Shown one piece after another: positions 1 to 64,000 of a DNA stretch of 64,000 nucleotides. Under the pieces are notes generated by a model, which saw only the letters and a program-made list of their open reading frames with translations, made no database searches and was not told the DNA's origin. How positions within the stretch are numbered: the first letter of the stretch is position 1; every line of letters starts with the position of its first letter. Origin of the DNA: Propionimicrobium lymphophilum DSM 4903 (GTDB taxonomy: Bacteria; Actinomycetota; Actinomycetes; Propionibacteriales; Propionibacteriaceae). The position numbers and the translations under genes are program-made. The stretch lies in contig NZ_AUIB01000007.1 in assembly GCF_000423485.1 (NCBI RefSeq), positions 1-64,000 of the forward strand, given 5' to 3'.

Positions 1-299
1 TTGGCGTCACCAACTAGAAAAACTCGGCGCGATTCAATCAATGTCTAGAAAAGGTAACTGCTATGACAACTCCATAGCAGAAAACTTCTTCTCACACCTC
101 AAAGTGGAGTTCTACCACCAAGAAACCTTCAAAACTATTGACCAATTCATTCGTCAATTAGACGAATACATCACCTGGTACAACACCGCACGCATCCAAG
201 AAAAACTAGAAGGCATGAGCCCGGCCCAATACCGAACTCATGCCCTAACAGCCTAAACCGGATACTATTTAAACCATCCAACAATCGGGGGACAGTTCA
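1..299 (+). mobile_element. Right end of an IS3-family insertion sequence (left part outside window)
   Basis: The window opens inside a transposase reading frame of the IS3 (IS150-like) type. About 30 bases after its stop codon lies the terminal sequence CGGGGGACAGTTCA (286-299), whose reverse complement TGAACTGTCCCCCG is typical of IS3-family ends. I place the element boundary at 299. The left end, orfA and any target-site duplication are outside the window, so intactness cannot be judged. Confidence 0.75.
2..256 (+). CDS. IS3-family transposase OrfB, C-terminal fragment
   Basis: This is the 3' end of an IS3-family DDE transposase (integrase core, rve); the frame is already open at base 2 and the gene starts before the window. 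Visible motifs are SRKGNCYDNSIAE followed by FFSHLKVE, which carry the last catalytic glutamate (in SIAENFF) and the conserved basic residue downstream, then the usual YNTARIQEKLEGMSPAQY tail. The protein would catalyse excision and insertion of its own element. The frame shows no damage in the visible part. Confidence 0.85.
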   Translation, partial: WRHQLEKLGAIQSMSRKGNCYDNSIAENFFSHLKVEFYHQETFKTIDQFIRQLDEYITWYNTARIQEKLEGMSPAQYRTHALTA

Positions 300-379
300 A
301 TTGTGGCCGCCCAAACTTTGTTGAAGTGCCGTGATCCGTCTCTCGGCGGCCCGTGAGGTGGGCGGACTCGAAAATGAAA

Positions 380-427
380 CAAGGTCTGCTCGATCGGGGC
401 TTTAAGCTTCCGTTTCGGCAGACCTTG
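380..427 (-). terminator. Hairpin downstream of greA, probable terminator
   Basis: A perfect 10-bp inverted repeat, CAAGGTCTGC (380-389) and GCAGACCTTG (418-427), encloses a 28-base loop about 40 bases past the greA stop. On the minus strand it is followed by a T-rich run (TTTCATTTT). The loop is long for a classical intrinsic terminator, so termination is inferred. Confidence 0.5.
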
Positions 428-468
428 CTCTTAAAATCTGGGCTTTTTAATTTTACGGGTTAGAAATT

Positions 469-975
469 TTATTTGTCCTCGAAGGGCTCTACGTTAATGA
501 TGGTGACCTCGATGGTCTTGCCGGTCGGGGCCTTGTAGCTGACCTCTTCGCCCTTGCTGTGTCCGACCACCGCTGCACCGAGCGGGGACTGCGGGCTGAA
601 TACCTGCGTGTCGATGTCTTCATCCAGACCGAGCATCTCGCGGCTGCCGAGCAGGAAAATGTCGGTGTCGTCTTCGTCGCCGAAATATGCGACGGTCACC
701 AGGGTGCCGACGGCTGCCTCGTCCGGGTTAGAGGGTGCCTCACCGACCTCGGCCAGACGCAGCATGTGCTCCAGCTGGGCGATGCGGCCCTCTTGCTGGC
801 CCTGTTCCTCGCGCGCGGCGTGGTAGCCGCCGTTCTCGGAAAGGTCGCCCTCTTCGCGAGCTGCCGCAATTTTCGCCGAAACCGTCGGACGGCCGACCTC
901 CTTTAGGTAGGTCAGTTCCTCTTCGAGCTTGTCATAGGCTTCCTGGGTAAGCCAGATTACTGATTCTTCGGACAT
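469..975 (-). CDS. greA: Transcription elongation factor GreA
   Basis: GreA enters the secondary channel of RNA polymerase and stimulates cleavage of the 3' end of backtracked RNA, rescuing arrested complexes. The 168-residue protein has the N-terminal antiparallel coiled coil (about 1-78), with the acidic tip EEGDLSENGGY carrying D44 and E47, and the C-terminal FKBP-like domain ending in PTGKTIEVTIINVEPFE. Length is normal. It is divergent from the mca remnant, a neighbourhood also found in mycobacteria (greA near mca). Confidence 0.97.
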   Translation of the reverse strand: MSEESVIWLTQEAYDKLEEELTYLKEVGRPTVSAKIAAAREEGDLSENGGYHAAREEQGQQEGRIAQLEHMLRLAEVGEAPSNPDEAAVGTLVTVAYFGDEDDTDIFLLGSREMLGLDEDIDTQVFSPQSPLGAAVVGHSKGEEVSYKAPTGKTIEVTIINVEPFEDK

Positions 976-981
976 TCTGTC

Positions 982-987
982 AGCATA
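982..987 (-). promoter_or_regulatory. Possible -10 element of greA (leaderless?)
   Basis: On the minus strand a TATGCT hexamer ends six bases before the greA ATG. If it is the -10 box, transcription would start at or next to the start codon and the mRNA would be leaderless, which is common in actinobacteria. No convincing -35 and no Shine-Dalgarno are visible. Inference only. Confidence 0.3.
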
Positions 988-1049
988 GCGCGAAAGGCAG
1001 AAAAGACGGTTTTTTAATTTCTGAAACTGCTGTGATTAGCTGATTTGAG

Positions 1050-2014
1050 ATGTCAACGCCTTGGTGCATCATTGAGCCTATGGGTTCCGGTTCTAAATCT
1101 TTGGCTGCCGACGGCTCTCAGCTTAGAGTCCTTCACTTCCACGCTCACCCGGATGATGAGTCCAGTAAGGGCGCTGCGACCACGGCGAAGTACGTAGCTG
1201 AGGGGGCTCGCGTGATGATCGCAACTTTCACGGGTGGCGAGCGCGGCTCAGTGCTGAACCAAGCCATGGACAGGCCGGACGTTTGGGCCAACATCACTCA
1301 GATTCGTAAGCAGGAGATGGCCGAGGCGCAGCGAATCCTTGGTGCGGAACACATTAATTTGGGTTTTGAAGATTCGGGGCTGCCTGAAGGCGATCCGCTG
1401 CCACCGCTACCGGTTGGCACTTTCGCAACCTACGACCCAACGGATGCGGCAGAGGGCGCAGTTAAGTTGATTCGCGAGTTCCGCCCGCACGTCGTCACTA
1501 CTTACGACGAGGCTGGCGGGTATCCGCACCCGGACCACATTCAGACGCACCGAGTCAGTGTCGTGGCCCTAAAACTTGCCGCAGACGAGTCTTATGCCCC
1601 CGAGCTGGTGAGGTGTGGAAGACCCCGAAGGTCTACTATCAGATGGGCATGCATCGTGCTAAGTATGCAACTTTGAGCGAAGCGATGCTCGCTAAGGGGC
1701 TCGAGTCTCCCTACGCAGAGCGTCTTGTCAATTGGCAGGACCTCAACTACGAGCACCGAATCACCACCCGAATCGAGTGTGCAAAATACTTCCCGGTGCG
1801 CGACAGCGCGCTGCGCGCACACGCCACCCAGATCGATCCGCACGGTCATTGGTTCGCCGTGCCCCGCGAACTCGAGAAGAAGGTTTGGCCGACGGAGGAC
1901 TGGCAGCTCGTCTACAGCAGTGTGCCAACCAAGATTCCCGAGAACGATCTTTTCGAAGGGCTGCGCCCGGCGGCTGCGGACCTCGCTGACCCTGATCCCG
2001 AGTGGATCATTTAA
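1050..2014 (+). pseudogene. mca: Mycothiol S-conjugate amidase Mca, interrupted by one frameshift
   Basis: Mca hydrolyses mycothiol S-conjugates to a mercapturic acid and GlcN-Ins, detoxifying electrophiles. The first frame (from ATG 1050; ATG 1080 is an alternative) contains the zinc motif AHPDDE (residues 32-37) and YPHPDHIQTH (HPDH at 160-163), and is collinear with Mca to residue E185 (codon 1602-1604). It then runs into nonsense and stops at 1676. The rest of Mca continues in another frame from about 1605 (GEVWKTPKVYYQMGM, ECAKYFPVRDSALRAHATQ, WPTEDWQLV) to 2014. Restoring one G in the GG run near 1607 would rejoin the frames as E-L-G-E-V-W-K. Together they give about 320 residues, close to family length. 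It is either a recent inactivation or a sequencing error. Confidence 0.85.
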
Positions 2015-2026
2015 TTGCACATCAAT

Positions 2027-2056
2027 TTGGGTATTACCCCGCGCTCCGCATAGGAT
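2027..2056 (+). promoter_or_regulatory. Candidate promoter of the infA ribosomal cluster
   Basis: TTGGGT (2027-2032) and TAGGAT (2051-2056) are separated by 18 bases, roughly 150 bases before infA and just after the mca stop. The match to a sigma-70-type promoter is only moderate. The position fits a transcript start for infA-rpmJ-rpsM-rpsK-rpsD-rpoA-rplQ. Confidence 0.35.
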
Positions 2057-2208
2057 ATCTAGTCGGCTCGTGCGTTTAGTGTGTCCAATTACGGGACGCT
2101 CTTAGCCGCGAGAATCGATAAGACGAAAACGGCTTCGCAATTTGAAGTCGTCCGATCAAGCCAAAAGTGGGACGTTCGTCACGAAACACTTTGGAAAATG
2201 AGAGGGTA

Positions 2209-2430
2209 ATGGCCAAGAAAGAAGGAGCGCTAGAGCTCGAAGGCGTCGTGACCGAGGCCCTGCCTAACGCGATGTTCCGCGTTGAGCTGGACAACGGGCA
2301 CAAGGTGCTAGCAACCATCAGTGGCAAGATGCGTCAGCATTACATTCGTATTCTGCCGCAAGACCGCGTAGTGGTTGAGCTTTCTCCTTACGATCTGAAC
2401 CGCGGTCGTATCGTTTATCGTCACAAGTAG
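2209..2430 (+). CDS. infA: Translation initiation factor IF-1
   Basis: IF-1 binds the ribosomal A site during initiation together with IF-2 and IF-3. The 73-residue protein is a single S1/OB fold with the family hallmarks [40 protein letters not shown] and [11 protein letters not shown]. The frame stays open upstream to 2167, but ATG 2209 gives the standard N-terminus and is preceded by GAGAGG. It leads the infA-rpmJ-rpsM-rpsK-rpsD-rpoA-rplQ cluster, an order conserved in actinobacteria. Confidence 0.97.
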
Positions 2431-2510
2431 TCGCTAGATACTTCTGATACTGGCTAGTCCAGTTCGGGGTGTTTGGCGCGAAAAAGCAAGCAAAAGAGGA
2501 GCAGCTCGAA

Positions 2511-2624
2511 ATGAAGGTTCAGCCGAGCGTTAAGCCGATCTGCGACAACTGCAAGGTGATCCGTCGCCACGGTGTTGTTCGTGTGATCTGCACCAATCCG
2601 CGCCACAAGCAGCGCCAGGGCTAA
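2511..2624 (+). CDS. rpmJ: 50S ribosomal protein L36
   Basis: A 37-codon gene starts with [19 protein letters not shown] and ends with NPRHKQRQG. It carries the zinc-ribbon residues C-x2-C, C and H (CDNC, ICTNPRH) of the C+ type of L36, which binds Zn and sits in the large ribosomal subunit. AAGAGGAGCAGCTCGAA provides the ribosome-binding site. It lies between infA and rpsM, its usual place. Confidence 0.96.
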
Positions 2625-2880
2625 TTGTTGATGCCCGACCGGGCCAACAACAGCTCCTGGTGAGGTCGACAACTGAATAAGGAATAACAACGTGAGAGCA
2701 AGGCCGTTGCGCAAAAGCTGAACGGTCGAACCCCTGGACGAAGGCCAGGGCCCGGGCGAAATTTAAAGACCCCCATGCAGGGTAATTTTCTTGGATGGCG
2801 AACGGGAACGCCTCACGCACACACCTTCGCAGAGCGGGGATGAAAACCCGTTCGAGAAACTATTGAAAGGTAACCGCCAC
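2625..2880 (+). other. Long rpmJ-rpsM spacer with hairpin
   Basis: This 256-base spacer in a ribosomal operon holds no credible gene. It begins right behind the rpmJ stop with a hairpin: TTGTTG (2625-2630) pairs with CAACAA (2645-2650) and GCCC (2633-2636) with GGGC (2641-2644). There is no T-tract after it. It may be an mRNA-processing or regulatory leader for rpsM; the function is not shown by the sequence. Confidence 0.4.
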
Positions 2881-3258
2881 ATGGCACGCCTCCAAGGAGT
2901 CGATCTGCCGCGCGAGAAGCGCATCGAGATCGCACTTACTTACATCTACGGCATAGGCAAGACCCGTGCCGCGCAAACCCTGGCAGCTACAGGCATCAAC
3001 CCGGACACCCGCGTGAAGGATCTCACCGAGGAAAACCTGGTTGCTCTGCGTGATCACATCGACGAGAACTACCACGTCGAAGGTGACCTGCGTCGCGAGG
3101 TTGCAGCAGACATTCGTCGCAAGATCGAGATCGGCACCTATCAGGGCCGTCGTCACCGCGCCGGACTTCCGGTTCGCGGTCAGCGCACCCGCACCAACGC
3201 ACGCACTCGTAAGGGCCGCAAGAAGGCCGTCGCCGGTAAGAAGAAGGCAACGCGCTAA
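2881..3258 (+). CDS. rpsM: 30S ribosomal protein S13
   Basis: S13 sits in the head of the small subunit and contacts the P-site tRNA and the B1 bridges. The 125-residue protein starts [14 protein letters not shown], has the helix-two-turn-helix segment [10 protein letters not shown], the RGRRHR-like [15 protein letters not shown] signature and a basic tail. An in-frame extension back to 2791 was rejected: ATG 2881 has the family N-terminus and GAAAGG upstream. It is followed by rpsK. Confidence 0.97.
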
Positions 3259-3295
3259 GCGTTAGCAGTCTACCTAACTGCCAAGGAGAAATTTT

Positions 3296-3700
3296 ATGGC
3301 TACAAGCCGCAAGGGCGCCGGCAAAATAAAGCCGCGCCGCAAGTCTCACAAGAATGTGATCGCTGGAGCAGCGCACATCAAGTCGACTTTCAACAACACC
3401 ATCATCTCGATCACCGACGCCGGCGGCCAGGTTATTTCCTGGGCTTCTGCTGGCACGGTTGGCTTCAAGGGCTCGCGCAAGTCGACCCCGTTCGCCGCTC
3501 AGATGGCAGCCGAGGCCGCAGGCCGTCGCGCCATGGAGCACGGCTTGAAGCGCATCGACGTCTTCGTCAAGGGTCCGGGTTCGGGCCGCGAGACCGCGAT
3601 CCGTTCGCTTGGTGCCATCGGCCTTGAGGTCGGTGCCATTCAGGACGTCACCCCGATGCCGCACAACGGCTGCCGCCCGCCTAAGCGTCGTCGCGTCTAA
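3296..3700 (+). CDS. rpsK: 30S ribosomal protein S11
   Basis: S11 is part of the small-subunit platform and contacts mRNA at the E site. The 134-residue sequence shows the basic N-terminus, the [16 protein letters not shown] segment, the [16 protein letters not shown] segment and the C-terminal [15 protein letters not shown] signature. AAGGAGAAATTTT precedes the ATG. It sits between rpsM and rpsD. Confidence 0.97.
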
Positions 3701-3726
3701 CCCGAAACCGAAAGGACTGATACATC

Positions 3727-4332
3727 ATGGCCCGTTACACAGGCCCAATCACTAAGAAGTCCCGCCGTCTCGGGACAGACCTAGTTGGCAACGACAAGTC
3801 GTTCGAGCGTCGCCCGTACGCGCCTGGCCAGCACGGCCGTGGCCGCGTTAAGAACTCCGAATACTCGATGCAGTTGAAGGAGAAGCAGAAGGCTCGTTAC
3901 GCATACGGCGTTCTAGAGAAGCAGTTCCTGCGTTACTACAAGGAAGCTGCTCGCCGCGAAGGCAAGACCGGTGACCTGCTGCTGCAGATCCTCGAGTCTC
4001 GTCTCGACAACGTTATTTACCGTGCTGGCTTTGCGGCTACCCGCCGCCAGGCTCGTCAGCTCGTTAGCCACGGCCACTTCCAGGTCAATGGCGTCCGCGT
4101 TGACGTCCCCAGCTACCGCGTAACCCCGTTTGACATCATCGATGTGATGCCTAAGTCCAAGGACATCACTCCGCTGGTTGTCGCCCGCGAAACTTGGGGC
4201 GAACGCGAGGTTCCGGCTTGGTTGACCGTGCGTCCTAACAAGATGCGCATCTTCGTGCACCAGCTGCCGACCCGTGACCAGATCGTCATTGACGTCAACG
4301 AACAGAACATCGTCGAGCTCTACTCTCGTTAA
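3727..4332 (+). CDS. rpsD: 30S ribosomal protein S4
   Basis: S4 nucleates assembly of the 5' domain of 16S rRNA; in several bacteria it also represses its own operon. The 201-residue protein has the N-terminal S4 region (MARYTGPITKKSRRLGTDL) and the S4 RNA-binding fold around residues 90-155 (LDNVIYRAGFAATRRQARQ and LVSHGHFQVNG). It lacks an N-terminal zinc cluster. GAAAGGACTG precedes the ATG. A strong hairpin separates it from rpoA. Confidence 0.97.
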   Translation: MARYTGPITKKSRRLGTDLVGNDKSFERRPYAPGQHGRGRVKNSEYSMQLKEKQKARYAYGVLEKQFLRYYKEAARREGKTGDLLLQILESRLDNVIYRAGFAATRRQARQLVSHGHFQVNGVRVDVPSYRVTPFDIIDVMPKSKDITPLVVARETWGEREVPAWLTVRPNKMRIFVHQLPTRDQIVIDVNEQNIVELYSR

Positions 4333-4342
4333 AAGCACAAAT

Positions 4343-4373
4343 ACCTGGGGCCGGGGAGGTCCCGACCCCAGGT
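4343..4373 (+). promoter_or_regulatory. Hairpin between rpsD and rpoA (attenuator or processing site)
   Basis: ACCTGGGG (4343-4350) pairs perfectly with CCCCAGGT (4366-4373), and CGGG (4352-4355) pairs with CCCG (4361-4364) inside it. No T-run follows, so it looks more like an attenuator, RNA-processing or stability element than a full terminator. Position suggests differential expression of rpoA-rplQ versus the upstream ribosomal genes. Confidence 0.45.
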
Positions 4374-4451
4374 GCTTCTGCAAGCTAAAAAGGCTTGTTG
4401 GGGCGAACCAATCGCGTCATCAGATGAAGGTTGGCGCGGGAAGGAAAATCA

Positions 4452-5492
4452 ATGCTTATTGCTCAGCGTCCGACACTGTCGGAGGAGTACATCAGCGACA
4501 GCCGCAGCCGCTTCGTTATCGAGCCGCTGGAGCCTGGTTTTGGCTACACTCTCGGTAACTCGCTGCGTCGCACGCTGCTGTCGTCGATTCCCGGCGCGGC
4601 AGTCACCAGCATCAAAATTGCTGACGCTCAGCACGAATTCGCGACGCTCCCGGGCGTTCTCGAGGACGTAACTGAGATCATCCTGAACCTCAAGCAGCTG
4701 GTTGTAACCAGCGAAGAGGATGAGCCCGTCGCCATGTACCTGCGCAAGTCTGGTGCCGGCAACGTGACCGCAGCCGACATCGCTGCTCCCGCTGGCGTGG
4801 AGATCCTTAACCCGGACCTGCACATCGCTGAGCTCAACGAGCATGGTTCCATCGACATGGAGCTGATCGTTGAGCGTGGCCGTGGCTACGTTTCTGCATC
4901 CCAGAACAACAGCCCCGATCACGAGATCGGCCGCATAGCGATCGACTCGATCTACTCTCCGGTTAACAAGGTCAGCTACAAGGTTGAGGCCACCCGCGTT
5001 GAACAGCGCACCGACTTCGACCGTCTGATCATCGACGTTGAGACTCGTCCGGCCATCAGCCCGCGCGATGCACTGGCTAGCGCCGGCAGCACTCTGGTTG
5101 AGCTGTTCGGCCTGGCCCGTGACCTCAACGTGAACGCCGAGGGCATCGAAATTGGCCCTGGCCCGGTTGATGAGCAGCTGGCAAATGACCTTGCCCAGCC
5201 GGTCGAGGATCTTGATCTTTCCGTTCGCTCCTACAACTGCCTGAAGCGCGAAGGCATCGAGACTGTTGGCGAACTCGTCAGCCGTTCCGAGCAGGATCTG
5301 CTGGACATCCGCAACTTCGGCACGAAGTCCATCGACGAGGTCAAGCAGAAGCTTGCCGAGATGGGGCTTTCCCTGAAGGACAGCGCTCCGGGCTTCGACC
5401 CGCTAGCCGCTGCCGAGGAGTTCGGCGATCTGGCCGACGACGAAGAGTCCGAGGAGACCGGCGAGGACTTCGCCGAGACCGAGCAGTACTGA
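4452..5492 (+). CDS. rpoA: DNA-directed RNA polymerase subunit alpha
   Basis: The alpha subunit dimerises to scaffold RNA polymerase, and its C-terminal domain binds UP elements and activators. The 346-residue protein ([13 protein letters not shown] start) has the N-terminal domain (about 1-235; [15 protein letters not shown] motif) and the alphaCTD (about 250-320; [27 protein letters not shown]), then an acidic tail. ATG 4452 with GGGAAGGAAAATCA in front fits better than an upstream in-frame TTG at 4431. Confidence 0.97.
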
Positions 5493-5542
5493 TGCCACAC
5501 GGCTTGCAAGCTGTGAAGATTTAAGAAATTTGGAGAACTAAT

Positions 5543-6046
5543 ATGCCTAAGCCAACTAAGGGCCCCCGCATCGGTGGCTCGCCTGCACACCAGCGCATCA
5601 TTTTGGCTAACCTTGCCTCCCAGCTCTTCGAGCACGGCAAGATCAAGACCACCGAGACCCGCGCCCGTCGCGTGCAGCCTCTCGCTGAGCGCCTGATCAG
5701 CCAGGCCAAGCGCGGCGACCTGCACTCGCGTCGCGTCGTAAACCGTACGATCACCGACAAGGGTATCGTGCATGTGCTGTTCACCGAGATCGCTCCGAGC
5801 TTCGAGGGTCGCGACGGTGGCTACACCCGCATCATCAAGGTCGGCAACCGCAAGGGCGACAATGCCCCCATGGCTGTGATCGAGATCGTCACCGACAAGC
5901 TCGAGCCGAAGGCCAAGCCGGCCAAGGCTGAAGAGCCCAAGGTTGAGGAAGCCAAGGCCGAAGAGCCTAAGGCCGAAGAGGTCAAGGTTGAGGAAGCCGA
6001 GGCTGAAGAGGCTAAGGACGAAAAGGCTGAAGAGGCCGACAAGTAA
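5543..6046 (+). CDS. rplQ: 50S ribosomal protein L17 with acidic/lysine-rich tail
   Basis: L17 lies near the exit tunnel of the large subunit. Residues 1-120 are standard ([53 protein letters not shown]). About 45 further residues form a low-complexity Glu/Lys/Ala repeat of the KAEEPKVEE type, so the protein is 167 residues where many L17 proteins are near 120-130. Similar tails occur on L17 of other actinobacteria. It is the last gene of the cluster and is followed by an intrinsic terminator. Confidence 0.96.
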
Positions 6047-6055
6047 AACATTTCC

Positions 6056-6092
6056 AAAGGCCCGGACCGTCGATTAGGCGGCCCGGGCCTTT
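6056..6092 (+). terminator. Intrinsic terminator after rplQ
   Basis: A perfect 10-bp stem, AAAGGCCCGG (6056-6065) with CCGGGCCTTT (6083-6092), starts 10 bases past the rplQ stop. It ends in a short T-run, closing the infA-rplQ transcription unit. Confidence 0.85.
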
Positions 6093-6113
6093 GAGCATAA
6101 AAAGGAGCGAACC

Positions 6114-7202
6114 TTGCGCATCGCCCAGCTGGCTAATTTCGTGAGCCCCACGTCTGGTGGGATGAAAGTGGCTATTGATCAATTGGGCAAGGGATACTTA
6201 AAAGATGGGCACGAACGGCTTCTGATCATCCCGGGAAGTAAAGACCGCGTGATCGAGGACGATCACGGCACTACCGTTACTGTTAAGTCTCCGCGGGTCA
6301 ATTCCGTGTACAGAATGATTTTTCGTCCCGATAAGGTGGCGAAAATTCTCGACAAGTTCCGTCCGGATGCCGTCGAGTGCTCCGATAAATGGACGCTCAC
6401 GGGTTGTGCCAAGTGGGCGAGGACAAACTCTGCTTCGTCCGTGCTCCTAAGCCACGAACGCCTGGACGATATGCTCGCAGACTGGTTGGGCACCCGTATC
6501 GGCGTTAAGACGGCTGTAAGGGCTCTAAACAGGCGTCTGGCGCGTCGCTTCGACACTATCGTGGTGACGAGCGACTATTCGCGGGGAGACTTCGCTGGAA
6601 TCGACGTAGATCTTCGCAAGGTCTCCCTTGGCGTCGACCTAGAAACTTTCAGCCCGCGCTACGAACAGCCAGAGGCGCCCTTAAAACTTTGCTACGCCGG
6701 ACGGATGTCCCACGAGAAGCACCCTCACCTGGCCATCGGAGCTGCCGTTGAGTTGGCCAGGCGTAACGTTCCTTTCGAGCTGCACGTGTTCGGAAAGGGG
6801 CCGGACCTAGCGAAGATGCAGAAACTTGCGGAAGGCGCTCCGGTCTATTTTCACGGTTTCCTGTCAGGCAGGCAGGAACTAGCCGAGCGGTACGCCAGCT
6901 CGCACATCGCGCTTTCCGTGTGTCCTACCGAAACCTTCGGCCTCGCTGTTCTGGAATCGCTCGCGTGCGGGACACCTGTGGTCACGGCAGATCGTGGGGG
7001 AGCGAGCGAGCTCATCGACCCCAACAGCGGCGAGAAGGGCGAGCCAAGCCCCGAGGGTATCGCAGATGCTGTGGAGCGGCTCGCCGGCAGACTTTCGGAT
7101 GATGTGCGCAAGGCGGCCAGGCGTAGGGCTGAAGAATTCAGCTGGGAAAAGAGCGCAAAAAAGATGCTAGAAGTCCATGAAAGTTTGCGTACCAATAGCT
7201 AA
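6114..7202 (+). CDS. Glycosyltransferase family 4 (GT-B), probable hexosyl/mannosyltransferase
   Basis: This is a retaining nucleotide-sugar glycosyltransferase of the GT4 family. The 362-residue protein has an N-terminal acceptor domain with the early motif NFVSPTSGGMKVAIDQL and a C-terminal donor domain (YAGRMSHEKHPHLAIGA, VFGKGPDLAKM, ETFGLAVLESLACGTPVVTA). The EX7E-type glutamates lie in ETFGLAVLE. The start is TTG 6114 behind AAAGGAG. There is no signal peptide, so action is cytoplasmic or at the inner membrane face. A role in phosphatidylinositol mannoside or lipoglycan synthesis is inferred from resemblance to actinobacterial mannosyltransferases; donor and acceptor are unknown. Confidence 0.8.
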   Translation: MRIAQLANFVSPTSGGMKVAIDQLGKGYLKDGHERLLIIPGSKDRVIEDDHGTTVTVKSPRVNSVYRMIFRPDKVAKILDKFRPDAVECSDKWTLTGCAKWARTNSASSVLLSHERLDDMLADWLGTRIGVKTAVRALNRRLARRFDTIVVTSDYSRGDFAGIDVDLRKVSLGVDLETFSPRYEQPEAPLKLCYAGRMSHEKHPHLAIGAAVELARRNVPFELHVFGKGPDLAKMQKLAEGAPVYFHGFLSGRQELAERYASSHIALSVCPTETFGLAVLESLACGTPVVTADRGGASELIDPNSGEKGEPSPEGIADAVERLAGRLSDDVRKAARRRAEEFSWEKSAKKMLEVHESLRTNS

Positions 7203-7226
7203 AAACAATCTATTAAGCCGAAATTT

Positions 7227-7245
7227 ATTGGTATAGCTAACCTTA
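7227..7245. promoter_or_regulatory. Weak DtxR/IdeR-like iron box upstream of the DUF1540 gene
   Basis: On the minus strand the 19-mer reads TAAGGTTAGCTATACCAAT, which by my alignment matches the DtxR consensus TTAGGTTAGCCTAACCTAA at 13 of 19 positions. It lies about 125 bases before the DUF1540 start and upstream of a candidate promoter. It is much weaker than the site at 8534-8552 and may be chance in this AT-rich gap. Confidence 0.3.
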
Positions 7246-7284
7246 CTAAAGCCCATTTCTAGGCTTACCCTTTCCTTACTTTCC

Positions 7285-7314
7285 TTGTCAGAGGCTGATT
7301 AAGTCAATTACTTT
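7285..7314 (+). promoter_or_regulatory. Candidate promoter of the DUF1540 gene
   Basis: TTGTCA (7285-7290) and TACTTT (7309-7314) are spaced by 18 bases in an AT-rich gap ahead of the gene at 7372. A second TTGTCA at 7320-7325 and the palindrome CTAAATCTATATTTAG (7327-7342) lie between it and the gene; either could be promoter or operator parts. Confidence 0.35.
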
Positions 7315-7371
7315 AATGATTGTCAACTAAATCTATATTTAGTAATTCTTCACGTCACGAAGGAGAGAAAA

Positions 7372-7653
7372 ATGGCTACTCTAACAGCAATTAAGTCTTG
7401 TTCCGCCACCACTTGTGCGTTCAACAACGGCGGCTGCACCGCTGGCGCAATCACCATCGGTGGCACTAACGGTGCCGCCAAGTGCGGCACCTTTATCGAG
7501 CTCGACGCCCGTGGCGGCATGGGCTCTGGTGAGAACGGTGTTGGCGCCTGCCACCGTCTCGAGTGTGCTCACAACAACGATCTGATGTGTGCCCTCAAAG
7601 AGATCAAGCTGGTTGGCAACACTGCTTCCTGCGAGATGTACGAGGCTCGTTAA
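7372..7653 (+). CDS. Small Cys-rich protein with two DUF1540 repeats
   Basis: This 93-residue protein of unknown function is built from two DUF1540-type units. Unit 1 has C10, C15, C22 and C38 (SCSATTCAFNNGGC, then AITIGG). Unit 2 has C60, C65, C73 and C87 (CHRLECAHNNDLMC, then EIKLVG). The matching four-cysteine spacing suggests two metal sites, zinc or iron, but no ligand is proven. There is no signal peptide, so it is probably cytosolic. AAGGAGAGAAAA gives a strong ribosome-binding site. It is convergent with the iron-box-controlled gene 7716-8522 and shares a terminator with it. A weak iron-box-like sequence lies upstream. Confidence 0.8.
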   Translation: MATLTAIKSCSATTCAFNNGGCTAGAITIGGTNGAAKCGTFIELDARGGMGSGENGVGACHRLECAHNNDLMCALKEIKLVGNTASCEMYEAR

Positions 7654-7663
7654 GCAAAGCAAA

Positions 7664-7703
7664 AAATATGTGGCTCCCGGATACTTCCGGGAGCCACATA
7701 TTT
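7664..7703. terminator. Bidirectional terminator between convergent genes
   Basis: A perfect 17-bp stem (7664-7680 with 7687-7703) around a 6-base loop begins 11 bases past the DUF1540 stop. It has A-runs on the left and T-runs on the right, so it can terminate both this gene and the converging one that ends at 7716. Confidence 0.9.
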
Positions 7704-7715
7704 ATTAGTAAGTCC

Positions 7716-8522
7716 TTATTCAGCTAGAGATGAATTCTTGATTTTAAGCAATTCGTGTTCGAATTCTTTAATGTCTTTAACCGGTTTATCAAAGGCTGCG
7801 AAAACCGTGGTTATTTCGTCATTCTTAATGTGAGTCAGAGTCACACCGAGGCTATCGATGTCGGCGCAGACCACCTTGTTGGCAATATGCTGACAGATCG
7901 ATGCCTGCGGGCAGCGGCCACAAATCTTTCCTGGCAGAACACCATTCTCGACCGCGATGCAAACCTTGCGGAGAACGTCGTTGGTGCCCAGAGACATTGA
8001 GCAGTCGATCTCGTCGGATAAAGTAGGAAAACTCACGGCCCTAGTGCTCGCTGTTATGGACTCGGGGCAGATTCTCGTCACACCGGACGGCTGATGGAGT
8101 AGCAACTTATCGATTGATACGATGCCGATTCGCACTTTGGTCTCCGCCACGAAGCTCGCAATCCGTTCAGGCAGCTTGCCCGCACTAAGCATCTCTTTGC
8201 TGTCTGCGAGGCTAATCCACTCGACTTGGCCCAGTACGTGAGCGGAAGCCGTCACAACACGAATAGACGGATCCATGCACTCCCTGATGATCTCGATGCG
8301 GACGGGATTGACCGTTTCCATTTTGTTTGCGGGGTCGGAATCCTGCGCAACGTACGCGATCAAAAATTCGTCGTCGGCACTCATCCCATGCAGTAGAGAG
8401 CCGATCTCAAACTCTGGGTTCTCCTTGTAGAACAGCGCAGAGGCTCTTCCAGTGCCTGACAACAGCCTGGACGCGAGAGAGCGCGACAACTCATCGAATG
8501 AGTATTGATGGTAACCGTTCAT
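7716..8522 (-). CDS. Iron-box-controlled DUF2470-like protein with extra cysteine cluster
   Basis: This 268-residue protein resembles actinobacterial DUF2470 proteins, related to PNPOx-like split-barrel and HugZ-type haem-utilisation proteins. The N-terminal half is barrel-like (about 20-160; ASALFYKENPEFEIGSLLHG, VRIGIVSIDKLLLHQP). The last 60 residues look like DUF2470 (DIDSLGVTLTHIK, FDKPVKDIKEFEHELLKI). Between them sits an unusual cysteine cluster, ICGRCPQASICQ. No signal peptide is present. AGGAGGA precedes the ATG. A DtxR/IdeR-type palindrome lies directly upstream, so repression by iron is expected. A role in haem or siderophore iron handling is inferred; the family assignment is by eye. 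Confidence 0.6.
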   Translation of the reverse strand: MNGYHQYSFDELSRSLASRLLSGTGRASALFYKENPEFEIGSLLHGMSADDEFLIAYVAQDSDPANKMETVNPVRIEIIRECMDPSIRVVTASAHVLGQVEWISLADSKEMLSAGKLPERIASFVAETKVRIGIVSIDKLLLHQPSGVTRICPESITASTRAVSFPTLSDEIDCSMSLGTNDVLRKVCIAVENGVLPGKICGRCPQASICQHIANKVVCADIDSLGVTLTHIKNDEITTVFAAFDKPVKDIKEFEHELLKIKNSSLAE

Positions 8523-8533
8523 CTATCCTCCTG

Positions 8534-8552
8534 ATAGGCGAGCCTAACCTAT
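8534..8552 (-). promoter_or_regulatory. DtxR/IdeR-type iron box
   Basis: The 19-mer ATAGGCGAGCCTAACCTAT matches the DtxR consensus TTAGGTTAGCCTAACCTAA at 15 of 19 positions by my count. It sits inside a longer palindrome with perfect 8-bp arms, CTGATAGG (8531-8538) and CCTATCAG (8548-8555). It touches the ribosome-binding site of the gene ending at 8522, a position compatible with repression by an iron-loaded DtxR-family regulator. The regulator itself is not in the window. Confidence 0.75.
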
Positions 8553-8575
8553 CAGAGAAGAAAAAGTGAATGTAA

Positions 8576-8605
8576 AAAATGGGTCGATTCTCATCGACCC
8601 ATTTT
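8576..8605 (-). terminator. Intrinsic terminator of the first rpf-like gene
   Basis: AAAATGGGTCGAT (8576-8588) pairs perfectly with ATCGACCCATTTT (8593-8605) around a 4-base loop, 13 bases past the stop of the minus-strand gene 8618-9718. It is T-rich on the exit side. Confidence 0.85.
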
Positions 8606-8617
8606 CTAAGTTGGTGG

Positions 8618-9838
<1,221 letters not shown>

Positions 9839-9896
9839 TTAAAAGCGAGCCTTGACTAGGCGGTAAAGCTTAAAAAAGGGAAGCTGAGGAGGATTC

Positions 9897-9919
9897 CTAA
9901 GTTTTCTTAAGAAACTTAG
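9897..9919 (-). repeat. Inverted repeat overlapping the stop codon of the second rpf-like gene
   Basis: CTAAGTTT (9897-9904) pairs with AAACTTAG (9912-9919), overlapping the stop codon at 9916-9918. A weak hairpin here could end transcription between the two rpf-like genes. No clear T-tract follows, so readthrough into the downstream paralogue is possible. Confidence 0.4.
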
Positions 9920-11040
9920 TACCAGCCGTTGGCGTCGGAGTGCGCAAGAGCCTGTTTCCAGCCGCCGTAGCGAGCCTTGACGTAACGGTCTCCCCATTTA
10001 AGTGCGTGCACGGGGTCGGTCCAATTGGATCCGAGCTTTGAACAGGGGAGAGCTTGAACCAAGCCGCAGGCGCCACTGGATGCGTTTACCGCGCCCGGCC
10101 TCCATCCAGATTCGCGCTGAATTAGTTTGTATGCCGCGGCAAAATCATCGACAGAGATGCCCGCATCGCTCATTAGCTGCATCCTGTCCTCGTGGCCGAC
10201 CAGGCCAGCGATCTCCATGGTCCCGACGGCCTTTTCCTCGGCCTTTGGATCCTTGACGATCTTCTCTTCAAGCACTTGCCTGTTTTTCTCGACCCCGTTG
10301 ACGATCGTCACTCGCGCCCGGACTATCTTCTCGCCTTTGACGCCCTCCACGATCACGCGCTCAACGCCCTTAGGAAGGTTGGGGTCGTCGGTTTTCTTGA
10401 TCTCGAAATCGATCGGTTCGCTTTCTTCCTTGTTCTCAACTGAGACGCGGTCGACAGTGATGACCATGCTGCCGGTGATCTGTGTGCCGAGACCAGGGGA
10501 GAGCTTGTCGTGTTGGCCGAGTTTGATTGATTCGCCCTGCAAAACTTCCGCGACCGTGCCCGCAGTCGTTAAAATTTCCTTTGATTCACCGCCGACCTTC
10601 AAGGTGACGGATTTCGGTGTGAAGACAGTGAGAGTGATGCCTTCGCGACCGATGGGTAGCGAACGATCTACGGAAAGCCTATTCGCCGAATCCCGCATGC
10701 CAATTTGATTGAGTGCCTCGTCCAGGGTGGTTGCCGTAGTCCAGAAAGTCGTCACCTTGCCGTCGACCGTCATGGTGATCGGCCTGCCGTATTTGACCTC
10801 GACGACGTCGCCCTCGCCGATCTTCGCGTCCTTAGACGGCCAGACCTGGTCGTGTTCTCCTAGCTCGATTCCGGAGGCCGAGAGCAGACTAGAGACCGTG
10901 GTGCCGAAAAAGTTTGCCTGCTCGACTTTGCCGTCAACGCTGAGCATTACCTGCCGATCGAGATTTGCGCCTACAGCACCGATGCCAAAACCCGTTGCCA
11001 CTACGGCGCCTGCGAGCAAACTTACCGACAGCCTACGCAT
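9916..11040 (-). CDS. DUF348/G5 protein with lysozyme-like (SLT-type) catalytic domain
   Basis: This is a paralogue of the neighbouring RpfB-like protein with a different catalytic end. From ATG 11040 (GAGAGGAATTTA upstream) it has 374 residues: a signal peptide (MRRLSVSLLAGAVVATGFG), three DUF348 repeats (VMLSVDGKVEQANFFGTT, ITMTVDGKVTTFWTTATT, VTLKVGGESKEILTTAGT), a G5 domain (SEPIDFEIKKTDDPNLPKG) and a C-terminal lysozyme-like domain. That domain has IQRESGW (likely catalytic Glu), SSGACGLVQALPCSKLG and a HSDANGWY end. It is probably secreted and acts on peptidoglycan. An in-frame upstream start at 11094 lacks a ribosome-binding site and spoils the signal peptide. Confidence 0.88.
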   Translation of the reverse strand: MRRLSVSLLAGAVVATGFGIGAVGANLDRQVMLSVDGKVEQANFFGTTVSSLLSASGIELGEHDQVWPSKDAKIGEGDVVEVKYGRPITMTVDGKVTTFWTTATTLDEALNQIGMRDSANRLSVDRSLPIGREGITLTVFTPKSVTLKVGGESKEILTTAGTVAEVLQGESIKLGQHDKLSPGLGTQITGSMVITVDRVSVENKEESEPIDFEIKKTDDPNLPKGVERVIVEGVKGEKIVRARVTIVNGVEKNRQVLEEKIVKDPKAEEKAVGTMEIAGLVGHEDRMQLMSDAGISVDDFAAAYKLIQRESGWRPGAVNASSGACGLVQALPCSKLGSNWTDPVHALKWGDRYVKARYGGWKQALAHSDANGWY

Positions 11041-11097
11041 TAAATTCCTCTCACTGCATCGACCGCAAAAGCGGGATCGCAGCAAACATGACACCCT

Positions 11098-11125
11098 TAC
11101 CTAAAGACTAGGTAGGAGATGTCAA
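11098..11125 (-). promoter_or_regulatory. Promoter candidate with palindrome, second rpf-like gene
   Basis: On the minus strand a perfect TTGACA -35 (plus-strand 11120-11125) is followed after 16 bases by TAGGTA (11098-11103). The spacer and -10 are covered by an inverted repeat, CCTTACCTA (11095-11103) and TAGGTAGG (11109-11116), a possible operator. It lies about 60 bases upstream of the ATG at 11040. Confidence 0.45.
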
Positions 11126-11160
11126 TTGCTCAACACCTCGCCAAAAAGTTTCCAAAAAAA

Positions 11161-11189
11161 TAAGCCCGGCGACTCAGTCGCCGGGCTTA
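11161..11189 (-). terminator. Intrinsic terminator of sodA
   Basis: A perfect 13-bp stem, TAAGCCCGGCGAC (11161-11173) with GTCGCCGGGCTTA (11177-11189), is followed on the minus strand by a T-run. A second hairpin, AACAGGTTTT (11189-11198) with AAAACCTGTT (11204-11213), stands between it and the sodA stop, giving two hairpins in series. Confidence 0.9.
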
Positions 11190-11225
11190 ACAGGTTTTAG
11201 GTTAAAACCTGTTTAACATTTTTAA

Positions 11226-11831
11226 TTATTTAGCAGAGCGTGCGGCATCGAAACGCTCAGCAACGTCGGTCCAGTTAACGATGTTCCAGAAGGCGTCAAC
11301 GTAGTCGGCCTTAACGTTCTTGTACTGCAGGTAGTAGGCGTGCTCCCACATATCCAGCAGCAGTAGTGGAACCGAGCCAACCGGAAGGTTGTTCTGGTGA
11401 TCGTAGAAAGCCAGAGTGTTCAGACGCTCGCCGATTGGATCGTAGACAAGTGCGCCCCAGCCGGAGCCCTGGATGGACTTGGCGGCAGCATTGAACTGCG
11501 CGACCAGGTTGTCATATCCGCCGAAGAATTCGTCAACTGCTGCGGCAAGTTCGCCTTCTGGGCGCTCCGGAGCGTCGGGAGATAGGTTCTTCCAGAACAC
11601 GGAGTGGTTCTGGTGGCCCGCTAGGTTGAAAGCGAGATCCTTCTCCAGCTTGCTCATGGCACCGAAGTTTCCCTTTTCGCGGCACTCAGCCAGCTGCTCG
11701 AGAGCACTATTGGCGCCGTCGACGTAAGTCTGGTGGTGCTTATCATGGTGCAGCTGCATGATTTCGCCGCTGATATGCGGTTCCAGCGCGCCGTAGTCGT
11801 AGTCGAGTTCGGGCAGTGTGTAGATAGCCAT
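11226..11831 (-). CDS. sodA: Superoxide dismutase (Mn/Fe type)
   Basis: It dismutates superoxide to oxygen and hydrogen peroxide. The 201-residue protein has the metal ligands H28 (LHHDKHH), H76 (GHQNHSVFW), D160 and H164 ([12 protein letters not shown]). The N-terminal hairpin domain and C-terminal alpha/beta domain are complete. There is no signal peptide, as in other actinobacterial enzymes. AAGGAGAATTT precedes the ATG. The csbD-like gene ends 50 bases upstream on the same strand, so the two may share a stress-responsive transcript. Mn or Fe preference cannot be settled by reading alone. Confidence 0.96.
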
Positions 11832-11881
11832 AAATTCTCCTTATGTTTTGGGCTAGCTGGAGGGGCGGACGAAAACAACAA

Positions 11882-12079
11882 TTAGTTGCCGGTTAGCTTG
11901 TCCTTAATAGTGGAGGCCGCGTCCTTGATTGCGTCTCCAACCTTGCCGGCCTCAGCCTTGATTTGATCGCCAATGCTTTCGACCTGAGCCTGCTCGTTGC
12001 CAGTGGCCTTGCCTGCGGCCTCTTTTGCCTTGCCCTTGAGCTCTTCAGCCTTGTTCTGAACGTCGTCTGTGAAAGCCAT
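11882..12079 (-). CDS. CsbD-like general stress protein
   Basis: This small, highly charged protein of 65 residues has the CsbD-family repeat pattern DVQNKAEELKGKAKEAAGKAT followed by two amphipathic helical stretches. Family members rise on stress or stationary phase, in Bacillus under SigB, but have no known activity. AGAAGGAGTTAGAA gives a strong ribosome-binding site. It lies directly upstream of sodA on the same strand, which fits a stress role. Confidence 0.85.
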   Translation of the reverse strand: MAFTDDVQNKAEELKGKAKEAAGKATGNEQAQVESIGDQIKAEAGKVGDAIKDAASTIKDKLTGN

Positions 12080-12200
12080 TTCTAACTCCTTCTCGCGCTA
12101 AGCGCTGTTGAAAGTTTCAGCAATTTTTGCTTACTTACACCAGGTTAAACGAGAAGTAATTCGGAATTATTCCAAAAAAATAATTTTATTTTTCGGTCAC

Positions 12201-12800
12201 TTACGCATGCGTGACTTTCAAAACGCGGAAACCCTTAGCCGATGCGAACTTTTCGCTGCTGAAGCCTTGCTGCTTTAGCCAGTTCGACAGCGAGTCTGCA
12301 CCAAGATTCTTGCCGACCACCAGCCAAGCGATCCCCCCGGGCGATAGTTTTGGCAGCCAGGTCAACAGCAATTCGTGTAGCGCCTGTTTGCCAACCCTGA
12401 TTGGGGGGTTGGACCAAATCTCGTCGTAGTAGCCGTCCGGGCGTTCTGCGAGCAGCTTTTCCGGCGTGGCGGTGGTTACCTTGACGCCGGCTTTTTGGGC
12501 GTTTTCTTGGGTTAGGCGAAGCGCTAGTTCGTTGACGTCGATGGCGTCGACGTCGGCCCACGGACATTCTTTGGCGAGCGCTACAGCGATGGGGCCAAAA
12601 CCGCACCCGACGTCTAGAAGCCGCTTAGCGTCTTCTTCTGGTGGGGTGGTTCGGGTCAGGAGTACCCTGGTGCCGAGGTCTAGGCGGTGCGAACTGAAGA
12701 CGCCTGGGGCAGAGACGAAGTCGTATTCGCGATCCCAGATCTTTGCTCTCACTTGGTTGCGTTCGCCGGTGTCATCTGGCGTGACGAAATAATGACTCAT
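12201..12800 (-). CDS. RsmC-like class I SAM-dependent methyltransferase
   Basis: This 199-residue single-domain methyltransferase resembles the catalytic half of RsmC (16S rRNA guanine-N2, position 1207 in E. coli). It has SAM motif I LLDVGCGFGPIAVALA, motif II VDAIDVNELAL and the base-methyltransferase signature SNPPIRVGK. Actinobacterial homologues are often this short form without the N-terminal RsmC domain. The ATG overlaps the end of truA by 4 bases (translational coupling), consistent with a shared RNA-modification role. The exact rRNA target is inferred. Confidence 0.8.
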   Translation of the reverse strand: MSHYFVTPDDTGERNQVRAKIWDREYDFVSAPGVFSSHRLDLGTRVLLTRTTPPEEDAKRLLDVGCGFGPIAVALAKECPWADVDAIDVNELALRLTQENAQKAGVKVTTATPEKLLAERPDGYYDEIWSNPPIRVGKQALHELLLTWLPKLSPGGIAWLVVGKNLGADSLSNWLKQQGFSSEKFASAKGFRVLKVTHA

Positions 12801-13627
12801 CGCTGTTCCTTTCCGGGCAGAACGCGCTTAGATCTTGCCTGCGAAACCCTCTCCGCCAGCTTGTCGTCGCTCGGGTAGGCGACCTCTTCTAGGGTTAGCC
12901 CCCGTGCGGGCATCACCAAAACTTCGGAGCTGCGCTTAGTGGCCGATAACAGATTGGAAATCCACTTCACGCTTCGTTGCCCCGATCCTACCGAGCATAA
13001 GGCCCCGGCTAAGGAGCGAACCATGGAGTGACAGAAGGCGTCAGCTTGAACGGTCATCTCGATGGTGCCACAGCGATCGTCGGCTCTCTTGACTGACATT
13101 TTTTGTAGACATCTGATGCTTGTTGCGCCCTCGCGGTATTTGCAAAAGGCGACGAAATCGTTCAACCCGAGCAGCTGTTCACACGCCTCGTTCATTCGAG
13201 CTATATCGAGGCTGTGGCGAACCGGCGAGGTGAATCCCCTGAGCAGGGGGTCTTGGAAGCTATCTACGTCCCAGACGCGGTAAACGTACCTGCGCCAGAG
13301 GGCAGAAAAACGGGCGTCGAAGTGTTCTGGGGCGACGCTGATCCGGTTGACCCTGACGTCTTCGGGCAAGATTCTGGTGAGCCTGCGCCGTAACTGCCTG
13401 GGGTCCACATCCGAGGGGAGATCCGCGTGCGCCACTTGTGCTCTTGCGTGGACTCCCGCATCGGTCCTGCCCGCGACGGTCAGCTGTGCGGGTTCATCGA
13501 GGCGCAGTACGGTGGTGATCCAGTGTTCGATTGTGCCCTGGACTGTGCGCAGGCCCTCTTGGTGGGCCCAACCGTGGAAGTCGGTGCCGTCGTAGGAGAT
13601 GTCGAGTCGAAAACGGGTTGAAGACAC
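12797..13627 (-). CDS. truA: tRNA pseudouridine(38-40) synthase TruA
   Basis: It converts uridines 38-40 of the tRNA anticodon arm to pseudouridine. The N-terminal signature is RLDISYDGTDFHGWAHQEG, and the catalytic aspartate lies in VAGRTDAGVHARAQVAH. The C-terminal half shows FCHSMVRSLAGAL. From GTG 13627 it has 276 residues. A TTG at 13669 would add 14 residues and overlap the neighbouring lipoprotein gene; no ribosome-binding site is clear for either. Its 3' end overlaps the RsmC-like gene by 4 bases. Confidence 0.93.
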   Translation of the reverse strand: MSSTRFRLDISYDGTDFHGWAHQEGLRTVQGTIEHWITTVLRLDEPAQLTVAGRTDAGVHARAQVAHADLPSDVDPRQLRRRLTRILPEDVRVNRISVAPEHFDARFSALWRRYVYRVWDVDSFQDPLLRGFTSPVRHSLDIARMNEACEQLLGLNDFVAFCKYREGATSIRCLQKMSVKRADDRCGTIEMTVQADAFCHSMVRSLAGALCSVGSGQRSVKWISNLLSATKRSSEVLVMPARGLTLEEVAYPSDDKLAERVSQARSKRVLPGKEQR

Positions 13628-13647
13628 GTTGCCAGATTCTACTTGAG

Positions 13648-14541
13648 CTAGCGCCAGCCCGGCCAACAAGTGAGCTGCCAGCCTCTTGCCACGGCCTTCG
13701 AGTAGGCGCCGCTCATGGATTTCGCGGCATCCTTCCTTTGGTCCGATGGGCTAGCTGCCAGGACCGAGGCCCAGCTGTCCGCGACGTCTTTTTCTAGGCC
13801 TGCCCAGATCTCTTTGTGTTTTGCGGGATCTTTGAGGCCCTCGATCTCTATGGTCACCGGACCCGGAGTTGGGGAGGTGACTTTCGCCAGGGTTTCGTCG
13901 CGTTCTCTGCGCGCCTGTTGGAGCCTAGCGGCCATAGAGTCGTTGTGGCTTACCCCATTCATGGCCTCTAACCCGGCGACCAGGTCTTGCTGATTGTCCA
14001 GCAAGACCGCTTGGGCGTCCGCCAGATCGCTAGGCGAGAAGATGCTCGGCGAGGAGCCTTTGAGGTTTACGTCCAGCTCGTTGCCGTTGTCAAGCGCAGA
14101 AGCGACGATGCTGGCTGTGGTGTGCAGGCTGGCGTAGAGCAAGGAGACCGAGGAATCATCGCTGATCGCGTGGTCAAGATATTTTTTAGCCGCAGCTTTC
14201 TCCTGCTCGGCAAGCTGAGCAAGCGTGGCTTCGGTCGCCTCGATGGGCCCCACGCTCGGCTTCGCTTCAAACGGGTAGGCCCGGGAAAGCACCTGCGCGT
14301 GCTCCGAATGCATCGTGGCTACGTCGCCCAACCAGGGATGCTCGGTGCTGAGACCCTTCGCCATTGAAGCCAGCTTCTGTTCGATCTGGGCTGCCTCCTG
14401 TTGTTCTTGGGAGGTGCTGATTGATGCCTTTGGCGCTGGCGATATGACAGGGCTGGGCGCGCAGCCGGTCAGCAGTGCTAGCGAGAGAGCTGCGGCGAAA
14501 GCCGTGCCGCACATGGCCTGAACGATTCTTGTCACAGTCAA
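13648..14541 (-). CDS. Putative lipoprotein, DUF4439/ferritin-like
   Basis: This 297-residue secreted protein has a lipobox: the signal peptide ends LALLTGCAPS with lipidated C27. An Ala/Gln-rich linker and a mostly helical body follow. Two helical blocks, about 70-155 and 165-290, are compatible with the ferritin-like DUF4439 domain often encoded next to rimP in actinobacteria (for example ISDDSSVSLLYASLHTTASI). No metal-binding pattern is obvious. It is divergent from rimP and upstream of truA. The domain assignment rests mainly on gene position and length, so it stays tentative. Confidence 0.6.
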   Translation of the reverse strand: MTVTRIVQAMCGTAFAAALSLALLTGCAPSPVISPAPKASISTSQEQQEAAQIEQKLASMAKGLSTEHPWLGDVATMHSEHAQVLSRAYPFEAKPSVGPIEATEATLAQLAEQEKAAAKKYLDHAISDDSSVSLLYASLHTTASIVASALDNGNELDVNLKGSSPSIFSPSDLADAQAVLLDNQQDLVAGLEAMNGVSHNDSMAARLQQARRERDETLAKVTSPTPGPVTIEIEGLKDPAKHKEIWAGLEKDVADSWASVLAASPSDQRKDAAKSMSGAYSKAVARGWQLTCWPGWR

Positions 14542-14647
14542 AACCTATCGCTTTGGGAGAAACGGCTGGCAGCGCGTTATAATTAAAGGCGGTTTTGGCC
14601 TGTAAGCTAACCCAAGATAATTAAGGATCTGACAAGAGGATTACGCC

Positions 14648-15166
14648 GTGAACGACGAATTGACGCAACTTCTGACCCCGGTCCTGCAAGAACAAGGCTT
14701 AGAGATCGACGAACTTAAGGTCGTTCGTGCCGGTAAGAATAGGGTAGTGAGGCTGGACGTCGATGGTGACGGGCCTCAGGGGCATGGCCCAGACCTGGAC
14801 CAGATTTCCGACGCCACCCGTGCTATCTCCGCTCTGCTCGACGAATCCGATGTGATGGGCGAGCAGCCCTACACCCTCGAGGTGAGCAGTCGCGGTGCTA
14901 CCAAGCCGCTCACTAAACCCGTGCACTTTAGGCGAAACGCGAGCAGGTTGGTGCTGTTCACGCTGGGTGAAGGAAACGCGACTGGCAAGCCGGAGCTTCT
15001 AGGCAGGATTCTCAGCGCCGACGACTCGGTAGTGGTTGTTGCCCCCGAGGTGAAACCGGCCAAAAAGGGAGCCAAACCGAAAAAGCCTGATGTGGACCAG
15101 CTGAGCGTCCCCTATGAAGACATCGAAAAAGCCGTGGTTCAACTCGAGCTGAACCGCGAAGGATAG
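14648..15166 (+). CDS. rimP: Ribosome maturation factor RimP
   Basis: RimP binds the free 30S subunit and is needed for its late assembly. The 172-residue protein (GTG start, ACAAGAGGA upstream) has the N-terminal domain ([21 protein letters not shown] fragment; VRLDVDGDG) and the [21 protein letters not shown]-like signature. The C-terminal SH3-like barrel contains a Lys-rich insertion, [12 protein letters not shown]. It is first in the conserved rimP-nusA-ylxR-infB-rbfA-truB order; nusA follows after 8 bases. Confidence 0.95.
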
Positions 15167-15174
15167 GAGATCTG

Positions 15175-16152
15175 ATGGACATCGATATGGCCGCTCTGCG
15201 GGCAATCGAACGCGACAAGGAAATTCCCCTCGACTACCTGGTCGAGGCTTTGGAAGACGCGCTGCTAAACGCTTACAACAAGACCGATCACCCGGTCTCG
15301 GGTGCCCGCGTCGATCTCGATCGCAAGTCTGGAAAGGTCTCGGTGGTGGTTCCTGAGACTGACGAGGACGGCAACCAGATCGGCGAATACGACGACACTC
15401 CCTCCGACTTTGGCCGTATCGCCGCCTCAACAGCCCGCCAGGTCATCTTCCAGCGCTTGCGCGAGGCTGAGGACGAGCAGAAGTACGGCGAATTTGCTGC
15501 GGCCGAGGGAGACATCATGGTTGGCGTCGTCCAGCAGGACAGCGATTCCCGCACGGTTCGGGTTGATCTAGGCACTGTCGAGGCAATCATGCCGCTAGCT
15601 GAGCAGGCCCCCGGCGAGCAGTACACCCATGGCCGCAGGCTTCGGGTGTACGTCGTTGCGGTTCGTCGTGAGATGCGCGGCCCGCAGATCGTCGTCAGCC
15701 GTACCCACCCGAACCTGGTTAAGAAGCTTTTTGAGCTCGAGGTTCCTGAGATTGCTGATGGCGTCGTCGAGGTTAAGGCGATCGCTCGCGAGGCGGGTCA
15801 CCGTTCTAAGATCGCCGTCTATTCCGCCAACCCGGATGTGAACGCCAAGGGCGCTTGCATCGGCCCGATGGGCGCGCGCGTCAGGGCAGTAACCAACGAG
15901 CTCGGCAAGGAAAAGATCGACATCGTCGATTGGAGCGAGGATCCCGCGCAGTTCGTGGCGAACGCGCTGAGCCCCGCGAAGGTCAGCTCCGTTGAGGTCG
16001 TGGACGAGACCGTGCGCGCTGCACGCGTTATCGTGCCGGATTACCAGCTTTCTTTGGCCATCGGTCGCGAGGGTCAGAACGCCAGGTTGGCCGCCCGTCT
16101 TACCGGCTGGCGCATTGACATCAAGCCGGACACCGCGTCGACCGAAAGGTGA
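15175..16152 (+). CDS. nusA: Transcription termination/antitermination factor NusA
   Basis: NusA binds RNA polymerase and nascent RNA, affecting pausing, termination and rRNA antitermination. The 325-residue actinobacterial-length protein has the N-terminal polymerase-binding domain (1-105), an S1 domain (about 110-180; [20 protein letters not shown]) and two KH domains (about 195-320; [38 protein letters not shown]). It lacks the C-terminal acidic repeats of E. coli NusA, which is normal here. GATAGGAGATCTG precedes the ATG. It overlaps ylxR by 4 bases. Confidence 0.96.
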
Positions 16153-16361
16153 ACCATCCGCTGCGCACCTGTGTAGGTTGCAGGGCGAAGGCCGAGCCAA
16201 GCGAACTTTCCCGTTATGTACTGCGTGACGGGAAAGTGGTGGCCGATCAGTCCAAATGCGCACCCGGTAGGGGCGCCTGGGTGCACCCCGACGAGGTCTG
16301 CCTGACGAGCGCTCAAAGGGGTGGCTTCGCCAGAAGTTTTCGCACGCGGGTCGAGTCATAG
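16149..16361 (+). CDS. ylxR: YlxR (DUF448) nucleic-acid-binding protein
   Basis: This 70-residue protein with the YlxR signature [18 protein letters not shown] and the loop [14 protein letters not shown] is encoded between nusA and infB in most Gram-positives. YlxR has been reported to act as a transcription regulator and to bind RNase P RNA in some species. The GTG start overlaps the nusA stop, indicating coupling. Both halves of the fold are present. Confidence 0.92.
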
Positions 16362-16598
16362 CGTCCATTCCGCGCTTGTATGTTTTCCCTCGGTTAGAAG
16401 AAAAAGCCGCGAGGGTCTAAAATGGTTGCGTGTGTGCAATTGCACGCGCCTAACCGCTCTATTTAGTCGTGGCCAATGGGCCATGCAGCAAGAAAGTGGG
16501 CTAGCGCTCATGAACACTCGATGAGTATGCCGAAATGAGCATTACAACTAACTAGAGGCCCTGGCGCGCAAAAAAGACGCTGGGCCTGAAGGAGATAA

Positions 16599-19466
16599 GT
16601 GGCTAAGGTCCGCGTCTACGAGCTAGCAAAACAGCTCGGACTCGAAAGTAAACAATTAATCGCAAAACTTAACGACATGGGCGAATTCGTTCGCTCCGCT
16701 TCCTCCACGATCGAGGCCCCAGTGGTTCGTCGTGTCAAGGAGAAGTTCGAACAAGAGGGTGGCCAGGCCGAGGCCAAGAAGGCGCCCACAAAGTCTAAGG
16801 CGGCTAGCCGTAAGGCACCCGCGCCCGGTGCGACTAATGCTCCGGTAGAAACCAAAGAACCGATAAAGCCGAGCGCGACTGTGGCTGCCGAAAAGGCCGA
16901 CAAGACTGCAAAGACTTCGTCTGCTAAGCCGGCTGCCAAGAGCGTATCGGCGGCTACGAAAGCTACGCCGGCTGCAATGCCTGGTGCGAATACCGCGTCC
17001 CGTAACGCTCCTCGCCCCAGCCAGGCTGGTGTAGTGCCGTCGACCTCGAAGCCGATCAGCGCCGAGAAGCCCGCCGCTAAGCCTTCGAGCCCTGCACAGG
17101 CTCCAAAACCTGCTGCCAAGCCAGCGCCGAAGCCCAGTCCTCGCATTACACCGAAGACTGCGCACCAGAGTGCTGCGAAGGCTAAGCCGGCGCCGAGCAA
17201 TCAGGTGCGCCGCAGCAGCGGCAAGCCGCGTCCGGGCAACAACCCGTTCAGCTCCACGCAAGGCATGGGCCAGTCCCGTCACGGTTCGCAGCGTCGTGGT
17301 TCCGGTGGCTCGCAGCGTCCGCGCTCCGGTGCAGCCACGCCTGCGATGCCTCGTCCAGGCGGCACTTCCGGAATGCCCAAGCCGAACCCTGCGATGATGC
17401 CGAAGCGGGCAAATAACGCTCTCAGTAAGACCTCGAGCGGTCGCGGAGGACGCCGTGGAGGCCGCTCCAATAACAACAATGGCCCCGGCGGTTTCGGACG
17501 TCCAGGAGGTGCACCGCCTCGTGGTCGTACCTTCCGCGGCAGCACCCAGGGTGCATTCGGTCGCGGCAGCGGTGGCCGCAAGCGCAAGTCTAAGAAGCAG
17601 CGCAGGCAAGAATTCGACGAAATGAAGGCACCGGTAATTGGTGGCGTACGCATTCGCAAGGGTGACGGTCAGACCGTTCGCCTGCGTCGCGGCGCCTCGC
17701 TTACCGATCTGGCCGAAAAGATCGACGTCGATGCAGCACAGCTCGTACAGGTGCTGTTCAACATGGGCGAAATGATCACGGCTACTCAGTCGGTTCCCGA
17801 CGAGACACTGGAGATCCTTGGCGCCGAGCTGGATTACAACATCCAGGTAGTTTCTCCCGAAGACGAGGATCGCGAGCTGCTGGAAAGCTTCGACCTCGAG
17901 TTCGGCGAGAACGAGGGCGGCGAGGAAGATCTGTCCGCTCGTCCGCCGGTCGTCACCGTTATGGGTCACGTTGACCACGGTAAAACCAAGCTGTTGGACG
18001 CCCTGCGACACTCGAACGTTCAGGCTAAGGAGGCCGGTGGCATTACCCAGTCCATCGGTGCCTACCAGATCGAGACTGAGGTGGAAGGCGAGACTCGCCC
18101 GATCACCTTCATCGATACCCCGGGCCACGAGGCCTTCACGCAGATGCGTGCTCGTGGTGCGAAGTCGACCGATATCGCGGTTCTGGTTGTCGCGGCCGAT
18201 GACGGCGTCATGCCTCAGACAATCGAGGCGATGAACCACGCCAAGGCCGCTGATGTTCCGATCGTGGTTGCTGTCAACAAGATCGATAAGCCTACTGCCG
18301 ATCCGGCCAAGGTTCGCGGCCAGTTGATGGAATTCGGACTGACTCCGGAGGACTACGGCGGCGACACGATGTTTGTCGATGTTTCCGCGGTCACGGGCAA
18401 GGGCATCGACGATCTACTCGAGGCGATCGTCCTAACCGCAGACGCGGCACTAGACCTGCGCGCCAACCCGGACATGCCGGCTCAGGGCGTCGCTATTGAG
18501 GCCCACCTAGACCAGGGTCGCGGCCCGGTGGCCACCGTCCTCATCCAGCGCGGTACGCTGCGCAAGGGCGAGTCCATCGTCGCCGGATCTTCGTACGGCC
18601 GCGTTCGTGCGATGATCAACGACCGTGGCGAATCCGTGGACGAGGCTCCGCCTTCGGCTCCGGTTCAGGTTCTCGGTCTGACCAGCGTTCCTGGTGCAGG
18701 CGACAACTTCCTTGTCGTCGACGACGACCGCGTCGCGCGTCAGATCGCCGATAAGCGTGAGGCACGCATGCGCGCCGCAATGCAGGCTGCAAGCAGCCGC
18801 CGCAAGACCCTCGACGAGCTGTTCGAACAACTCGAGAAGGGCGAGACCAGCGAGTTGACGCTGATCCTGAAGGGCGATGGAGCCGGCTCCGTCGAGGCCC
18901 TGGAGGATTCGCTGAGCCGTATCGAGGTCGGCGACGAGGTCAGCCTGCGCGTCATCGACCGCGGTGTTGGTGCCATCACCGAGACCAACGTTTCGCTGGC
19001 AGCCGCGAGCGATCCGCACGCCGTCATCATCGGTTTCAACGTTCGCCCCACGGCTCAGGCCGCGAAGCTGGCGGACCGCGAGAACGTCGACATCCGTTAC
19101 TACTCGGTCATTTACGACGCGATCGACGAGATCGAGGCTGCTCTCAAGGGCATGCTCAAGCCGATCTACGAAGAGAAGACTCTTGGCCAGGCGGAGATTC
19201 GTCAGATCTTCCGCAGCTCCAAGGTTGGAAACATCGCGGGCTGCATGGTCGAGAATGGGCTCATCCGACGCAACGCCAAGGCAAGGCTGCTGCGCGATGG
19301 CGTCGTCGTTCGCGAGACCAGCATTGACTCCTTGCGTCGTGAAAAGGACGACGTCACCGAGGTCCGCGAGGGCTTCGAATGCGGTGTGACCCTCGAGCAC
19401 TACGACGACATCCAGACCGGTGACGTCATCGAGTGCTACGAGATGGTGGAAAAGCCACGCGACTAG
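16599..19466 (+). CDS. infB: Translation initiation factor IF-2
   Basis: This GTPase brings initiator fMet-tRNA to the 30S subunit and promotes subunit joining. The 955 residues comprise an N-terminal IF2_N domain (1-50), a long Ala/Pro/Lys linker turning into Gly/Arg-rich sequence (about 55-335), a second IF2_N domain (about 345-400) and a G domain from about 447 ([49 protein letters not shown]). Domains II, III and IV follow. GTG 16599 follows AAGGAGATAA. The 237-base gap from ylxR may hold a separate promoter. A long opposite-strand frame here is a composition artefact. Confidence 0.97.
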
Positions 19467-19473
19467 GAGAAGC

Positions 19474-19914
19474 ATGACTAATCCGCGTATTGGAAAGATC
19501 GCAGACCAGATTCGTAAAATCATCGCGCAGTTGCTCGAGCGTCGTGTGAAGGACCCCCGCCTAGGGTTCGTCACGATCACCGACGTTCGGGTGACCGGCG
19601 ACGGTCGTGAAGCTACGGTCTTCTACACCGATTTCGGTTCGTCCCTAGACGGGCGCGAAGCGGACGCCGTGGACGGCAAGACTGACACGGCGGCGGCTCT
19701 CGAATCTGCCAAGGGCATGATGCGCAGCGTCATAGGCAAGAAGCTCGGTATGAAATTCGTGCCGACCCTGACTTTCGTCCCCGACGGCTCCCAGGAGTCC
19801 GCCCGCGAGATCGAAGAACTCCTAGACAGGGTTCGCATCGCGGACGAACAGCTGGCCAGCCAACGAGGCGATAAGTTCGCCGGCGACGCCGATCCATATC
19901 GTGCTGATGAGTGA
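19474..19914 (+). CDS. rbfA: Ribosome-binding factor A
   Basis: RbfA binds helix 1 of 16S rRNA during late 30S assembly and is a cold-shock factor in E. coli. The 146-residue protein starts MTNPRIGKIADQIRKI and has the KH-like core LLERRVKDPRLGFVTITDV, followed by TVFYTDFGSSL, VIGKKLGMKFVPTLTFVPD and a short acidic tail. ATG 19474 follows TAGGAG, 7 bases after the infB stop. It overlaps truB. Confidence 0.95.
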   Translation: MTNPRIGKIADQIRKIIAQLLERRVKDPRLGFVTITDVRVTGDGREATVFYTDFGSSLDGREADAVDGKTDTAAALESAKGMMRSVIGKKLGMKFVPTLTFVPDGSQESAREIEELLDRVRIADEQLASQRGDKFAGDADPYRADE

Positions 19915-20782
19915 TTCTGGAATTCTGATTGTCGATAAGCCCGCCGGGCTGACCAGCCAGCAAGTGGTTGGTCGGGTCCGGCGGGTCTTCGATGCTAGGA
20001 AAAGAAAGTTGAAGGTTGGTCACGCGGGCACGCTCGACCCGATGGCCACCGGCGTTCTGATCGTGGGCGTTGGCAAGGCAACAAGGCTTTTGGGTCATCT
20101 TGCGCTGCACGACAAGGCCTATTCTGCAACCATTCGATTGGGCCAGTCGACCTCCACAGATGACGCAGAGGGCGAACTGATCCAGGCTAGCGATGCAAGC
20201 TCCATCAGCGAGCAGCAGCTAGCCGAAGCAATCAAGCCGCTGACAGGCGACATCATGCAGGTGCCCAGCTCGGTGTCTGCGATCAAGGTGAACGGGAAGC
20301 GCGCCTACGCTCTGGCCCGAAAGGGCGAGGACGTGGCGCTAGCCGCCAGACCAGTGACCGTCAGTCGCTTCGACGTGCTAGATGTTCGCAAGTTGGGCGA
20401 GGTCTTGGATGTTGATGTCGAGGTCGAAGTGAGCTCTGGAACATACGTTCGCGCACTTGCCAGGGACCTAGGCGAAGCGCTCGGCGTCGGCGGCCACCTG
20501 ACGATGTTGCGTCGCAGCAGGATTGGCCGCTACAACTTGGCGGAGGCGGTGGCTCTCGACGACATTAGCGAAGAAGCCATGATGCCGATGGCTCAGGCCG
20601 CCCGGTTTAGCTTTCCCGTACGAAACGTGGACGAAGCTCAGGCGCGAAACGTCGGCTATGGCAAACCGCTAGACATCACCGTCGAGGGGCCAGTAACTGG
20701 TTTGGTCGATCCGGAAGGTAACCTGATCGCGCTCTACGCACCAGATGACTCGGGCGCAAAGCCGCTTGCAGTGTTGATCTGA
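19907..20782 (+). CDS. truB: tRNA pseudouridine(55) synthase TruB
   Basis: It makes pseudouridine 55 in the T-loop of tRNAs. It has the family start GILIVDKPAGLTSQQVVGRV, the catalytic aspartate in VGHAGTLDPMATGVL, the QVPSSVSAIKVNGKRAYALAR-type segment and SSGTYVRALARDLGEAL. A C-terminal TruB/PUA-like part follows. From ATG 19907 it has 291 residues; GTG 19901 is an alternative. It overlaps rbfA by 8 bases and ends in a strong terminator. Confidence 0.95.
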   Translation: MSDSGILIVDKPAGLTSQQVVGRVRRVFDARKRKLKVGHAGTLDPMATGVLIVGVGKATRLLGHLALHDKAYSATIRLGQSTSTDDAEGELIQASDASSISEQQLAEAIKPLTGDIMQVPSSVSAIKVNGKRAYALARKGEDVALAARPVTVSRFDVLDVRKLGEVLDVDVEVEVSSGTYVRALARDLGEALGVGGHLTMLRRSRIGRYNLAEAVALDDISEEAMMPMAQAARFSFPVRNVDEAQARNVGYGKPLDITVEGPVTGLVDPEGNLIALYAPDDSGAKPLAVLI

Positions 20783-20798
20783 TAAATCAGGTGAATCT

Positions 20799-20829
20799 AA
20801 AAAGTCGCCCGAAGTTCGGGCGACTTTTT
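20799..20829. terminator. Terminator after truB, probably shared with the convergent MarC gene
   Basis: The arms AAAAAGTCGCCCGAA (20799-20813) and TTCGGGCGACTTTTT (20815-20829) form a near-continuous palindrome ending in T5. It stands between convergent truB and the MarC-family gene and can work in both directions. Confidence 0.88.
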
Positions 20830-20842
20830 CGGTTTGAGCCGA

Positions 20843-21445
20843 TTAGTGGGTGGCAAGCGAGAAGTAATCCGCGATGCCGTTCAGCGTCATCTGCACGGCC
20901 ACGATGACCAACACCATGCCCATCAGGCGTTCGATAGCAGTCAAAGTCTTTTCACCAAACAGCTTGATCAGGGACTGCGAGAAGAACAGCACGATGGCGG
21001 TGACGAGCCAAGAGACGATAAGCGCCAGCAGATACCAAGCAATGCCCTCCGGGTTGCGCGAGACGAGCACGATTTCCATCGCCAACAGACTTGGCCCGGC
21101 GACGTAAGGCACGGCGAGCGGCACGATGAAGGGCTCGTCCTCCGGCACCCTTTCGCTCAACGAATAGGTTGGCGTCGGGAAGATCATGCGCAGCGCGATC
21201 AGCATCAAGATGACGCCACCCGCAACAGTCAGAGCAGGTGGAGAGACATCGAAAATCTTCATGAACGTCTGGCCGCCGAACAAGAATACGAGCATGACGA
21301 CCAGCGCGATAAGCAACTCTCGAACCACGATTCTGCGCCTGCGGCGGGCTACCGTGTGGCGAAGAGCCGTGAGGAAAAGCGGAATATTTCCGAGCGGATC
21401 CATGATGAGGATAAAGATTGCAGCAGCTGAGATAAACAATTCCAC
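20843..21445 (-). CDS. MarC-family integral membrane protein
   Basis: This 200-residue protein has six predicted hydrophobic segments and MarC/YhgN-family motifs: FILIMDPLGNIPLFLTAL at the N-terminus, AGGVILMLIALRMIF, and VPLAVPYVAGPSLLAMEIVL in the fourth segment. The family's transport role is unsettled; E. coli MarC was once linked to antibiotic resistance, but this was later withdrawn. It is in the cytoplasmic membrane. It is inserted on the opposite strand between truB and ribF, genes that are often adjacent in actinobacteria. Confidence 0.88.
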   Translation of the reverse strand: MELFISAAAIFILIMDPLGNIPLFLTALRHTVARRRRRIVVRELLIALVVMLVFLFGGQTFMKIFDVSPPALTVAGGVILMLIALRMIFPTPTYSLSERVPEDEPFIVPLAVPYVAGPSLLAMEIVLVSRNPEGIAWYLLALIVSWLVTAIVLFFSQSLIKLFGEKTLTAIERLMGMVLVIVAVQMTLNGIADYFSLATH

Positions 21446-21530
21446 GCAAGGCAGATTAGCGCAGTTGGTTAATTCACGCTTCTTGCCTCTAAGCTGATGT
21501 GCGGTTCACTCATCGATTTCGGAGGTCTCA

Positions 21531-22457
21531 ATGCGCCGCAGCGTGGTGTTGATCGGAAACTTTGACGGTGTCCATCTCGGTCACCAGTCGCTGATCGATC
21601 GCGCCCGAGCACACGCAACAGCCCTCACGGACGATGAGGGGCCGCTGCCCGTGCTGGCGGTTACTTTCTGGCCGCATCCGACGAAAATTTTTAATCCAGA
21701 GCACACACCTAAGCTGCTGTGCCCGCTGCCCGAACGCCTGGATCTGCTGACCTCCAACGGCGTCGACGAGGTCCGCGTGGTTCAGTTCACCGAAGAGATC
21801 TCCGGGTGGAGCCCGCAGCAATTCATCGAGACGATCTTGATGCCGCTGAACCCGGCAGCAATAGTCGTCGGCGAGAACTTCCGATTCGGCAAGAAGGCGG
21901 CAGGGACTCCGCAGGATCTGCGCGAGTATTCAGCCGGTCTTTCAGACGGCTTCGACGTAGACGAGGTTGCCCTGGCCGAGATCGAGAATCGTGTTGCCAG
22001 TTCCAGCGCGATCAGAGAGTCGCTGCAGGCCGGGGACGTCGAGACTGCCGCGGTTAATCTAGGGCGATATTTCCGGGTCAGGGGAGTGGTGGTCGTCGGT
22101 GATCAACGCGGCCGACTGCTCGGTTTCCCGACCGCGAACCTGCCCATCAGTTCCGAATACGAGGTGCCCGCGGATGGCGTCTACGCCGGCTGGGTTAGAG
22201 TGCTCGATGATCCGGACGTGAAAATGCCTGCCGCGATCAGCGTTGGCTCCAACCCGACCTTCGACGGCGTTCTCAATCGACGCGTCGAGTCTTACGTGCT
22301 AGACCGCGACGACCTCGAGCTTTACGGAAAGTGGATCGCGGTGGACTTCGTCGCCCAACTGCGCGGAATGATCAAATTTAGCTCTGTCGACGAGCTCGTC
22401 AAGCAGATGAATAAGGACGTGGAAAAAACCCGCGAGCTGCTGGCCCCGTCCGCCTAG
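21531..22457 (+). CDS. ribF: Bifunctional riboflavin kinase / FAD synthetase
   Basis: It phosphorylates riboflavin to FMN and adenylylates FMN to FAD. The 308-residue protein has the N-terminal nucleotidyltransferase domain (1-180; VVLIGNFDGVHLGHQSLID, VGENFRFGKKAAG, SSSAIRESLQAGD) and the C-terminal flavokinase domain (185-305; GRLLGFPTANLPI, DGVYAGWV, FDFVAQLR-like AVDFVAQLRGMIKF). TCGGAGGTCTCA precedes the ATG. The product supplies flavin to enzymes such as SdhA. It is followed by rpsO. Confidence 0.95.
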   Translation: MRRSVVLIGNFDGVHLGHQSLIDRARAHATALTDDEGPLPVLAVTFWPHPTKIFNPEHTPKLLCPLPERLDLLTSNGVDEVRVVQFTEEISGWSPQQFIETILMPLNPAAIVVGENFRFGKKAAGTPQDLREYSAGLSDGFDVDEVALAEIENRVASSSAIRESLQAGDVETAAVNLGRYFRVRGVVVVGDQRGRLLGFPTANLPISSEYEVPADGVYAGWVRVLDDPDVKMPAAISVGSNPTFDGVLNRRVESYVLDRDDLELYGKWIAVDFVAQLRGMIKFSSVDELVKQMNKDVEKTRELLAPSA

Positions 22458-22596
22458 GTCCTTCGCCTTGCCAGGCGATTTAGGTGGCTGGGCGCCAAAC
22501 TGCTAGAGTATTCAATCGCCGTCTGATCGGCCGCGGATGCCCAAGAGCAACTTAAGTTGCGCCGCGCAACGGGAAACTGAAAGGAGAGCTGTCTTC

Positions 22597-22860
22597 ATGG
22601 ATGCAGCTGAAAAGAACAAAATTATTGAAGAGTACGCAACGCACCCGGGTGACACTGGTTCTCCAGACGTTCAGATTGCGCTGCTGAGCAAGCGAATCTC
22701 CGACCTGACCGAGCACCTGAAGGTCCACAAAGGCGACCACCACTCTCGCCGTGGCCTGATGCTGATGGTTGGTAAGCGTCGTCGTCTGCTCAACTACGTG
22801 GCTAAGGAAGACATCAACCACTACCGTGAACTCATTAAGCGGTTGGGTCTGCGCCGGTGA
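22597..22860 (+). CDS. rpsO: 30S ribosomal protein S15
   Basis: S15 organises the central domain of 16S rRNA. The 87-residue protein has the family helices ([40 protein letters not shown] and [19 protein letters not shown]) and ends [12 protein letters not shown] 22597 follows GAAAGGAGAGC; the frame is open upstream to 22537, but that part is unlike S15. The rpsO-pnp order is classical. Confidence 0.96.
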
Positions 22861-23128
22861 CGTTTTGACTTATTTGGGGAGTGGCTGCTCGAGCGGTCGC
22901 TCCCCATTGGCGTGTAATGGACAATCTGCATGCCAAGTTCCCCGAGTTAAGTGGATAATGCAAGGGGAAGCGAAAAACTAAATAGGTACTGGGGAATGCG
23001 GTTTGGTCCTCGGTAGTGGCTGCCGGGAAGAATGCCCGTTGGCCTCGATCGAAGACCGGCCCGTGGTTTCCCCCTTAAAAACAGCCGAGGCGCAGATTCG
23101 CCCGGCTACGACTACATAAGGAGGACCC
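22861..23128 (+). other. rpsO-pnp intergenic region with hairpins
   Basis: This 268-base gap holds no credible gene. GGGGAG (22876-22881) pairs with CTCCCC further on (ending at 22905), a possible rpsO terminator without a T-run. TTCCCC and GGGGAA arms lie around 22940-22973. A GC-rich block near 23030-23070 can also fold. It is probably the pnp promoter plus a structured leader, as pnp leaders in other bacteria are RNase III and PNPase targets; here that is inference. Confidence 0.4.
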
Positions 23129-25354
23129 GTGGAGGGACCTGAAATCAAATACTCTGAGGCCATTATCGACAATGGCAAATTCGGCAAGCACGTAATGCGC
23201 TTCGAGACCGGTCTGCTGGCTCAGCAGGCCGACGGCGCCGCCGCCGTTTACATGGATGGCGACTCGATGCTGCTTTCCACCACCACAGCGCAGAAGACCC
23301 CGCGCGAATCCATCGACTTCTTCCCGCTGACTGTTGACGTCGAGGAGAAGATGTTCTCCATCGGCAAGATTCCGGGCAGCTTCTTCCGTCGCGAGGGACG
23401 TCCCAGCGACAACGCCATCCTGGCTTGCCGCCTGATTGACCGCCCGCTGCGTCCGGCTTTCGTTAAGGGCCTGCGCAACGAGGTTCAGGTAGTTGTCACC
23501 GTGCTCGCCATGGACCTGAACGTTCAGTACGACGTTGTTGCTATCAACGCGGCTTCGATGTCCACCCAGATCGCAGGCCTGCCGTTTAGCGGCCCGATCG
23601 GTGGCGTCCGCATCAGCCTGATCGACGATCAGTGGGTTGCGTTCCCGACCTACGAGCAGGACGCTTCAGCGACCTTCTCGATGGTTGTTGCCGGCCGCGT
23701 GCTGGCCGATGGCGACATCGCCGTCATGATGGTTGAGGCTGGCGGCACCGACGCCACTTGGGACAACGTTCGCGCAGGCAAGACCGCCCCGACCGAAGAG
23801 GTCGTCGCCCAGGGTCTTGAGGCTGCCAAGCCGTTCATCAAGGTTCTTTGCGACGCTCAGGCCGAGCTCGCCGAGCAGGTCAATAAGGAAACCTACCCAT
23901 TCCCCGTATTCAAGGAATACGAAGATGACGTCTACGAGGCAGTCGAGAAGCTGGCCTCTGACGAGCTGGACCGCATCATGCAGATTGCCGACAAGCTCGA
24001 GCGTCAGGACGCCGAGAAGGAACTCAAGAACAAGGTCGTCGAGGAACTCGTCGCCAAGGAGGAGTTCGCCGAGCGCGAGGCCGAAATAGGTGGCGCCTTT
24101 AAGGCAGTTCAGAAGAAGATCGTGCGCAACCGCGTCCTAAAGGAAGGCAAGCGCATCGATGGTCGTGGCCCCAAGGACATCCGCACGCTGAGCTCTCAGG
24201 TTGGCATCATTCCACGCGTTCACGGCAGTTCGCTGTTCCAGCGCGGCGAGACCCAGGTCATGGGCATCACCACGCTGAATATGCTCGACATGGAGCAGAA
24301 GCTCGACACCCTGAGCCCGAACAACACCAAGCGCTACATGCACCAGTACGAGATGCCGCCGTATTCCACCGGTGAGACTGGCCGCGTCGGCTCCCCGAAA
24401 CGTCGTGAGGTTGGCCACGGTCACCTGGCCGAGCGTGCTATCACCCCGGTTCTTCCGGCCCGCGAGGAATTCCCCTACGCGATTCGCCAGAATTCGATGG
24501 CGGTTGGCTCCAACGGCTCCACTTCCATGGGTTCGGTTTGTGCATCCAGCCTGGCTCTAATGAATGCTGGCGTTCCGCTGCGCGCCCCGGTCGCAGGCAT
24601 CGCAATGGGCCTGATGAGCGAGACCGACGAGAACGGTGAGACCCACTACCTGACCTTGACCGACATCCTGGGTGCTGAGGACGCGCTCGGCGACATGGAC
24701 TTCAAGGTTGCAGGCCCCGAGGGCTTCATCACCGCCCTCCAGCTCGACACCAAGCTAAACGGCATCCCGGCTGACGTTCTGGCTGCCGCCCTGAAGCAGG
24801 CTCACGAGGCTCGCATCACCATCCTGGACGTTATGAACGAGGCAATTAACGAGCCCGACGAGATGGCTGAGACCGCGCCGCGCATCATCACCGTCACTAT
24901 CCCGACCGACAAGATCGGCGAGGTGATCGGGCCTAAGGGCAAGATCATAAACCAGATCCAGGACGAGACCGGCGCCAACATCTCCATCGAGGAGGACGGC
25001 ACCGTCTACGTCGGCGCCGACAACGGCGAGTCCGCGGAGGCTGCGCGCAAGCAGATCAACGCGATCGCTAACCCTGTCATGCCGCAGAAGGGCGAGCGTT
25101 ATCTGGGTACCGTCGTCAAGCTGACCAACTTCGGCGCATTCGTCTCCTTGCTCCCGGGCAAGGATGGCCTGCTGCACATCTCGAAGCTGCGCAAGCTGAA
25201 CGATGGCAATCGCGTCGAGTCCGTCGAGGACGTCGTCAGCGTCGGCCAGAAGCTGCAGGTTGAGATCACCGACATCGACGACCGTGGCAAGCTGTCGCTC
25301 AGCCCGGTGGTTGAAGAAGAAAAGTCCGAGGACGCCGAGGCATCCGAGGAGTAA
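23129..25354 (+). CDS. pnp: Polyribonucleotide nucleotidyltransferase (PNPase)
   Basis: It is a phosphorolytic 3'-5' exoribonuclease, and in actinobacteria also the main RNA 3'-tailing enzyme. The 741 residues comprise RNase PH domain 1 (about 1-150), an all-alpha linker (about 240-330), RNase PH domain 2 (about 335-540; [30 protein letters not shown]), a KH domain (about 590-650; [18 protein letters not shown]), an S1 domain (about 660-730; [20 protein letters not shown]) and an acidic tail. GTG 23129 follows AAGGAGGACCC. A terminator follows the gene. Confidence 0.97.
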
Positions 25355-25379
25355 TTCTTCAAATAAATAAATAACTTTG

Positions 25380-25405
25380 ATTGGCGGCCCCTCTGGGCCG
25401 CCAAT
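25380..25405 (+). terminator. Intrinsic terminator after pnp
   Basis: TTGGCGGCC (25381-25389) pairs with GGCCGCCAA (25396-25404), extended by one A-T pair, and is followed by TTTTTA. It lies about 25 bases past the pnp stop. Confidence 0.88.
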
Positions 25406-25470
25406 TTTTATTCATATTTTTGTCACCAGCACCTAGTAGTGTTCGTTGTAACGAAGTGAGGAGATTCTAA

Positions 25471-26205
25471 GTGATAAAGGTTGCAGTTTTTGGGGCAAAG
25501 GGTCGCATGGGTCAACGCATTTGCCAGGCGGTCGAAGAAGCCGAAGACATGGAGCTGGTTGCGGCGATTGACGCAGGAGAGGACCGCGAACCGGCCAAAG
25601 CTGCGGATGTGGCGATCGATTTCACCGTCCCCGACGCGGTTCTTGGCAATATCGAGTGGTGCCTGAGCAATAACGTCCACACCGTAGTTGGCACCACGGG
25701 GTTCACAGACGAAAAGTACGACAAGGTTCGCAAATGGCAGGCTTCCAGCAAGGCGAACGCGCTCATTGCGTCGAACTTCTCTATCGCTGCCGTGCTGATG
25801 ATGAGCTTTGCAGCGAAGGCAGCCCCGTTCTTCGAGTCCGTAGAGATAATCGAGCTGCACCACCCCGACAAGTTAGATGCGCCATCGGGTACCGCGCAGA
25901 CCACCGCCCGCGCGATCTCTCAGGCACGAGAAAAGGCCGGCTGCGCGCAGATTCCCGATGCCACCCAGACAGATCCGAATGGGGCTAGGGGAGCGCAGAT
26001 CGACGGCGTTCACATCCACGCGGTTCGCTCCCGCGGTCTGTTCGCTCACCAAGAGGTCATCTTCGGTAACCCCGGCGAGCAGTTGACCGTCCGCGACGAT
26101 TCATTCGATCGCGGCAGCTACATGCCCGGCATCCTGGCCGCAGTTCGCGCTATTGGCGATCGCCCTGGCCTGACAATCGGCATAGACGAACTTTTAGGAG
26201 TCTAA
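25471..26205 (+). CDS. dapB: 4-hydroxy-tetrahydrodipicolinate reductase
   Basis: It reduces 4-hydroxy-tetrahydrodipicolinate with NAD(P)H in the lysine/diaminopimelate pathway, supplying the peptidoglycan cross-link. The 244-residue protein has the nucleotide-binding start KVAVFGAKGRMGQRICQAV, the VGTTGF motif and the catalytic/substrate segment IELHHPDKLDAPSGTA with its His pair and Lys. GTG 25471 follows GAGGAGATTC. The 6-bp inverted repeat TTCGTT/AACGAA (25442-25455) lies just upstream. The DUF2993 gene follows after 1 base. Confidence 0.95.
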   Translation: MIKVAVFGAKGRMGQRICQAVEEAEDMELVAAIDAGEDREPAKAADVAIDFTVPDAVLGNIEWCLSNNVHTVVGTTGFTDEKYDKVRKWQASSKANALIASNFSIAAVLMMSFAAKAAPFFESVEIIELHHPDKLDAPSGTAQTTARAISQAREKAGCAQIPDATQTDPNGARGAQIDGVHIHAVRSRGLFAHQEVIFGNPGEQLTVRDDSFDRGSYMPGILAAVRAIGDRPGLTIGIDELLGV

Positions 26206-26206
26206 A

Positions 26207-26908
26207 TTGCGTACTGCCCTCAAGTGGATTCTCGGCATTTTGATCGTGGTCGCCCTTGCGGTGGGCTTCGTTGTGGCGGATACAGCGGTCAAACGAAACG
26301 CCGAGATCGCCACCCGCGATCAGATCATGCAGGAGTTCTCAAGCGAATCGGGGCCTGCCGGCGCGAACGTGAAGTTCGATGGTTTCCCGTTCATGAAGTA
26401 TTTTTTCAACCACAAAATCTCTTCCGGCACGCTCCAGGCCGACAACCTGTACATTGCCGACCAGGACTTCCGCATTGCCAAAGCAGACTTGAGTTTCGAC
26501 ACTGTGTACTTGCCGAAAGAGGGCAGCGGCAAGGTTGATTCTGGGCTGGGCACATTTACGCTTTCCTACGATGAACTGTCCAGGAAAACCGGTAACGAGC
26601 TCAGCATGTATTACGCGGGCGACGAGCGGGTCGGGGCCAAAGGGAACGTGGAAATCATGGGCACCAGCTCCAAGATGGACATCACTTTCGGCCTAGAGCT
26701 GGCCGGCAACGAGATCCGTTACAAGGATGTCAAGGCGCAGTTCGCGGGCTTCACGATTCCTGAGGAACTATTGAACAGCGAGGAGGCCCAGAAACAGATG
26801 GCCACTACGCTGCCTGAGGCCCCCGGCTTGACCTACGAGTCTTTGACCCCCACCGAAGAAGGACTTGTGGTCGGCGTTTCAGTCAGCGGATTGGAGCTGC
26901 CGGCATAG
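26207..26908 (+). CDS. DUF2993 (LmeA-like) lipid-binding protein
   Basis: This 233-residue protein has one N-terminal membrane segment or uncleaved signal (ALKWILGILIVVALAVGFVV) and an extracytoplasmic DUF2993 body, rich in beta-strand patterns (KFDGFPFMKYF, DQDFRIAKADLSFDTVYL, GLVVGVSVSGLELPA). In mycobacteria the family member LmeA binds phosphatidylinositol lipids and helps lipomannan elongation. A similar envelope role here is inferred. TTG 26207 starts 1 base after the dapB stop, so it is probably cotranscribed with dapB. The hairpin arms GGGCTTGCC and GGCGAGCCC (26914-26940) follow. Confidence 0.78.
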   Translation: MRTALKWILGILIVVALAVGFVVADTAVKRNAEIATRDQIMQEFSSESGPAGANVKFDGFPFMKYFFNHKISSGTLQADNLYIADQDFRIAKADLSFDTVYLPKEGSGKVDSGLGTFTLSYDELSRKTGNELSMYYAGDERVGAKGNVEIMGTSSKMDITFGLELAGNEIRYKDVKAQFAGFTIPEELLNSEEAQKQMATTLPEAPGLTYESLTPTEEGLVVGVSVSGLELPA

Positions 26909-26996
26909 TCGTCGGGCTTGCCTTTTGAGTTGGCGAGCCCCACTTCCTAGCGCGCCAAAGGTGAAGCTCGCTTGAGATCGCGATAGTTTATAACTC

Positions 26997-28346
26997 ATGG
27001 CACGACTATTTGGAACTGACGGCGTCCGTGGCGTCGCAAACATAGATTTAACAGCAGATCTGGCCCTGAAACTTTCGGTGGCAGCTGCGCACGTGCTCGG
27101 CGAGGCTGGGGCGTTTAGCGATAAGCGTCCTCGCGCGATCGTCGGGCGCGACACCCGAATCTCCGGGTCTTTCCTGAAAGCCGCCGTATGTGCTGGTCTG
27201 GCTAGCGCGGGTGTGGACGTCGTCGACGTAGACGTAGTGCCGACCCCCGGTCTTGCGCACCTGGTGGCTAGCGAAAAATTCGACCTGGGCGTCATGCTTT
27301 CCGCAAGCCACAACCCGATGCCCGACAACGGCATCAAGTTCTTCCAGCGTGGCGGCGTTAAGCTTGATGACGCGATCGAGGACGAGATCGAGCGCCAGCT
27401 CGACGCCAAGTGGCAGCTGCCAACCGGCGCCAAGGTTGGCGACATCACCTTCGACGACACACTGCTCGGCAAGTACATCGAGTACCTCGCAGAAAGCCTG
27501 AATGGTGAGTCCCTAAAGGGTCTGAGGGTCGTCTTGGACGGGGCTAACGGCTCCTCCTCCTACACTGCCGTTCCGGCTTTCGAGAAGGCCGGCGCCGAGG
27601 TCATCGGCATCAACGTGGAGCCCAATGGCCTGAACATCAACGACAACGCCGGATCCACCCACATCGATGGCCTTCGCAAGGCCGTCATCGAAAATGGTGC
27701 AGACGCCGGTTTCGCCATGGACGGCGATGCCGACCGCTGCTTGGCAGTCGACGCTGAGGGAAACGTAGTCGACGGCGACCAGATCATGGCGATTCTCGCT
27801 CTAGCGCTCAAATCGCAGGGCAAACTGCACGGCGACACTTTGGTTGCGACGATCATGAGCAACCTCGGCCTGAAGCTTGCCATGAAGGCCAACGGCATCA
27901 GCATCGACCAGACGAAGGTGGGCGACCGTTACGTGCTGGAATCCATGCAGGCAAACGGCTTCACCCTCGGTGGCGAACAGTCCGGCCACGTCATTATCAG
28001 CGAATACGCCAACACCGGTGACGGCGTCTTGACCGCTCTGCATGTTGCAGCTGCCATGGTCCGCCAGGGCAAACCGCTTGCCGAGCTCGCCAGCGTAATG
28101 AAGCAGCTGCCGCAAGTGCTTATCAACGTCCCTAACGTCGACAAGCTGCGCGCCTCCTTGGATCCTGAGATCACCCAGGCCGTGACCTCCGCAAATCAGG
28201 AACTCGGCGGGACCGGCCGCGTCGTCCTGCGGCCGAGCGGAACCGAGCCTCTGGTCCGCGTCATGGTTGAGGCCCCGACCCAAGAAAAGGCCGACGAGGT
28301 GGCACACCGCCTTGCCGAACTGGTCGCCGAACGCCTCGCGCTGTAA
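26997..28346 (+). CDS. glmM: Phosphoglucosamine mutase
   Basis: It interconverts glucosamine-6-phosphate and glucosamine-1-phosphate on the way to UDP-GlcNAc. The 449-residue protein starts RLFGTDGVRGVAN. It has the phosphoserine loop VMLSASHNPMPDNGIKFF (S104), the metal-binding loop FAMDGDADRCLAVD, the sugar-binding GGEQSGHVI and the C-terminal phosphate site RPSGTEPLVRVMVE. It is followed by a strong terminator. glmS lies 1.5 kb further on, so two steps of the same pathway are close together though in separate units. Confidence 0.96.
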   Translation: MARLFGTDGVRGVANIDLTADLALKLSVAAAHVLGEAGAFSDKRPRAIVGRDTRISGSFLKAAVCAGLASAGVDVVDVDVVPTPGLAHLVASEKFDLGVMLSASHNPMPDNGIKFFQRGGVKLDDAIEDEIERQLDAKWQLPTGAKVGDITFDDTLLGKYIEYLAESLNGESLKGLRVVLDGANGSSSYTAVPAFEKAGAEVIGINVEPNGLNINDNAGSTHIDGLRKAVIENGADAGFAMDGDADRCLAVDAEGNVVDGDQIMAILALALKSQGKLHGDTLVATIMSNLGLKLAMKANGISIDQTKVGDRYVLESMQANGFTLGGEQSGHVIISEYANTGDGVLTALHVAAAMVRQGKPLAELASVMKQLPQVLINVPNVDKLRASLDPEITQAVTSANQELGGTGRVVLRPSGTEPLVRVMVEAPTQEKADEVAHRLAELVAERLAL

Positions 28347-28360
28347 AACCAACAAATCTC

Positions 28361-28390
28361 AAATGTCCCCGGAGGATTCCGGGGACATTT
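28361..28390 (+). terminator. Intrinsic terminator after glmM
   Basis: A perfect 13-bp stem, AAATGTCCCCGGA (28361-28373) with TCCGGGGACATTT (28378-28390), with a 4-base loop and a T-run stands 15 bases past the glmM stop. Confidence 0.9.
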
Positions 28391-28787
28391 TTCTGTCCTA
28401 CTTGTTTTTTCCTTCTGCTGGATTTGGGCCTCCTCGTCTGGTGTCGCATATCGTGGTTGATCTTGTAGCTTCTGGGCGGTTGCTGGTCTGGGTTGCTTTG
28501 TAGAGCGAGTAGCCGTGTCTTCGTTCATCTCTTATCGCTTGCGCGATGAACGAGCTATCACTCTCGCCACGCCTCGATGCTCGTCAAACCAACCCAGCCC
28601 AGCACCCTCACTTTTAAAAGTGGTCACCGCGTCGCCAGTGAAAATTAACGTGGAAGAAATTGTTCGTAGTCGGACTTTTTGGTTCCCGCTAATTTGAGAA
28701 TTTTTAGTGGGTGCAGAAAAGTTCGTAGTCGAATCTTTTGGTTCCCGTTGATTTTGCGGATACAGCGTATAGCCGCTGGGTAGGTGC
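28391..28787. other. Gene-poor stretch between convergent glmM and coaA
   Basis: Nearly 400 bases hold no recognisable gene. The minus-strand frame starting at 28528 (MNEDTATRSTKQPRPATAQK...) runs through the glmM terminator into glmM and matches nothing I know; its Shine-Dalgarno is poor. An inverted repeat, TCGTTCATC (28521-28529) and GATGAACGA (28545-28553), and a two-copy direct repeat (28662-28756) are the only structured parts. It may be debris of a lost gene or mobile element. Confidence 0.5.
28662..28756. repeat. Degenerate direct repeat, two copies about 59 bases apart
   Basis: Copy 1 (28662-28696) and copy 2 (28721-28756) both begin GTTCGTAGTCG and both contain TTTTGGTTCCCG, followed by similar AT-rich ends. 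The sequences before each copy (GTGGAAGAAATT and GTGCAGAAAA) are also alike, so the unit is nearly 60 bases. Two degenerate copies with no conserved spacer do not make a CRISPR. It could be a dispersed intergenic repeat or a remnant. Confidence 0.6.
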
Positions 28788-29747
28788 CTAGATCTTGCGG
28801 ATTCGCACGTGGCGGATCGAGTGGTCGGAGGACTTGCGTAGCACGACGGTTGCGCGTTCGCGGGTCGGGTCGATATTGGCTCGAAGGTTCGGGCCGTTAG
28901 TGGTCTCCCAGATCGAAAGCGAGGTTTCTCGGGCTTCGGAGTCGTCCAGAGTGGCGTACTTGTGGAAATAGCTGCTCGGGTCCGCGAAGGCGCTGGAGCG
29001 CAGTGCTAGAAAGCGGGATAGGTACCAGCGGCGAATGTCGGCCTCGTCGGCGTCCACGTAGACGGAGAAGTCTAGGAAGTCGCTGACGGTGAGCCGCTGA
29101 CCATTGCGTTGAATGGTGGCGGGCTGCAGAACGTTCAGGCCCTCGACGATTAGCACGTCTGGCTGTTCGATGACGATTTTGTCGTCCTTGACGATGTTGT
29201 AGATGAGGTGCGAATACTTCGGCGCGACCACCCTCGGATTGCCCGATTTAACCGCGATGACGAATTCGAGCATTGCGCGCTGGTCGTAGCTTTCGGGGAA
29301 GCCCTTGCGATCAAGGATTCCGCGGCGCTCTAGCTCATCGTTGGGGAAGAGAAAACCATCGGTCGTCACCAGATCCACCTTCGGCGCGGAAGGTTGCCTG
29401 CGCAGCAGCTCGGCGAGGAGCCGAGCAGTGGTGGATTTGCCGACGGCGACGGAACCGGCTACGCCGATCACGAACGGGGTGCGGGTGGGCTTGATGCCCA
29501 AGAATTCGTTGGAATTCGAGTACATCCGCGCGGTGTTTTTGCGATAAAGCTCGACAAGTTGAGTCAGCGGCAGGTAGACCTCTTCGACGTCCTGCAGGCT
29601 GGTTGGGTCTTGCAGGCCCCTGAGTTTTTCAAGGGTCGCGCTATCGAGCGTCGTGTGCGAGGCTTGGGCCAGTTGCGCCCAACTCTGCCTTGGAAGGATT
29701 AGCCAGGGCCTGTTAGGCGACTGGCGGACTGCGATACTCATTTGCAT
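28788..29747 (-). CDS. coaA: Type I pantothenate kinase
   Basis: It phosphorylates pantothenate, the first committed step of CoA synthesis. From ATG 29747 it has 319 residues, with the P-loop GVAGSVAVGKSTTARLLAEL, the substrate-binding strand VDLVTTDGFLFPNDELERRG and FPESYDQRAMLEFV. A lid follows around IEGLNVLQ-like VEGLNVLQPATIQR. Other starts (TTG 29750, ATG 29741) are close; none has a clear ribosome-binding site. It is divergent from glmS. Type I rather than type III (CoaX) follows from the P-loop kinase fold. Confidence 0.95.
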   Translation of the reverse strand: MQMSIAVRQSPNRPWLILPRQSWAQLAQASHTTLDSATLEKLRGLQDPTSLQDVEEVYLPLTQLVELYRKNTARMYSNSNEFLGIKPTRTPFVIGVAGSVAVGKSTTARLLAELLRRQPSAPKVDLVTTDGFLFPNDELERRGILDRKGFPESYDQRAMLEFVIAVKSGNPRVVAPKYSHLIYNIVKDDKIVIEQPDVLIVEGLNVLQPATIQRNGQRLTVSDFLDFSVYVDADEADIRRWYLSRFLALRSSAFADPSSYFHKYATLDDSEARETSLSIWETTNGPNLRANIDPTRERATVVLRKSSDHSIRHVRIRKI

Positions 29748-29895
29748 CAAGCTTAGGGTCCCGGCGGATAAGCTCCCAAAATATTACAGTTGAAAAGCTC
29801 CTATGTCATAACGGGAAGTTATTTTTTTAGTTTTCTTGACCCTAAAATCCGTGGTTGGCTTGTTGTGACGTGCAGCTTTGCGAGAAGATAACTCT

Positions 29896-31737
29896 ATGTG
29901 TGGAATCATCGGGTACGTCGGCGCTAAGTCGGCACAGCACGTAGTAATCGAGGGCCTACGCCGCCTGGAGTATCGCGGCTACGATTCGGCGGGTATCGCG
30001 CTCGTCGGAGCTGACGGGCTGCACACCTCTAAAAAGGCTGGCAAACTGTCTAACCTGGAAAACGAGCTCGCCGCGCACGCACTGCCCGAGGCCACCACCG
30101 GAATCGGTCACACCCGTTGGGCAACGCACGGCGGCCCGACGGACGAAAACGCCCACCCCCACGTCAGCGCCAACGGCAGGGTTGCTTTGGTGCACAACGG
30201 AATCATCGAGAACTTCGCCGAGCTTCGCAACGAGCTGATCGGCCAGGGCATCAAGTTCAACTCGGAGACCGACAGCGAGGTTGTCGCTCAGTTGCTCGGC
30301 AAGGCAGTGGAGAACAAGAACCTTCTGGATGCCATGCGCGAGGTAGTAGCCAGACTCGAGGGCACTTTCACTCTGGTCGCGGTCGACGCCACGGACCCGA
30401 AGCACGTGATCGCGGCCCGCAGGAATTCGCCGCTCGTCGTCGGCGTGGGTAAGGGAGAGAACTTCGTCGCGTCCGATGTTGCGGCTTTCATCGAGCACAC
30501 CCGCGAGGCGATTGAACTCGGCCAGGACCAGATCGTTCAGATCAGCGCAGATGAAATCAAGGTCATCAACTTCGATGGAACCGACGCCGAGACCCGCAGC
30601 TATCACGTTGATTGGGACGCGTCCGCTGCCGAAAAGGGCGGCTACGACTGGTTCATGCGCAAGGAAATTTTCGAGCAGCCGCGCGCGGTAGCCGACACCT
30701 TACTTGGCCGCTATTCGGCTAACGGCGAGCTGGTTCTGGACGAGATGAGCATTCGTCCCGAGGATCTTCGCCGGGTAAACAAGATCGTCATCGTCGCCTG
30801 CGGCACGGCATACTACGCGGGTATGGTAGCCAAGTACGCGATCGAACACTGGACTCGCGTGCCTTGCGAGGTCGAGCTGGCCAGCGAATTCCGCTACCGG
30901 GATCCCATCGTTGATCCGATGACGCTGTGCGTAACGATCAGCCAGTCGGGCGAGACCGCTGACACCTTGATGGCGATTCGTCACGCTCGCGAGCAGCACT
31001 GCAAGGTGATCGCCATCTGCAACACCAACGGTGCCACCATCCCGCGCGAATCTGATGCGGTTATTTACACCCACGCCGGCCCGGAGATCGGCGTGGCCTC
31101 CACCAAGGGATTCCTGACCCAGTTGGCGGCCTGCTACCTGCTCGGTCTCTACCTGGCTCAGGTTCGTGGCATGAAGTACGGCGACGAGATCAAGACGATC
31201 ATGGCCGAGCTTGAGCGGACTCCGGAGCTCATCCAGCACGTACTAGACCAGGCGGATGATGTATATGAGCTTGCTCGCGAGGTCGTCGGCCTCAACGACT
31301 TCATATTCCTTGGCCGTCACGTGGGATATCCGGTCGCCCTGGAAGGCGCTTTGAAACTGAAAGAGATCGCCTACCAGCACGCCGAGGGATTTGCCGCTGG
31401 CGAGCTGAAACACGGTCCGATCGCGATCATCGAGCCCGGTATGCCGGTGTTCGTGATCGTCCCACCTAAGGGACGCGATCAGCTTCACGAGAAGGTCGTG
31501 TCTAATATTCAAGAAGTAAGGGCTAGAGGAGCGCGCACGATCGTGCTGACCGAAGAAGGCGACGAGTCAGTGGTTCCGTTCGCCGACAAGGTCATCTGGC
31601 TGCCGCACGTTTCCACGCTGCTACAGCCGCTGGTCTCAGTCATTCCGCTGCAGCTCTTCGCCTGTGAACTGGCCACCTTACTGGGCAACGACGTCGATCA
31701 GCCGAGGAACCTGGCCAAGTCGGTAACAGTGGAGTAA
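29896..31737 (+). CDS. glmS: Glutamine--fructose-6-phosphate aminotransferase (isomerizing)
   Basis: It makes glucosamine-6-phosphate from fructose-6-phosphate and glutamine, the entry to UDP-GlcNAc and peptidoglycan. The 613-residue protein starts MCGIIGYVG with nucleophile C2 of the N-terminal glutaminase domain (about 1-225; GIGHTRWATHGGPTDENAHP). Two SIS isomerase domains follow (IVACGTAYYAGMVAKY, SQSGETADTLMA, STKGFLTQLA) with the C-terminal NLAKSVTVE. The in-frame start at 29878 would mask C2, so ATG 29896 is chosen. acpS lies 18 bases downstream. No glmS ribozyme is visible upstream. Confidence 0.97.
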   Translation: MCGIIGYVGAKSAQHVVIEGLRRLEYRGYDSAGIALVGADGLHTSKKAGKLSNLENELAAHALPEATTGIGHTRWATHGGPTDENAHPHVSANGRVALVHNGIIENFAELRNELIGQGIKFNSETDSEVVAQLLGKAVENKNLLDAMREVVARLEGTFTLVAVDATDPKHVIAARRNSPLVVGVGKGENFVASDVAAFIEHTREAIELGQDQIVQISADEIKVINFDGTDAETRSYHVDWDASAAEKGGYDWFMRKEIFEQPRAVADTLLGRYSANGELVLDEMSIRPEDLRRVNKIVIVACGTAYYAGMVAKYAIEHWTRVPCEVELASEFRYRDPIVDPMTLCVTISQSGETADTLMAIRHAREQHCKVIAICNTNGATIPRESDAVIYTHAGPEIGVASTKGFLTQLAACYLLGLYLAQVRGMKYGDEIKTIMAELERTPELIQHVLDQADDVYELAREVVGLNDFIFLGRHVGYPVALEGALKLKEIAYQHAEGFAAGELKHGPIAIIEPGMPVFVIVPPKGRDQLHEKVVSNIQEVRARGARTIVLTEEGDESVVPFADKVIWLPHVSTLLQPLVSVIPLQLFACELATLLGNDVDQPRNLAKSVTVE

Positions 31738-31755
31738 CTAGGTAAGGGATGCGTA

Positions 31756-32133
31756 ATGACCCGGATCATCGGTATCGGTGTCGATATTTGCCAGGTAGAC
31801 CGGATGAGCGCCGCACTGAAGCGACATCCCGGTCTGGCGAACAAGCTGTTTACAGCCGATGAATTGGTCAACAGCGAGGGCGAGAGACGCACCAACCAGT
31901 CTCTGGCTGCCAGGTTTGCCGCTAAGGAGGCGCTGGTGAAGGCCTTGGGCGGCCCTGGTGGATTGCGCTGGCACGATTGCCAGGTGATCTCGGACTCGTC
32001 CGGAAAAGTTCATCTGGTGCTCAGCGGAACGGTTAAGGCCGCCGCGGAAAAGGCAGGCGTGCTAGACACCCATCTGTCGCTTTCACACGATGCCGGTCTT
32101 GCCGTCGCCCAGGTGGTCTGCGAGGGGCTATGA
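31756..32133 (+). CDS. acpS: Holo-[acyl-carrier-protein] synthase
   Basis: It transfers 4'-phosphopantetheine from CoA to acyl carrier protein. The 125-residue protein has both family motifs: IIGIGVDICQVDRM with the Mg-binding Asp near the start, and LAARFAAKEALVKALG with the catalytic Glu/Lys. It ends LSLSHDAGLAVAQVV. It is encoded 18 bases behind glmS and overlaps the NAD(P)HX-repair gene by ATGA, the usual glmS-acpS-nnr grouping in actinobacteria. Confidence 0.95.
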   Translation: MTRIIGIGVDICQVDRMSAALKRHPGLANKLFTADELVNSEGERRTNQSLAARFAAKEALVKALGGPGGLRWHDCQVISDSSGKVHLVLSGTVKAAAEKAGVLDTHLSLSHDAGLAVAQVVCEGL

Positions 32134-33509
32134 GGCAGGTTGCCCGCGTCGCCCAGATCCGTGCGGCTGAGGAGGCCTTCTTTCAGGCGAATCCCGACGT
32201 CGATCTGATGCAGCGTGCCGCCGCGCAGGTGGCCGAGATGGCGGATTCGATGATTGTTCCCGGCGGTACCGTGCTCGTCGCGGCGGGGCCGGGCAACAAC
32301 GGTGGCGACGGGTTGTACGCGGCCAGCCGGCTGGCGAAGCTGGGGTTCCAGGTTTACGTTTGGCTGCCCATGAATAAGACCCACGAGGCTGGTCTGAGCG
32401 CGGCCTTGCAGGCAGGAGCGACGCTAGTCGATTCTTTCGATGAATTAGACGTTGATCTGGTCATCGACGCTGTGTTCGGCATCGGCGGGCGTCCAGGCAT
32501 TCCAGCCAACATGGTGGGACTGGCCGATTTTGTGGAGTATACGGGCGCCCCGGTTCTAGCGGTGGATATTCCGTCCGGTCTGGATGCCGATAGCCACCGG
32601 GTTTCGGCTCCATGTCTGCCTGCCGATGTGACCGTCACTTTTGGCGCTTTCAAGTTCTGCCAGGTGGCCTATCCAGCTAAGGCGAAGTGCGGCGAGGTTC
32701 GGCTGCCAGACATCGGTCTAAAGGTGCCCGAAACAGCTATCGGTCAGCTGGACGAGTTGGACGTCGGCGGGCTGTGGCCGGTTCCGGATCACACAAGCGA
32801 CAAATATTCTCGTGGCGTGCTGGGCATAGACACTGGCTCGCAGAAGTATTTCGGGGCCGCTTTGCTAAACCTTTCCGGCGCACTCCATGCGGGTGCCGGC
32901 ATGGTTCGATACGCCGGTCCAGTTCCTAAAGAGACCGTGGTCTCGAAATTTTCTTCCGTCACCATCGGCGTCGGGAAAGTGCAGGCCTGGTTGGTCGGTT
33001 CGGGCTGGGGTGGGCCTGATAAGCAACGCCTGGAAAAGCGTGTCAGCGACGACGTCCCGATGGTCATCGATGCCGAAGCCATCGATTCCCTAGAGGGGCT
33101 AAAGTTGCCCGAAAACAGCCTGCTAACTCCGCACGCGGGCGAGCTGGCCAGGCTGCTTCGAGTCGAACGTTTCGAGGTGGAAGACGACCCCATCGGAAGC
33201 GTCAAAAACGCCGCGAACAAGGTTGGTGCCACGGTTTTGCTGAAGGGCGCCACCCAATTCGTCAGCGACGGCGAGAACGTGATCATCGCCACCGAGGGCT
33301 CCGCTTGGAGCGCGCAAGCCGGTTCCGGGGACGTTCTCGCTGGTATCTGTGGCACTTTGTTAGCCGCAATGGGCGGTGAGTACCCAGCAATTCTCATCGG
33401 AGCGTTGGGCGCCTCCATCCAGGCTATGGCTGCACGGTCAAACCCAGGCCCGCACACTCCCGAAGAGGCTGCAAAGGCCATGGCCGAACTGATTGGCAGG
33501 TTAGTTTAG
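32130..33509 (+). CDS. nnr: Bifunctional NAD(P)H-hydrate epimerase / ADP-dependent dehydratase
   Basis: It repairs hydrated NAD(P)H: the epimerase interconverts the R and S forms and the dehydratase restores NAD(P)H using ADP. The 459-residue protein has the N-terminal YjeF domain (1-205; VAAGPGNNGGDGLYAASRLAK, VDIPSGLDADSHRV) and the C-terminal ribokinase-like domain (225-455; GVLGIDTGSQ, LTPHAGELARLL, QAGSGDVLAGICGTLLA). The Gly-Ser-Gly-Asp loop is intact. The start overlaps acpS by 4 bases. Its end overlaps the opposite-strand glycosyltransferase by 4 bases. Confidence 0.94.
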   Translation: MRQVARVAQIRAAEEAFFQANPDVDLMQRAAAQVAEMADSMIVPGGTVLVAAGPGNNGGDGLYAASRLAKLGFQVYVWLPMNKTHEAGLSAALQAGATLVDSFDELDVDLVIDAVFGIGGRPGIPANMVGLADFVEYTGAPVLAVDIPSGLDADSHRVSAPCLPADVTVTFGAFKFCQVAYPAKAKCGEVRLPDIGLKVPETAIGQLDELDVGGLWPVPDHTSDKYSRGVLGIDTGSQKYFGAALLNLSGALHAGAGMVRYAGPVPKETVVSKFSSVTIGVGKVQAWLVGSGWGGPDKQRLEKRVSDDVPMVIDAEAIDSLEGLKLPENSLLTPHAGELARLLRVERFEVEDDPIGSVKNAANKVGATVLLKGATQFVSDGENVIIATEGSAWSAQAGSGDVLAGICGTLLAAMGGEYPAILIGALGASIQAMAARSNPGPHTPEEAAKAMAELIGRLV

Positions 33510-34633
33510 GCTCCCGTGACGAGCGTGCTCGAGATCGCCTCGTCGTAGTATCCGACGAGCTGCTCGCAAAGCTTCGCCCAGCTCCTGTTCAAAGCTCGCC
33601 GGCGCCCTGCCTGGCCGAACGCTTGGCGTTTGTCTGGATCAGAAACCAATCCGGCGACTGACGAGCGCAGCGCGCCCAGTTCACCCGGCGGGTAGAGGTA
33701 TCCGTTGAAGCGGTCTCGGACGATGTCTATCGGCCCGCCTTTGCCCGTCGCGACCACCGGAAGACCGGATGCCTGGGCCTCCTGCAGGGTTTGACCGAAC
33801 GTCTCAGTTTCGCCTGGGTGAACGAAAATGTCGGCGCTGGCCAGGTACACGGGCAGTTCGTCACCGGTTTTCATCCCCGTGAATATCGCCCCAGGTAGCA
33901 TGGTTTCGAGCTCTTTGCGCTTGGGTCCGTCTCCGATGACCACCAGCTTTGTGTTCGGCAGATTCAAAAGCACCCGCAGATCCTCGACCTGTTTTTCGCG
34001 CCCGAGACGTCCCATGTATGCGATTACCGTCTCGCCGTTCGGAGCCCAAGAGTCGTGCAGCGACTGGTTGCGTTTGGCCGGACTGAACCGCTCGGCGTCC
34101 ACGCCTCGACCCCACACCTGAACCCTCTCGAAGCCTCTCCTTTCGAGCTCATCGCGGGTGTAAGAAGAAGGCGCCAGCGTCATTGTGGCCATGTTGTGCA
34201 TTCGCTTCACGTAGCGCCAAAAAAGCGGTTCCACGGCCGGATAACCGTAGGTGGCAACATATTTCGGCACTTCGGTCTGGTAGAGCGCGACGGTCGGGAT
34301 GCCCAGCTTCGACGCCGCCAATATGCCCGTGTGACCAAGCGCAAATGGCGCAGCCAGGTGCACGACGTCCGGACGGAACTGGGCGAACATTTTCTTGATC
34401 GTGCGGTTGCGTGTCGTCGACAACCTAAACTCCGGATACCACACCAGACTCATCGAGGACGTGGCGTAAACGGGGAAGCCCTGGTAGGAGGTGGGCATGC
34501 CGTCTGGGTGCTTAGGAGCTATGACGATTGCCTCATCCCCACGGCGTTTCAGGTGCTCCAACATCCTAAGAACTGAGTTCGTCACTCCGTTGACGCTGGG
34601 CAGGAAGCTCTCAGACACAAAAGCGACTCGCAT
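33506..34633 (-). CDS. MgtA/PimB-like GDP-mannose-dependent mannosyltransferase (GT4)
   Basis: This 375-residue GT4 enzyme has the family opening MRVAFVSESFLPSVNGVTNS, the acceptor-side FALGHTGILAASKLGIPTVA and ALYQTEVPKYVATYGY, and the donor site VIAYMGRLGREKQVEDLRVL, VIGDGPKRKELE and HPGETETFGQTLQEAQASG. This set closely resembles the actinobacterial MgtA (Rv0557-like) alpha-mannosyltransferases of lipoglycan synthesis. The acceptor here is inferred. It has no signal peptide and is active at the cytoplasmic face. It is convergent with the NAD(P)HX-repair gene, stops overlapping. Confidence 0.85.
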   Translation of the reverse strand: MRVAFVSESFLPSVNGVTNSVLRMLEHLKRRGDEAIVIAPKHPDGMPTSYQGFPVYATSSMSLVWYPEFRLSTTRNRTIKKMFAQFRPDVVHLAAPFALGHTGILAASKLGIPTVALYQTEVPKYVATYGYPAVEPLFWRYVKRMHNMATMTLAPSSYTRDELERRGFERVQVWGRGVDAERFSPAKRNQSLHDSWAPNGETVIAYMGRLGREKQVEDLRVLLNLPNTKLVVIGDGPKRKELETMLPGAIFTGMKTGDELPVYLASADIFVHPGETETFGQTLQEAQASGLPVVATGKGGPIDIVRDRFNGYLYPPGELGALRSSVAGLVSDPDKRQAFGQAGRRRALNRSWAKLCEQLVGYYDEAISSTLVTGA

Positions 34634-34744
34634 GAGTTAAAGGATAACCCCACATGCCCCATATTCCGCACGTCGAATGTCCTCGCGGGCAACGAGAGAG
34701 TTGCCTCGTCTGGCATTTAACAATTTTCGCAGGCACAATTGAAT

Positions 34745-34836
34745 GGCTGGAGGGGAGTAACCTCACATGTGAAGATCGTCATCCCGAAGCGAAAGCTTCC
34801 GGTCTCACAGCGATTGATCGCGGCCAGACCTCCTAA
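34745..34836 (+). ncRNA. yybP-ykoY manganese riboswitch
   Basis: The leader of terC carries the family's conserved blocks in order: GGGGAGTA (34752-34759 region), CGTCATCCCG, CTTCCGG, and GCCAGACCTCC. The closing helix P1 forms between GGAGG (34749-34753) and CCTCC (34829-34833). In this family Mn2+ binds where two loops dock and turns on export or homeostasis genes. A small hairpin, CCTAAACGTTTTAGG (34832-34846), overlaps the end of P1 and precedes the ribosome-binding site AAGGAAGG, so control of translation initiation is possible. Confidence 0.85.
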
Positions 34837-34869
34837 ACGTTTTAGGCATCTGCCATAAGGAAGGTTTTA

Positions 34870-35871
34870 ATGCATGTAACGCCATTGGCGTGGGTGATCA
34901 CCATTGCCGTGCTCACCGCTGTGCTGGTTGTTGACGTCATCATGATGAAGCGCAAACCGCACGAGCCATCAATGAAGGAATGCGTCATCGCGATCTCGGT
35001 TTTCGTGGGCGCAGCGATCTTGTTTGCTATCGGAATCGGTTTATTCGCGCACCCCACTGACCCGACTAAAACCAGTTGGAACTACGCAACCGAGTTCATA
35101 GCCGGTTACCTGACTGAATATTCGCTTTCGATCGATAACCTGTTCGTCTTCATCATCCTCCTGGGCAGCATGAAGGTGCCCCGCAAGTATCAGCAGTTCA
35201 CGCTTATGATGGGCATTATCCTCGCCCTGATCTTCCGCGGAATCTTCATCGCCCTCGGTGCCGTAATCATCAACACCCTTGCCTGGGCGTTCTTCATTTT
35301 CGGCGTGTTCCTGCTGTACACCGCCTGGAAGCTGGTGGACGATTATCGCAAGCCCGAACACGAAGAGACGAGCCAGCCCTCAGATAACAAGCTGATGCTC
35401 TGGATCAAGAACGTCGTGCCCTCCACAGAGGAGTACCACGACACCCACCTGAGCCTGAAGATCGACGGCAAGCGCGTCTTCACCCCGTTGTTCTTCGTGA
35501 TCGTTGCGCTCGGCTCCATCGACATCATGTTCGCGCTCGATTCGATTCCGGCCATCTTTGGCTTGACCCAGGAGCCATACCTGGTATTTACCGCGAACTT
35601 CTTCGCCTTGATGGGTCTGCGCCAGCTTTACTTCCTGCTCGGTGGTCTGCTCAAGCGCCTGGTCTACCTGTCGCTTGGCCTCTCGTTCATCTTGGCCTTC
35701 ATTGGCGTGAAGCTGCTGCTACATGCCGCACACCACTACGGCTGGATCGGCTGGGAGGTGCCCACCTGGCTATCGCTGGTGGTCATCATCGTCACTCTCG
35801 TCGTGACTGCGGTGGCGAGCCTAATGAAGACCAGGCACGCCCCCAAGCTCGAGCCGGAGCATGAGCTCTAA
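34870..35871 (+). CDS. TerC-family membrane protein, putative manganese exporter
   Basis: This 333-residue integral membrane protein has about nine hydrophobic segments. TerC signatures are LTEYSLSIDNLFVFIILLG in one segment and IDIMFALDSIPAIFGLTQEP in another, each with the conserved acidic residue thought to bind metal. Members downstream of yybP-ykoY riboswitches (Alx/MeeF type) export Mn2+ and help metallate exported proteins. The upstream riboswitch makes a manganese role likely here rather than tellurite resistance. AAGGAAGG precedes the ATG. It sits near uvrA/uvrC as in other actinobacteria. Confidence 0.9.
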   Translation: MHVTPLAWVITIAVLTAVLVVDVIMMKRKPHEPSMKECVIAISVFVGAAILFAIGIGLFAHPTDPTKTSWNYATEFIAGYLTEYSLSIDNLFVFIILLGSMKVPRKYQQFTLMMGIILALIFRGIFIALGAVIINTLAWAFFIFGVFLLYTAWKLVDDYRKPEHEETSQPSDNKLMLWIKNVVPSTEEYHDTHLSLKIDGKRVFTPLFFVIVALGSIDIMFALDSIPAIFGLTQEPYLVFTANFFALMGLRQLYFLLGGLLKRLVYLSLGLSFILAFIGVKLLLHAAHHYGWIGWEVPTWLSLVVIIVTLVVTAVASLMKTRHAPKLEPEHEL

Positions 35872-35872
35872 C

Positions 35873-36523
35873 TCACCAACCTCGTTGACGCCACTGCTCT
35901 AGCTGCCCTCGTTCGGCACCTAGGGTGGTGGCGTCGCCGTGTCCGGGGTGGATGACGGTGTCGTCGTCGAAGACGTCGAAGATCTTCTTTGTGACGTCGT
36001 CTAGCAGTTGGTCAAAGTCTTCCCGGCTGTTCGTTTTGCCGACGCCTCCGGGGAACAGCGAGTCTCCGGTGAAGATGTGTGCGGTGCCTTCGTCCGGGGC
36101 AAGCGCAACGGCGATCGAGCCTGGAGTGTGCCCGACCAGCCCAATGATCTCCAGCAGGCTGTCTCCGACTACAAAGTGATCGTTGTCCCAGACGGGCTCG
36201 CTGACGACGCCGGTTTCGTCCGTGATAGCGTGAGCGTCGTCTTCACCCGCGAGGACCTGGGCGTCGCAGGAGTCTGCGATGGCTTTGAGCGCCTGCAAGT
36301 GATCGTGGTGACGGTGAGTGGTGAGAATGTGCCCGAGTTTGTTTTCCCCGATCAGTTTCTTCAGGAGGTCGGGGCTGTCCGCTGCGTCTATGAGCAGCGC
36401 GGAATCCTCGTCGGGCACCAAAAGATACGTGTTGTTGTCCATATCCGAAACGCTCGCCTTGGTGACCGTTATGTCTGCCACCTTGAAGGTGAGCGGGCTG
36501 GAAAATGGTTCGACGTGATACAT
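35873..36523 (-). CDS. MBL-fold metallo-hydrolase (glyoxalase II-like)
   Basis: This 216-residue metallo-beta-lactamase-fold hydrolase has the di-zinc motif ILTTHRHHDHLQAL, the second His in VGHTPGSIAV, the bridging Asp in IFTGDSLFPGG and the last His in IHPGHGDAT. It resembles glyoxalase II or related thioester hydrolases; in a mycothiol organism the natural substrate could be a mycothiol thioester, which is inference. ATG 36523 is preferred over 36535 because GGAGG sits between the two ATGs at ideal spacing to the second. It is encoded next to the mycothiol-dependent isomerase-like gene, same strand. Confidence 0.85.
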   Translation of the reverse strand: MYHVEPFSSPLTFKVADITVTKASVSDMDNNTYLLVPDEDSALLIDAADSPDLLKKLIGENKLGHILTTHRHHDHLQALKAIADSCDAQVLAGEDDAHAITDETGVVSEPVWDNDHFVVGDSLLEIIGLVGHTPGSIAVALAPDEGTAHIFTGDSLFPGGVGKTNSREDFDQLLDDVTKKIFDVFDDDTVIHPGHGDATTLGAERGQLEQWRQRGW

Positions 36524-36540
36524 GTTTTCCTCCATGGAGA

Positions 36541-37272
36541 TTATGGCAGGTTATCGTGCGGCGGTGCGCCGAGTTCTAGCATTCTTTCCTGGCTCATTCG
36601 CCCGGTCAACCAGCCGAGAAGCAGATTATCTGGTCCGGTTACGGTCGGGGCGGAGATTCGGTCTGGGCCCACTTGAGCCTCGATACCGCTATCCGAGACG
36701 ATTCGGGCCGCCGGCGCGTTTTGCCTCACGGATGGCAGCAGCGTGTTCAGCTCGAGCAGCCAGGTTGCAACGGGCTGGCTGACGTCGTCGATGGTCTGAC
36801 CGCAGCCGAGATCGATGTGATGCAGAACCGTCTCGTTTAGCCGCAGCACGGTCAGGATATCGGAACTTACCGTCAGGCCATCGGCTGTTTCGAACGTGAA
36901 GCTTGGGCAGATGCTCTGCAGGCATTGATTTAGCTGGCCCGCAGTGGTGTCAAGCGCCACCTGAAGCTCCAGCGCGCTACGTTCGGATGCGCGCTCTAGG
37001 GCTTCGGAGCTTTGTCTCGGCATCCGCAGTTGGTAGCCGGGCGGGGCAACCCTGGCGTCCCGGACCAGCTGCATGGTGTTCTCCGCTTGGATCGCCAGGT
37101 GCGCGGCGATGTGTGCTCTGGTCCAACCGGGCAAGAGGGACGGCTTTTGCCAGTCTTCGTCAGAAATGGCGATGGTGTCGCCGAGCAGTTTGCTCGTCTC
37201 TTCCAGTTTGTGCTTCGCCAACTCTGTGAAGTTAGTAACGCTCGTCAGCCGACTTAAGCCTAGGGTTTCCAT
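36541..37272 (-). CDS. Maleylpyruvate isomerase-family (mycothiol-dependent, DinB-like) protein
   Basis: This 243-residue protein has the N-terminal DinB-like four-helix domain of the mycothiol-dependent maleylpyruvate isomerase family: KPSLLPGWTRAHIAAHLAIQ with the conserved PGW and metal-binding His, and LNETVLHHIDLGCG with another His pair. The C-terminal 80 residues resemble the sterol-carrier-like end of these proteins. The real substrate is unknown; few family members isomerise maleylpyruvate. It is divergent from uvrA and 18 bases upstream of the MBL hydrolase gene, with which it is probably cotranscribed. Confidence 0.78.
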   Translation of the reverse strand: METLGLSRLTSVTNFTELAKHKLEETSKLLGDTIAISDEDWQKPSLLPGWTRAHIAAHLAIQAENTMQLVRDARVAPPGYQLRMPRQSSEALERASERSALELQVALDTTAGQLNQCLQSICPSFTFETADGLTVSSDILTVLRLNETVLHHIDLGCGQTIDDVSQPVATWLLELNTLLPSVRQNAPAARIVSDSGIEAQVGPDRISAPTVTGPDNLLLGWLTGRMSQERMLELGAPPHDNLP

Positions 37273-37367
37273 ATCCTTAGCAAACCACGTTAGGGCAAAA
37301 CTGTCATTGTCTTTTCCTTGTTTCGATGCGGCAGGGATGGTTTAGGCGGACAAGTAACATTGAAAGA

Positions 37368-40198
<2,831 letters not shown>

Positions 40199-40202
<4 letters not shown>

Positions 40203-42151
40203 CAGATCCCGCTAGCTACCGGCCGGCGCCAGGGTCCATTCCGACGGATCCCGGCGTCTACCGCTACCTGGATCCGCACGGCAAAGTCATCTACGTCGGC
40301 AAGGCAAAAAATCTTAGAAACCGGCTGAATTCTTACTTTGCCGACCCAGCGAGCCTGCATCCGCGCACGCAGACGATGATGAGGACAGCGGCCAAAATCG
40401 AGTGGACGGTGGTGCAGAACGAGCTCGAGTCGCTGCAGCTCGAGTACACCTGGATTCAGCTTTACAAGCCCAGGTTCAACATCATGTACCGCGACGACAA
40501 GAGCTACCCGTGGCTTGCGGTTACGTCAAGCGACGAGTTTCCGAGGGTGTTCGTCGGCAGGGGAGCCAAGCGCAAGGGGTGGAAATACTTCGGTCCGTTT
40601 GGCACGGCGTGGGCGGTTCGCGACACATTGGACACCCTGTTGTGGGTATTTCCGATGCGCTCGTGCAGGAATGGCGTTTTCAATCGCGCCCAGGCCTCAG
40701 GCAGGCCGTGCCTGTTCGGTTATATCGGAAAGTGTTCGGCGCCGTGCGTCGGCAAGATCAGCGCCGAAGATTACAGGCAAATCGTCAACGATTTCTGCGC
40801 TTTCTGGGCGGGCAAATCCAACAAGATGGAGCGAAAGCTCACGGCTCAGATGGAGGAGGCCTCCGCGAACCTAGATTTCGAGCAGGCGGCCGTGTTGCGC
40901 GATCGCATCTCTGCGCTTCGCAAGGCCACCGAGAAGAACGCAATCGTGCTCTCCGACGACACCGATCTGGACGTCATCAACGTCTGCGACGATCCGCTGG
41001 AAATCGCTGTGCAGATCTTCCGAGTGCGTTCCGGGCGTGTCAGGTCGGAGAACTCGTGGGTTGCCGACCGGGCAAACGATGCGCCGGTCTCCGAGCTGCT
41101 CGAATCGTTCATCCTGCAGCTATACGACGACCACCACGTGCGCACCGAGACCGAAAACATTCCTCCCGAGATTCTGGTGCCCGATATGCCGCCCACTGCG
41201 AGCTTGCTCGAAGAGTTGCTCTCGAAGAAGGCCGGGCGAAAGGTTCGACTGCACGTGCCCAAACGGGGCCAGAAACTGGATCTGCTGGACACCGTAGGCA
41301 AGAACGCCCAGCAGGCGCTCGCCAGGCACAAGACGAAGCGAGCCAGCGACCTGACGACGCGCAGTCAGGCGCTCGATCAGCTTCAGGAGGCACTCGGTTT
41401 AGAGAGTGCCCCGCTGCGGATCGAAGGTTTCGACATTTCGCACACCCAAGGCCAAGAAGTCGTCGCCTCGATGGTTGTTTTCGAGGACGGCCTGGCCAGA
41501 AAGAGCGAATACAAGCGCTTCCTGATCAAGAGCTTCGAGGGCTCCAACGACGTTGCCGCCATGGACGAGGTGTTGCGGCGCAGGCTTGGCAGGCTGCTCG
41601 ACGATCGCAAGGCGATGGGGGAGGACGAGACCCTTATCGACCCGACGACGGGTGCCCCACGCAAATTCTCTTACGCCCCTTCGCTGATCGTCGTCGACGG
41701 TGGCCTGCCTCAGGTTAATGCTGCCCAGGAGGTGCTCGACGATCTCGGGTTGTCCGCAGAGATAATGCTGATCGGCCTTGCTAAACGCTTGGAGGAAGTC
41801 TGGATCCCCGGTGAGGAATTCCCCGTGATTTTGCCGCGCAACTCCGAGGGCCTATACCTGCTGCAGCGGGTCCGTGACGAGTCGCACCGTTTCGCCATCA
41901 CCTTCCACCGCAGCCGCAGGGGCAAGGCGATGCTAGAGTCTGCACTTGACGGAGTGCCCGGGCTGGGTGAGGTGCGTCGTAAGACGCTAATCAAGGCATA
42001 TCCGAGCATGAAGAAGCTTCGCGCAGCGAGCGCAGAGGAAATCGCCGAGCTGCCTGGCTTCGGCATAAAAACCGCGGAGGGCATCGTCGACGCGCTTGCT
42101 GCTGAACCCGAGGGCCAATCGATAAACATGACCACCGGCGAGGTCACCTAA
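40199..42151 (+). CDS. uvrC: Excinuclease ABC subunit UvrC
   Basis: It makes the 3' and 5' incisions around a lesion. The 650-residue protein has the GIY-YIG nuclease domain (about 10-95; [20 protein letters not shown]), a Cys-containing region ([13 protein letters not shown]), the UVR motif (about 210-245; [19 protein letters not shown]), the RNase H-like 5' nuclease domain ([34 protein letters not shown]) and C-terminal helix-hairpin-helix repeats. It is coupled to uvrA by a 4-base overlap. The rapZ-yvcK-whiA genes that follow uvrC in many actinobacteria are absent here. Confidence 0.96.
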
Positions 42152-42180
42152 AGTTTGTGCGTTTCGGTAGGATTAGGAGC

Positions 42181-42705
42181 GTGAGTCAAGAAAAAGATGA
42201 CAAGTGGGTAGTTAGCGTCCACGACCTGTCCGGCGACGGCCAGATGCGCGAGATCGAGGATCAACTGCCGGCCCCGCAAGACCTAGGTATCGAGATGGCT
42301 AAGGTGCCAGCTGGCGAGCCGCTGGACGTTAACCTGCGCCTAGAGTCGGTTAGCGAGGGCGTACTGGTGACGGGGTCCGTTGACGCCGATATCGAGGGCA
42401 CCTGCTCCCGCTGCCTCAAGGAAATCTCTTGGCCCCAAAACTTTACGGTTCAAGAGCTCGTTTATTACCCCAGCAAGGATGCGGAAGAGGACGCCTTTCT
42501 GGTGGCGGACGACGCCATCAACCTGGAGCCGATCATTCGCGAGGCCATCGTTTTGAACCTGCCGTTCAGCCCCCTTTGTGACGACGATTGCGCCGGCCTT
42601 TGTCCCAGGTGTGGGATGGACCTGAATGAGTTCCCGGATCACGTCCACGAGGCTCCGATCGACGACCGCTGGAGCGCGCTCAAAGGTCTGAATCTGGAAA
42701 ACTAG
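42181..42705 (+). CDS. DUF177 (YceD) family protein
   Basis: This 174-residue protein of the YceD/DUF177 family is linked in E. coli and plants to 23S rRNA accumulation. It has EGTCSRCLKEISWPQ in the middle and the terminal cysteine cluster SPLCDDDCAGLCPRCG, then the NEFPDH motif. The start GTG 42181 follows TTAGGAGC; an in-frame GTG at 42157 lacks this. The family is nearly always encoded ahead of rpmF (L32), as here, with rnc and mutM behind. Confidence 0.9.
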   Translation: MSQEKDDKWVVSVHDLSGDGQMREIEDQLPAPQDLGIEMAKVPAGEPLDVNLRLESVSEGVLVTGSVDADIEGTCSRCLKEISWPQNFTVQELVYYPSKDAEEDAFLVADDAINLEPIIREAIVLNLPFSPLCDDDCAGLCPRCGMDLNEFPDHVHEAPIDDRWSALKGLNLEN

Positions 42706-42868
42706 ATGCCTTCACGGTTTTGTTTGATTGGCCAGACGCGATAGCATGAACCGCTGGCGGATTCGATGTGCTCTTTTGCGTGCGCTTGAACGTGCGGTTA
42801 ATTGAGCCCGATGGCGCCTTGAACTTAAATATGAGGCATAGGGCCTCAACCATCCTAAGGAGAAGATA

Positions 42869-43060
42869 GTGGCTGTTCCCAAGCGCAAGATGTCGCGCAG
42901 CAACACTCGCTCGCGTCGTTCGCAGTGGAAGACTACCCCTGTGCAGACCGTGACCTGCGCCAACCCGGCTTGTGGCGCGCAGCACCTGCCGCACACCGCT
43001 TGCCCCGAATGCGGCCAGTACGGTCCGCGCGGCGAGCGTCGCCAGGTTTTGGACGTTTAA
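42869..43060 (+). CDS. rpmF: 50S ribosomal protein L32
   Basis: This 63-residue protein starts VAVPKRKMSRSNTRSRRSQW and carries the four-cysteine zinc ribbon CANPACGAQHLPHTACPECG typical of C+ L32 proteins. GTG 42869 follows AAGGAGAAGATA. A 163-base gap separates it from the DUF177 gene, long enough for its own promoter, and the rnc start codon abuts its stop. Confidence 0.96.
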   Translation: MAVPKRKMSRSNTRSRRSQWKTTPVQTVTCANPACGAQHLPHTACPECGQYGPRGERRQVLDV

Positions 43061-43828
43061 TTGAACTCCGACGAGGGTCGGCTCACCAGCGAAAACTCGC
43101 CTGCATGGCTAGAACACTTCGCTGAGTCGGGGCTCGGAAAACTCTTAGACAGGTTGGGTGTACATGTTTCACCCGACCTGTTTGATTTAGCGCTCACACA
43201 CAGGTCTTGGGCGTACGAGAACGGCCATGCTCCGCACAACGAACGCCTGGAGTTCCTTGGCGACGCGGTGCTCGGCGTGATCGTCACGGATCACCTCTAC
43301 CGCACGTTCCCGGACGAGCCCGAGGGGCAACTAGCTAAGCTGCGTGCTGCCGTCGTCAGCTCAGTTGCGCTAGCCGACGTGGCACGCGACCTGCACATCG
43401 GTGGCCTGATCAAGCTCGGCAAGGGCGAGATAGGCACTGGTGGAGACGACAAGACCTCGATTTTGGCCGACACTATGGAGGCCATCATCGGTGCGATCTT
43501 CATCGGCTGTGGAATGCAGGCGGCATCCCGCTACGTCCACACCCTGATCGATCCGCGCATCGAACTTGCTGCTAACGCAGGAGAGAGCCTCGACTGGAAG
43601 ACATCACTTCAAGAGATAGCTTCCGAGATGGGGCTGCCGGCGCCCAAGTATGACGTCACGGGCTCTGGTCCAGACCACCGTCGCACCTTCTCCGCGGAGG
43701 CGATTCTGGGCGATCTTTCGTTTGGCCCTGGCGTCGATTCCAGCAAGAAGCGTGCCGAGCAGCAGGCTGCCTCTATTGCTTTCCGAGAGTTAAAGGCCCG
43801 ACAGGATACTCAAGTGTCAGATGCCTGA
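43061..43828 (+). CDS. rnc: Ribonuclease III
   Basis: It cleaves double-stranded RNA in rRNA processing and mRNA decay. The 255-residue protein has the catalytic signature NERLEFLGDAVLGVIVTDHL in the first domain, the second metal-binding acidic site around ADTMEAIIGAIFIG, and a C-terminal double-stranded-RNA-binding domain (about 170-245; WKTSLQEIASEMGLPAPKY, KKRAEQQAASIAF). The TTG start directly follows the rpmF stop, suggesting coupled translation. It overlaps mutM by 8 bases. Confidence 0.95.
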   Translation: MNSDEGRLTSENSPAWLEHFAESGLGKLLDRLGVHVSPDLFDLALTHRSWAYENGHAPHNERLEFLGDAVLGVIVTDHLYRTFPDEPEGQLAKLRAAVVSSVALADVARDLHIGGLIKLGKGEIGTGGDDKTSILADTMEAIIGAIFIGCGMQAASRYVHTLIDPRIELAANAGESLDWKTSLQEIASEMGLPAPKYDVTGSGPDHRRTFSAEAILGDLSFGPGVDSSKKRAEQQAASIAFRELKARQDTQVSDA

Positions 43829-44672
43829 GCTTCCCGAGGTTGAGGTAGTCCGCAGGGGACTTGAAAAGAACGTTACAGGCCGGATGGTCTGTGACGTAAC
43901 TGTTCTGCGCGAACGTCCGGTGCGCTGGGATGGCCCAGACGCCTTCAAAGCGGGTGTTGTCGGACGCACTTTTGCCGCACCACGCAGACGCGGCAAATAC
44001 CTCTGGTTCCCGTTCAGCGATGGAGATGCCATGCTCGCGCACTTGGGCATGAGCGGGCAGTTTCGGATCGATGCGCCGGGCGCCGATCTGGCCCCAAATA
44101 CTCGGGTGCTTTTCGATCTGGACGACGGCCGTCAGCTGCGGTTCGTCGATCAACGAATGTTCGGCGGCCTACAGCTTGCCCCGCAGGGCGCTCAGCTGCC
44201 GGCCCAGGTGAGCCACATTGCCCTCGATCCGTTCGATGAATACTTCAACATCGAGCAGACCATCGAGCGAATCCGTGCGAAGCGCTCGACCATCAAGCGG
44301 GCGATTCTCGATCAGTCCGTTATTAGCGGCATCGGGAATATTTACGCAGACGAATGCCTTTGGCGTGCCAAGACCCATTACGATCATCCCACTCAGCGGC
44401 TCACCGCGGCACGGGCCCGTCGGGTATTGGTGGCGGCGAAAGAGGTCATGACCGAATCGCTGGCCCAGGGCGGCACCAGTTTCGACGAGCTGTACGTCGA
44501 CGTGAACGGCTCGAGCGGTTATTTCTCGCGCAGCCTGAACGTTTACGGTCAGGAAGGCAAGCCGTGTGCCAGGTGTGGCACGCAGATCCGAAGGGATTCG
44601 TTCATGAATCGGTCGAGCTATCTTTGCCCGAAATGTCAGCGTTTACCCCGCCCAATCCACGGCGATAAGTAA
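43821..44672 (+). CDS. mutM: Formamidopyrimidine-DNA glycosylase (Fpg/MutM)
   Basis: It removes 8-oxoguanine and formamidopyrimidines and nicks at the abasic site. The 283-residue protein starts MPELPEVEVVRRGLEKN with the catalytic P2 and E3. It has MLAHLGMSGQFRI, the helix-two-turn-helix part DQSVISGIGNIYADECLW and a complete C-terminal zinc finger (CARCGTQIRR ... SYLCPKCQ). The start overlaps rnc by 8 bases. Confidence 0.95.
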   Translation: MPELPEVEVVRRGLEKNVTGRMVCDVTVLRERPVRWDGPDAFKAGVVGRTFAAPRRRGKYLWFPFSDGDAMLAHLGMSGQFRIDAPGADLAPNTRVLFDLDDGRQLRFVDQRMFGGLQLAPQGAQLPAQVSHIALDPFDEYFNIEQTIERIRAKRSTIKRAILDQSVISGIGNIYADECLWRAKTHYDHPTQRLTAARARRVLVAAKEVMTESLAQGGTSFDELYVDVNGSSGYFSRSLNVYGQEGKPCARCGTQIRRDSFMNRSSYLCPKCQRLPRPIHGDK

Positions 44673-44695
44673 ATTACGCGATAGGTTTGGTAGAT

Positions 44696-45217
44696 ATGGG
44701 GAAAAGTAAGGCTGGAGTAGTCGCGGAGTTTTTGCGTTTCGGCATCGTCGGCGGTTCCGGGTTCCTGGTCAACATGCTCATCACCTTCGTCATGACGAAG
44801 CTCAACGGCGGCACCCAGAACGACAACGACATCGTCTTCCAGCTTCCTGGCCCGTTCGCTTTTCGCTTCACGATTTTGGTGTGGATCGTTTCGTTTTTGA
44901 TCGCGAACGTTTGGAATTTCCAGATCAACAGGTCCTGGACGTTCAAACGTGAACACAAGCGTGGCTGGTGGGCGGAATTCTGGCCGTTCTTCATCGTGGG
45001 GCTGGTGGCGGCAATCGCGGGCATCTTCATCAAGATCGGGTTCACCAACCCGCACTCCTTCATGTACCTGCCCGACCCGCCGTTTAACGACTACGAGGGC
45101 CTACGCGCCAGGGCTTATTGGGCACAGCTTTTCACCATCGTTTTGACCATGCCCATAAATTACATCGTCAACAAGTTGTGGACTTTTAGGTCAGTTACCC
45201 CCTCGGATCAGGGGTAG
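44696..45217 (+). CDS. GtrA-family membrane protein
   Basis: This 173-residue protein has four hydrophobic segments and the GtrA pattern FLRFGIVGGSGFLVNMLITF near the N-terminus, ANVWNFQINRSWTFKRE in the middle and YIVNKLWTFR at the end. The family is thought to flip or carry polyprenyl-phosphate sugars for cell-surface glycosylation. A loop between segments 3 and 4 is longer than usual (NPHSFMYLPDPPFNDYEG). ATG 44696 is chosen; TTG 44687 is possible. It lies between mutM and smc; any link to the glycosyltransferases elsewhere in the window is inference. Confidence 0.85.
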   Translation: MGKSKAGVVAEFLRFGIVGGSGFLVNMLITFVMTKLNGGTQNDNDIVFQLPGPFAFRFTILVWIVSFLIANVWNFQINRSWTFKREHKRGWWAEFWPFFIVGLVAAIAGIFIKIGFTNPHSFMYLPDPPFNDYEGLRARAYWAQLFTIVLTMPINYIVNKLWTFRSVTPSDQG

Positions 45218-45220
45218 GGC

Positions 45221-48200
45221 ATGTATCTAAAGAGCCTCACGCTAAAAGGTTTTAAGTCCTTCGCTTCGGCGACGACCCTAAACTTCGAGCCCGGAATCAC
45301 CGCGATTGTCGGGCCTAACGGATCGGGTAAATCGAACGTTGTTGACGCGCTCGCCTGGGTGATGGGCGAGCAGGGTGCGAAGTCTCTGCGTGGCGGCAAA
45401 ATGGAGGACGTCATATTCGCGGGCACCTCGGGTAGGGCGGCGCTCGGGCGTGCGGAGGTGTCGCTGACCATCGACAACTCCGACGGGTTGTTGCCCATCG
45501 ATTACACCGAGGTGACGATCAGCAGGACGCTGTTTCGGGCTGGTGGCTCCGAGTACGCGATCAACGGCACCACTTGTCGGCTGCTGGATGTTCAGGAGCT
45601 GCTGAGCGATACGGGCATGGGCCGGGAGATGCACGTCATCGTCGGGCAGGGGCAGCTAGATCAGATTTTGCGTGCTACCCCGGAGGTTAGACGAGGCTTC
45701 ATCGAAGAGGCAGCGGGAGTCCTGAAGCATAGGCGCCGCAAGGAAAAAGCAAGCAGGAAGCTAGCCTCCACCCAACAAAATCTAGAGCGGCTCAACGATC
45801 TGATTCGCGAGATTCGTCGTCAACTGAAGCCGTTGGGCAGACAGGCTCAGGTGGCGCGCAGGGCCGCTGTTATCCAAGCCGAGTTGCGTGATTCCAGAGC
45901 CAGGCTGCTTGCCGACGACTACACCCAAGCCAAGTTGGCGCTCGACTCTGAGCTTGCCGGAGAGCAGGCAGCCGCGGACGCCAAGCGCGCAGCCACTCAG
46001 CGGGTCGAGCAGGCCCAAAGCGATGAGCTGGCGGCTGAGCAGGCGGTCAGCGAGTTGGCGCCGGTGCTTAACCAGGCCCAAGAAGTCTGGTATTCCATTA
46101 GCGCCCTTCGCGAACGAGTCTCCACGACTATCTCGATCGCCGCGGAAAGAATGCGCTACAGTGCTGCTCAACCGAACGTCTCCACGGGCCGGGACCCGGA
46201 TGAGCTCGAGGCAGAAGCGGCCCAGGCTAGGGAAAAGGAGGCCGCGCTGGCGGCCGAGGCCGAGCAAGCCAAGGCCAAACTCGAGGAGGCAACGGAAAAA
46301 CGCAAGGGCGCCGAGGCAGATTACGAAGCTGCCGAAAAGAGCTACAGCAATGCGTTGCGAGCCGTGGCGGACCGGCGAGAGGGGCTGGCTAAATTAAACG
46401 GCAAGGTTTCATCTCTCAAGTCGAGGATGCAGGCCGGGCTGGAAGAGGTCGAGCGTCTGAAGAAACGTCATGCGGAAGCGCTCGAGCGGTCTAAGCAGGC
46501 GGACGTTAAATTCGCCGAGCTCGAAACCCAGATCACGGGTGCCAGCGATGGCGAGGTCGACCTGGACGCGGTATTCGAGCGAACTGACGAGGCGCTCGCC
46601 AAGGCTGAGGAGCACCGTCAGGAGATTTTGGAGCATTCGCGACAAGCCTCCAGCGAATTGGCTGCGGTTGCTGCCCGTCTAGAGGCGTTGAAGCTGGGCC
46701 TTCAGCGTCGCGATGGTTCAGCGGCACTCCTCGAGTCTGATCTTTCCGGCACATTGGGATCGCTGGCGCAGCTGGTTAAGGTGGAGCCGAAGTGGCAGAC
46801 CGCGGTCTCCGCTGCGTTGGGTGCGGCCACTGAAGCGGTCGCCGTGTCTGCAGCCAAGGACGCTGACGAGGCCCTCGCGCTGCTGAAGGAAAAAGATCTC
46901 GGCCGAGCATCGATGCTGGTGGCCGATGCCCCGGAACCTGAGATTCCGATGCCCCAGCTGCCCGACTACGCGGTTTACGCCATCGACGTGGTCCAGGCGG
47001 ACGACGGCGTTAAGAATGGCCTTCGCTCGGTGCTGGGGTCTACGGTCCTAGTCGAGGACCTCGCCGCCGCCAGAAAGTTAACCGCAGATTTTCCGCAGGT
47101 CACCGCCGTCACGGCTGGCGGTGACGTCGTCAGCGCCTGGTTAACTTCCGGTGGCTCGGACTCTAAACCCTCCCTGATCGAGGTGCAATCCGCGGTCGAT
47201 GAGGCAGAAACCGCGAAGGTGAAGGTCGAGGCGCAGGTGCAGCGACTGAAGTTCGAGATGGCCAAGGCAGATAGCGCGCTTGTCGAGGCACAGAAGAAAA
47301 ACGATGCTGCGCTTGAGCGACTGAACGAATCCGATGCCAGGATGACCGCCCTTGCCGAGCAGATCAATTCGCACGCCCAGGAATCCGCCGCTGCGCTTTC
47401 CGAGGCGGAGCGGCTCAAGCAGGCGATTGACAACGCAGAACAGTCCGGTTCTAAAGACCGGGTTGAGTTGGAGGAACTCGAGGCAAGGTTAGCCGCGGCG
47501 AGTGGCGAGGCAGACGTCGAGGAACCGGATCCCGCCGAGCGCGATCAGCTTTCGGTGGTTTCAAGGATGGCCCGGCAGAGTGAAATGGACGCCAGGCTCG
47601 CGCTGCGAACTGTAGAAGAGCGGGTCAGGTCGCTTTCCGGGCGCGCGGACTCGTTGGCTAGGGCAGCTGCAACCGAGCGGCTTGCCAGGGCTAAGGCAGA
47701 GGCAGAGGCAGAGCAGCTTCGCAGGGAGGCGATGATCGCTGCAGCCGTCCACGAGGGCGCGCTTTGGTTGGCAGATCGCGTAGACGAGGCCAAGGAGGCC
47801 GCGGGCGCCCGGCGAGCCGAGTTGGAAGAGGCAAGGACGAAGGCGGACGCAGACCTGTTCGCAGCCCGCGAGGTCAGCAGGCAGGCGCAGCGAGAGCTAG
47901 ACAAGCTGGTCGAGGGCGCCCACAAGGACGAAATGGCCAGGGTGGAGATGAAGATGCGCGTCGAGCGCGTCGCGGAGCAGGCAATGACCGAGCTAGGGCT
48001 GGAGCCGGATGCGCTGATCGAGGAGTACGGCCCTGAACTGATGGTTCCGGTGCTGGTACACAAGGACGGCACCGCGGTCAGCCCGGACGACGAGGAGAAG
48101 CCAGAGCCGATTCCTTACGTCCGCGAACAGCAGGCACGTCGAGCGAAAAAGGCGCAGAAGGATCTGGAGCTGCTCGGGCGGGTCAACCCCCTCGCGCTTG

Positions 48201-48772
48201 AAGAATTCGACGCGATGAGCGAACGCCACACATTCCTGGCCAACCAGGCCGAGGATCTCAAAAAGACCCGCAAGGATCTTCTGGACCTAATCGACGACGT
48301 CGATAATCGCGTTCAGGAGGCCTTTGTCAGCGCCTACGAGGACATTGCAAAGACGTTCACCGACGTGTTTGCCAGGCTGTTTCCCGGCGGCAAAGGCAAG
48401 CTCATCCTCACCGATCCCGAAGACATGCTCAATACGGGTGTCGACGTGGAGGCCAAGCCGGCAGGCAAGAAGGTCAAGCGGCTGTCGCTGCTTTCCGGTG
48501 GCGAGCGCTCGCTGGTCGCGGTCGCCTTCTTGGTCAGCCTGTTCATTGCGCGCCCGAGCCCGTTCTACATCCTCGACGAGGTCGAGGCTGCCCTGGACGA
48601 CGTGAACCTCGGCCGGCTCTTGGATATCTATCAGCAGCTTCGTGACTCGTCCCAGTTGTTGGTCATCACCCACCAGAAGCGCACGATGGAGATCGCCGAC
48701 GCGCTATACGGCGTCACTATGCGCCAGGACGGCATCTCCACGGTTATCTCTCAGCGGTTGATTGATGGGTGA
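45221..48772 (+). CDS. smc: Chromosome segregation protein SMC
   Basis: It is the condensin ATPase that organises and separates chromosomes with ScpA/ScpB. The 1183 residues comprise an N-terminal Walker A head (MYLKSLTLKGFKSFASAT, GPNGSGKSNVVDALAWVMGE), a coiled coil to about 505, a hinge (about 510-660; LAQLVKVEPKWQTAVSAALG), a second coiled coil, and a C-terminal head (signature LSLLSGGERSLVAVAFL, Walker B FYILDEVEAALDD). Length and layout are standard. Four bases separate it from gtrA. Confidence 0.96.
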   Translation: MYLKSLTLKGFKSFASATTLNFEPGITAIVGPNGSGKSNVVDALAWVMGEQGAKSLRGGKMEDVIFAGTSGRAALGRAEVSLTIDNSDGLLPIDYTEVTISRTLFRAGGSEYAINGTTCRLLDVQELLSDTGMGREMHVIVGQGQLDQILRATPEVRRGFIEEAAGVLKHRRRKEKASRKLASTQQNLERLNDLIREIRRQLKPLGRQAQVARRAAVIQAELRDSRARLLADDYTQAKLALDSELAGEQAAADAKRAATQRVEQAQSDELAAEQAVSELAPVLNQAQEVWYSISALRERVSTTISIAAERMRYSAAQPNVSTGRDPDELEAEAAQAREKEAALAAEAEQAKAKLEEATEKRKGAEADYEAAEKSYSNALRAVADRREGLAKLNGKVSSLKSRMQAGLEEVERLKKRHAEALERSKQADVKFAELETQITGASDGEVDLDAVFERTDEALAKAEEHRQEILEHSRQASSELAAVAARLEALKLGLQRRDGSAALLESDLSGTLGSLAQLVKVEPKWQTAVSAALGAATEAVAVSAAKDADEALALLKEKDLGRASMLVADAPEPEIPMPQLPDYAVYAIDVVQADDGVKNGLRSVLGSTVLVEDLAAARKLTADFPQVTAVTAGGDVVSAWLTSGGSDSKPSLIEVQSAVDEAETAKVKVEAQVQRLKFEMAKADSALVEAQKKNDAALERLNESDARMTALAEQINSHAQESAAALSEAERLKQAIDNAEQSGSKDRVELEELEARLAAASGEADVEEPDPAERDQLSVVSRMARQSEMDARLALRTVEERVRSLSGRADSLARAAATERLARAKAEAEAEQLRREAMIAAAVHEGALWLADRVDEAKEAAGARRAELEEARTKADADLFAAREVSRQAQRELDKLVEGAHKDEMARVEMKMRVERVAEQAMTELGLEPDALIEEYGPELMVPVLVHKDGTAVSPDDEEKPEPIPYVREQQARRAKKAQKDLELLGRVNPLALEEFDAMSERHTFLANQAEDLKKTRKDLLDLIDDVDNRVQEAFVSAYEDIAKTFTDVFARLFPGGKGKLILTDPEDMLNTGVDVEAKPAGKKVKRLSLLSGGERSLVAVAFLVSLFIARPSPFYILDEVEAALDDVNLGRLLDIYQQLRDSSQLLVITHQKRTMEIADALYGVTMRQDGISTVISQRLIDG

Positions 48773-48782
48773 TTTTCAAAAG

Positions 48783-48904
48783 TTCTGCCAAACTCAACTG
48801 AATAACCGTTCGCTGCGACTGCAATTTCGTGTTCACCCTTGTCAGGCGGTTTTCATTAATCTGAGTCTCAGTAATCGGGGTTTACAGAGTTGAGTTTGGC
48901 AGAA
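48783..48904. mobile_element. MITE-like element with 17-bp terminal inverted repeats
   Basis: TTCTGCCAAACTCAACT (48783-48799) and AGTTGAGTTTGGCAGAA (48888-48904) are perfect inverted copies bounding 122 bases with no coding capacity. Pairing can extend outward through AAGTT/AACTT with a small bulge. It sits 10 bases after the smc stop, and its right arm contains the apparent TTG start of the next gene. Either a miniature non-autonomous element or a long-range RNA hairpin that would bury that start codon would explain it. No clear target duplication was seen. Confidence 0.55.
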
Positions 48905-49444
48905 AAACTTGAAGTAGACTCGCCTGTTGTGGCGCTAAAAGTTGAGATTCGACGCAGCGCGCGACGCAAAAAGACCGTTTCTGGTCGTGTCGATGGCGAC
49001 ACGATAATCGTCAACGTGCCTGCCAGTCTTTCCGCTGCCCGCGAGCGAAAGCTAGTTGACGACATGGTGCGCAAGCTGCGCGACAAAGTGCGTAAGGGTG
49101 CCGCCCCCAAAACTGATCGCGAGCTTTTTGAGCGCGCCCAGCGAATCGCCACAGAGTATCTGGACCCGCAGGTCGGGCGGCCTGTGCGCCCGTCCAGCGT
49201 GCGCTGGGTTAGCAACCAGAATCAGCGCTGGGGCTCGTGCACGATTGACGATGCCACGATCAGGCTCAGCGACAGGATGCAGGAGATGCCGCAGTGGGTG
49301 GTGGACTACGTATTGTTGCACGAGCTAGTTCACCTTGTTGAGGCGAATCATTCGCCCAGATTCAAGAAGCTGCTTAGCGCGTATCCGAAGGAGGAGCGAG
49401 CGCAGGGCTTTCTGGAGGGCTGGACTGCAGCCATGCGCTGGTAG
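48890..49444 (+). CDS. YgjP-like (DUF45) zinc metallopeptidase
   Basis: This 184-residue protein has the YgjP/WSS1-like metallopeptidase motif: LLHELVHLVEANHSPRFKKL gives HExxH-type HELVH with a third His seven residues on. The substrate-site block RWGSCTIDDATIRLSD precedes it. The N-terminal part (VEIRRSARRKKTVSGRV) is also typical. The longest frame starts at TTG 48890, inside the right inverted repeat of the MITE-like element; GTG 48929, just before the conserved region, is an alternative start. Cytoplasmic; the substrate is unknown. Confidence 0.83.
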   Translation: MSLAEKLEVDSPVVALKVEIRRSARRKKTVSGRVDGDTIIVNVPASLSAARERKLVDDMVRKLRDKVRKGAAPKTDRELFERAQRIATEYLDPQVGRPVRPSSVRWVSNQNQRWGSCTIDDATIRLSDRMQEMPQWVVDYVLLHELVHLVEANHSPRFKKLLSAYPKEERAQGFLEGWTAAMRW

Positions 49445-49519
49445 GGGCTGAGCACAATGTGTTGTCCCTCGGCCTGTGCTATTTCCAGCTATTAAAAGCT
49501 TCCGGGTAGGCTTGGGTGC

Positions 49520-50707
49520 GTGGGAAATCTTGTTTTTTGGATTCTAATTGCAATTATGCTGGCCGCGGCCGCCGTCGCCGGTCTGAGCGTCTACCTGACT
49601 CGCGGCCGTCGCAAACCGATTGCTCGCGGCGAAGAGCCGAAGCAGGTTACAGCCGGAGGTGACGAGGAACCGCTGGTCACTGCCCCGAGCGTGGAGAACG
49701 AGCCGGTTGCCGAGCCCGCAGAAACCACCGAGGTAGTTGAAGAACCCGCTGCAGAGGTAGTGGAGCCGCAGGTAGAAGAGGTGGAGCAGCCTCGTTCTCG
49801 CATGGCTCGCCTGCGCAGGCGGTTGGCCTCGTCCAACAACGCGCTGGCCAAGGCGCTTGCCGATCTGCTCTCCAGCGACAACATTGACGACGATACCTGG
49901 GACGATTTCGAGACCACCTTGATCACTTCGGACCTCGGAGTTGGCCCCTCCACTGAGCTGGTTGAGACGCTCCGTAAGAGGCTGTCCATCGACGGCATCG
50001 ACGATCCCGCCCAAGCCAAGGAGGCGCTGCGCGAGGAGCTGGTTAAACTAGTCGATCCGAGCCTGGACCGCTCGTTGAACCTCGACCACGAGGAGGGCAA
50101 ACCCGCCGTCGTGATGATGGTCGGTGTCAACGGCACAGGTAAGACCACCACCGTCGGCAAGCTGGGTCGCGTGCTGGTCGCCGAGGACAAGAAGGTGCTT
50201 TTCGGCGCCGCCGACACCTTCCGCGCGGCAGCCGCCGAGCAGCTCACCACTTGGGGCGATCGCGTCGGCGTCCAGACCATTCGCGGTGAGGAGGGCACCG
50301 ATCCTGCCTCGATCGCATTCAATGCCGTTGACGCCGGCATCGAACAGGGTGTCGACGTCGTGTTGGTAGACACCGCTGGCCGTCTGCACACCAAGACCGG
50401 CCTGATGGACGAGCTCGGCAAGGTGAAGCGAGTCGTAGAGAAGAAGGCGCCAGTCAGCGAGGTGCTTCTGGTTCTCGACGCCACCACCGGCCAGAATGGC
50501 CTGACCCAGGCACGAATTTTCGCAGAGGTCGTAGACGTTACTGGCATCGTACTCACTAAGCTGGACGGTTCCGCCAAGGGCGGCATCGTCGTGCAGGTTC
50601 AACGTGAACTAGGTGTTCCGGTCAAGTTCATTGGGCTTGGCGAAGGCGCCGACGACCTGGCTCCGTTCGAGGCAGACGGCTTCGTTGCGGGACTACTGGG
50701 CGAGTAA
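49520..50707 (+). CDS. ftsY: Signal recognition particle receptor FtsY
   Basis: It docks ribosome-SRP complexes at the membrane. The 395 residues comprise an N-terminal membrane segment ([20 protein letters not shown]), an acidic, low-complexity A domain (about 38-95), and N and G domains ([76 protein letters not shown]). The transmembrane anchor plus acidic region is usual for actinobacteria. The start is GTG 49520 behind a weak ribosome-binding site. It is followed closely by ffh, its partner GTPase. Confidence 0.95.
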
Positions 50708-50754
50708 TCCAGCATTCGGGCTAGGCTATAAGCCGAAAACTTACGGAGGAACGC

Positions 50755-52311
50755 GTGTTTGACACCCTGCAAGATCGCCTTGCCGCGACTTTTAAGAATC
50801 TGCGCAACAAGGGCAGACTGACCGACGCCGACATCGACTCGACCGCGCGCGAGATTCGCATCGCGCTGCTCGAGGCCGACGTCAACCTGTCGGTGGTGAA
50901 GGAGTTCATCGCCGCGCTGAAGCAGCGCGCCCATGGCGAAGAACTATCCAAGGCTTTGAACCCGACGCAGCAGATCGTCAAGATCGTCAACGAGGAGCTA
51001 ATCGAGATCCTCGGTGGGGCGACCCGCACTATCCAGTTTGCGAAGAATCCTCCCACGGTCATCATGCTGGCAGGTCTGCAGGGTGCCGGTAAGACGACCC
51101 TCGCAGGAAAGCTGGCCAAGCACCTCAAGGAGGGCAAGCACAGCCCTCTTTTGGTTGCGGCCGACCTCCAGCGTCCGAACGCAGTTCAGCAGCTGCAGGT
51201 GGTTGGCGAGCGCGCAGGCGTATCCGTTTACGCGCCCCAGCCGGGTAACGGCGTCGGCGACCCGATCCAGGTAGCTCGCGATTCCGTCGAATACGCCCGC
51301 ACGCAGCTGCACGACGTGGTGATCGTCGACACCGCCGGCCGGTTGGGTGTCGACGAGGAGATGATCGCCCAAGCTCGCGACATTAAGCAGGCAACCAACC
51401 CCGACGAGACACTTTTCGTTGTCGACGCGATGATCGGTCAGGACGCCGTCAACACGGCCCGCGCTTTCGAAGACGGCGTTGGCGTCAGCGGCGTCGTGCT
51501 TACCAAGCTGGACGGCGATGCCCGAGGCGGTGCCGCGCTGTCCATCGCTAAGGTGCTTGGCAAGCCGATCATGTTCGCCTCCAATGGCGAGAAGCTGGAA
51601 GATTTCGACGTCTTCCACCCCGACCGCATGGCCAGCCGAATCCTTGGCATGGGCGACATGCTCACGCTAATCGAGCAGGCAGAGAAGGCGTTCGACAAGA
51701 AGCAGTCCGAGGAGGCGGCCGCTAAGCTGCTGTCCGGCAAGGGCGAGTTTGGCCTCGACGACTTCTTGGCTCAGATGCAGCAGATGCGTCGCATGGGCCC
51801 GATGTCTAAGATCTTCGGAATGCTGCCCGGCATGGGGCAGATGAAGGACGCAATCGCCAACATCGACGAGAAGCAGATTGACCGCATCGAGGCGATCATC
51901 TACTCGATGACCCCGGCGGAACGCGCGGACGTCAGCATCCTCAACGGTTCCCGGCGCGCTCGAATTGCGCGCGGCTCCGGTGTCGAGGTGAAGGACGTCA
52001 ACGAGCTGGTTAAGCGTTTCACCGAGGCGAAGAAGATGATGAGCCGAATGGGCTCCATGATGGGCGGACTGCCCGGCATGGGCGGTGGCAACCGCAAGCA
52101 GGCCCGCACTCAGCAACGTAAAAAGAAGGGTCGCGGCGGCCGGAAGGTCTCCGGCAACCCGGCCAAGCGCGCAGCGCAGGCGTCCGGAAAGCCGCAGGCC
52201 GACCAGAAACCGGCAGAGTCTCCGTTCGGAATTCCGCAGACGCAGGGTTCGGACTTCCAGCTGCCGCCCAACGTCGCGCAGATGCTTAAAGACTCTGGTC
52301 TTGGCAACTAG
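50755..52311 (+). CDS. ffh: Signal recognition particle protein Ffh
   Basis: It binds signal sequences and 4.5S RNA and pairs with FtsY for cotranslational membrane targeting. The 518-residue protein has the N domain (1-90), the G domain (GLQGAGKTTLAGKLAKHL, DLQRPNAVQQLQ, VDTAGRLGVDEEM, LTKLDGDARGGAAL) and the methionine-rich M domain (about 320-440; GPMSKIFGMLPGMGQMKD, SRMGSMMGGLPGMGGG). A basic tail ends RKKKGRGGRKVSGNP and beyond. GTG 50755 follows GGAGGAACGC. The SRP RNA gene was not found in the window. Confidence 0.96.
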   Translation: MFDTLQDRLAATFKNLRNKGRLTDADIDSTAREIRIALLEADVNLSVVKEFIAALKQRAHGEELSKALNPTQQIVKIVNEELIEILGGATRTIQFAKNPPTVIMLAGLQGAGKTTLAGKLAKHLKEGKHSPLLVAADLQRPNAVQQLQVVGERAGVSVYAPQPGNGVGDPIQVARDSVEYARTQLHDVVIVDTAGRLGVDEEMIAQARDIKQATNPDETLFVVDAMIGQDAVNTARAFEDGVGVSGVVLTKLDGDARGGAALSIAKVLGKPIMFASNGEKLEDFDVFHPDRMASRILGMGDMLTLIEQAEKAFDKKQSEEAAAKLLSGKGEFGLDDFLAQMQQMRRMGPMSKIFGMLPGMGQMKDAIANIDEKQIDRIEAIIYSMTPAERADVSILNGSRRARIARGSGVEVKDVNELVKRFTEAKKMMSRMGSMMGGLPGMGGGNRKQARTQQRKKKGRGGRKVSGNPAKRAAQASGKPQADQKPAESPFGIPQTQGSDFQLPPNVAQMLKDSGLGN

Positions 52312-52320
52312 GAGAAGATC

Positions 52321-53406
52321 GTGAAGTTCGGTATCGAGGCTACTGTTCTACCCAGCGGTGAACGTAAGACGCTGTGGGTTGCAGATGGAAAGATCAGCGA
52401 AGAGGCGAAGGGCTCGCCCATCCTGCTGAAGGATGTTTGGGTGATGCCTGGGCTGGTCGACGCTCACTGCCACATCGGACTGGCGGCAAAGGGCCCAGCC
52501 ACCGACGAGCAGACTATCGAGCAGGCCATCACAGACCGCGATACCGGCGTGTTGTTGGTCCGCGACACTGGCGTTCCCCGCGATACGCACTTCGTCGATC
52601 GACGCGAAGACCTGCCTCGAATCATCCGCAGTGGCCAGCACGTCGCAAGGTACAAGCGCTACATCCGCAACTATGCGGTGGAGGTTGAGCCCGAAGAGTT
52701 GGTGGACGAGGTTGCCAGGCAGGCCTCTAAAGATGGCCAGTGGGTAAAGATCGTGGGGGACTGGATCGATCGCGAGCTTGGTGATCTGGCTCCGCTTTGG
52801 CCAGCAGACGTCGTCAAGAAGGCCGTCGACAAGGTGCACGAGTTAGGCAAGCGAGTCCAGGTGCACACCTTTGGCGAGGAAGCGGTGGCTGATTTCGTTG
52901 CTGCTGGTGCGGACTGTATCGAGCACGGAACCGGCCTGAGCGACGAGGCCATCGAGGAGATGGCGGAGACCGGCATCGCGCTGGTTCCCACCATGACCCA
53001 GCTTGCAACTTTCCCGGAGCTCGCCGCAGGTGGCGACGAGAAATACCCGACCTGGGCCGCTCACATGCGGGCGCTGCACAAAAAGCACTTCGACGTCATG
53101 GGCAAGGCGCTGGAAGCCGGCGTTCAGATTTATGCTGGAACAGATGCCGGCGGCAGGCTTGTCCACGGCAGGATCGCTCAGGAAACCGACCTGCTTGCTA
53201 AGCTTGGCGGCGCTGAATTTGCTGCCGGCGCGGCCAGCTGGAGGGCTCGCGAATGGCTCGGCGCAATGCAGTTGGAAGATGGGGATTCGGCAGATTTCGT
53301 TTGCTATCGGGAAGATCCGCGCAAAAACATCTCGGTGTTGCATGATCCGGAGGCCATCGTTTTGCGCGGCAAGCCTGTTAAGGGTTTGCAGTCAGATTTC
53401 TGCTGA
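52321..53406 (+). CDS. Amidohydrolase-superfamily protein
   Basis: This 361-residue TIM-barrel metal-dependent hydrolase has the metal ligands H-x-H in PGLVDAHCHIGLA (about 45-57), His in RVQVHTFGEEAVADF, His in CIEHGTGL and Asp in IYAGTDAGG. It resembles imidazolonepropionase/prolidase-like amidohydrolases. The substrate cannot be read from the sequence. GTG 52321 follows TAGGAGAAGATC, 9 bases after ffh, so it is probably in the ffh transcript. Actinobacterial genomes often carry a gene of this family between ffh and rpsP; why is unknown. Confidence 0.85.
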   Translation: MKFGIEATVLPSGERKTLWVADGKISEEAKGSPILLKDVWVMPGLVDAHCHIGLAAKGPATDEQTIEQAITDRDTGVLLVRDTGVPRDTHFVDRREDLPRIIRSGQHVARYKRYIRNYAVEVEPEELVDEVARQASKDGQWVKIVGDWIDRELGDLAPLWPADVVKKAVDKVHELGKRVQVHTFGEEAVADFVAAGADCIEHGTGLSDEAIEEMAETGIALVPTMTQLATFPELAAGGDEKYPTWAAHMRALHKKHFDVMGKALEAGVQIYAGTDAGGRLVHGRIAQETDLLAKLGGAEFAAGAASWRAREWLGAMQLEDGDSADFVCYREDPRKNISVLHDPEAIVLRGKPVKGLQSDFC

Positions 53407-53417
53407 AGTGCTAAATC

Positions 53418-53426
53418 TGGCATAAT
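53418..53426 (+). promoter_or_regulatory. Extended -10 promoter of rpsP
   Basis: TGGCATAAT is an extended -10 element (TGn plus CATAAT) 12 bases after the amidohydrolase stop. The -35 is poor (TTCTGC region), as tolerated for extended -10 promoters. It would start a roughly 120-base structured leader ahead of rpsP. Confidence 0.5.
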
Positions 53427-53433
53427 CTATGAA

Positions 53434-53518
53434 TGCGTCTGTGTCCAGGTGCCCTCTCAACACTGGCGACGCAGGACCGACGGTTTCAGCGCAACGTGCC
53501 CCACACGTGAGCGAAACC
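53434..53518 (+). promoter_or_regulatory. Structured 5' leader of rpsP
   Basis: There are two hairpins. In the first, TGCGTC (53434-53439) pairs with GACGCA (53468-53473), with CCAGGTG/CACTGG inside. In the second, GGTTTC (53482-53487) pairs with GAAACC (53513-53518), with ACGTG (53494-53498) and CACGT (53504-53508) inside. They end about 35 bases before the GTG. They may serve autogenous control or stability; no known ribosomal leader family is recognised. Confidence 0.5.
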
Positions 53519-53553
53519 AAAAACTTGGATTTGTAACAGGAGATTCCACACAA

Positions 53554-54027
53554 GTGGCAACGAAAATTCGTCTGAAGAGACTAGGCAAGATCCGTCAGCC
53601 GCACTACCGCGTCATCGTCATCGACGAGCGCGCTAAGCGCAATGGCACTGCTATCGAGGAGATCGGTCAGTACCACCCGAAGTCTGAGCCCTCGGTTATC
53701 GAGATCAACTCCGAGCGCGTGCAGTACTGGCTCGGCGTCGGCGCGCAGCCGACCGAGGCCGTTGTTGCTCTGCTGAAGCGCACGGGCGACTGGCAGAAGT
53801 TCACTGGCGACAAGAGCCCCTCCGGCATCGATCCGCAGCCCGTTAAGGCTGACAAGCTGGAGATCTTCAACAAGGCTCTGGCCGAGGCTGATGACGAGCC
53901 CACCACTGAGGCCATCAGCAAGAAGCAGGATAAGGCGCAGGAGCCGGCAGCAGAGAAGGCCGAGGAAGCCGAAGAGGCTGAAAAGGCTGAGGAGCCGGCC
54001 GAGAAGACTGAGTCCGAAGAGGCGTAA
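53554..54027 (+). CDS. rpsP: 30S ribosomal protein S16 with long acidic tail
   Basis: S16 stabilises the 5' domain of 16S rRNA. Residues 1-85 are standard ([39 protein letters not shown]). About 70 extra residues end in a Glu/Ala/Lys low-complexity tail ([18 protein letters not shown]), giving 157 residues where short S16 proteins have about 80-90. Extended S16 proteins are common in actinobacteria. GTG 53554 follows ACAGGAG. The earlier in-frame start at 53449 is not S16-like. It is followed by khpA after 3 bases. Confidence 0.95.
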
Positions 54028-54030
54028 CGA

Positions 54031-54285
54031 ATGCTTGCTGAGGCTATTGAGCACCTGGTGTGCGGCATCGTCGCTAACCCCGCCGACGTCTCCGTTCGCG
54101 ACAAGCAGATTCGCGGCGGACGAATGCTTGAGGTGCGCGTTCACCCCAGCGACGTTGGCAAGGTCATTGGTCGCCAGGGCCGCACGGCCACTGCTATTCG
54201 CAAGGTGATCGGCGCACTGGCAGACGGTGAACAGGTCCGCATCGATTTTGTGGACGTTGACCGCAAGCCACGAGGCCGTCGCTAA
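54031..54285 (+). CDS. khpA: KH-domain RNA-binding protein KhpA
   Basis: This 84-residue single KH domain has the GxxG loop in GKVIGRQGRTATAIRKVIGA, preceded by LEVRVHPSDV. KhpA-type proteins, formerly YlqC, bind RNA with KhpB and affect cell division and sRNA levels in Gram-positives. It sits between rpsP and rimM, its conserved place. A terminator hairpin directly follows. Confidence 0.93.
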   Translation: MLAEAIEHLVCGIVANPADVSVRDKQIRGGRMLEVRVHPSDVGKVIGRQGRTATAIRKVIGALADGEQVRIDFVDVDRKPRGRR

Positions 54286-54295
54286 TTTACGCGTT

Positions 54296-54327
54296 AATCG
54301 GCGTCCCACTTGTGTGGGGCGCCGATT
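54296..54327 (+). terminator. Intrinsic terminator between khpA and rimM
   Basis: AATCGGCGTCCCAC (54296-54309) pairs with GTGGGGCGCCGATT (54314-54327), one G-U pair, followed by TTTTTATA. It is a complete terminator inside the usually continuous rpsP-khpA-rimM-trmD operon. Confidence 0.85.
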
Positions 54328-54347
54328 TTTTATAGATGGGTTTTGAA

Positions 54348-54842
54348 ATGACTGAAGTGATCGTCGCGAAGATCGGCCGGGCGCACGGTATTAAGGGAGA
54401 TTTTTTCATCGACCTGCGCACTGATGAGCCTGAACTGCGGTTCAAGGTGGGCGAAAAGCTGAAGATTCAGGGTGAAAAGATTTTCCGCGAGGTCACTGCG
54501 AATAGGAAGCAAGGTAATCGTCTGGTCCTGCACCTGCAAGGTATCGACGATCGCAATCTTTCTGAGGCGCTGACCGGAAAACTGCTATTTGCTGAGGTCG
54601 GCGACGAATCTCCCGCAGACCCAGAAGAATTCTACGACCGTCAGCTAATCGGGCTCCAACTTCTAACTTCGGAAGGTGAGAATCTCGGCGAGATAACAGA
54701 GGTCTGGCACGCCCCCGCTCAAGATATTTTGGTTGCCGGTGAAATCGCGGTTCCATTCGTCTCCGAGCTGGTCGAGCGTATCGATCTCGACTCGAAGAGT
54801 GCGGTGCTGACCGATAAAGGATCGCAGGTAGTTGTCCGATGA
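54348..54842 (+). CDS. rimM: Ribosome maturation factor RimM
   Basis: RimM helps assemble the 30S head near S19. From ATG 54348 it has 164 residues; ATG 54336 would add four. The N-terminal barrel has [20 protein letters not shown] and the [18 protein letters not shown] segment. The C-terminal PRC-barrel-like part has [31 protein letters not shown] and ERIDLDSK. It overlaps trmD by ATGA. No strong ribosome-binding site is seen; a terminator lies immediately upstream. Confidence 0.94.
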
Positions 54843-55549
54843 GAATTGACGTCATTTCAATCTTTCCGGAATACCTTTCTGGGTTGGAGTTGAGCCTGAT
54901 CGGCAAGGCTGCGAAGGCTGGACTGCTGGATATCCGCGTTCACGATCTGCGGGATTGGACGCACGATCGGCATCGCACCGTCGACGACACTCCTTATGGC
55001 GGGGGAGCGGGGATGGTCATGAAGCCAGAGCCGTGGGGCGAGGCGCTGGACGATCTAGCTGAAAGCTACGAATCAGACGAGCGTCCGACCCTGATTTTCA
55101 CCAGTCCTTCGGGTGAGGTTTTTAACCAGAAGCTCGCAGAGGAGCTGTCGGCTAAGGAATCGATCGCATTCGCTTGTGGACGATATGAGGGCATCGACGC
55201 CAGGGTGGCCAAGTGGGCGAACGAAAAGTTCGACGTTCGCGAGGTCAGTATCGGCGATTACGTTCTTAACGGCGGAGAGGTCGCCGCGATGGTGATGACC
55301 GAAGCGATAGTCCGGCTGATTCCGGGCGTGATCGGTAATCCGCAGTCTTTAGTCGAGGAGTCCTATTCCGACGCCGAAGAGGGGCTGCTGGAATACCCGA
55401 TCTACACTAAGCCGTCGTCCTGGCGCGGATTAGACGTCCCCGAGATCCTGTTGAGCGGCAATCACGGCAAAATCGATCGGTGGCGTCGTGAGCAATCTCG
55501 CATGATTACTAGTCTGCGTCGACCGGAATTGCTCGAGGAGGGAGAATAA
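54839..55549 (+). CDS. trmD: tRNA (guanine(37)-N1)-methyltransferase TrmD
   Basis: It methylates G37 next to the anticodon of tRNAs and prevents frameshifting. The 236-residue SPOUT enzyme has [20 protein letters not shown], the substrate loop [20 protein letters not shown], the SAM-binding knot [15 protein letters not shown] and [17 protein letters not shown], and the C-terminal ISGNHGKI-like [17 protein letters not shown]. It overlaps rimM by 4 bases. Confidence 0.96.
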
Positions 55550-55612
55550 TTTCCCCACAGCGCCCTCTCTCATACTGAGGTAGTAGCTGCGCGGTTGTGG
55601 CTACAGTTTCAG

Positions 55613-55631
55613 TTAGGTCTGCTTAACCTGA
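55613..55631. promoter_or_regulatory. DtxR/IdeR-like iron box upstream of sdhCAB
   Basis: TTAGGTCTGCTTAACCTGA matches the DtxR consensus TTAGGTTAGCCTAACCTAA at 15 of 19 positions by my count, with outer arms TTAGGT and ACCTGA. It lies 6 bases before the first possible sdhC ATG, or about 45 bases before the next ATG at 55677. It could block transcription or the ribosome site. The centre is less symmetric than in the site at 8534-8552. Confidence 0.5.
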
Positions 55632-55637
55632 AAAAAT

Positions 55638-56429
55638 ATGCCGAAAGACATACCCGAGCAAGAAAAAGCGGGGTCTATGGGCTATGGTATTTCCGTGGCC
55701 ACGAAACTAATTACGAAGTCAGGGGAGACGACTCCCCATAAGGCTGCCCTGCACTCGTCCGTCGCCCGTAAGGTGCTGATGGCTATCACGGGCCTTTGCC
55801 TTATCCTGTTCCTACTAATGCACGTGTTCGGCAACTTGAAGCTGCTCGTGCCCGACAACGGTGCGGAGTTCGACGAGTATTCACACTCGCTGCGCACTCT
55901 GCTTTACCCGATCCTGCCAGAGCGTTTCTTCCTCTGGGTCTTCCGCCTGGGGCTGCTGGCCTGCGCGTTGATCCACATCTACGAGGCAGTAAGGCTTACC
56001 TTCCGCAGCTACACCGGTGGTAACCGTGTGCGTTACCTCCAGCGCAAGTACCTCGAAGGTAGCTTCGCGGCTCGCACCATGATCTGGACCGGCGTCCTGA
56101 TCCTCATCGGTGTTGTAGTCCACCTGCTGCAGTTCACCACCCAGACAATCAAGGTTAACTACCCTGCTGGCGAAGAGAGCATTCTTCCTCACCTGCGTGT
56201 CGTGAACGCATTCCAGGAGCCCTGGATGCTGATCGCCTACGCCATCTGGGTTGGGCTCGTCTGCTACCACATCTGGCACGGCTTCAGCAGTGCATTCTGC
56301 ACGCTGGGTCTGCGCATGGGTGCGACTAGCGAGAAGGTTATCCATGTCTGTGCTCTCATCTGCGCTCTCGCTTTGTTCGTCGGATTCATGCTGACCCCGA
56401 CATTGATCACGTTTGGAGTGATTTTCTGA
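55638..56429 (+). CDS. sdhC: Succinate dehydrogenase cytochrome b subunit
   Basis: It is the membrane anchor and haem-b subunit of a B-type (actinobacterial/Bacillus-like) succinate:quinone oxidoreductase. The 263 residues include five hydrophobic segments from about residue 45. Candidate haem ligands are His in [38 protein letters not shown] and [12 protein letters not shown]. The start is uncertain: ATG 55638 lacks a ribosome-binding site, and ATG 55677 has GCGGGG in front. It is followed by sdhA with a 1-base overlap, and has an iron-box-like palindrome upstream. Confidence 0.9.
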
Positions 56430-58441
56430 TGACTGTCACCAACATTCCTGCCGGCGACGAGGTCTACTACTCGCTCGGCGACGAGATTCACGACACCAAG
56501 GCTGACACCTCCAAGCCGATTGATCAGGTCTGGAAGGACCGCCAGTTCCGTGCGGCCCTGGTCAACCCGGCCAACCGACGCAAGATGACGGTCATCGTCG
56601 TCGGTTCGGGTCTTGCCGGTGGCGCTGCTGCCGCTTCGCTCGGCGAGGCCGGCTACCACGTCCAGTGCTTCTGCTACCAGGACAGCCCGCGTCGTGCACA
56701 CTCTATTGCTGCGCAGGGTGGTATCAACGCTGCCAAGAACTACAAGAACGACAACGACTCGGTATACCGCCTGTTCTACGACACCGTTAAGGGTGGCGAC
56801 TACCGTGCACGCGAAACCAACGTACACCGTCTGGCAGAGGTCAGCGCGGCGATCATCGACCAGTGCGTAGCCCAGGGCGTCCCGTTCGCCCGCGACTACG
56901 GCGGCCTGCTGGACAACCGTTCGTTCGGTGGCGTTCAGGTGCAGCGCACCTTCTACGCTCGCGGTCAAACGGGTCAGCAGCTGCTGATCGGCGCCTACCA
57001 GGCTCTTGAGCGTCAGGTGGCCGAGGGCACCGTCGAAATGTTCTCCCGTCACGAGATGCTCGAACTGATCGTCAAGGACGGTCACGCTCGCGGCATCGTT
57101 GTTCGCGACATGGTGACCGGCGAGGTCAACGCCCACACCGCAGACGCCGTATTCCTGGCGACCGGTGGCTACGGAAACGTGTTCTTCCTTTCCACCAACG
57201 CTATGGGCTGCAACGCAACCGCATCTTGGCGTGCATACCGCAAGGGTGCCTACTTCGGTAACCCGTGCTTCACCCAGATTCACCCGACCTGCATCCCGCA
57301 GCACGGCACCAACCAGTCCAAGCTCACCCTGATGAGTGAGTCGCTGCGTAACGACGGTCGTATCTGGGTTCCGAAGAAGGCTGAGGACTGCGACAAGGAT
57401 CCTCGCGAGATTCCCGAGGAAGATCGCGACTACTACCTGGAGCGCATCTACCCGTCCTTCGGTAACCTGGTTCCCCGAGACATCGCTTCGCGTCAGGCAA
57501 AGAACGTTTGCGACGAGGGTCGCGGCGTTGGCCCGACCGTTAAGGAGGTCGGCCCGGACGGCGTCCAGCGCGAGGTTCGTCGCGGCGTCTACCTGGACTT
57601 CTCCGACGCGATCGAGCGCATGGGCAAGGACGGCGTTTCAGCCAAGTACGGCAACCTGTTCGACATGTACAAGCAGATCACCGCTGATGACCCCTATGAG
57701 GTTCCGATGCGCATCTACCCGGCTGTTCACTACACGATGGGCGGCATCTGGGTTGATTACGATCTAGAGACGACCATTCCTGGTCTGTTCGTCGGTGGCG
57801 AGGCCAACTTCTCCGACCACGGCGCTAACCGCCTCGGTGCTTCCGCTCTGATGCAGGGTTTGTCCGATGGATACTTCGTTTTGCCGAACACCATCAACGA
57901 CTACTTGGCTAAGAACCACGACGGTAAGCTCGCCGACAACGACCCCGCGGTTCGCGAAGCACTCGATTCGGTTAACGCTCGCATCGACAAGTTGATGTCC
58001 ATCCAGGGCACCCGCACCGTAGACTCCATCCACAAGGAACTCGGCCACATCATGTGGGAGTACTGTGGCATGGCTCGCGAGGAGGCCGGCCTGAAGAAGG
58101 CGATCGGTATGATCCGTCAGCTGCGCGACGAGTTCTGGCGCAACGTCAAGGTCACTGGTACCCGTGATGATTTCAACCAGACTCTGGAGCGTGCTCTCCG
58201 TCTCGCCGATTTCCTTGAGCTTGGCGAACTGATGTGCATCGACGCTCTACACCGTCGCGAATCTTGTGGTGGCCACTTCCGTCTGGAACACCAGACCGAG
58301 GAAGGCGAGGCGATGCGTGATGACGAGAACTTCACCTACGTCGCAGCCTGGGAGTGGACTGGCGAGAATAGCAAGCCTGTTCTCCACAAGGAACCGCTGA
58401 TTTACAAGGCAATCGAGCTCAAGCAGAGGAGTTACAAGTGA
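56429..58441 (+). CDS. sdhA: Succinate dehydrogenase / fumarate reductase flavoprotein subunit
   Basis: It oxidises succinate to fumarate with covalently bound FAD in the TCA cycle; some B-type enzymes can run in reverse. The 670-residue protein has the Rossmann motif [20 protein letters not shown], the histidyl-FAD site [16 protein letters not shown], the active-site region [17 protein letters not shown], and [15 protein letters not shown] with [19 protein letters not shown]. The terminal [10 protein letters not shown]-like [14 protein letters not shown] is present. Starts and stops overlap with sdhC and sdhB, a coupled operon. Confidence 0.96.
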
Positions 58442-59199
58442 GGGTAAAACTCAAGATCTGGCGTCAGGCTCGAGGCGAATCTGAAGGCCGTCTGGAAGAT
58501 TACGAGATCGACAACATCAGCGAGGACATGAGCTTCCTCGAGATGCTCGATCAGCTAAACGAGGAACTGACCGAGAAGGGCATCGAGCCGGTAGCGTTCG
58601 ACTCCGACTGCCGCGAGGGTATCTGTGGTACCTGTGGCATGGTGATCAGCGGTACCGCTCACGGCCGCGGCAGCTCCCCGGTTCGCACCACCACCTGCCA
58701 GCTGCACATGCGCTCCTTCAGCGATGGCGAGACCATCACGATCGAGCCTTGGCGCGCCGGTGGCTTCCCGATCATCAAAGACCTGGTCGTCGACCGCACC
58801 GCTCTGGATCGCATCATCCAGGCCGGCGGCTTCGTCTCGGTCAACACGGGTGCCGCCCCGGATGCACACGCCAACGCAGTCTCGAAGCTGAAGGCCGACA
58901 AGTCCTTCGACAACGCGACCTGCATCGGCTGTGGCGCCTGTGTTGCTGCCTGCCCGAACTCTTCGGCGATGCTGTTTATGTCGGCTAAGGTGACCCATCT
59001 GGGTCAGCTGCCGCAGGGCCAGCCGGAGCGTTGGCTGCGCGTCAAGGGCATGGTCGGCCAGCACCAGGCAGAGGGCTTCGGTAACTGTTCCAACATTGGC
59101 GAATGCGCCGCGGTTTGCCCGAAGGGCATCTCGCTCGAGGCCATTAGCCAGCTCAACCGTGACCTGATGCACTCGCTGTTCAAGGCTGACGGCAAGTAA
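58438..59199 (+). CDS. sdhB: Succinate dehydrogenase iron-sulfur subunit
   Basis: It passes electrons from FAD to quinone through three iron-sulfur clusters. The 253-residue protein has the [2Fe-2S] ferredoxin-like site [16 protein letters not shown] plus a later Cys (TTTCQL). The C-terminal cluster motifs are [17 protein letters not shown] and [15 protein letters not shown], binding the [4Fe-4S] and [3Fe-4S] clusters. The GTG start overlaps the sdhA stop by 4 bases. A strong terminator ends the operon. Confidence 0.96.
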
Positions 59200-59212
59200 T
59201 AACTAACTACTC

Positions 59213-59241
59213 AGTTGGGGACGCTGCATGCGTCCCCAACT
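59213..59241 (+). terminator. Intrinsic terminator after sdhB
   Basis: AGTTGGGGACGC (59213-59224) pairs with GCGTCCCCAACT (59230-59241), a perfect 12-bp stem with a 5-base loop followed by TTGTGTTTT, 13 bases past the sdhB stop. Confidence 0.9.
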
Positions 59242-59395
59242 TTGTGTTTTCGGGCTTTTTGCTCATGCCGGTTGAAGTATGACAAAATGGCTTTTCGGGT
59301 TTGTTCTCGGCTCCTGCCACGGGGGGATCGTCCGAGTCCAGGCTCACAATTGTTGATTTTATCGAGGTGACCTGTGGCACTGACGAGGGAAAATT

Positions 59396-59743
59396 ATGAA
59401 GACCAAACTGATTCGTGAGATCGATCAGGCTTCGCTGAAGGCCGATCGTCCTGAGTTCCGCGCTGGCGACACCGTTCGCGTACACGTGAAGGTTGTTGAG
59501 GGCAACAAGTCCCGTATTCAGCTGTTCACCGGCGTTGTGATTGCGAAGAATGGTGGTGGCCTCCAGGAGTCCTTCACTGTTCGCAAGGTTTCTTACGGCA
59601 CTGGTGTTGAGCGTACGTTCCCGCTGCACTCGCCGATCATCGACAAGATCGAGGTCGAGCGTCGTGGCGATGTTCGTCGCGCCAAGCTCTACTACCTGCG
59701 CGGTCTGCGCGGTAAGGCTGCCAAGATCAAGGAAAAGCGCTGA
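59396..59743 (+). CDS. rplS: 50S ribosomal protein L19
   Basis: L19 lies at the subunit interface near 16S helix 14. The 115-residue protein has [59 protein letters not shown] and [19 protein letters not shown]. The core is complete. A 196-base gap upstream (after the sdhB terminator) probably holds its promoter. A strong terminator follows, so lepB is a separate or attenuated unit. Confidence 0.96.
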
Positions 59744-59750
59744 TCTTATA

Positions 59751-59786
59751 AAGAGGCCGTCACCTATTCTTAGGTGGCGGCTTCTT
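59751..59786 (+). terminator. Intrinsic terminator after rplS
   Basis: AAGAGGCCGTCACCTA (59751-59766) pairs with TAGGTGGCGGCTTCTT (59771-59786) through a 16-bp stem with two G-U pairs and a 4-base loop, followed by CCTTTTTG. Confidence 0.88.
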
Positions 59787-59844
59787 CCTTTTTGTGGACT
59801 ATTTTGTTCACAGGTTGTTCGGATATTCTGTGCGGGTGAGCAAT

Positions 59845-60660
59845 ATGGAAACTACTGGCAGGTACGAAGAATTTGATGCCAGCGAGCGTCCCAAGCCGGT
59901 TTCGGCGCCTAAAGCACGTAAGCATCGGGGCCCAGTGGCTAGGTTCGCGATAAACGTCGGACAGATTCTGCTGGCCGTCCTGGTTGCTCTAATCATTACC
60001 GCGTTGATCAGGGTCTTCATTTTCCAGGTGTTCCGTGTGCCTTCTGGGTCCATGGAACAGACGCTCGAGACTCGCGACCGGATCGTCTCTATCCGAATGG
60101 CCGATTGGCAGCGTGGGGACATCGTCGTTTTTGAAGACACTAACGGGTGGCTGGGTGAGCCACAGATCACGCAGAATCCCGTCCTTCGTGGGCTGGAGAA
60201 AGTCAAGCTGCTTCCCGATTCAGAAAAAAACTACCTGGTAAAGCGCGTCATCGGCACCGCTGGCGACAAGGTCAAGTGCTGCGACGTCGAAGGTCGCCTT
60301 ACGGTCAACGGTCAGCCGCTGGACGAGGAATCGTACCTTTACCAGACCGAATCTGGGGTGCCGGTTGCCCCCTCCGAGACGAGGTTCGAAGTGACGGTCC
60401 CGCAAGGTCATATTTTCGTGATGGGCGACCACCGCGACAGGTCGGGGGATTCCCGCCTGCACATGTGCAGCACAGTCGAAGGACAGCCGTTCGGTTCGGC
60501 CGGTTTCATTCCGGAATCTGCGGTGGTCGGGCCCGTCAAGGCAATCGTGCTGCCGCTAAACCGCATTCAGGGCTTCGAACGTCCAGCTACGTTCGATGCA
60601 GTCCCCGCGGCACAAGAGGCGCCGCAAGATCCTGTTTTGGGGCCTGGCACGTGCCGTTGA
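59845..60660 (+). CDS. lepB: Signal peptidase I
   Basis: It cleaves signal peptides of exported proteins on the outer face of the membrane. From ATG 59845 it has 271 residues: a cytosolic N-terminus of about 35 residues, one membrane segment (GQILLAVLVALIITALIRVF), the catalytic Ser in FRVPSGSMEQTL, the catalytic Lys in NYLVKRVIGTAGDKV and the GDHRDRSGDSR box. GTG 59836 is an alternative start. It probably matures the Rpf-like proteins encoded earlier in the window. The stop overlaps the rnhB start region. Confidence 0.94.
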   Translation: METTGRYEEFDASERPKPVSAPKARKHRGPVARFAINVGQILLAVLVALIITALIRVFIFQVFRVPSGSMEQTLETRDRIVSIRMADWQRGDIVVFEDTNGWLGEPQITQNPVLRGLEKVKLLPDSEKNYLVKRVIGTAGDKVKCCDVEGRLTVNGQPLDEESYLYQTESGVPVAPSETRFEVTVPQGHIFVMGDHRDRSGDSRLHMCSTVEGQPFGSAGFIPESAVVGPVKAIVLPLNRIQGFERPATFDAVPAAQEAPQDPVLGPGTCR

Positions 60661-61277
60661 GCCAGTACGAACTCGAACTCAAAAGAGCCGGGTTTTCGCC
60701 TATCGCCGGCGCAGACGAGGCAGGCAGGGGAGCCTGCGCGGGGCCGCTGGTTGCGGCAGCCGTGATTTTGTCTGATGAGCCGGCCCGAAAGATCGAAGGG
60801 CTAAACGACTCAAAAAAGCTGACCGCCCGTAAACGAGACCAGCTATACGACGAAATTTTGGCAAAGGCGCTAGCGGTTTCCTGTGTTGAGGTCGGTCCAC
60901 AGGAGTGCGACAAACTCGGCATGCAGGAGGCTGACCTGCAGGGGCTGCGTCGCGCGATCCTGCGGCTTGATCCGCAGCCGGCCTATGCGCTCACTGACGG
61001 TTTCTTCGTGCCCGGTCTTTCTATGCCTTCGCTGGCTGTTTGGAAGGGCGACGCGATCTTGGCGTGTGTCTCTGCGGCGTCCGTAGTGGCTAAGGTCCAC
61101 AGGGACCGGTTGATGATTAAAATGGATGAAAAATACCCCGGTTACGGCTTCGCCAAGCACAAGGGATACGACACAAAAGCGCACCAGGAAAACCTTATGG
61201 AGCTTGGGCCCTGCGAGATCCACCGATTTAGTTATCGGAATGTGCAGCAGGCTATGGAGACTAAACGAGTAGGCTAA
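60651..61277 (+). CDS. rnhB: Ribonuclease HII
   Basis: It cuts the RNA strand of RNA-DNA hybrids and single misincorporated ribonucleotides. From GTG 60651 it has 208 residues (TTG 60657 is also possible), with the catalytic GADEAGRGACAGPLVAAAV (Asp, Glu), LNDSKKLTARKRDQLY, the Asp in YALTDGFFVPG and SVVAKVHRDRLMIKMDEKYP. The open frame reaches back to 60276 inside lepB, but that part is not RNase HII. It overlaps lepB by 10 bases. Confidence 0.94.
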   Translation: MPLSQYELELKRAGFSPIAGADEAGRGACAGPLVAAAVILSDEPARKIEGLNDSKKLTARKRDQLYDEILAKALAVSCVEVGPQECDKLGMQEADLQGLRRAILRLDPQPAYALTDGFFVPGLSMPSLAVWKGDAILACVSAASVVAKVHRDRLMIKMDEKYPGYGFAKHKGYDTKAHQENLMELGPCEIHRFSYRNVQQAMETKRVG

Positions 61278-61281
61278 CAGG

Positions 61282-61593
61282 ATGAGCGCAGAAGATTTAG
61301 AGGCATACGAGAACAAGCTGGAGCTTGATCTGTATCGCGAATACCGCGATGTCGTAGACATTTTTACTTACGCTGTCGAAACTGAGCGCCGTTTTTATCT
61401 GTGCAATGCCGTCGATCTGAAGGTTCGCACTGAGGGCGGGGATGTCTACTACGAACTCTCAATGGCGGATGCCTGGGTTTGGGATATGTACCGTCCGGCG
61501 CGATTTGTTAAATCTGCCAAGGTGCTTACTTTCCGTGACGTCTCGATCGAGGAGATCCAGCACCGCGAACTTTCGGTGCCAGATAGTAACTAA
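61282..61593 (+). CDS. DUF2469 family protein
   Basis: This 103-residue protein of the actinobacteria-specific DUF2469 family has the conserved opening SAEDLEAYENKLELDLYREY, then RDVVDIFTYAVETERRFYL and VYYELSMADAWVWDMYRPAR. The function is unknown. It starts 4 bases after rnhB and precedes yraN, the usual mycobacterial order (rnhB, DUF2469, UPF0102, Mg-chelatase-like, dprA). Cytoplasmic and acidic. Confidence 0.93.
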   Translation: MSAEDLEAYENKLELDLYREYRDVVDIFTYAVETERRFYLCNAVDLKVRTEGGDVYYELSMADAWVWDMYRPARFVKSAKVLTFRDVSIEEIQHRELSVPDSN

Positions 61594-61643
61594 ATTCCGC
61601 CGGGTAGAAGAATTTTCTCACGTCTCGTAACAATCATGCAGGT

Positions 61644-62024
61644 ATGCGAGACGTACCTAACAAGACCATTGCCCTGGGCAGGGCGGGCGAGCAAGAGGCG
61701 GCTGAATATCTTTCCAACCTTGGCTGGCAAATCGTTGAGAGAAACTGGCGTTGCCCGATCGGAGAGCTAGACATCTGCGCCCTAGCTCCGAACGAATTTG
61801 GTGCGCCTACCGCCGTCGCCGTCGAGGTCAAAACCCGCAGTGGGCTTAAATTCGGCGATCCACTGGAAGCAATCACCTGGGAGAAGACCGCCAGGCTTCG
61901 CAAACTCGCGGCTGTCTGGGCTAGGTCTTTGGACGCTCGCCACGACGGCGTTCGGTTGGATGCCGTCGGAGTATTAAAGAGGCGGGGCAGGGCCGTCGAA
62001 ATCCATCACGTAATGGGGCTTTGA
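61644..62024 (+). CDS. YraN (UPF0102) nuclease-like protein
   Basis: This 126-residue protein with a restriction-endonuclease-like fold has LGRAGEQEAAEYLSNLGWQI, then WRCPIGELDICAL (the catalytic E and D of the PD-(D/E)XK core) and AVEVKTRSGLKFGDPLEAI with E-x-K. The biological role of UPF0102 is not settled; DNA-repair links have been proposed. It overlaps the comM-like gene by 1 base. Confidence 0.9.
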   Translation: MRDVPNKTIALGRAGEQEAAEYLSNLGWQIVERNWRCPIGELDICALAPNEFGAPTAVAVEVKTRSGLKFGDPLEAITWEKTARLRKLAAVWARSLDARHDGVRLDAVGVLKRRGRAVEIHHVMGL

Positions 62025-63547
62025 TGAGTACCAGTGCGTGGTCCATGGCATTAGTTGGGGTGACGCCCAAGCCCGTAGAGGTTGAGGCAGCACTTACCCC
62101 TGGGCTGCCCAGGACGATCATGGTCGGGCTGCCAGATACAGCCCTCTACGAAGCCAGGGACAGATGCAGGGCCGCTGTCGCGGGCGCAGGGTTAACTTGG
62201 CCGAATCAACTGTTGACCATCAATCTGACTCCTGCGAATCTGCCAAAGTCAGGTTCGCACTTCGATCTGGCGATTGTCTCTGCTGTCCTGGCCGCCTCGC
62301 AGTTATTTCCACCCGAGATCGCGTCAAAAGCCATCATGCTGGGTGAGTTGGGCCTTGACGGCAAGGTTAGACGGGTTCCAGGCCTGTTGCCGGCATTGCT
62401 CGGGGCCAGGGAGATCGGTATGACCACGGCGATCGTTCCGGCGAATCAAGCCCGCGAGGCCGAATTGGTGAGCGGAATGACCATCTGGCCTGTCAGCAGC
62501 ATTTCGGACCTCATTGAAGTGTTGCACGGTCGCCCCGGAAACCCCGACATTCCGGATGTGCCCCAGTTAGAACCAGAAACCAATATTCGCCCAGATTTTA
62601 GCGACGTCATCGGCCAGCCGATGGCGGCGTGGGCGTTAGAGGTGGCTGCAGCTGGCGGTCATCATGTTTTTATGCAGGGGCCACCCGGAGTGGGCAAGAC
62701 AATGCTTGCAGAGAGGCTGGTCGGCATCCTTCCCGATCTGACGGAGCAAGAATCGCTTGAGGTATCGGCGATTCATTCCGTTTTGGGCAGAGACCTCAGC
62801 TCAGGGTTAATCGAGCGGCCACCCTTTGCGCATCCGCACCACAACGCTTCCATGGCATCTCTGATCGGTGGCGGCGCTCGGATAGCCAAGCCGGGCGCGA
62901 TCTCCTTGGCGCACCGCGGAGTGCTGTTTTTGGACGAAGCTCCAGAGTTCTCGTCTCGTTGTCTGGAGGCCCTCAGACAGCCCCTCGAATCGGGCAGCGT
63001 GACGATAGCTAGGTCTTTAGGTCAGGTGAGTTTCCCAGCACGTTTTCAGCTCGTACTTGCGGCTAACCCGTGTCCGTGCGGTCATTACGGAGTGCGCGGC
63101 CAGATGTGCAGCTGCGCCCCTAATGCCGTCCGCAGGTATTCGCAGAAGTTGTCGGGCCCGATCCTCGATCGAGTCGATATTCACATTCACATGGAGCCAC
63201 CAGTCGGGGCTCTGCTTTCAGAAGATGCGGCCAGGGCGGATTCCTCGGAAAAGATTTTGTCGAGGGTGCATGAGGCCAGACAGCGGCAACGGATACGGCT
63301 GAGGCGGACCGATTGGCGGCTAAACAGCGAGATTCCTGGCTATTACCTGCGGCAAATGAGTGTTCCCGAGGGCATAGAGATGCTAGACGATGCTGTCGCC
63401 ACTGGTGCCCTCACAAGCAGGGGAGTGGACAAGGTGTTGAGGGTCACCTGGACCTTGGCGGACCTGGATGGCAAGGATCTGCCCACCCGCGAACACCTGA
63501 TGGCGGCACTATCACTACGAATGGGAGAGGAATTGGTCTTTGCATGA
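62024..63547 (+). CDS. comM: YifB/ComM-family Mg-chelatase-like ATPase
   Basis: This 507-residue AAA+ protein of the YifB/ComM family, in naturally competent bacteria a helicase aiding branch migration of imported DNA, has an N-terminal Lon-like domain (GLPRTIMVGLPDTALYEARD), Walker A MQGPPGVGKTMLAERLVG, Walker B GVLFLDEAPEFS, a zinc/loop region NPCPCGHYGVRGQMCSC and a C-terminal lid. ATG 62024 overlaps the yraN stop (TGATG). It is followed by dprA with a 4-base overlap, so a DNA-uptake or recombination role is suggested but not proven. Confidence 0.92.
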   Translation: MSTSAWSMALVGVTPKPVEVEAALTPGLPRTIMVGLPDTALYEARDRCRAAVAGAGLTWPNQLLTINLTPANLPKSGSHFDLAIVSAVLAASQLFPPEIASKAIMLGELGLDGKVRRVPGLLPALLGAREIGMTTAIVPANQAREAELVSGMTIWPVSSISDLIEVLHGRPGNPDIPDVPQLEPETNIRPDFSDVIGQPMAAWALEVAAAGGHHVFMQGPPGVGKTMLAERLVGILPDLTEQESLEVSAIHSVLGRDLSSGLIERPPFAHPHHNASMASLIGGGARIAKPGAISLAHRGVLFLDEAPEFSSRCLEALRQPLESGSVTIARSLGQVSFPARFQLVLAANPCPCGHYGVRGQMCSCAPNAVRRYSQKLSGPILDRVDIHIHMEPPVGALLSEDAARADSSEKILSRVHEARQRQRIRLRRTDWRLNSEIPGYYLRQMSVPEGIEMLDDAVATGALTSRGVDKVLRVTWTLADLDGKDLPTREHLMAALSLRMGEELVFA

Positions 63548-64000
63548 GCGAATGGGATGAGGAAAGGCTGGCCCGAGCTGCGCTCACCTACGTGGTGATG
63601 CCAGGTGATGGGCGACTGCAGAAACTCGTGGCCTCCGAGGGTGCGGTTGACGTCTTGAAAGGCCTGGCCCGTCAGGGCAACGAATCATTTTGGGGTAGAC
63701 GCGCCCAGGCTATAGATCCTGAAAAGATCGCCTGTGATTCTGAAAAGCTAGGCATCAGGTTCGTTATCCCTTGCGACAGTGAGTGGCCAGAACAACTCTC
63801 AGACCTAGACCAGTGCGAAGACGTCGTCGGAATGTCAGGAAGTCCGTTCGGATTGTGGCTGAAGGGCAACGGAAATCTTGCAAGGTTGGCCGCTAGCTCG
63901 ATCGCCGTAGTCGGTTCTCGGGCGGCTAGTAGGTACGGAGTAAACGTAGCTGCGGAGATGTCTGCGAGGCTGGCCCGCAACGAGTACCGCTCCTACGCAG
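63544..64000 (+). CDS. dprA: DNA-processing protein DprA, N-terminal part (runs off window)
   Basis: The first 152 residues of a DprA/Smf protein, which loads RecA on single-stranded DNA in transformation, start MSEWDEERLARAALTYVV. A SAM-like N-terminal region leads to the Rossmann-like core entry IAVVGSRAASRYGVNVAAEM, the family signature. ATG 63544 overlaps the comM-like stop by 4 bases. The catalytic/ligand half and the C-terminus lie beyond 64000. DprA is widespread in non-competent bacteria too. Confidence 0.9.
   Translation, partial: MSEWDEERLARAALTYVVMPGDGRLQKLVASEGAVDVLKGLARQGNESFWGRRAQAIDPEKIACDSEKLGIRFVIPCDSEWPEQLSDLDQCEDVVGMSGSPFGLWLKGNGNLARLAASSIAVVGSRAASRYGVNVAAEMSARLARNEYRSYA

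Follow-up and report, generated by a model that had tools for sequence, protein, structure and literature searches.

A 122-bp palindromic element between smc and a ygjP-like gene of Propionimicrobium lymphophilum belongs to a dispersed family that may mark small gene insertions

Within the window, the 64,000-nucleotide stretch of Propionimicrobium lymphophilum DNA analysed here, a short palindromic segment separates a gene that we take, from its sequence, to be smc from a ygjP-like metallopeptidase gene; the gene that follows is, by the same kind of assignment, presumably ftsY. The features of the locus are these:

45221..48772, plus strand: smc, the upstream neighbour, with its stop codon at 48770-48772
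48773..49519, no strand: block between smc and ftsY, made up of element, ygjP and spacers; 58 bp in G012, the closest of the relatives compared
48783..48904, minus strand: inverted-repeat element of 122 bp, the core motif being read on the minus strand
48783..48799, plus strand: left arm, TTCTGCCAAACTCAACT, from an inverted-repeat search, with copies elsewhere in the genome at 0-3 mismatches
48836..48844, minus strand: central core, TGACAAGGG as read on this strand and CCCTTGTCA on the plus strand; its first base is position 61 of 122 counted along the minus strand
48888..48904, minus strand: right arm, the perfect complement of the left arm, from the same search
48890..49444, plus strand: longest frame of the ygjP-like metallopeptidase (PF01863), with alternative starts at TTG 48896 and GTG 48929
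49520..50707, plus strand: ftsY, which begins 58 bp past smc in G012

The preliminary description of this DNA had placed a non-coding 122-bp segment with perfect 17-bp inverted repeats between smc and the ygjP-like gene, and all of this holds: positions 48600-49200 contain one inverted repeat, with 17-nt arms that are 100% complementary and 88 nt apart, and the longest stop-free run within the segment is 36 amino acids. By a simple count, ~0.0004 perfect 17-bp repeats within 120 bp are expected by chance per 64 kb. A motif-blind scan ranked the segment as the better of two palindromes in the window, against none in a 3-mer-shuffled control. The same scan of three 400-kb samples returned 3, 18 and 5 palindromes against 3, 11 and 3 in the controls, and at its lower threshold palindromes are thus mostly due to chance.

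The segment is one of about 16 copies, which comprise ten with arms of its own type (type A), five with a second arm type (type B) and one degenerate copy. A genome search with the 17-mer arm at three or fewer mismatches found 26 sites in 2.04 Mb, against 2 for the reversed control. Sixteen of these pair up as eight elements of 122-123 bp, two are the single ends of two 112-bp elements whose other arm is degraded, and the remaining eight are taken as chance; blastn with the segment returned one more copy, a partial one. A covariance model built from the ten type A copies (R1) recovered all ten of them plus five places of weaker match, at E 0.003 to 2.6, that carry the type B arms, CCGTGACAAA...TTTGTCACGG and variants. 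The E-values of these five are weak alone, and they gain their support from matching ends combined with a core at the dyad. A pattern of ends plus core recovers three of the five (control 0); it occurs at 12 places (control 0), nine of them in elements, one of which is counted twice, and the other three, all on contig C2, do not look like elements. Exact CCGTGACAAA is present at six sites, four of them inside elements, and with one mismatch allowed it shows no excess (91 sites, control 102). Because the type B copies went into a second model, R2, the high scores they receive from it are circular. The degenerate copy, with its core near C1:181587 and arms judged by eye, scored 19.5 when 400 kb of contig C1 were scanned with a matrix of the core. 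More copies may exist, because that last matrix covered 400 kb of C1 and, out of 514 candidates from a first look, R1 scored 150.

At scores of at least 13, the core matrix gave two hits against none after shuffling in the window, 5 against 3 in C1, 3 against 1 in the relative G011 and 6 against 1 in G012; when motif and palindrome were scanned for together, every control was surpassed by just two copies, that of the window and one in G011, and control motifs performed at least as well as the motif in C1 and G012. The copies are intergenic, and convergent frames enclose at least three of the nine loci drawn, C7b, C13 and C4a. Contigs C1 and C2 make up 51% of the genome and hold 2 of the 16 copies (binomial P ~0.002, computed post hoc).

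Conservation is confined to the ends, the centre and the spacing. Compared pairwise, the ten type A copies have a left-arm identity of 0.894, a right-arm identity of 0.761 and a central identity of 0.730; their two interiors agree at only 0.286 and 0.334, the best pair reaching 0.57. Near the dyad lies the core, TGACWAGGG, from which several copies depart at one or two bases. Its start falls at position 60-61 in the copies of 122-123 bp, eight in all, and at position 51 in both copies of 112 bp; from there to the far end the distance is 62-63 bp in all ten, the spacing being nearly fixed apart from one 10-bp step. The two short copies suggest that arms and core would be kept in helical phase, a matter on which the type B lengths, 120-125 bp, do not bear. 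Judging from these sequences, the family is old, with its ends, core and spacing kept and its interiors drifted, and is not a fresh burst of MITEs. Such conserved ends next to near-random interiors imply selection on the ends, exerted either through repeated rounds of recognition by a mobilising enzyme or through a host function in place. In each copy of 112 bp, a reading frame reaches with its 3' end into the degraded arm (L045 1406-1421, frame 708-1421; L053 1607-1612, frame ending at 1607), so that its stop codon may stem from the element. Elsewhere in the window, a second inverted repeat of 124 bp (28481-28604; score 14; arm of 20 bp, TGCTGGTCTGGGTTGCTTTG, imperfectly matched) lies between reading frames 26997-28346 (plus strand) and 28788-29750 (minus strand) and has no TGACWAGGG core, and positions 28640-28758 match a different repeat, located around C1:49591, that recurs many times in the 400-kb sample of C1.

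What do the copies adjoin? At the smc-ftsY border the genome carries the element, on one side of ygjP only, together with ygjP itself. None of the best 29 ygjP loci of relatives has smc, ftsY or ffh within its 1.5-kb flanks, and ygjP is absent from the flanks of all 29 relative smc loci. The preliminary description had envisioned an insertion ahead of a resident housekeeping gene, and this part falls: since ygjP stands apart from smc and ftsY in the relatives, element and gene seem to have arrived here together or successively. From the smc stop to the likely ftsY start, six relative loci span 58 bp (G012) and 196-650 bp (the other five), some of the larger gaps containing other frames, and a tight border is therefore seen in G012 only.

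A comparable arrangement is found between rplA and rplJ, where the order is 45 bp (including the rplA stop and a terminator ending in TTTT), element C9a, a DUF559/REase-like gene, element C9b, 205 bp and rplJ. Eight relative loci show both rplA and rplJ; seven have spacers of 275-406 bp, in none of which an inverted repeat scores above 9, and the eighth (G040, L255) has a spacer of ~1.3 kb. No DUF559 match was obtained at any of 29 relative loci, those beyond the eight being uninformative for want of an rplA match. The two flanks summed come close to the spacer length of the nearest relatives, and outside the rplJ leader these spacers align poorly. An insertion bounded exactly by the two elements is thus likely from the sequence comparison, and not proven to the base. 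On contig C4, an LppP/LprE-like lipoprotein gene also lies between two elements, at a locus that has no comparison genome. A further copy, between genes that we presume to encode a pilin and a sortase, is in place both here and in G012, where the element is 93% identical, the adjacent spacers 94-96%, the pilin tail 92% and the sortase gene 84%. The whole of this intergenic region (L083 1432-1660 and L128) is 93-96% identical between the two genera.

The 122-bp sequence has no match among 56 relatives, and a strict paired-end pattern hit only its own genome among 198, none other of which belongs to the same genus. With R2 and E-values up to 0.1, eight of 197 family genomes match, namely this one and seven others in six genera, with ten foreign matches, eight of which have arms unlike type A or B. 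Three copies in G011 have perfect arms of 26, 23 and 20 bp; the others have arms of 17 bp (G069), 16/17 (G009), 18/21 (G120), 11 bp (G154) and a weak 5 bp (G079). In G012, the counterpart of our pilin-sortase copy is L128, where pairing covers 12 of the 14 outer bases; L135 pairs at 10 of 11 and has a poor core. Leaving the weak G079 match aside, clear palindromes with cores such as TGACAAGGG, TGACTAGGG and TGACCAGGG occur in five other genera, all selected for palindromy and core, because R2 rewards both. Over 396 genomes of the phylum, with nine candidates scored per genome, R2 found nothing palindromic outside this genome: it returned this genome and two matches (E 0.07 and 0.09) in which no inverted repeat scored 8 or more. 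Although weak copies may be missed at nine candidates per genome and the search was less sensitive, this empty result speaks against a general artefact. Two cross-genus alignments, A4 and A5, were rejected for misplaced arms.

Five of the ten type A copies are flanked by direct matches of 4-6 nt, each lying in an A/T-rich run, and the other five have none, which does not amount to a regular target-site duplication. The AT fraction over 8 bp on each side is 0.72 for type A, 0.55 for type B and 0.41 for the window. In the 26 contigs of the genome, no long-spaced pair of ends with three or fewer mismatches stands out as a parent insertion sequence, and near-identical copies are absent. The element has no match in plasmid and phage collections. 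A 19-base end pattern (arms followed by CGC only) occurs in six stretches of genome_contigs and three of viral_contigs, none with a partner end of three or fewer mismatches at an element-like distance; the 3-mismatch partners at L063 (53 bp on) and L067 (3.1 kb on) were read as chance.

Could the segment instead be a native long-range hairpin that switches ygjP alone? The longest ygjP frame does open inside the right arm, at TTG 48890, as the preliminary description had noted, and the arms would pair if transcribed: the predicted fold has -47.2 kcal/mol, against -27.7 +/- 3.4 for shuffles. Six strands of five copies likewise have predicted RNA folds with z of -3.0 to -9.5. It is possible that the right arm supplies the ygjP start codon. 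Alignments with ygjP homologues mostly begin at residues 12-18 of the 184-residue frame, and an RRSARR anchor, shared with 8 of 29 homologues, lies 7 residues after GTG 48929 and 18 and 20 after TTG 48896 and TTG 48890, respectively; in those eight, possible starts lie from 1 to more than 50 residues before it. Neither a promoter-like nor a terminator-like site was found around the window copy. A switch peculiar to ygjP is nevertheless next to inconceivable, given that ~15 further copies sit at unrelated loci and that ygjP lies elsewhere in the relatives examined; nor, with those copies and no match in the 56 relatives or beyond its own genome among the 198, can the segment be the unique and conserved regulatory hairpin that had been proposed. 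A transcript, if made, would carry a long hairpin between smc and ygjP, and this could influence the ygjP start or mRNA processing, any such effect being a by-product of the element, not its origin.

A stronger alternative, which we regard as possible though on balance doubtful, holds that selection keeps the copies in place as DNA or RNA sites, with arms and core bound by a protein or with the transcript hairpin serving in the termination or processing of mRNA at operon borders. The preserved arms, core and spacing around near-random interiors, the strong predicted folds and the convergent frames at some loci all suit such a role. So do the copy shared with another genus at the pilin-sortase locus and the lack of young copies, of regular target duplications and of a parent element. 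However, the shared copy is no better conserved than its spacers and hardly differs from the pilin tail, so that the element is not singled out; the arms differ in other genera, the window copy is without terminator-like or promoter-like sites, Rfam recognises nothing in it, and at two loci relatives have neither element nor gene. The last point favours a mobile origin, since the elements adjoin genes that the relatives lack. Mobility might also take the form of a cassette-type recombination site, with a recombinase inserting single genes beside or between palindromic sites as in integrons. Like attC, the elements are palindromic and adjoin single inserted genes, in the order element-gene-element at C9 and C4 and element-ygjP at smc-ftsY, and the type A arms hold ACTCAAC/GTTGAGT, which fits the R-box patterns RYYYAAC/GTTRRRY of attC sites. 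Yet type B arms, inspected by eye, lack R boxes, the apex is conserved here and variable in attC, and the copies are scattered rather than arrayed; an attC-like system therefore appears quite unlikely.

On this evidence, we consider it about an even chance that 48783-48904 is one copy of an old, low-copy, non-autonomous, MITE-like palindromic family of ~112-125 bp; its origin probably lies in a small mobile element of ancient date and not in a switch devised for the adjacent gene. The MITE-like character proposed in the preliminary description thus stands in part: the element is multicopy and intergenic, with inverted-repeat ends, AT-rich flanks (72% in type A) and a smc-ftsY spacer of only 58 bp in G012, but the copies are old (interior identity ~30%), and no consistent target duplication or parent transposon was found. 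We envision that a protein or complex would recognise the two arms as well as the core, under a constraint of DNA phasing, and that it would have moved the element, sometimes with neighbouring DNA or with DNA between two copies. At smc-ftsY, the element might have arrived with ygjP or shortly before or after it; by now it is probably immobile. On this reading, the element marks small gene insertions, and may once have moved them. A bolder version strikes us as improbable, namely an undescribed gene-insertion system of Propionibacteriaceae, in which ~120-bp palindromic sites with a TGACWAGGG dyad core, clade-specific arms and fixed helical phase, often paired, would border single genes (REase-like DUF559, lipoprotein, ygjP) placed between core-gene operons.

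What moves and what maintains small bacterial palindromic repeats is largely an open question. This family offers three separable constraints, arms, core and phase, with lineage-specific arms on a common core, and these constraints, along with genes missing from relatives beside or between copies, make mobility and protein binding directly testable. Mobility, if true, would explain single-gene gain at the core-gene borders smc-ftsY and rplA-rplJ.

How does the family relate to known repeats? Our limited searching of the literature met nothing that we recognised as describing such elements in this bacterial group. Rfam gave no match for 48600-49100 at E-values up to 1 and, for 11 loci at gathering score, one tRNA only, outside the element. 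REPs, in the account of them given in one source, are likewise repeated extragenic palindromes, of 20-40 bp however, whereas the present elements have 112-125 bp and a long interior (PMC3733652). The enterobacterial ERIC or IRU is an imperfect palindrome of 127 bp and, in the sections of the sources that describe it, resembles the element in size, palindromy, intergenic position and the presence of TGACTGGGG near its middle, but differs in its ends (PMC2229807, PMC10969869). Kinship with ERIC was rejected, R2 having no match on two E. coli ERICs and the core score being attained in 510 and 491 of 5000 shuffled sequences as well as in 11 of 156 windows of our own genome. From bacterial MITEs, the family differs in that no parent insertion sequence and no regular target duplication were found, and in its near-random interiors (0.29-0.33, best pair 0.57, hence no likeness over the whole length) around a conserved asymmetric core at the dyad. 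With MITEs it shares terminal inverted repeats, short length, non-coding character and several dispersed, intergenic copies in one genome. At smc-ftsY and rplA-rplJ, relatives belonging to other genera have neither element nor gene. Short, non-coding, dispersed and intergenic elements with terminal inverted repeats are also what the relevant portions of two sources describe as MITEs, and the pairs that enclose other DNA resemble the MITE-flanked units treated there (PMC10969869, PMC3934969).
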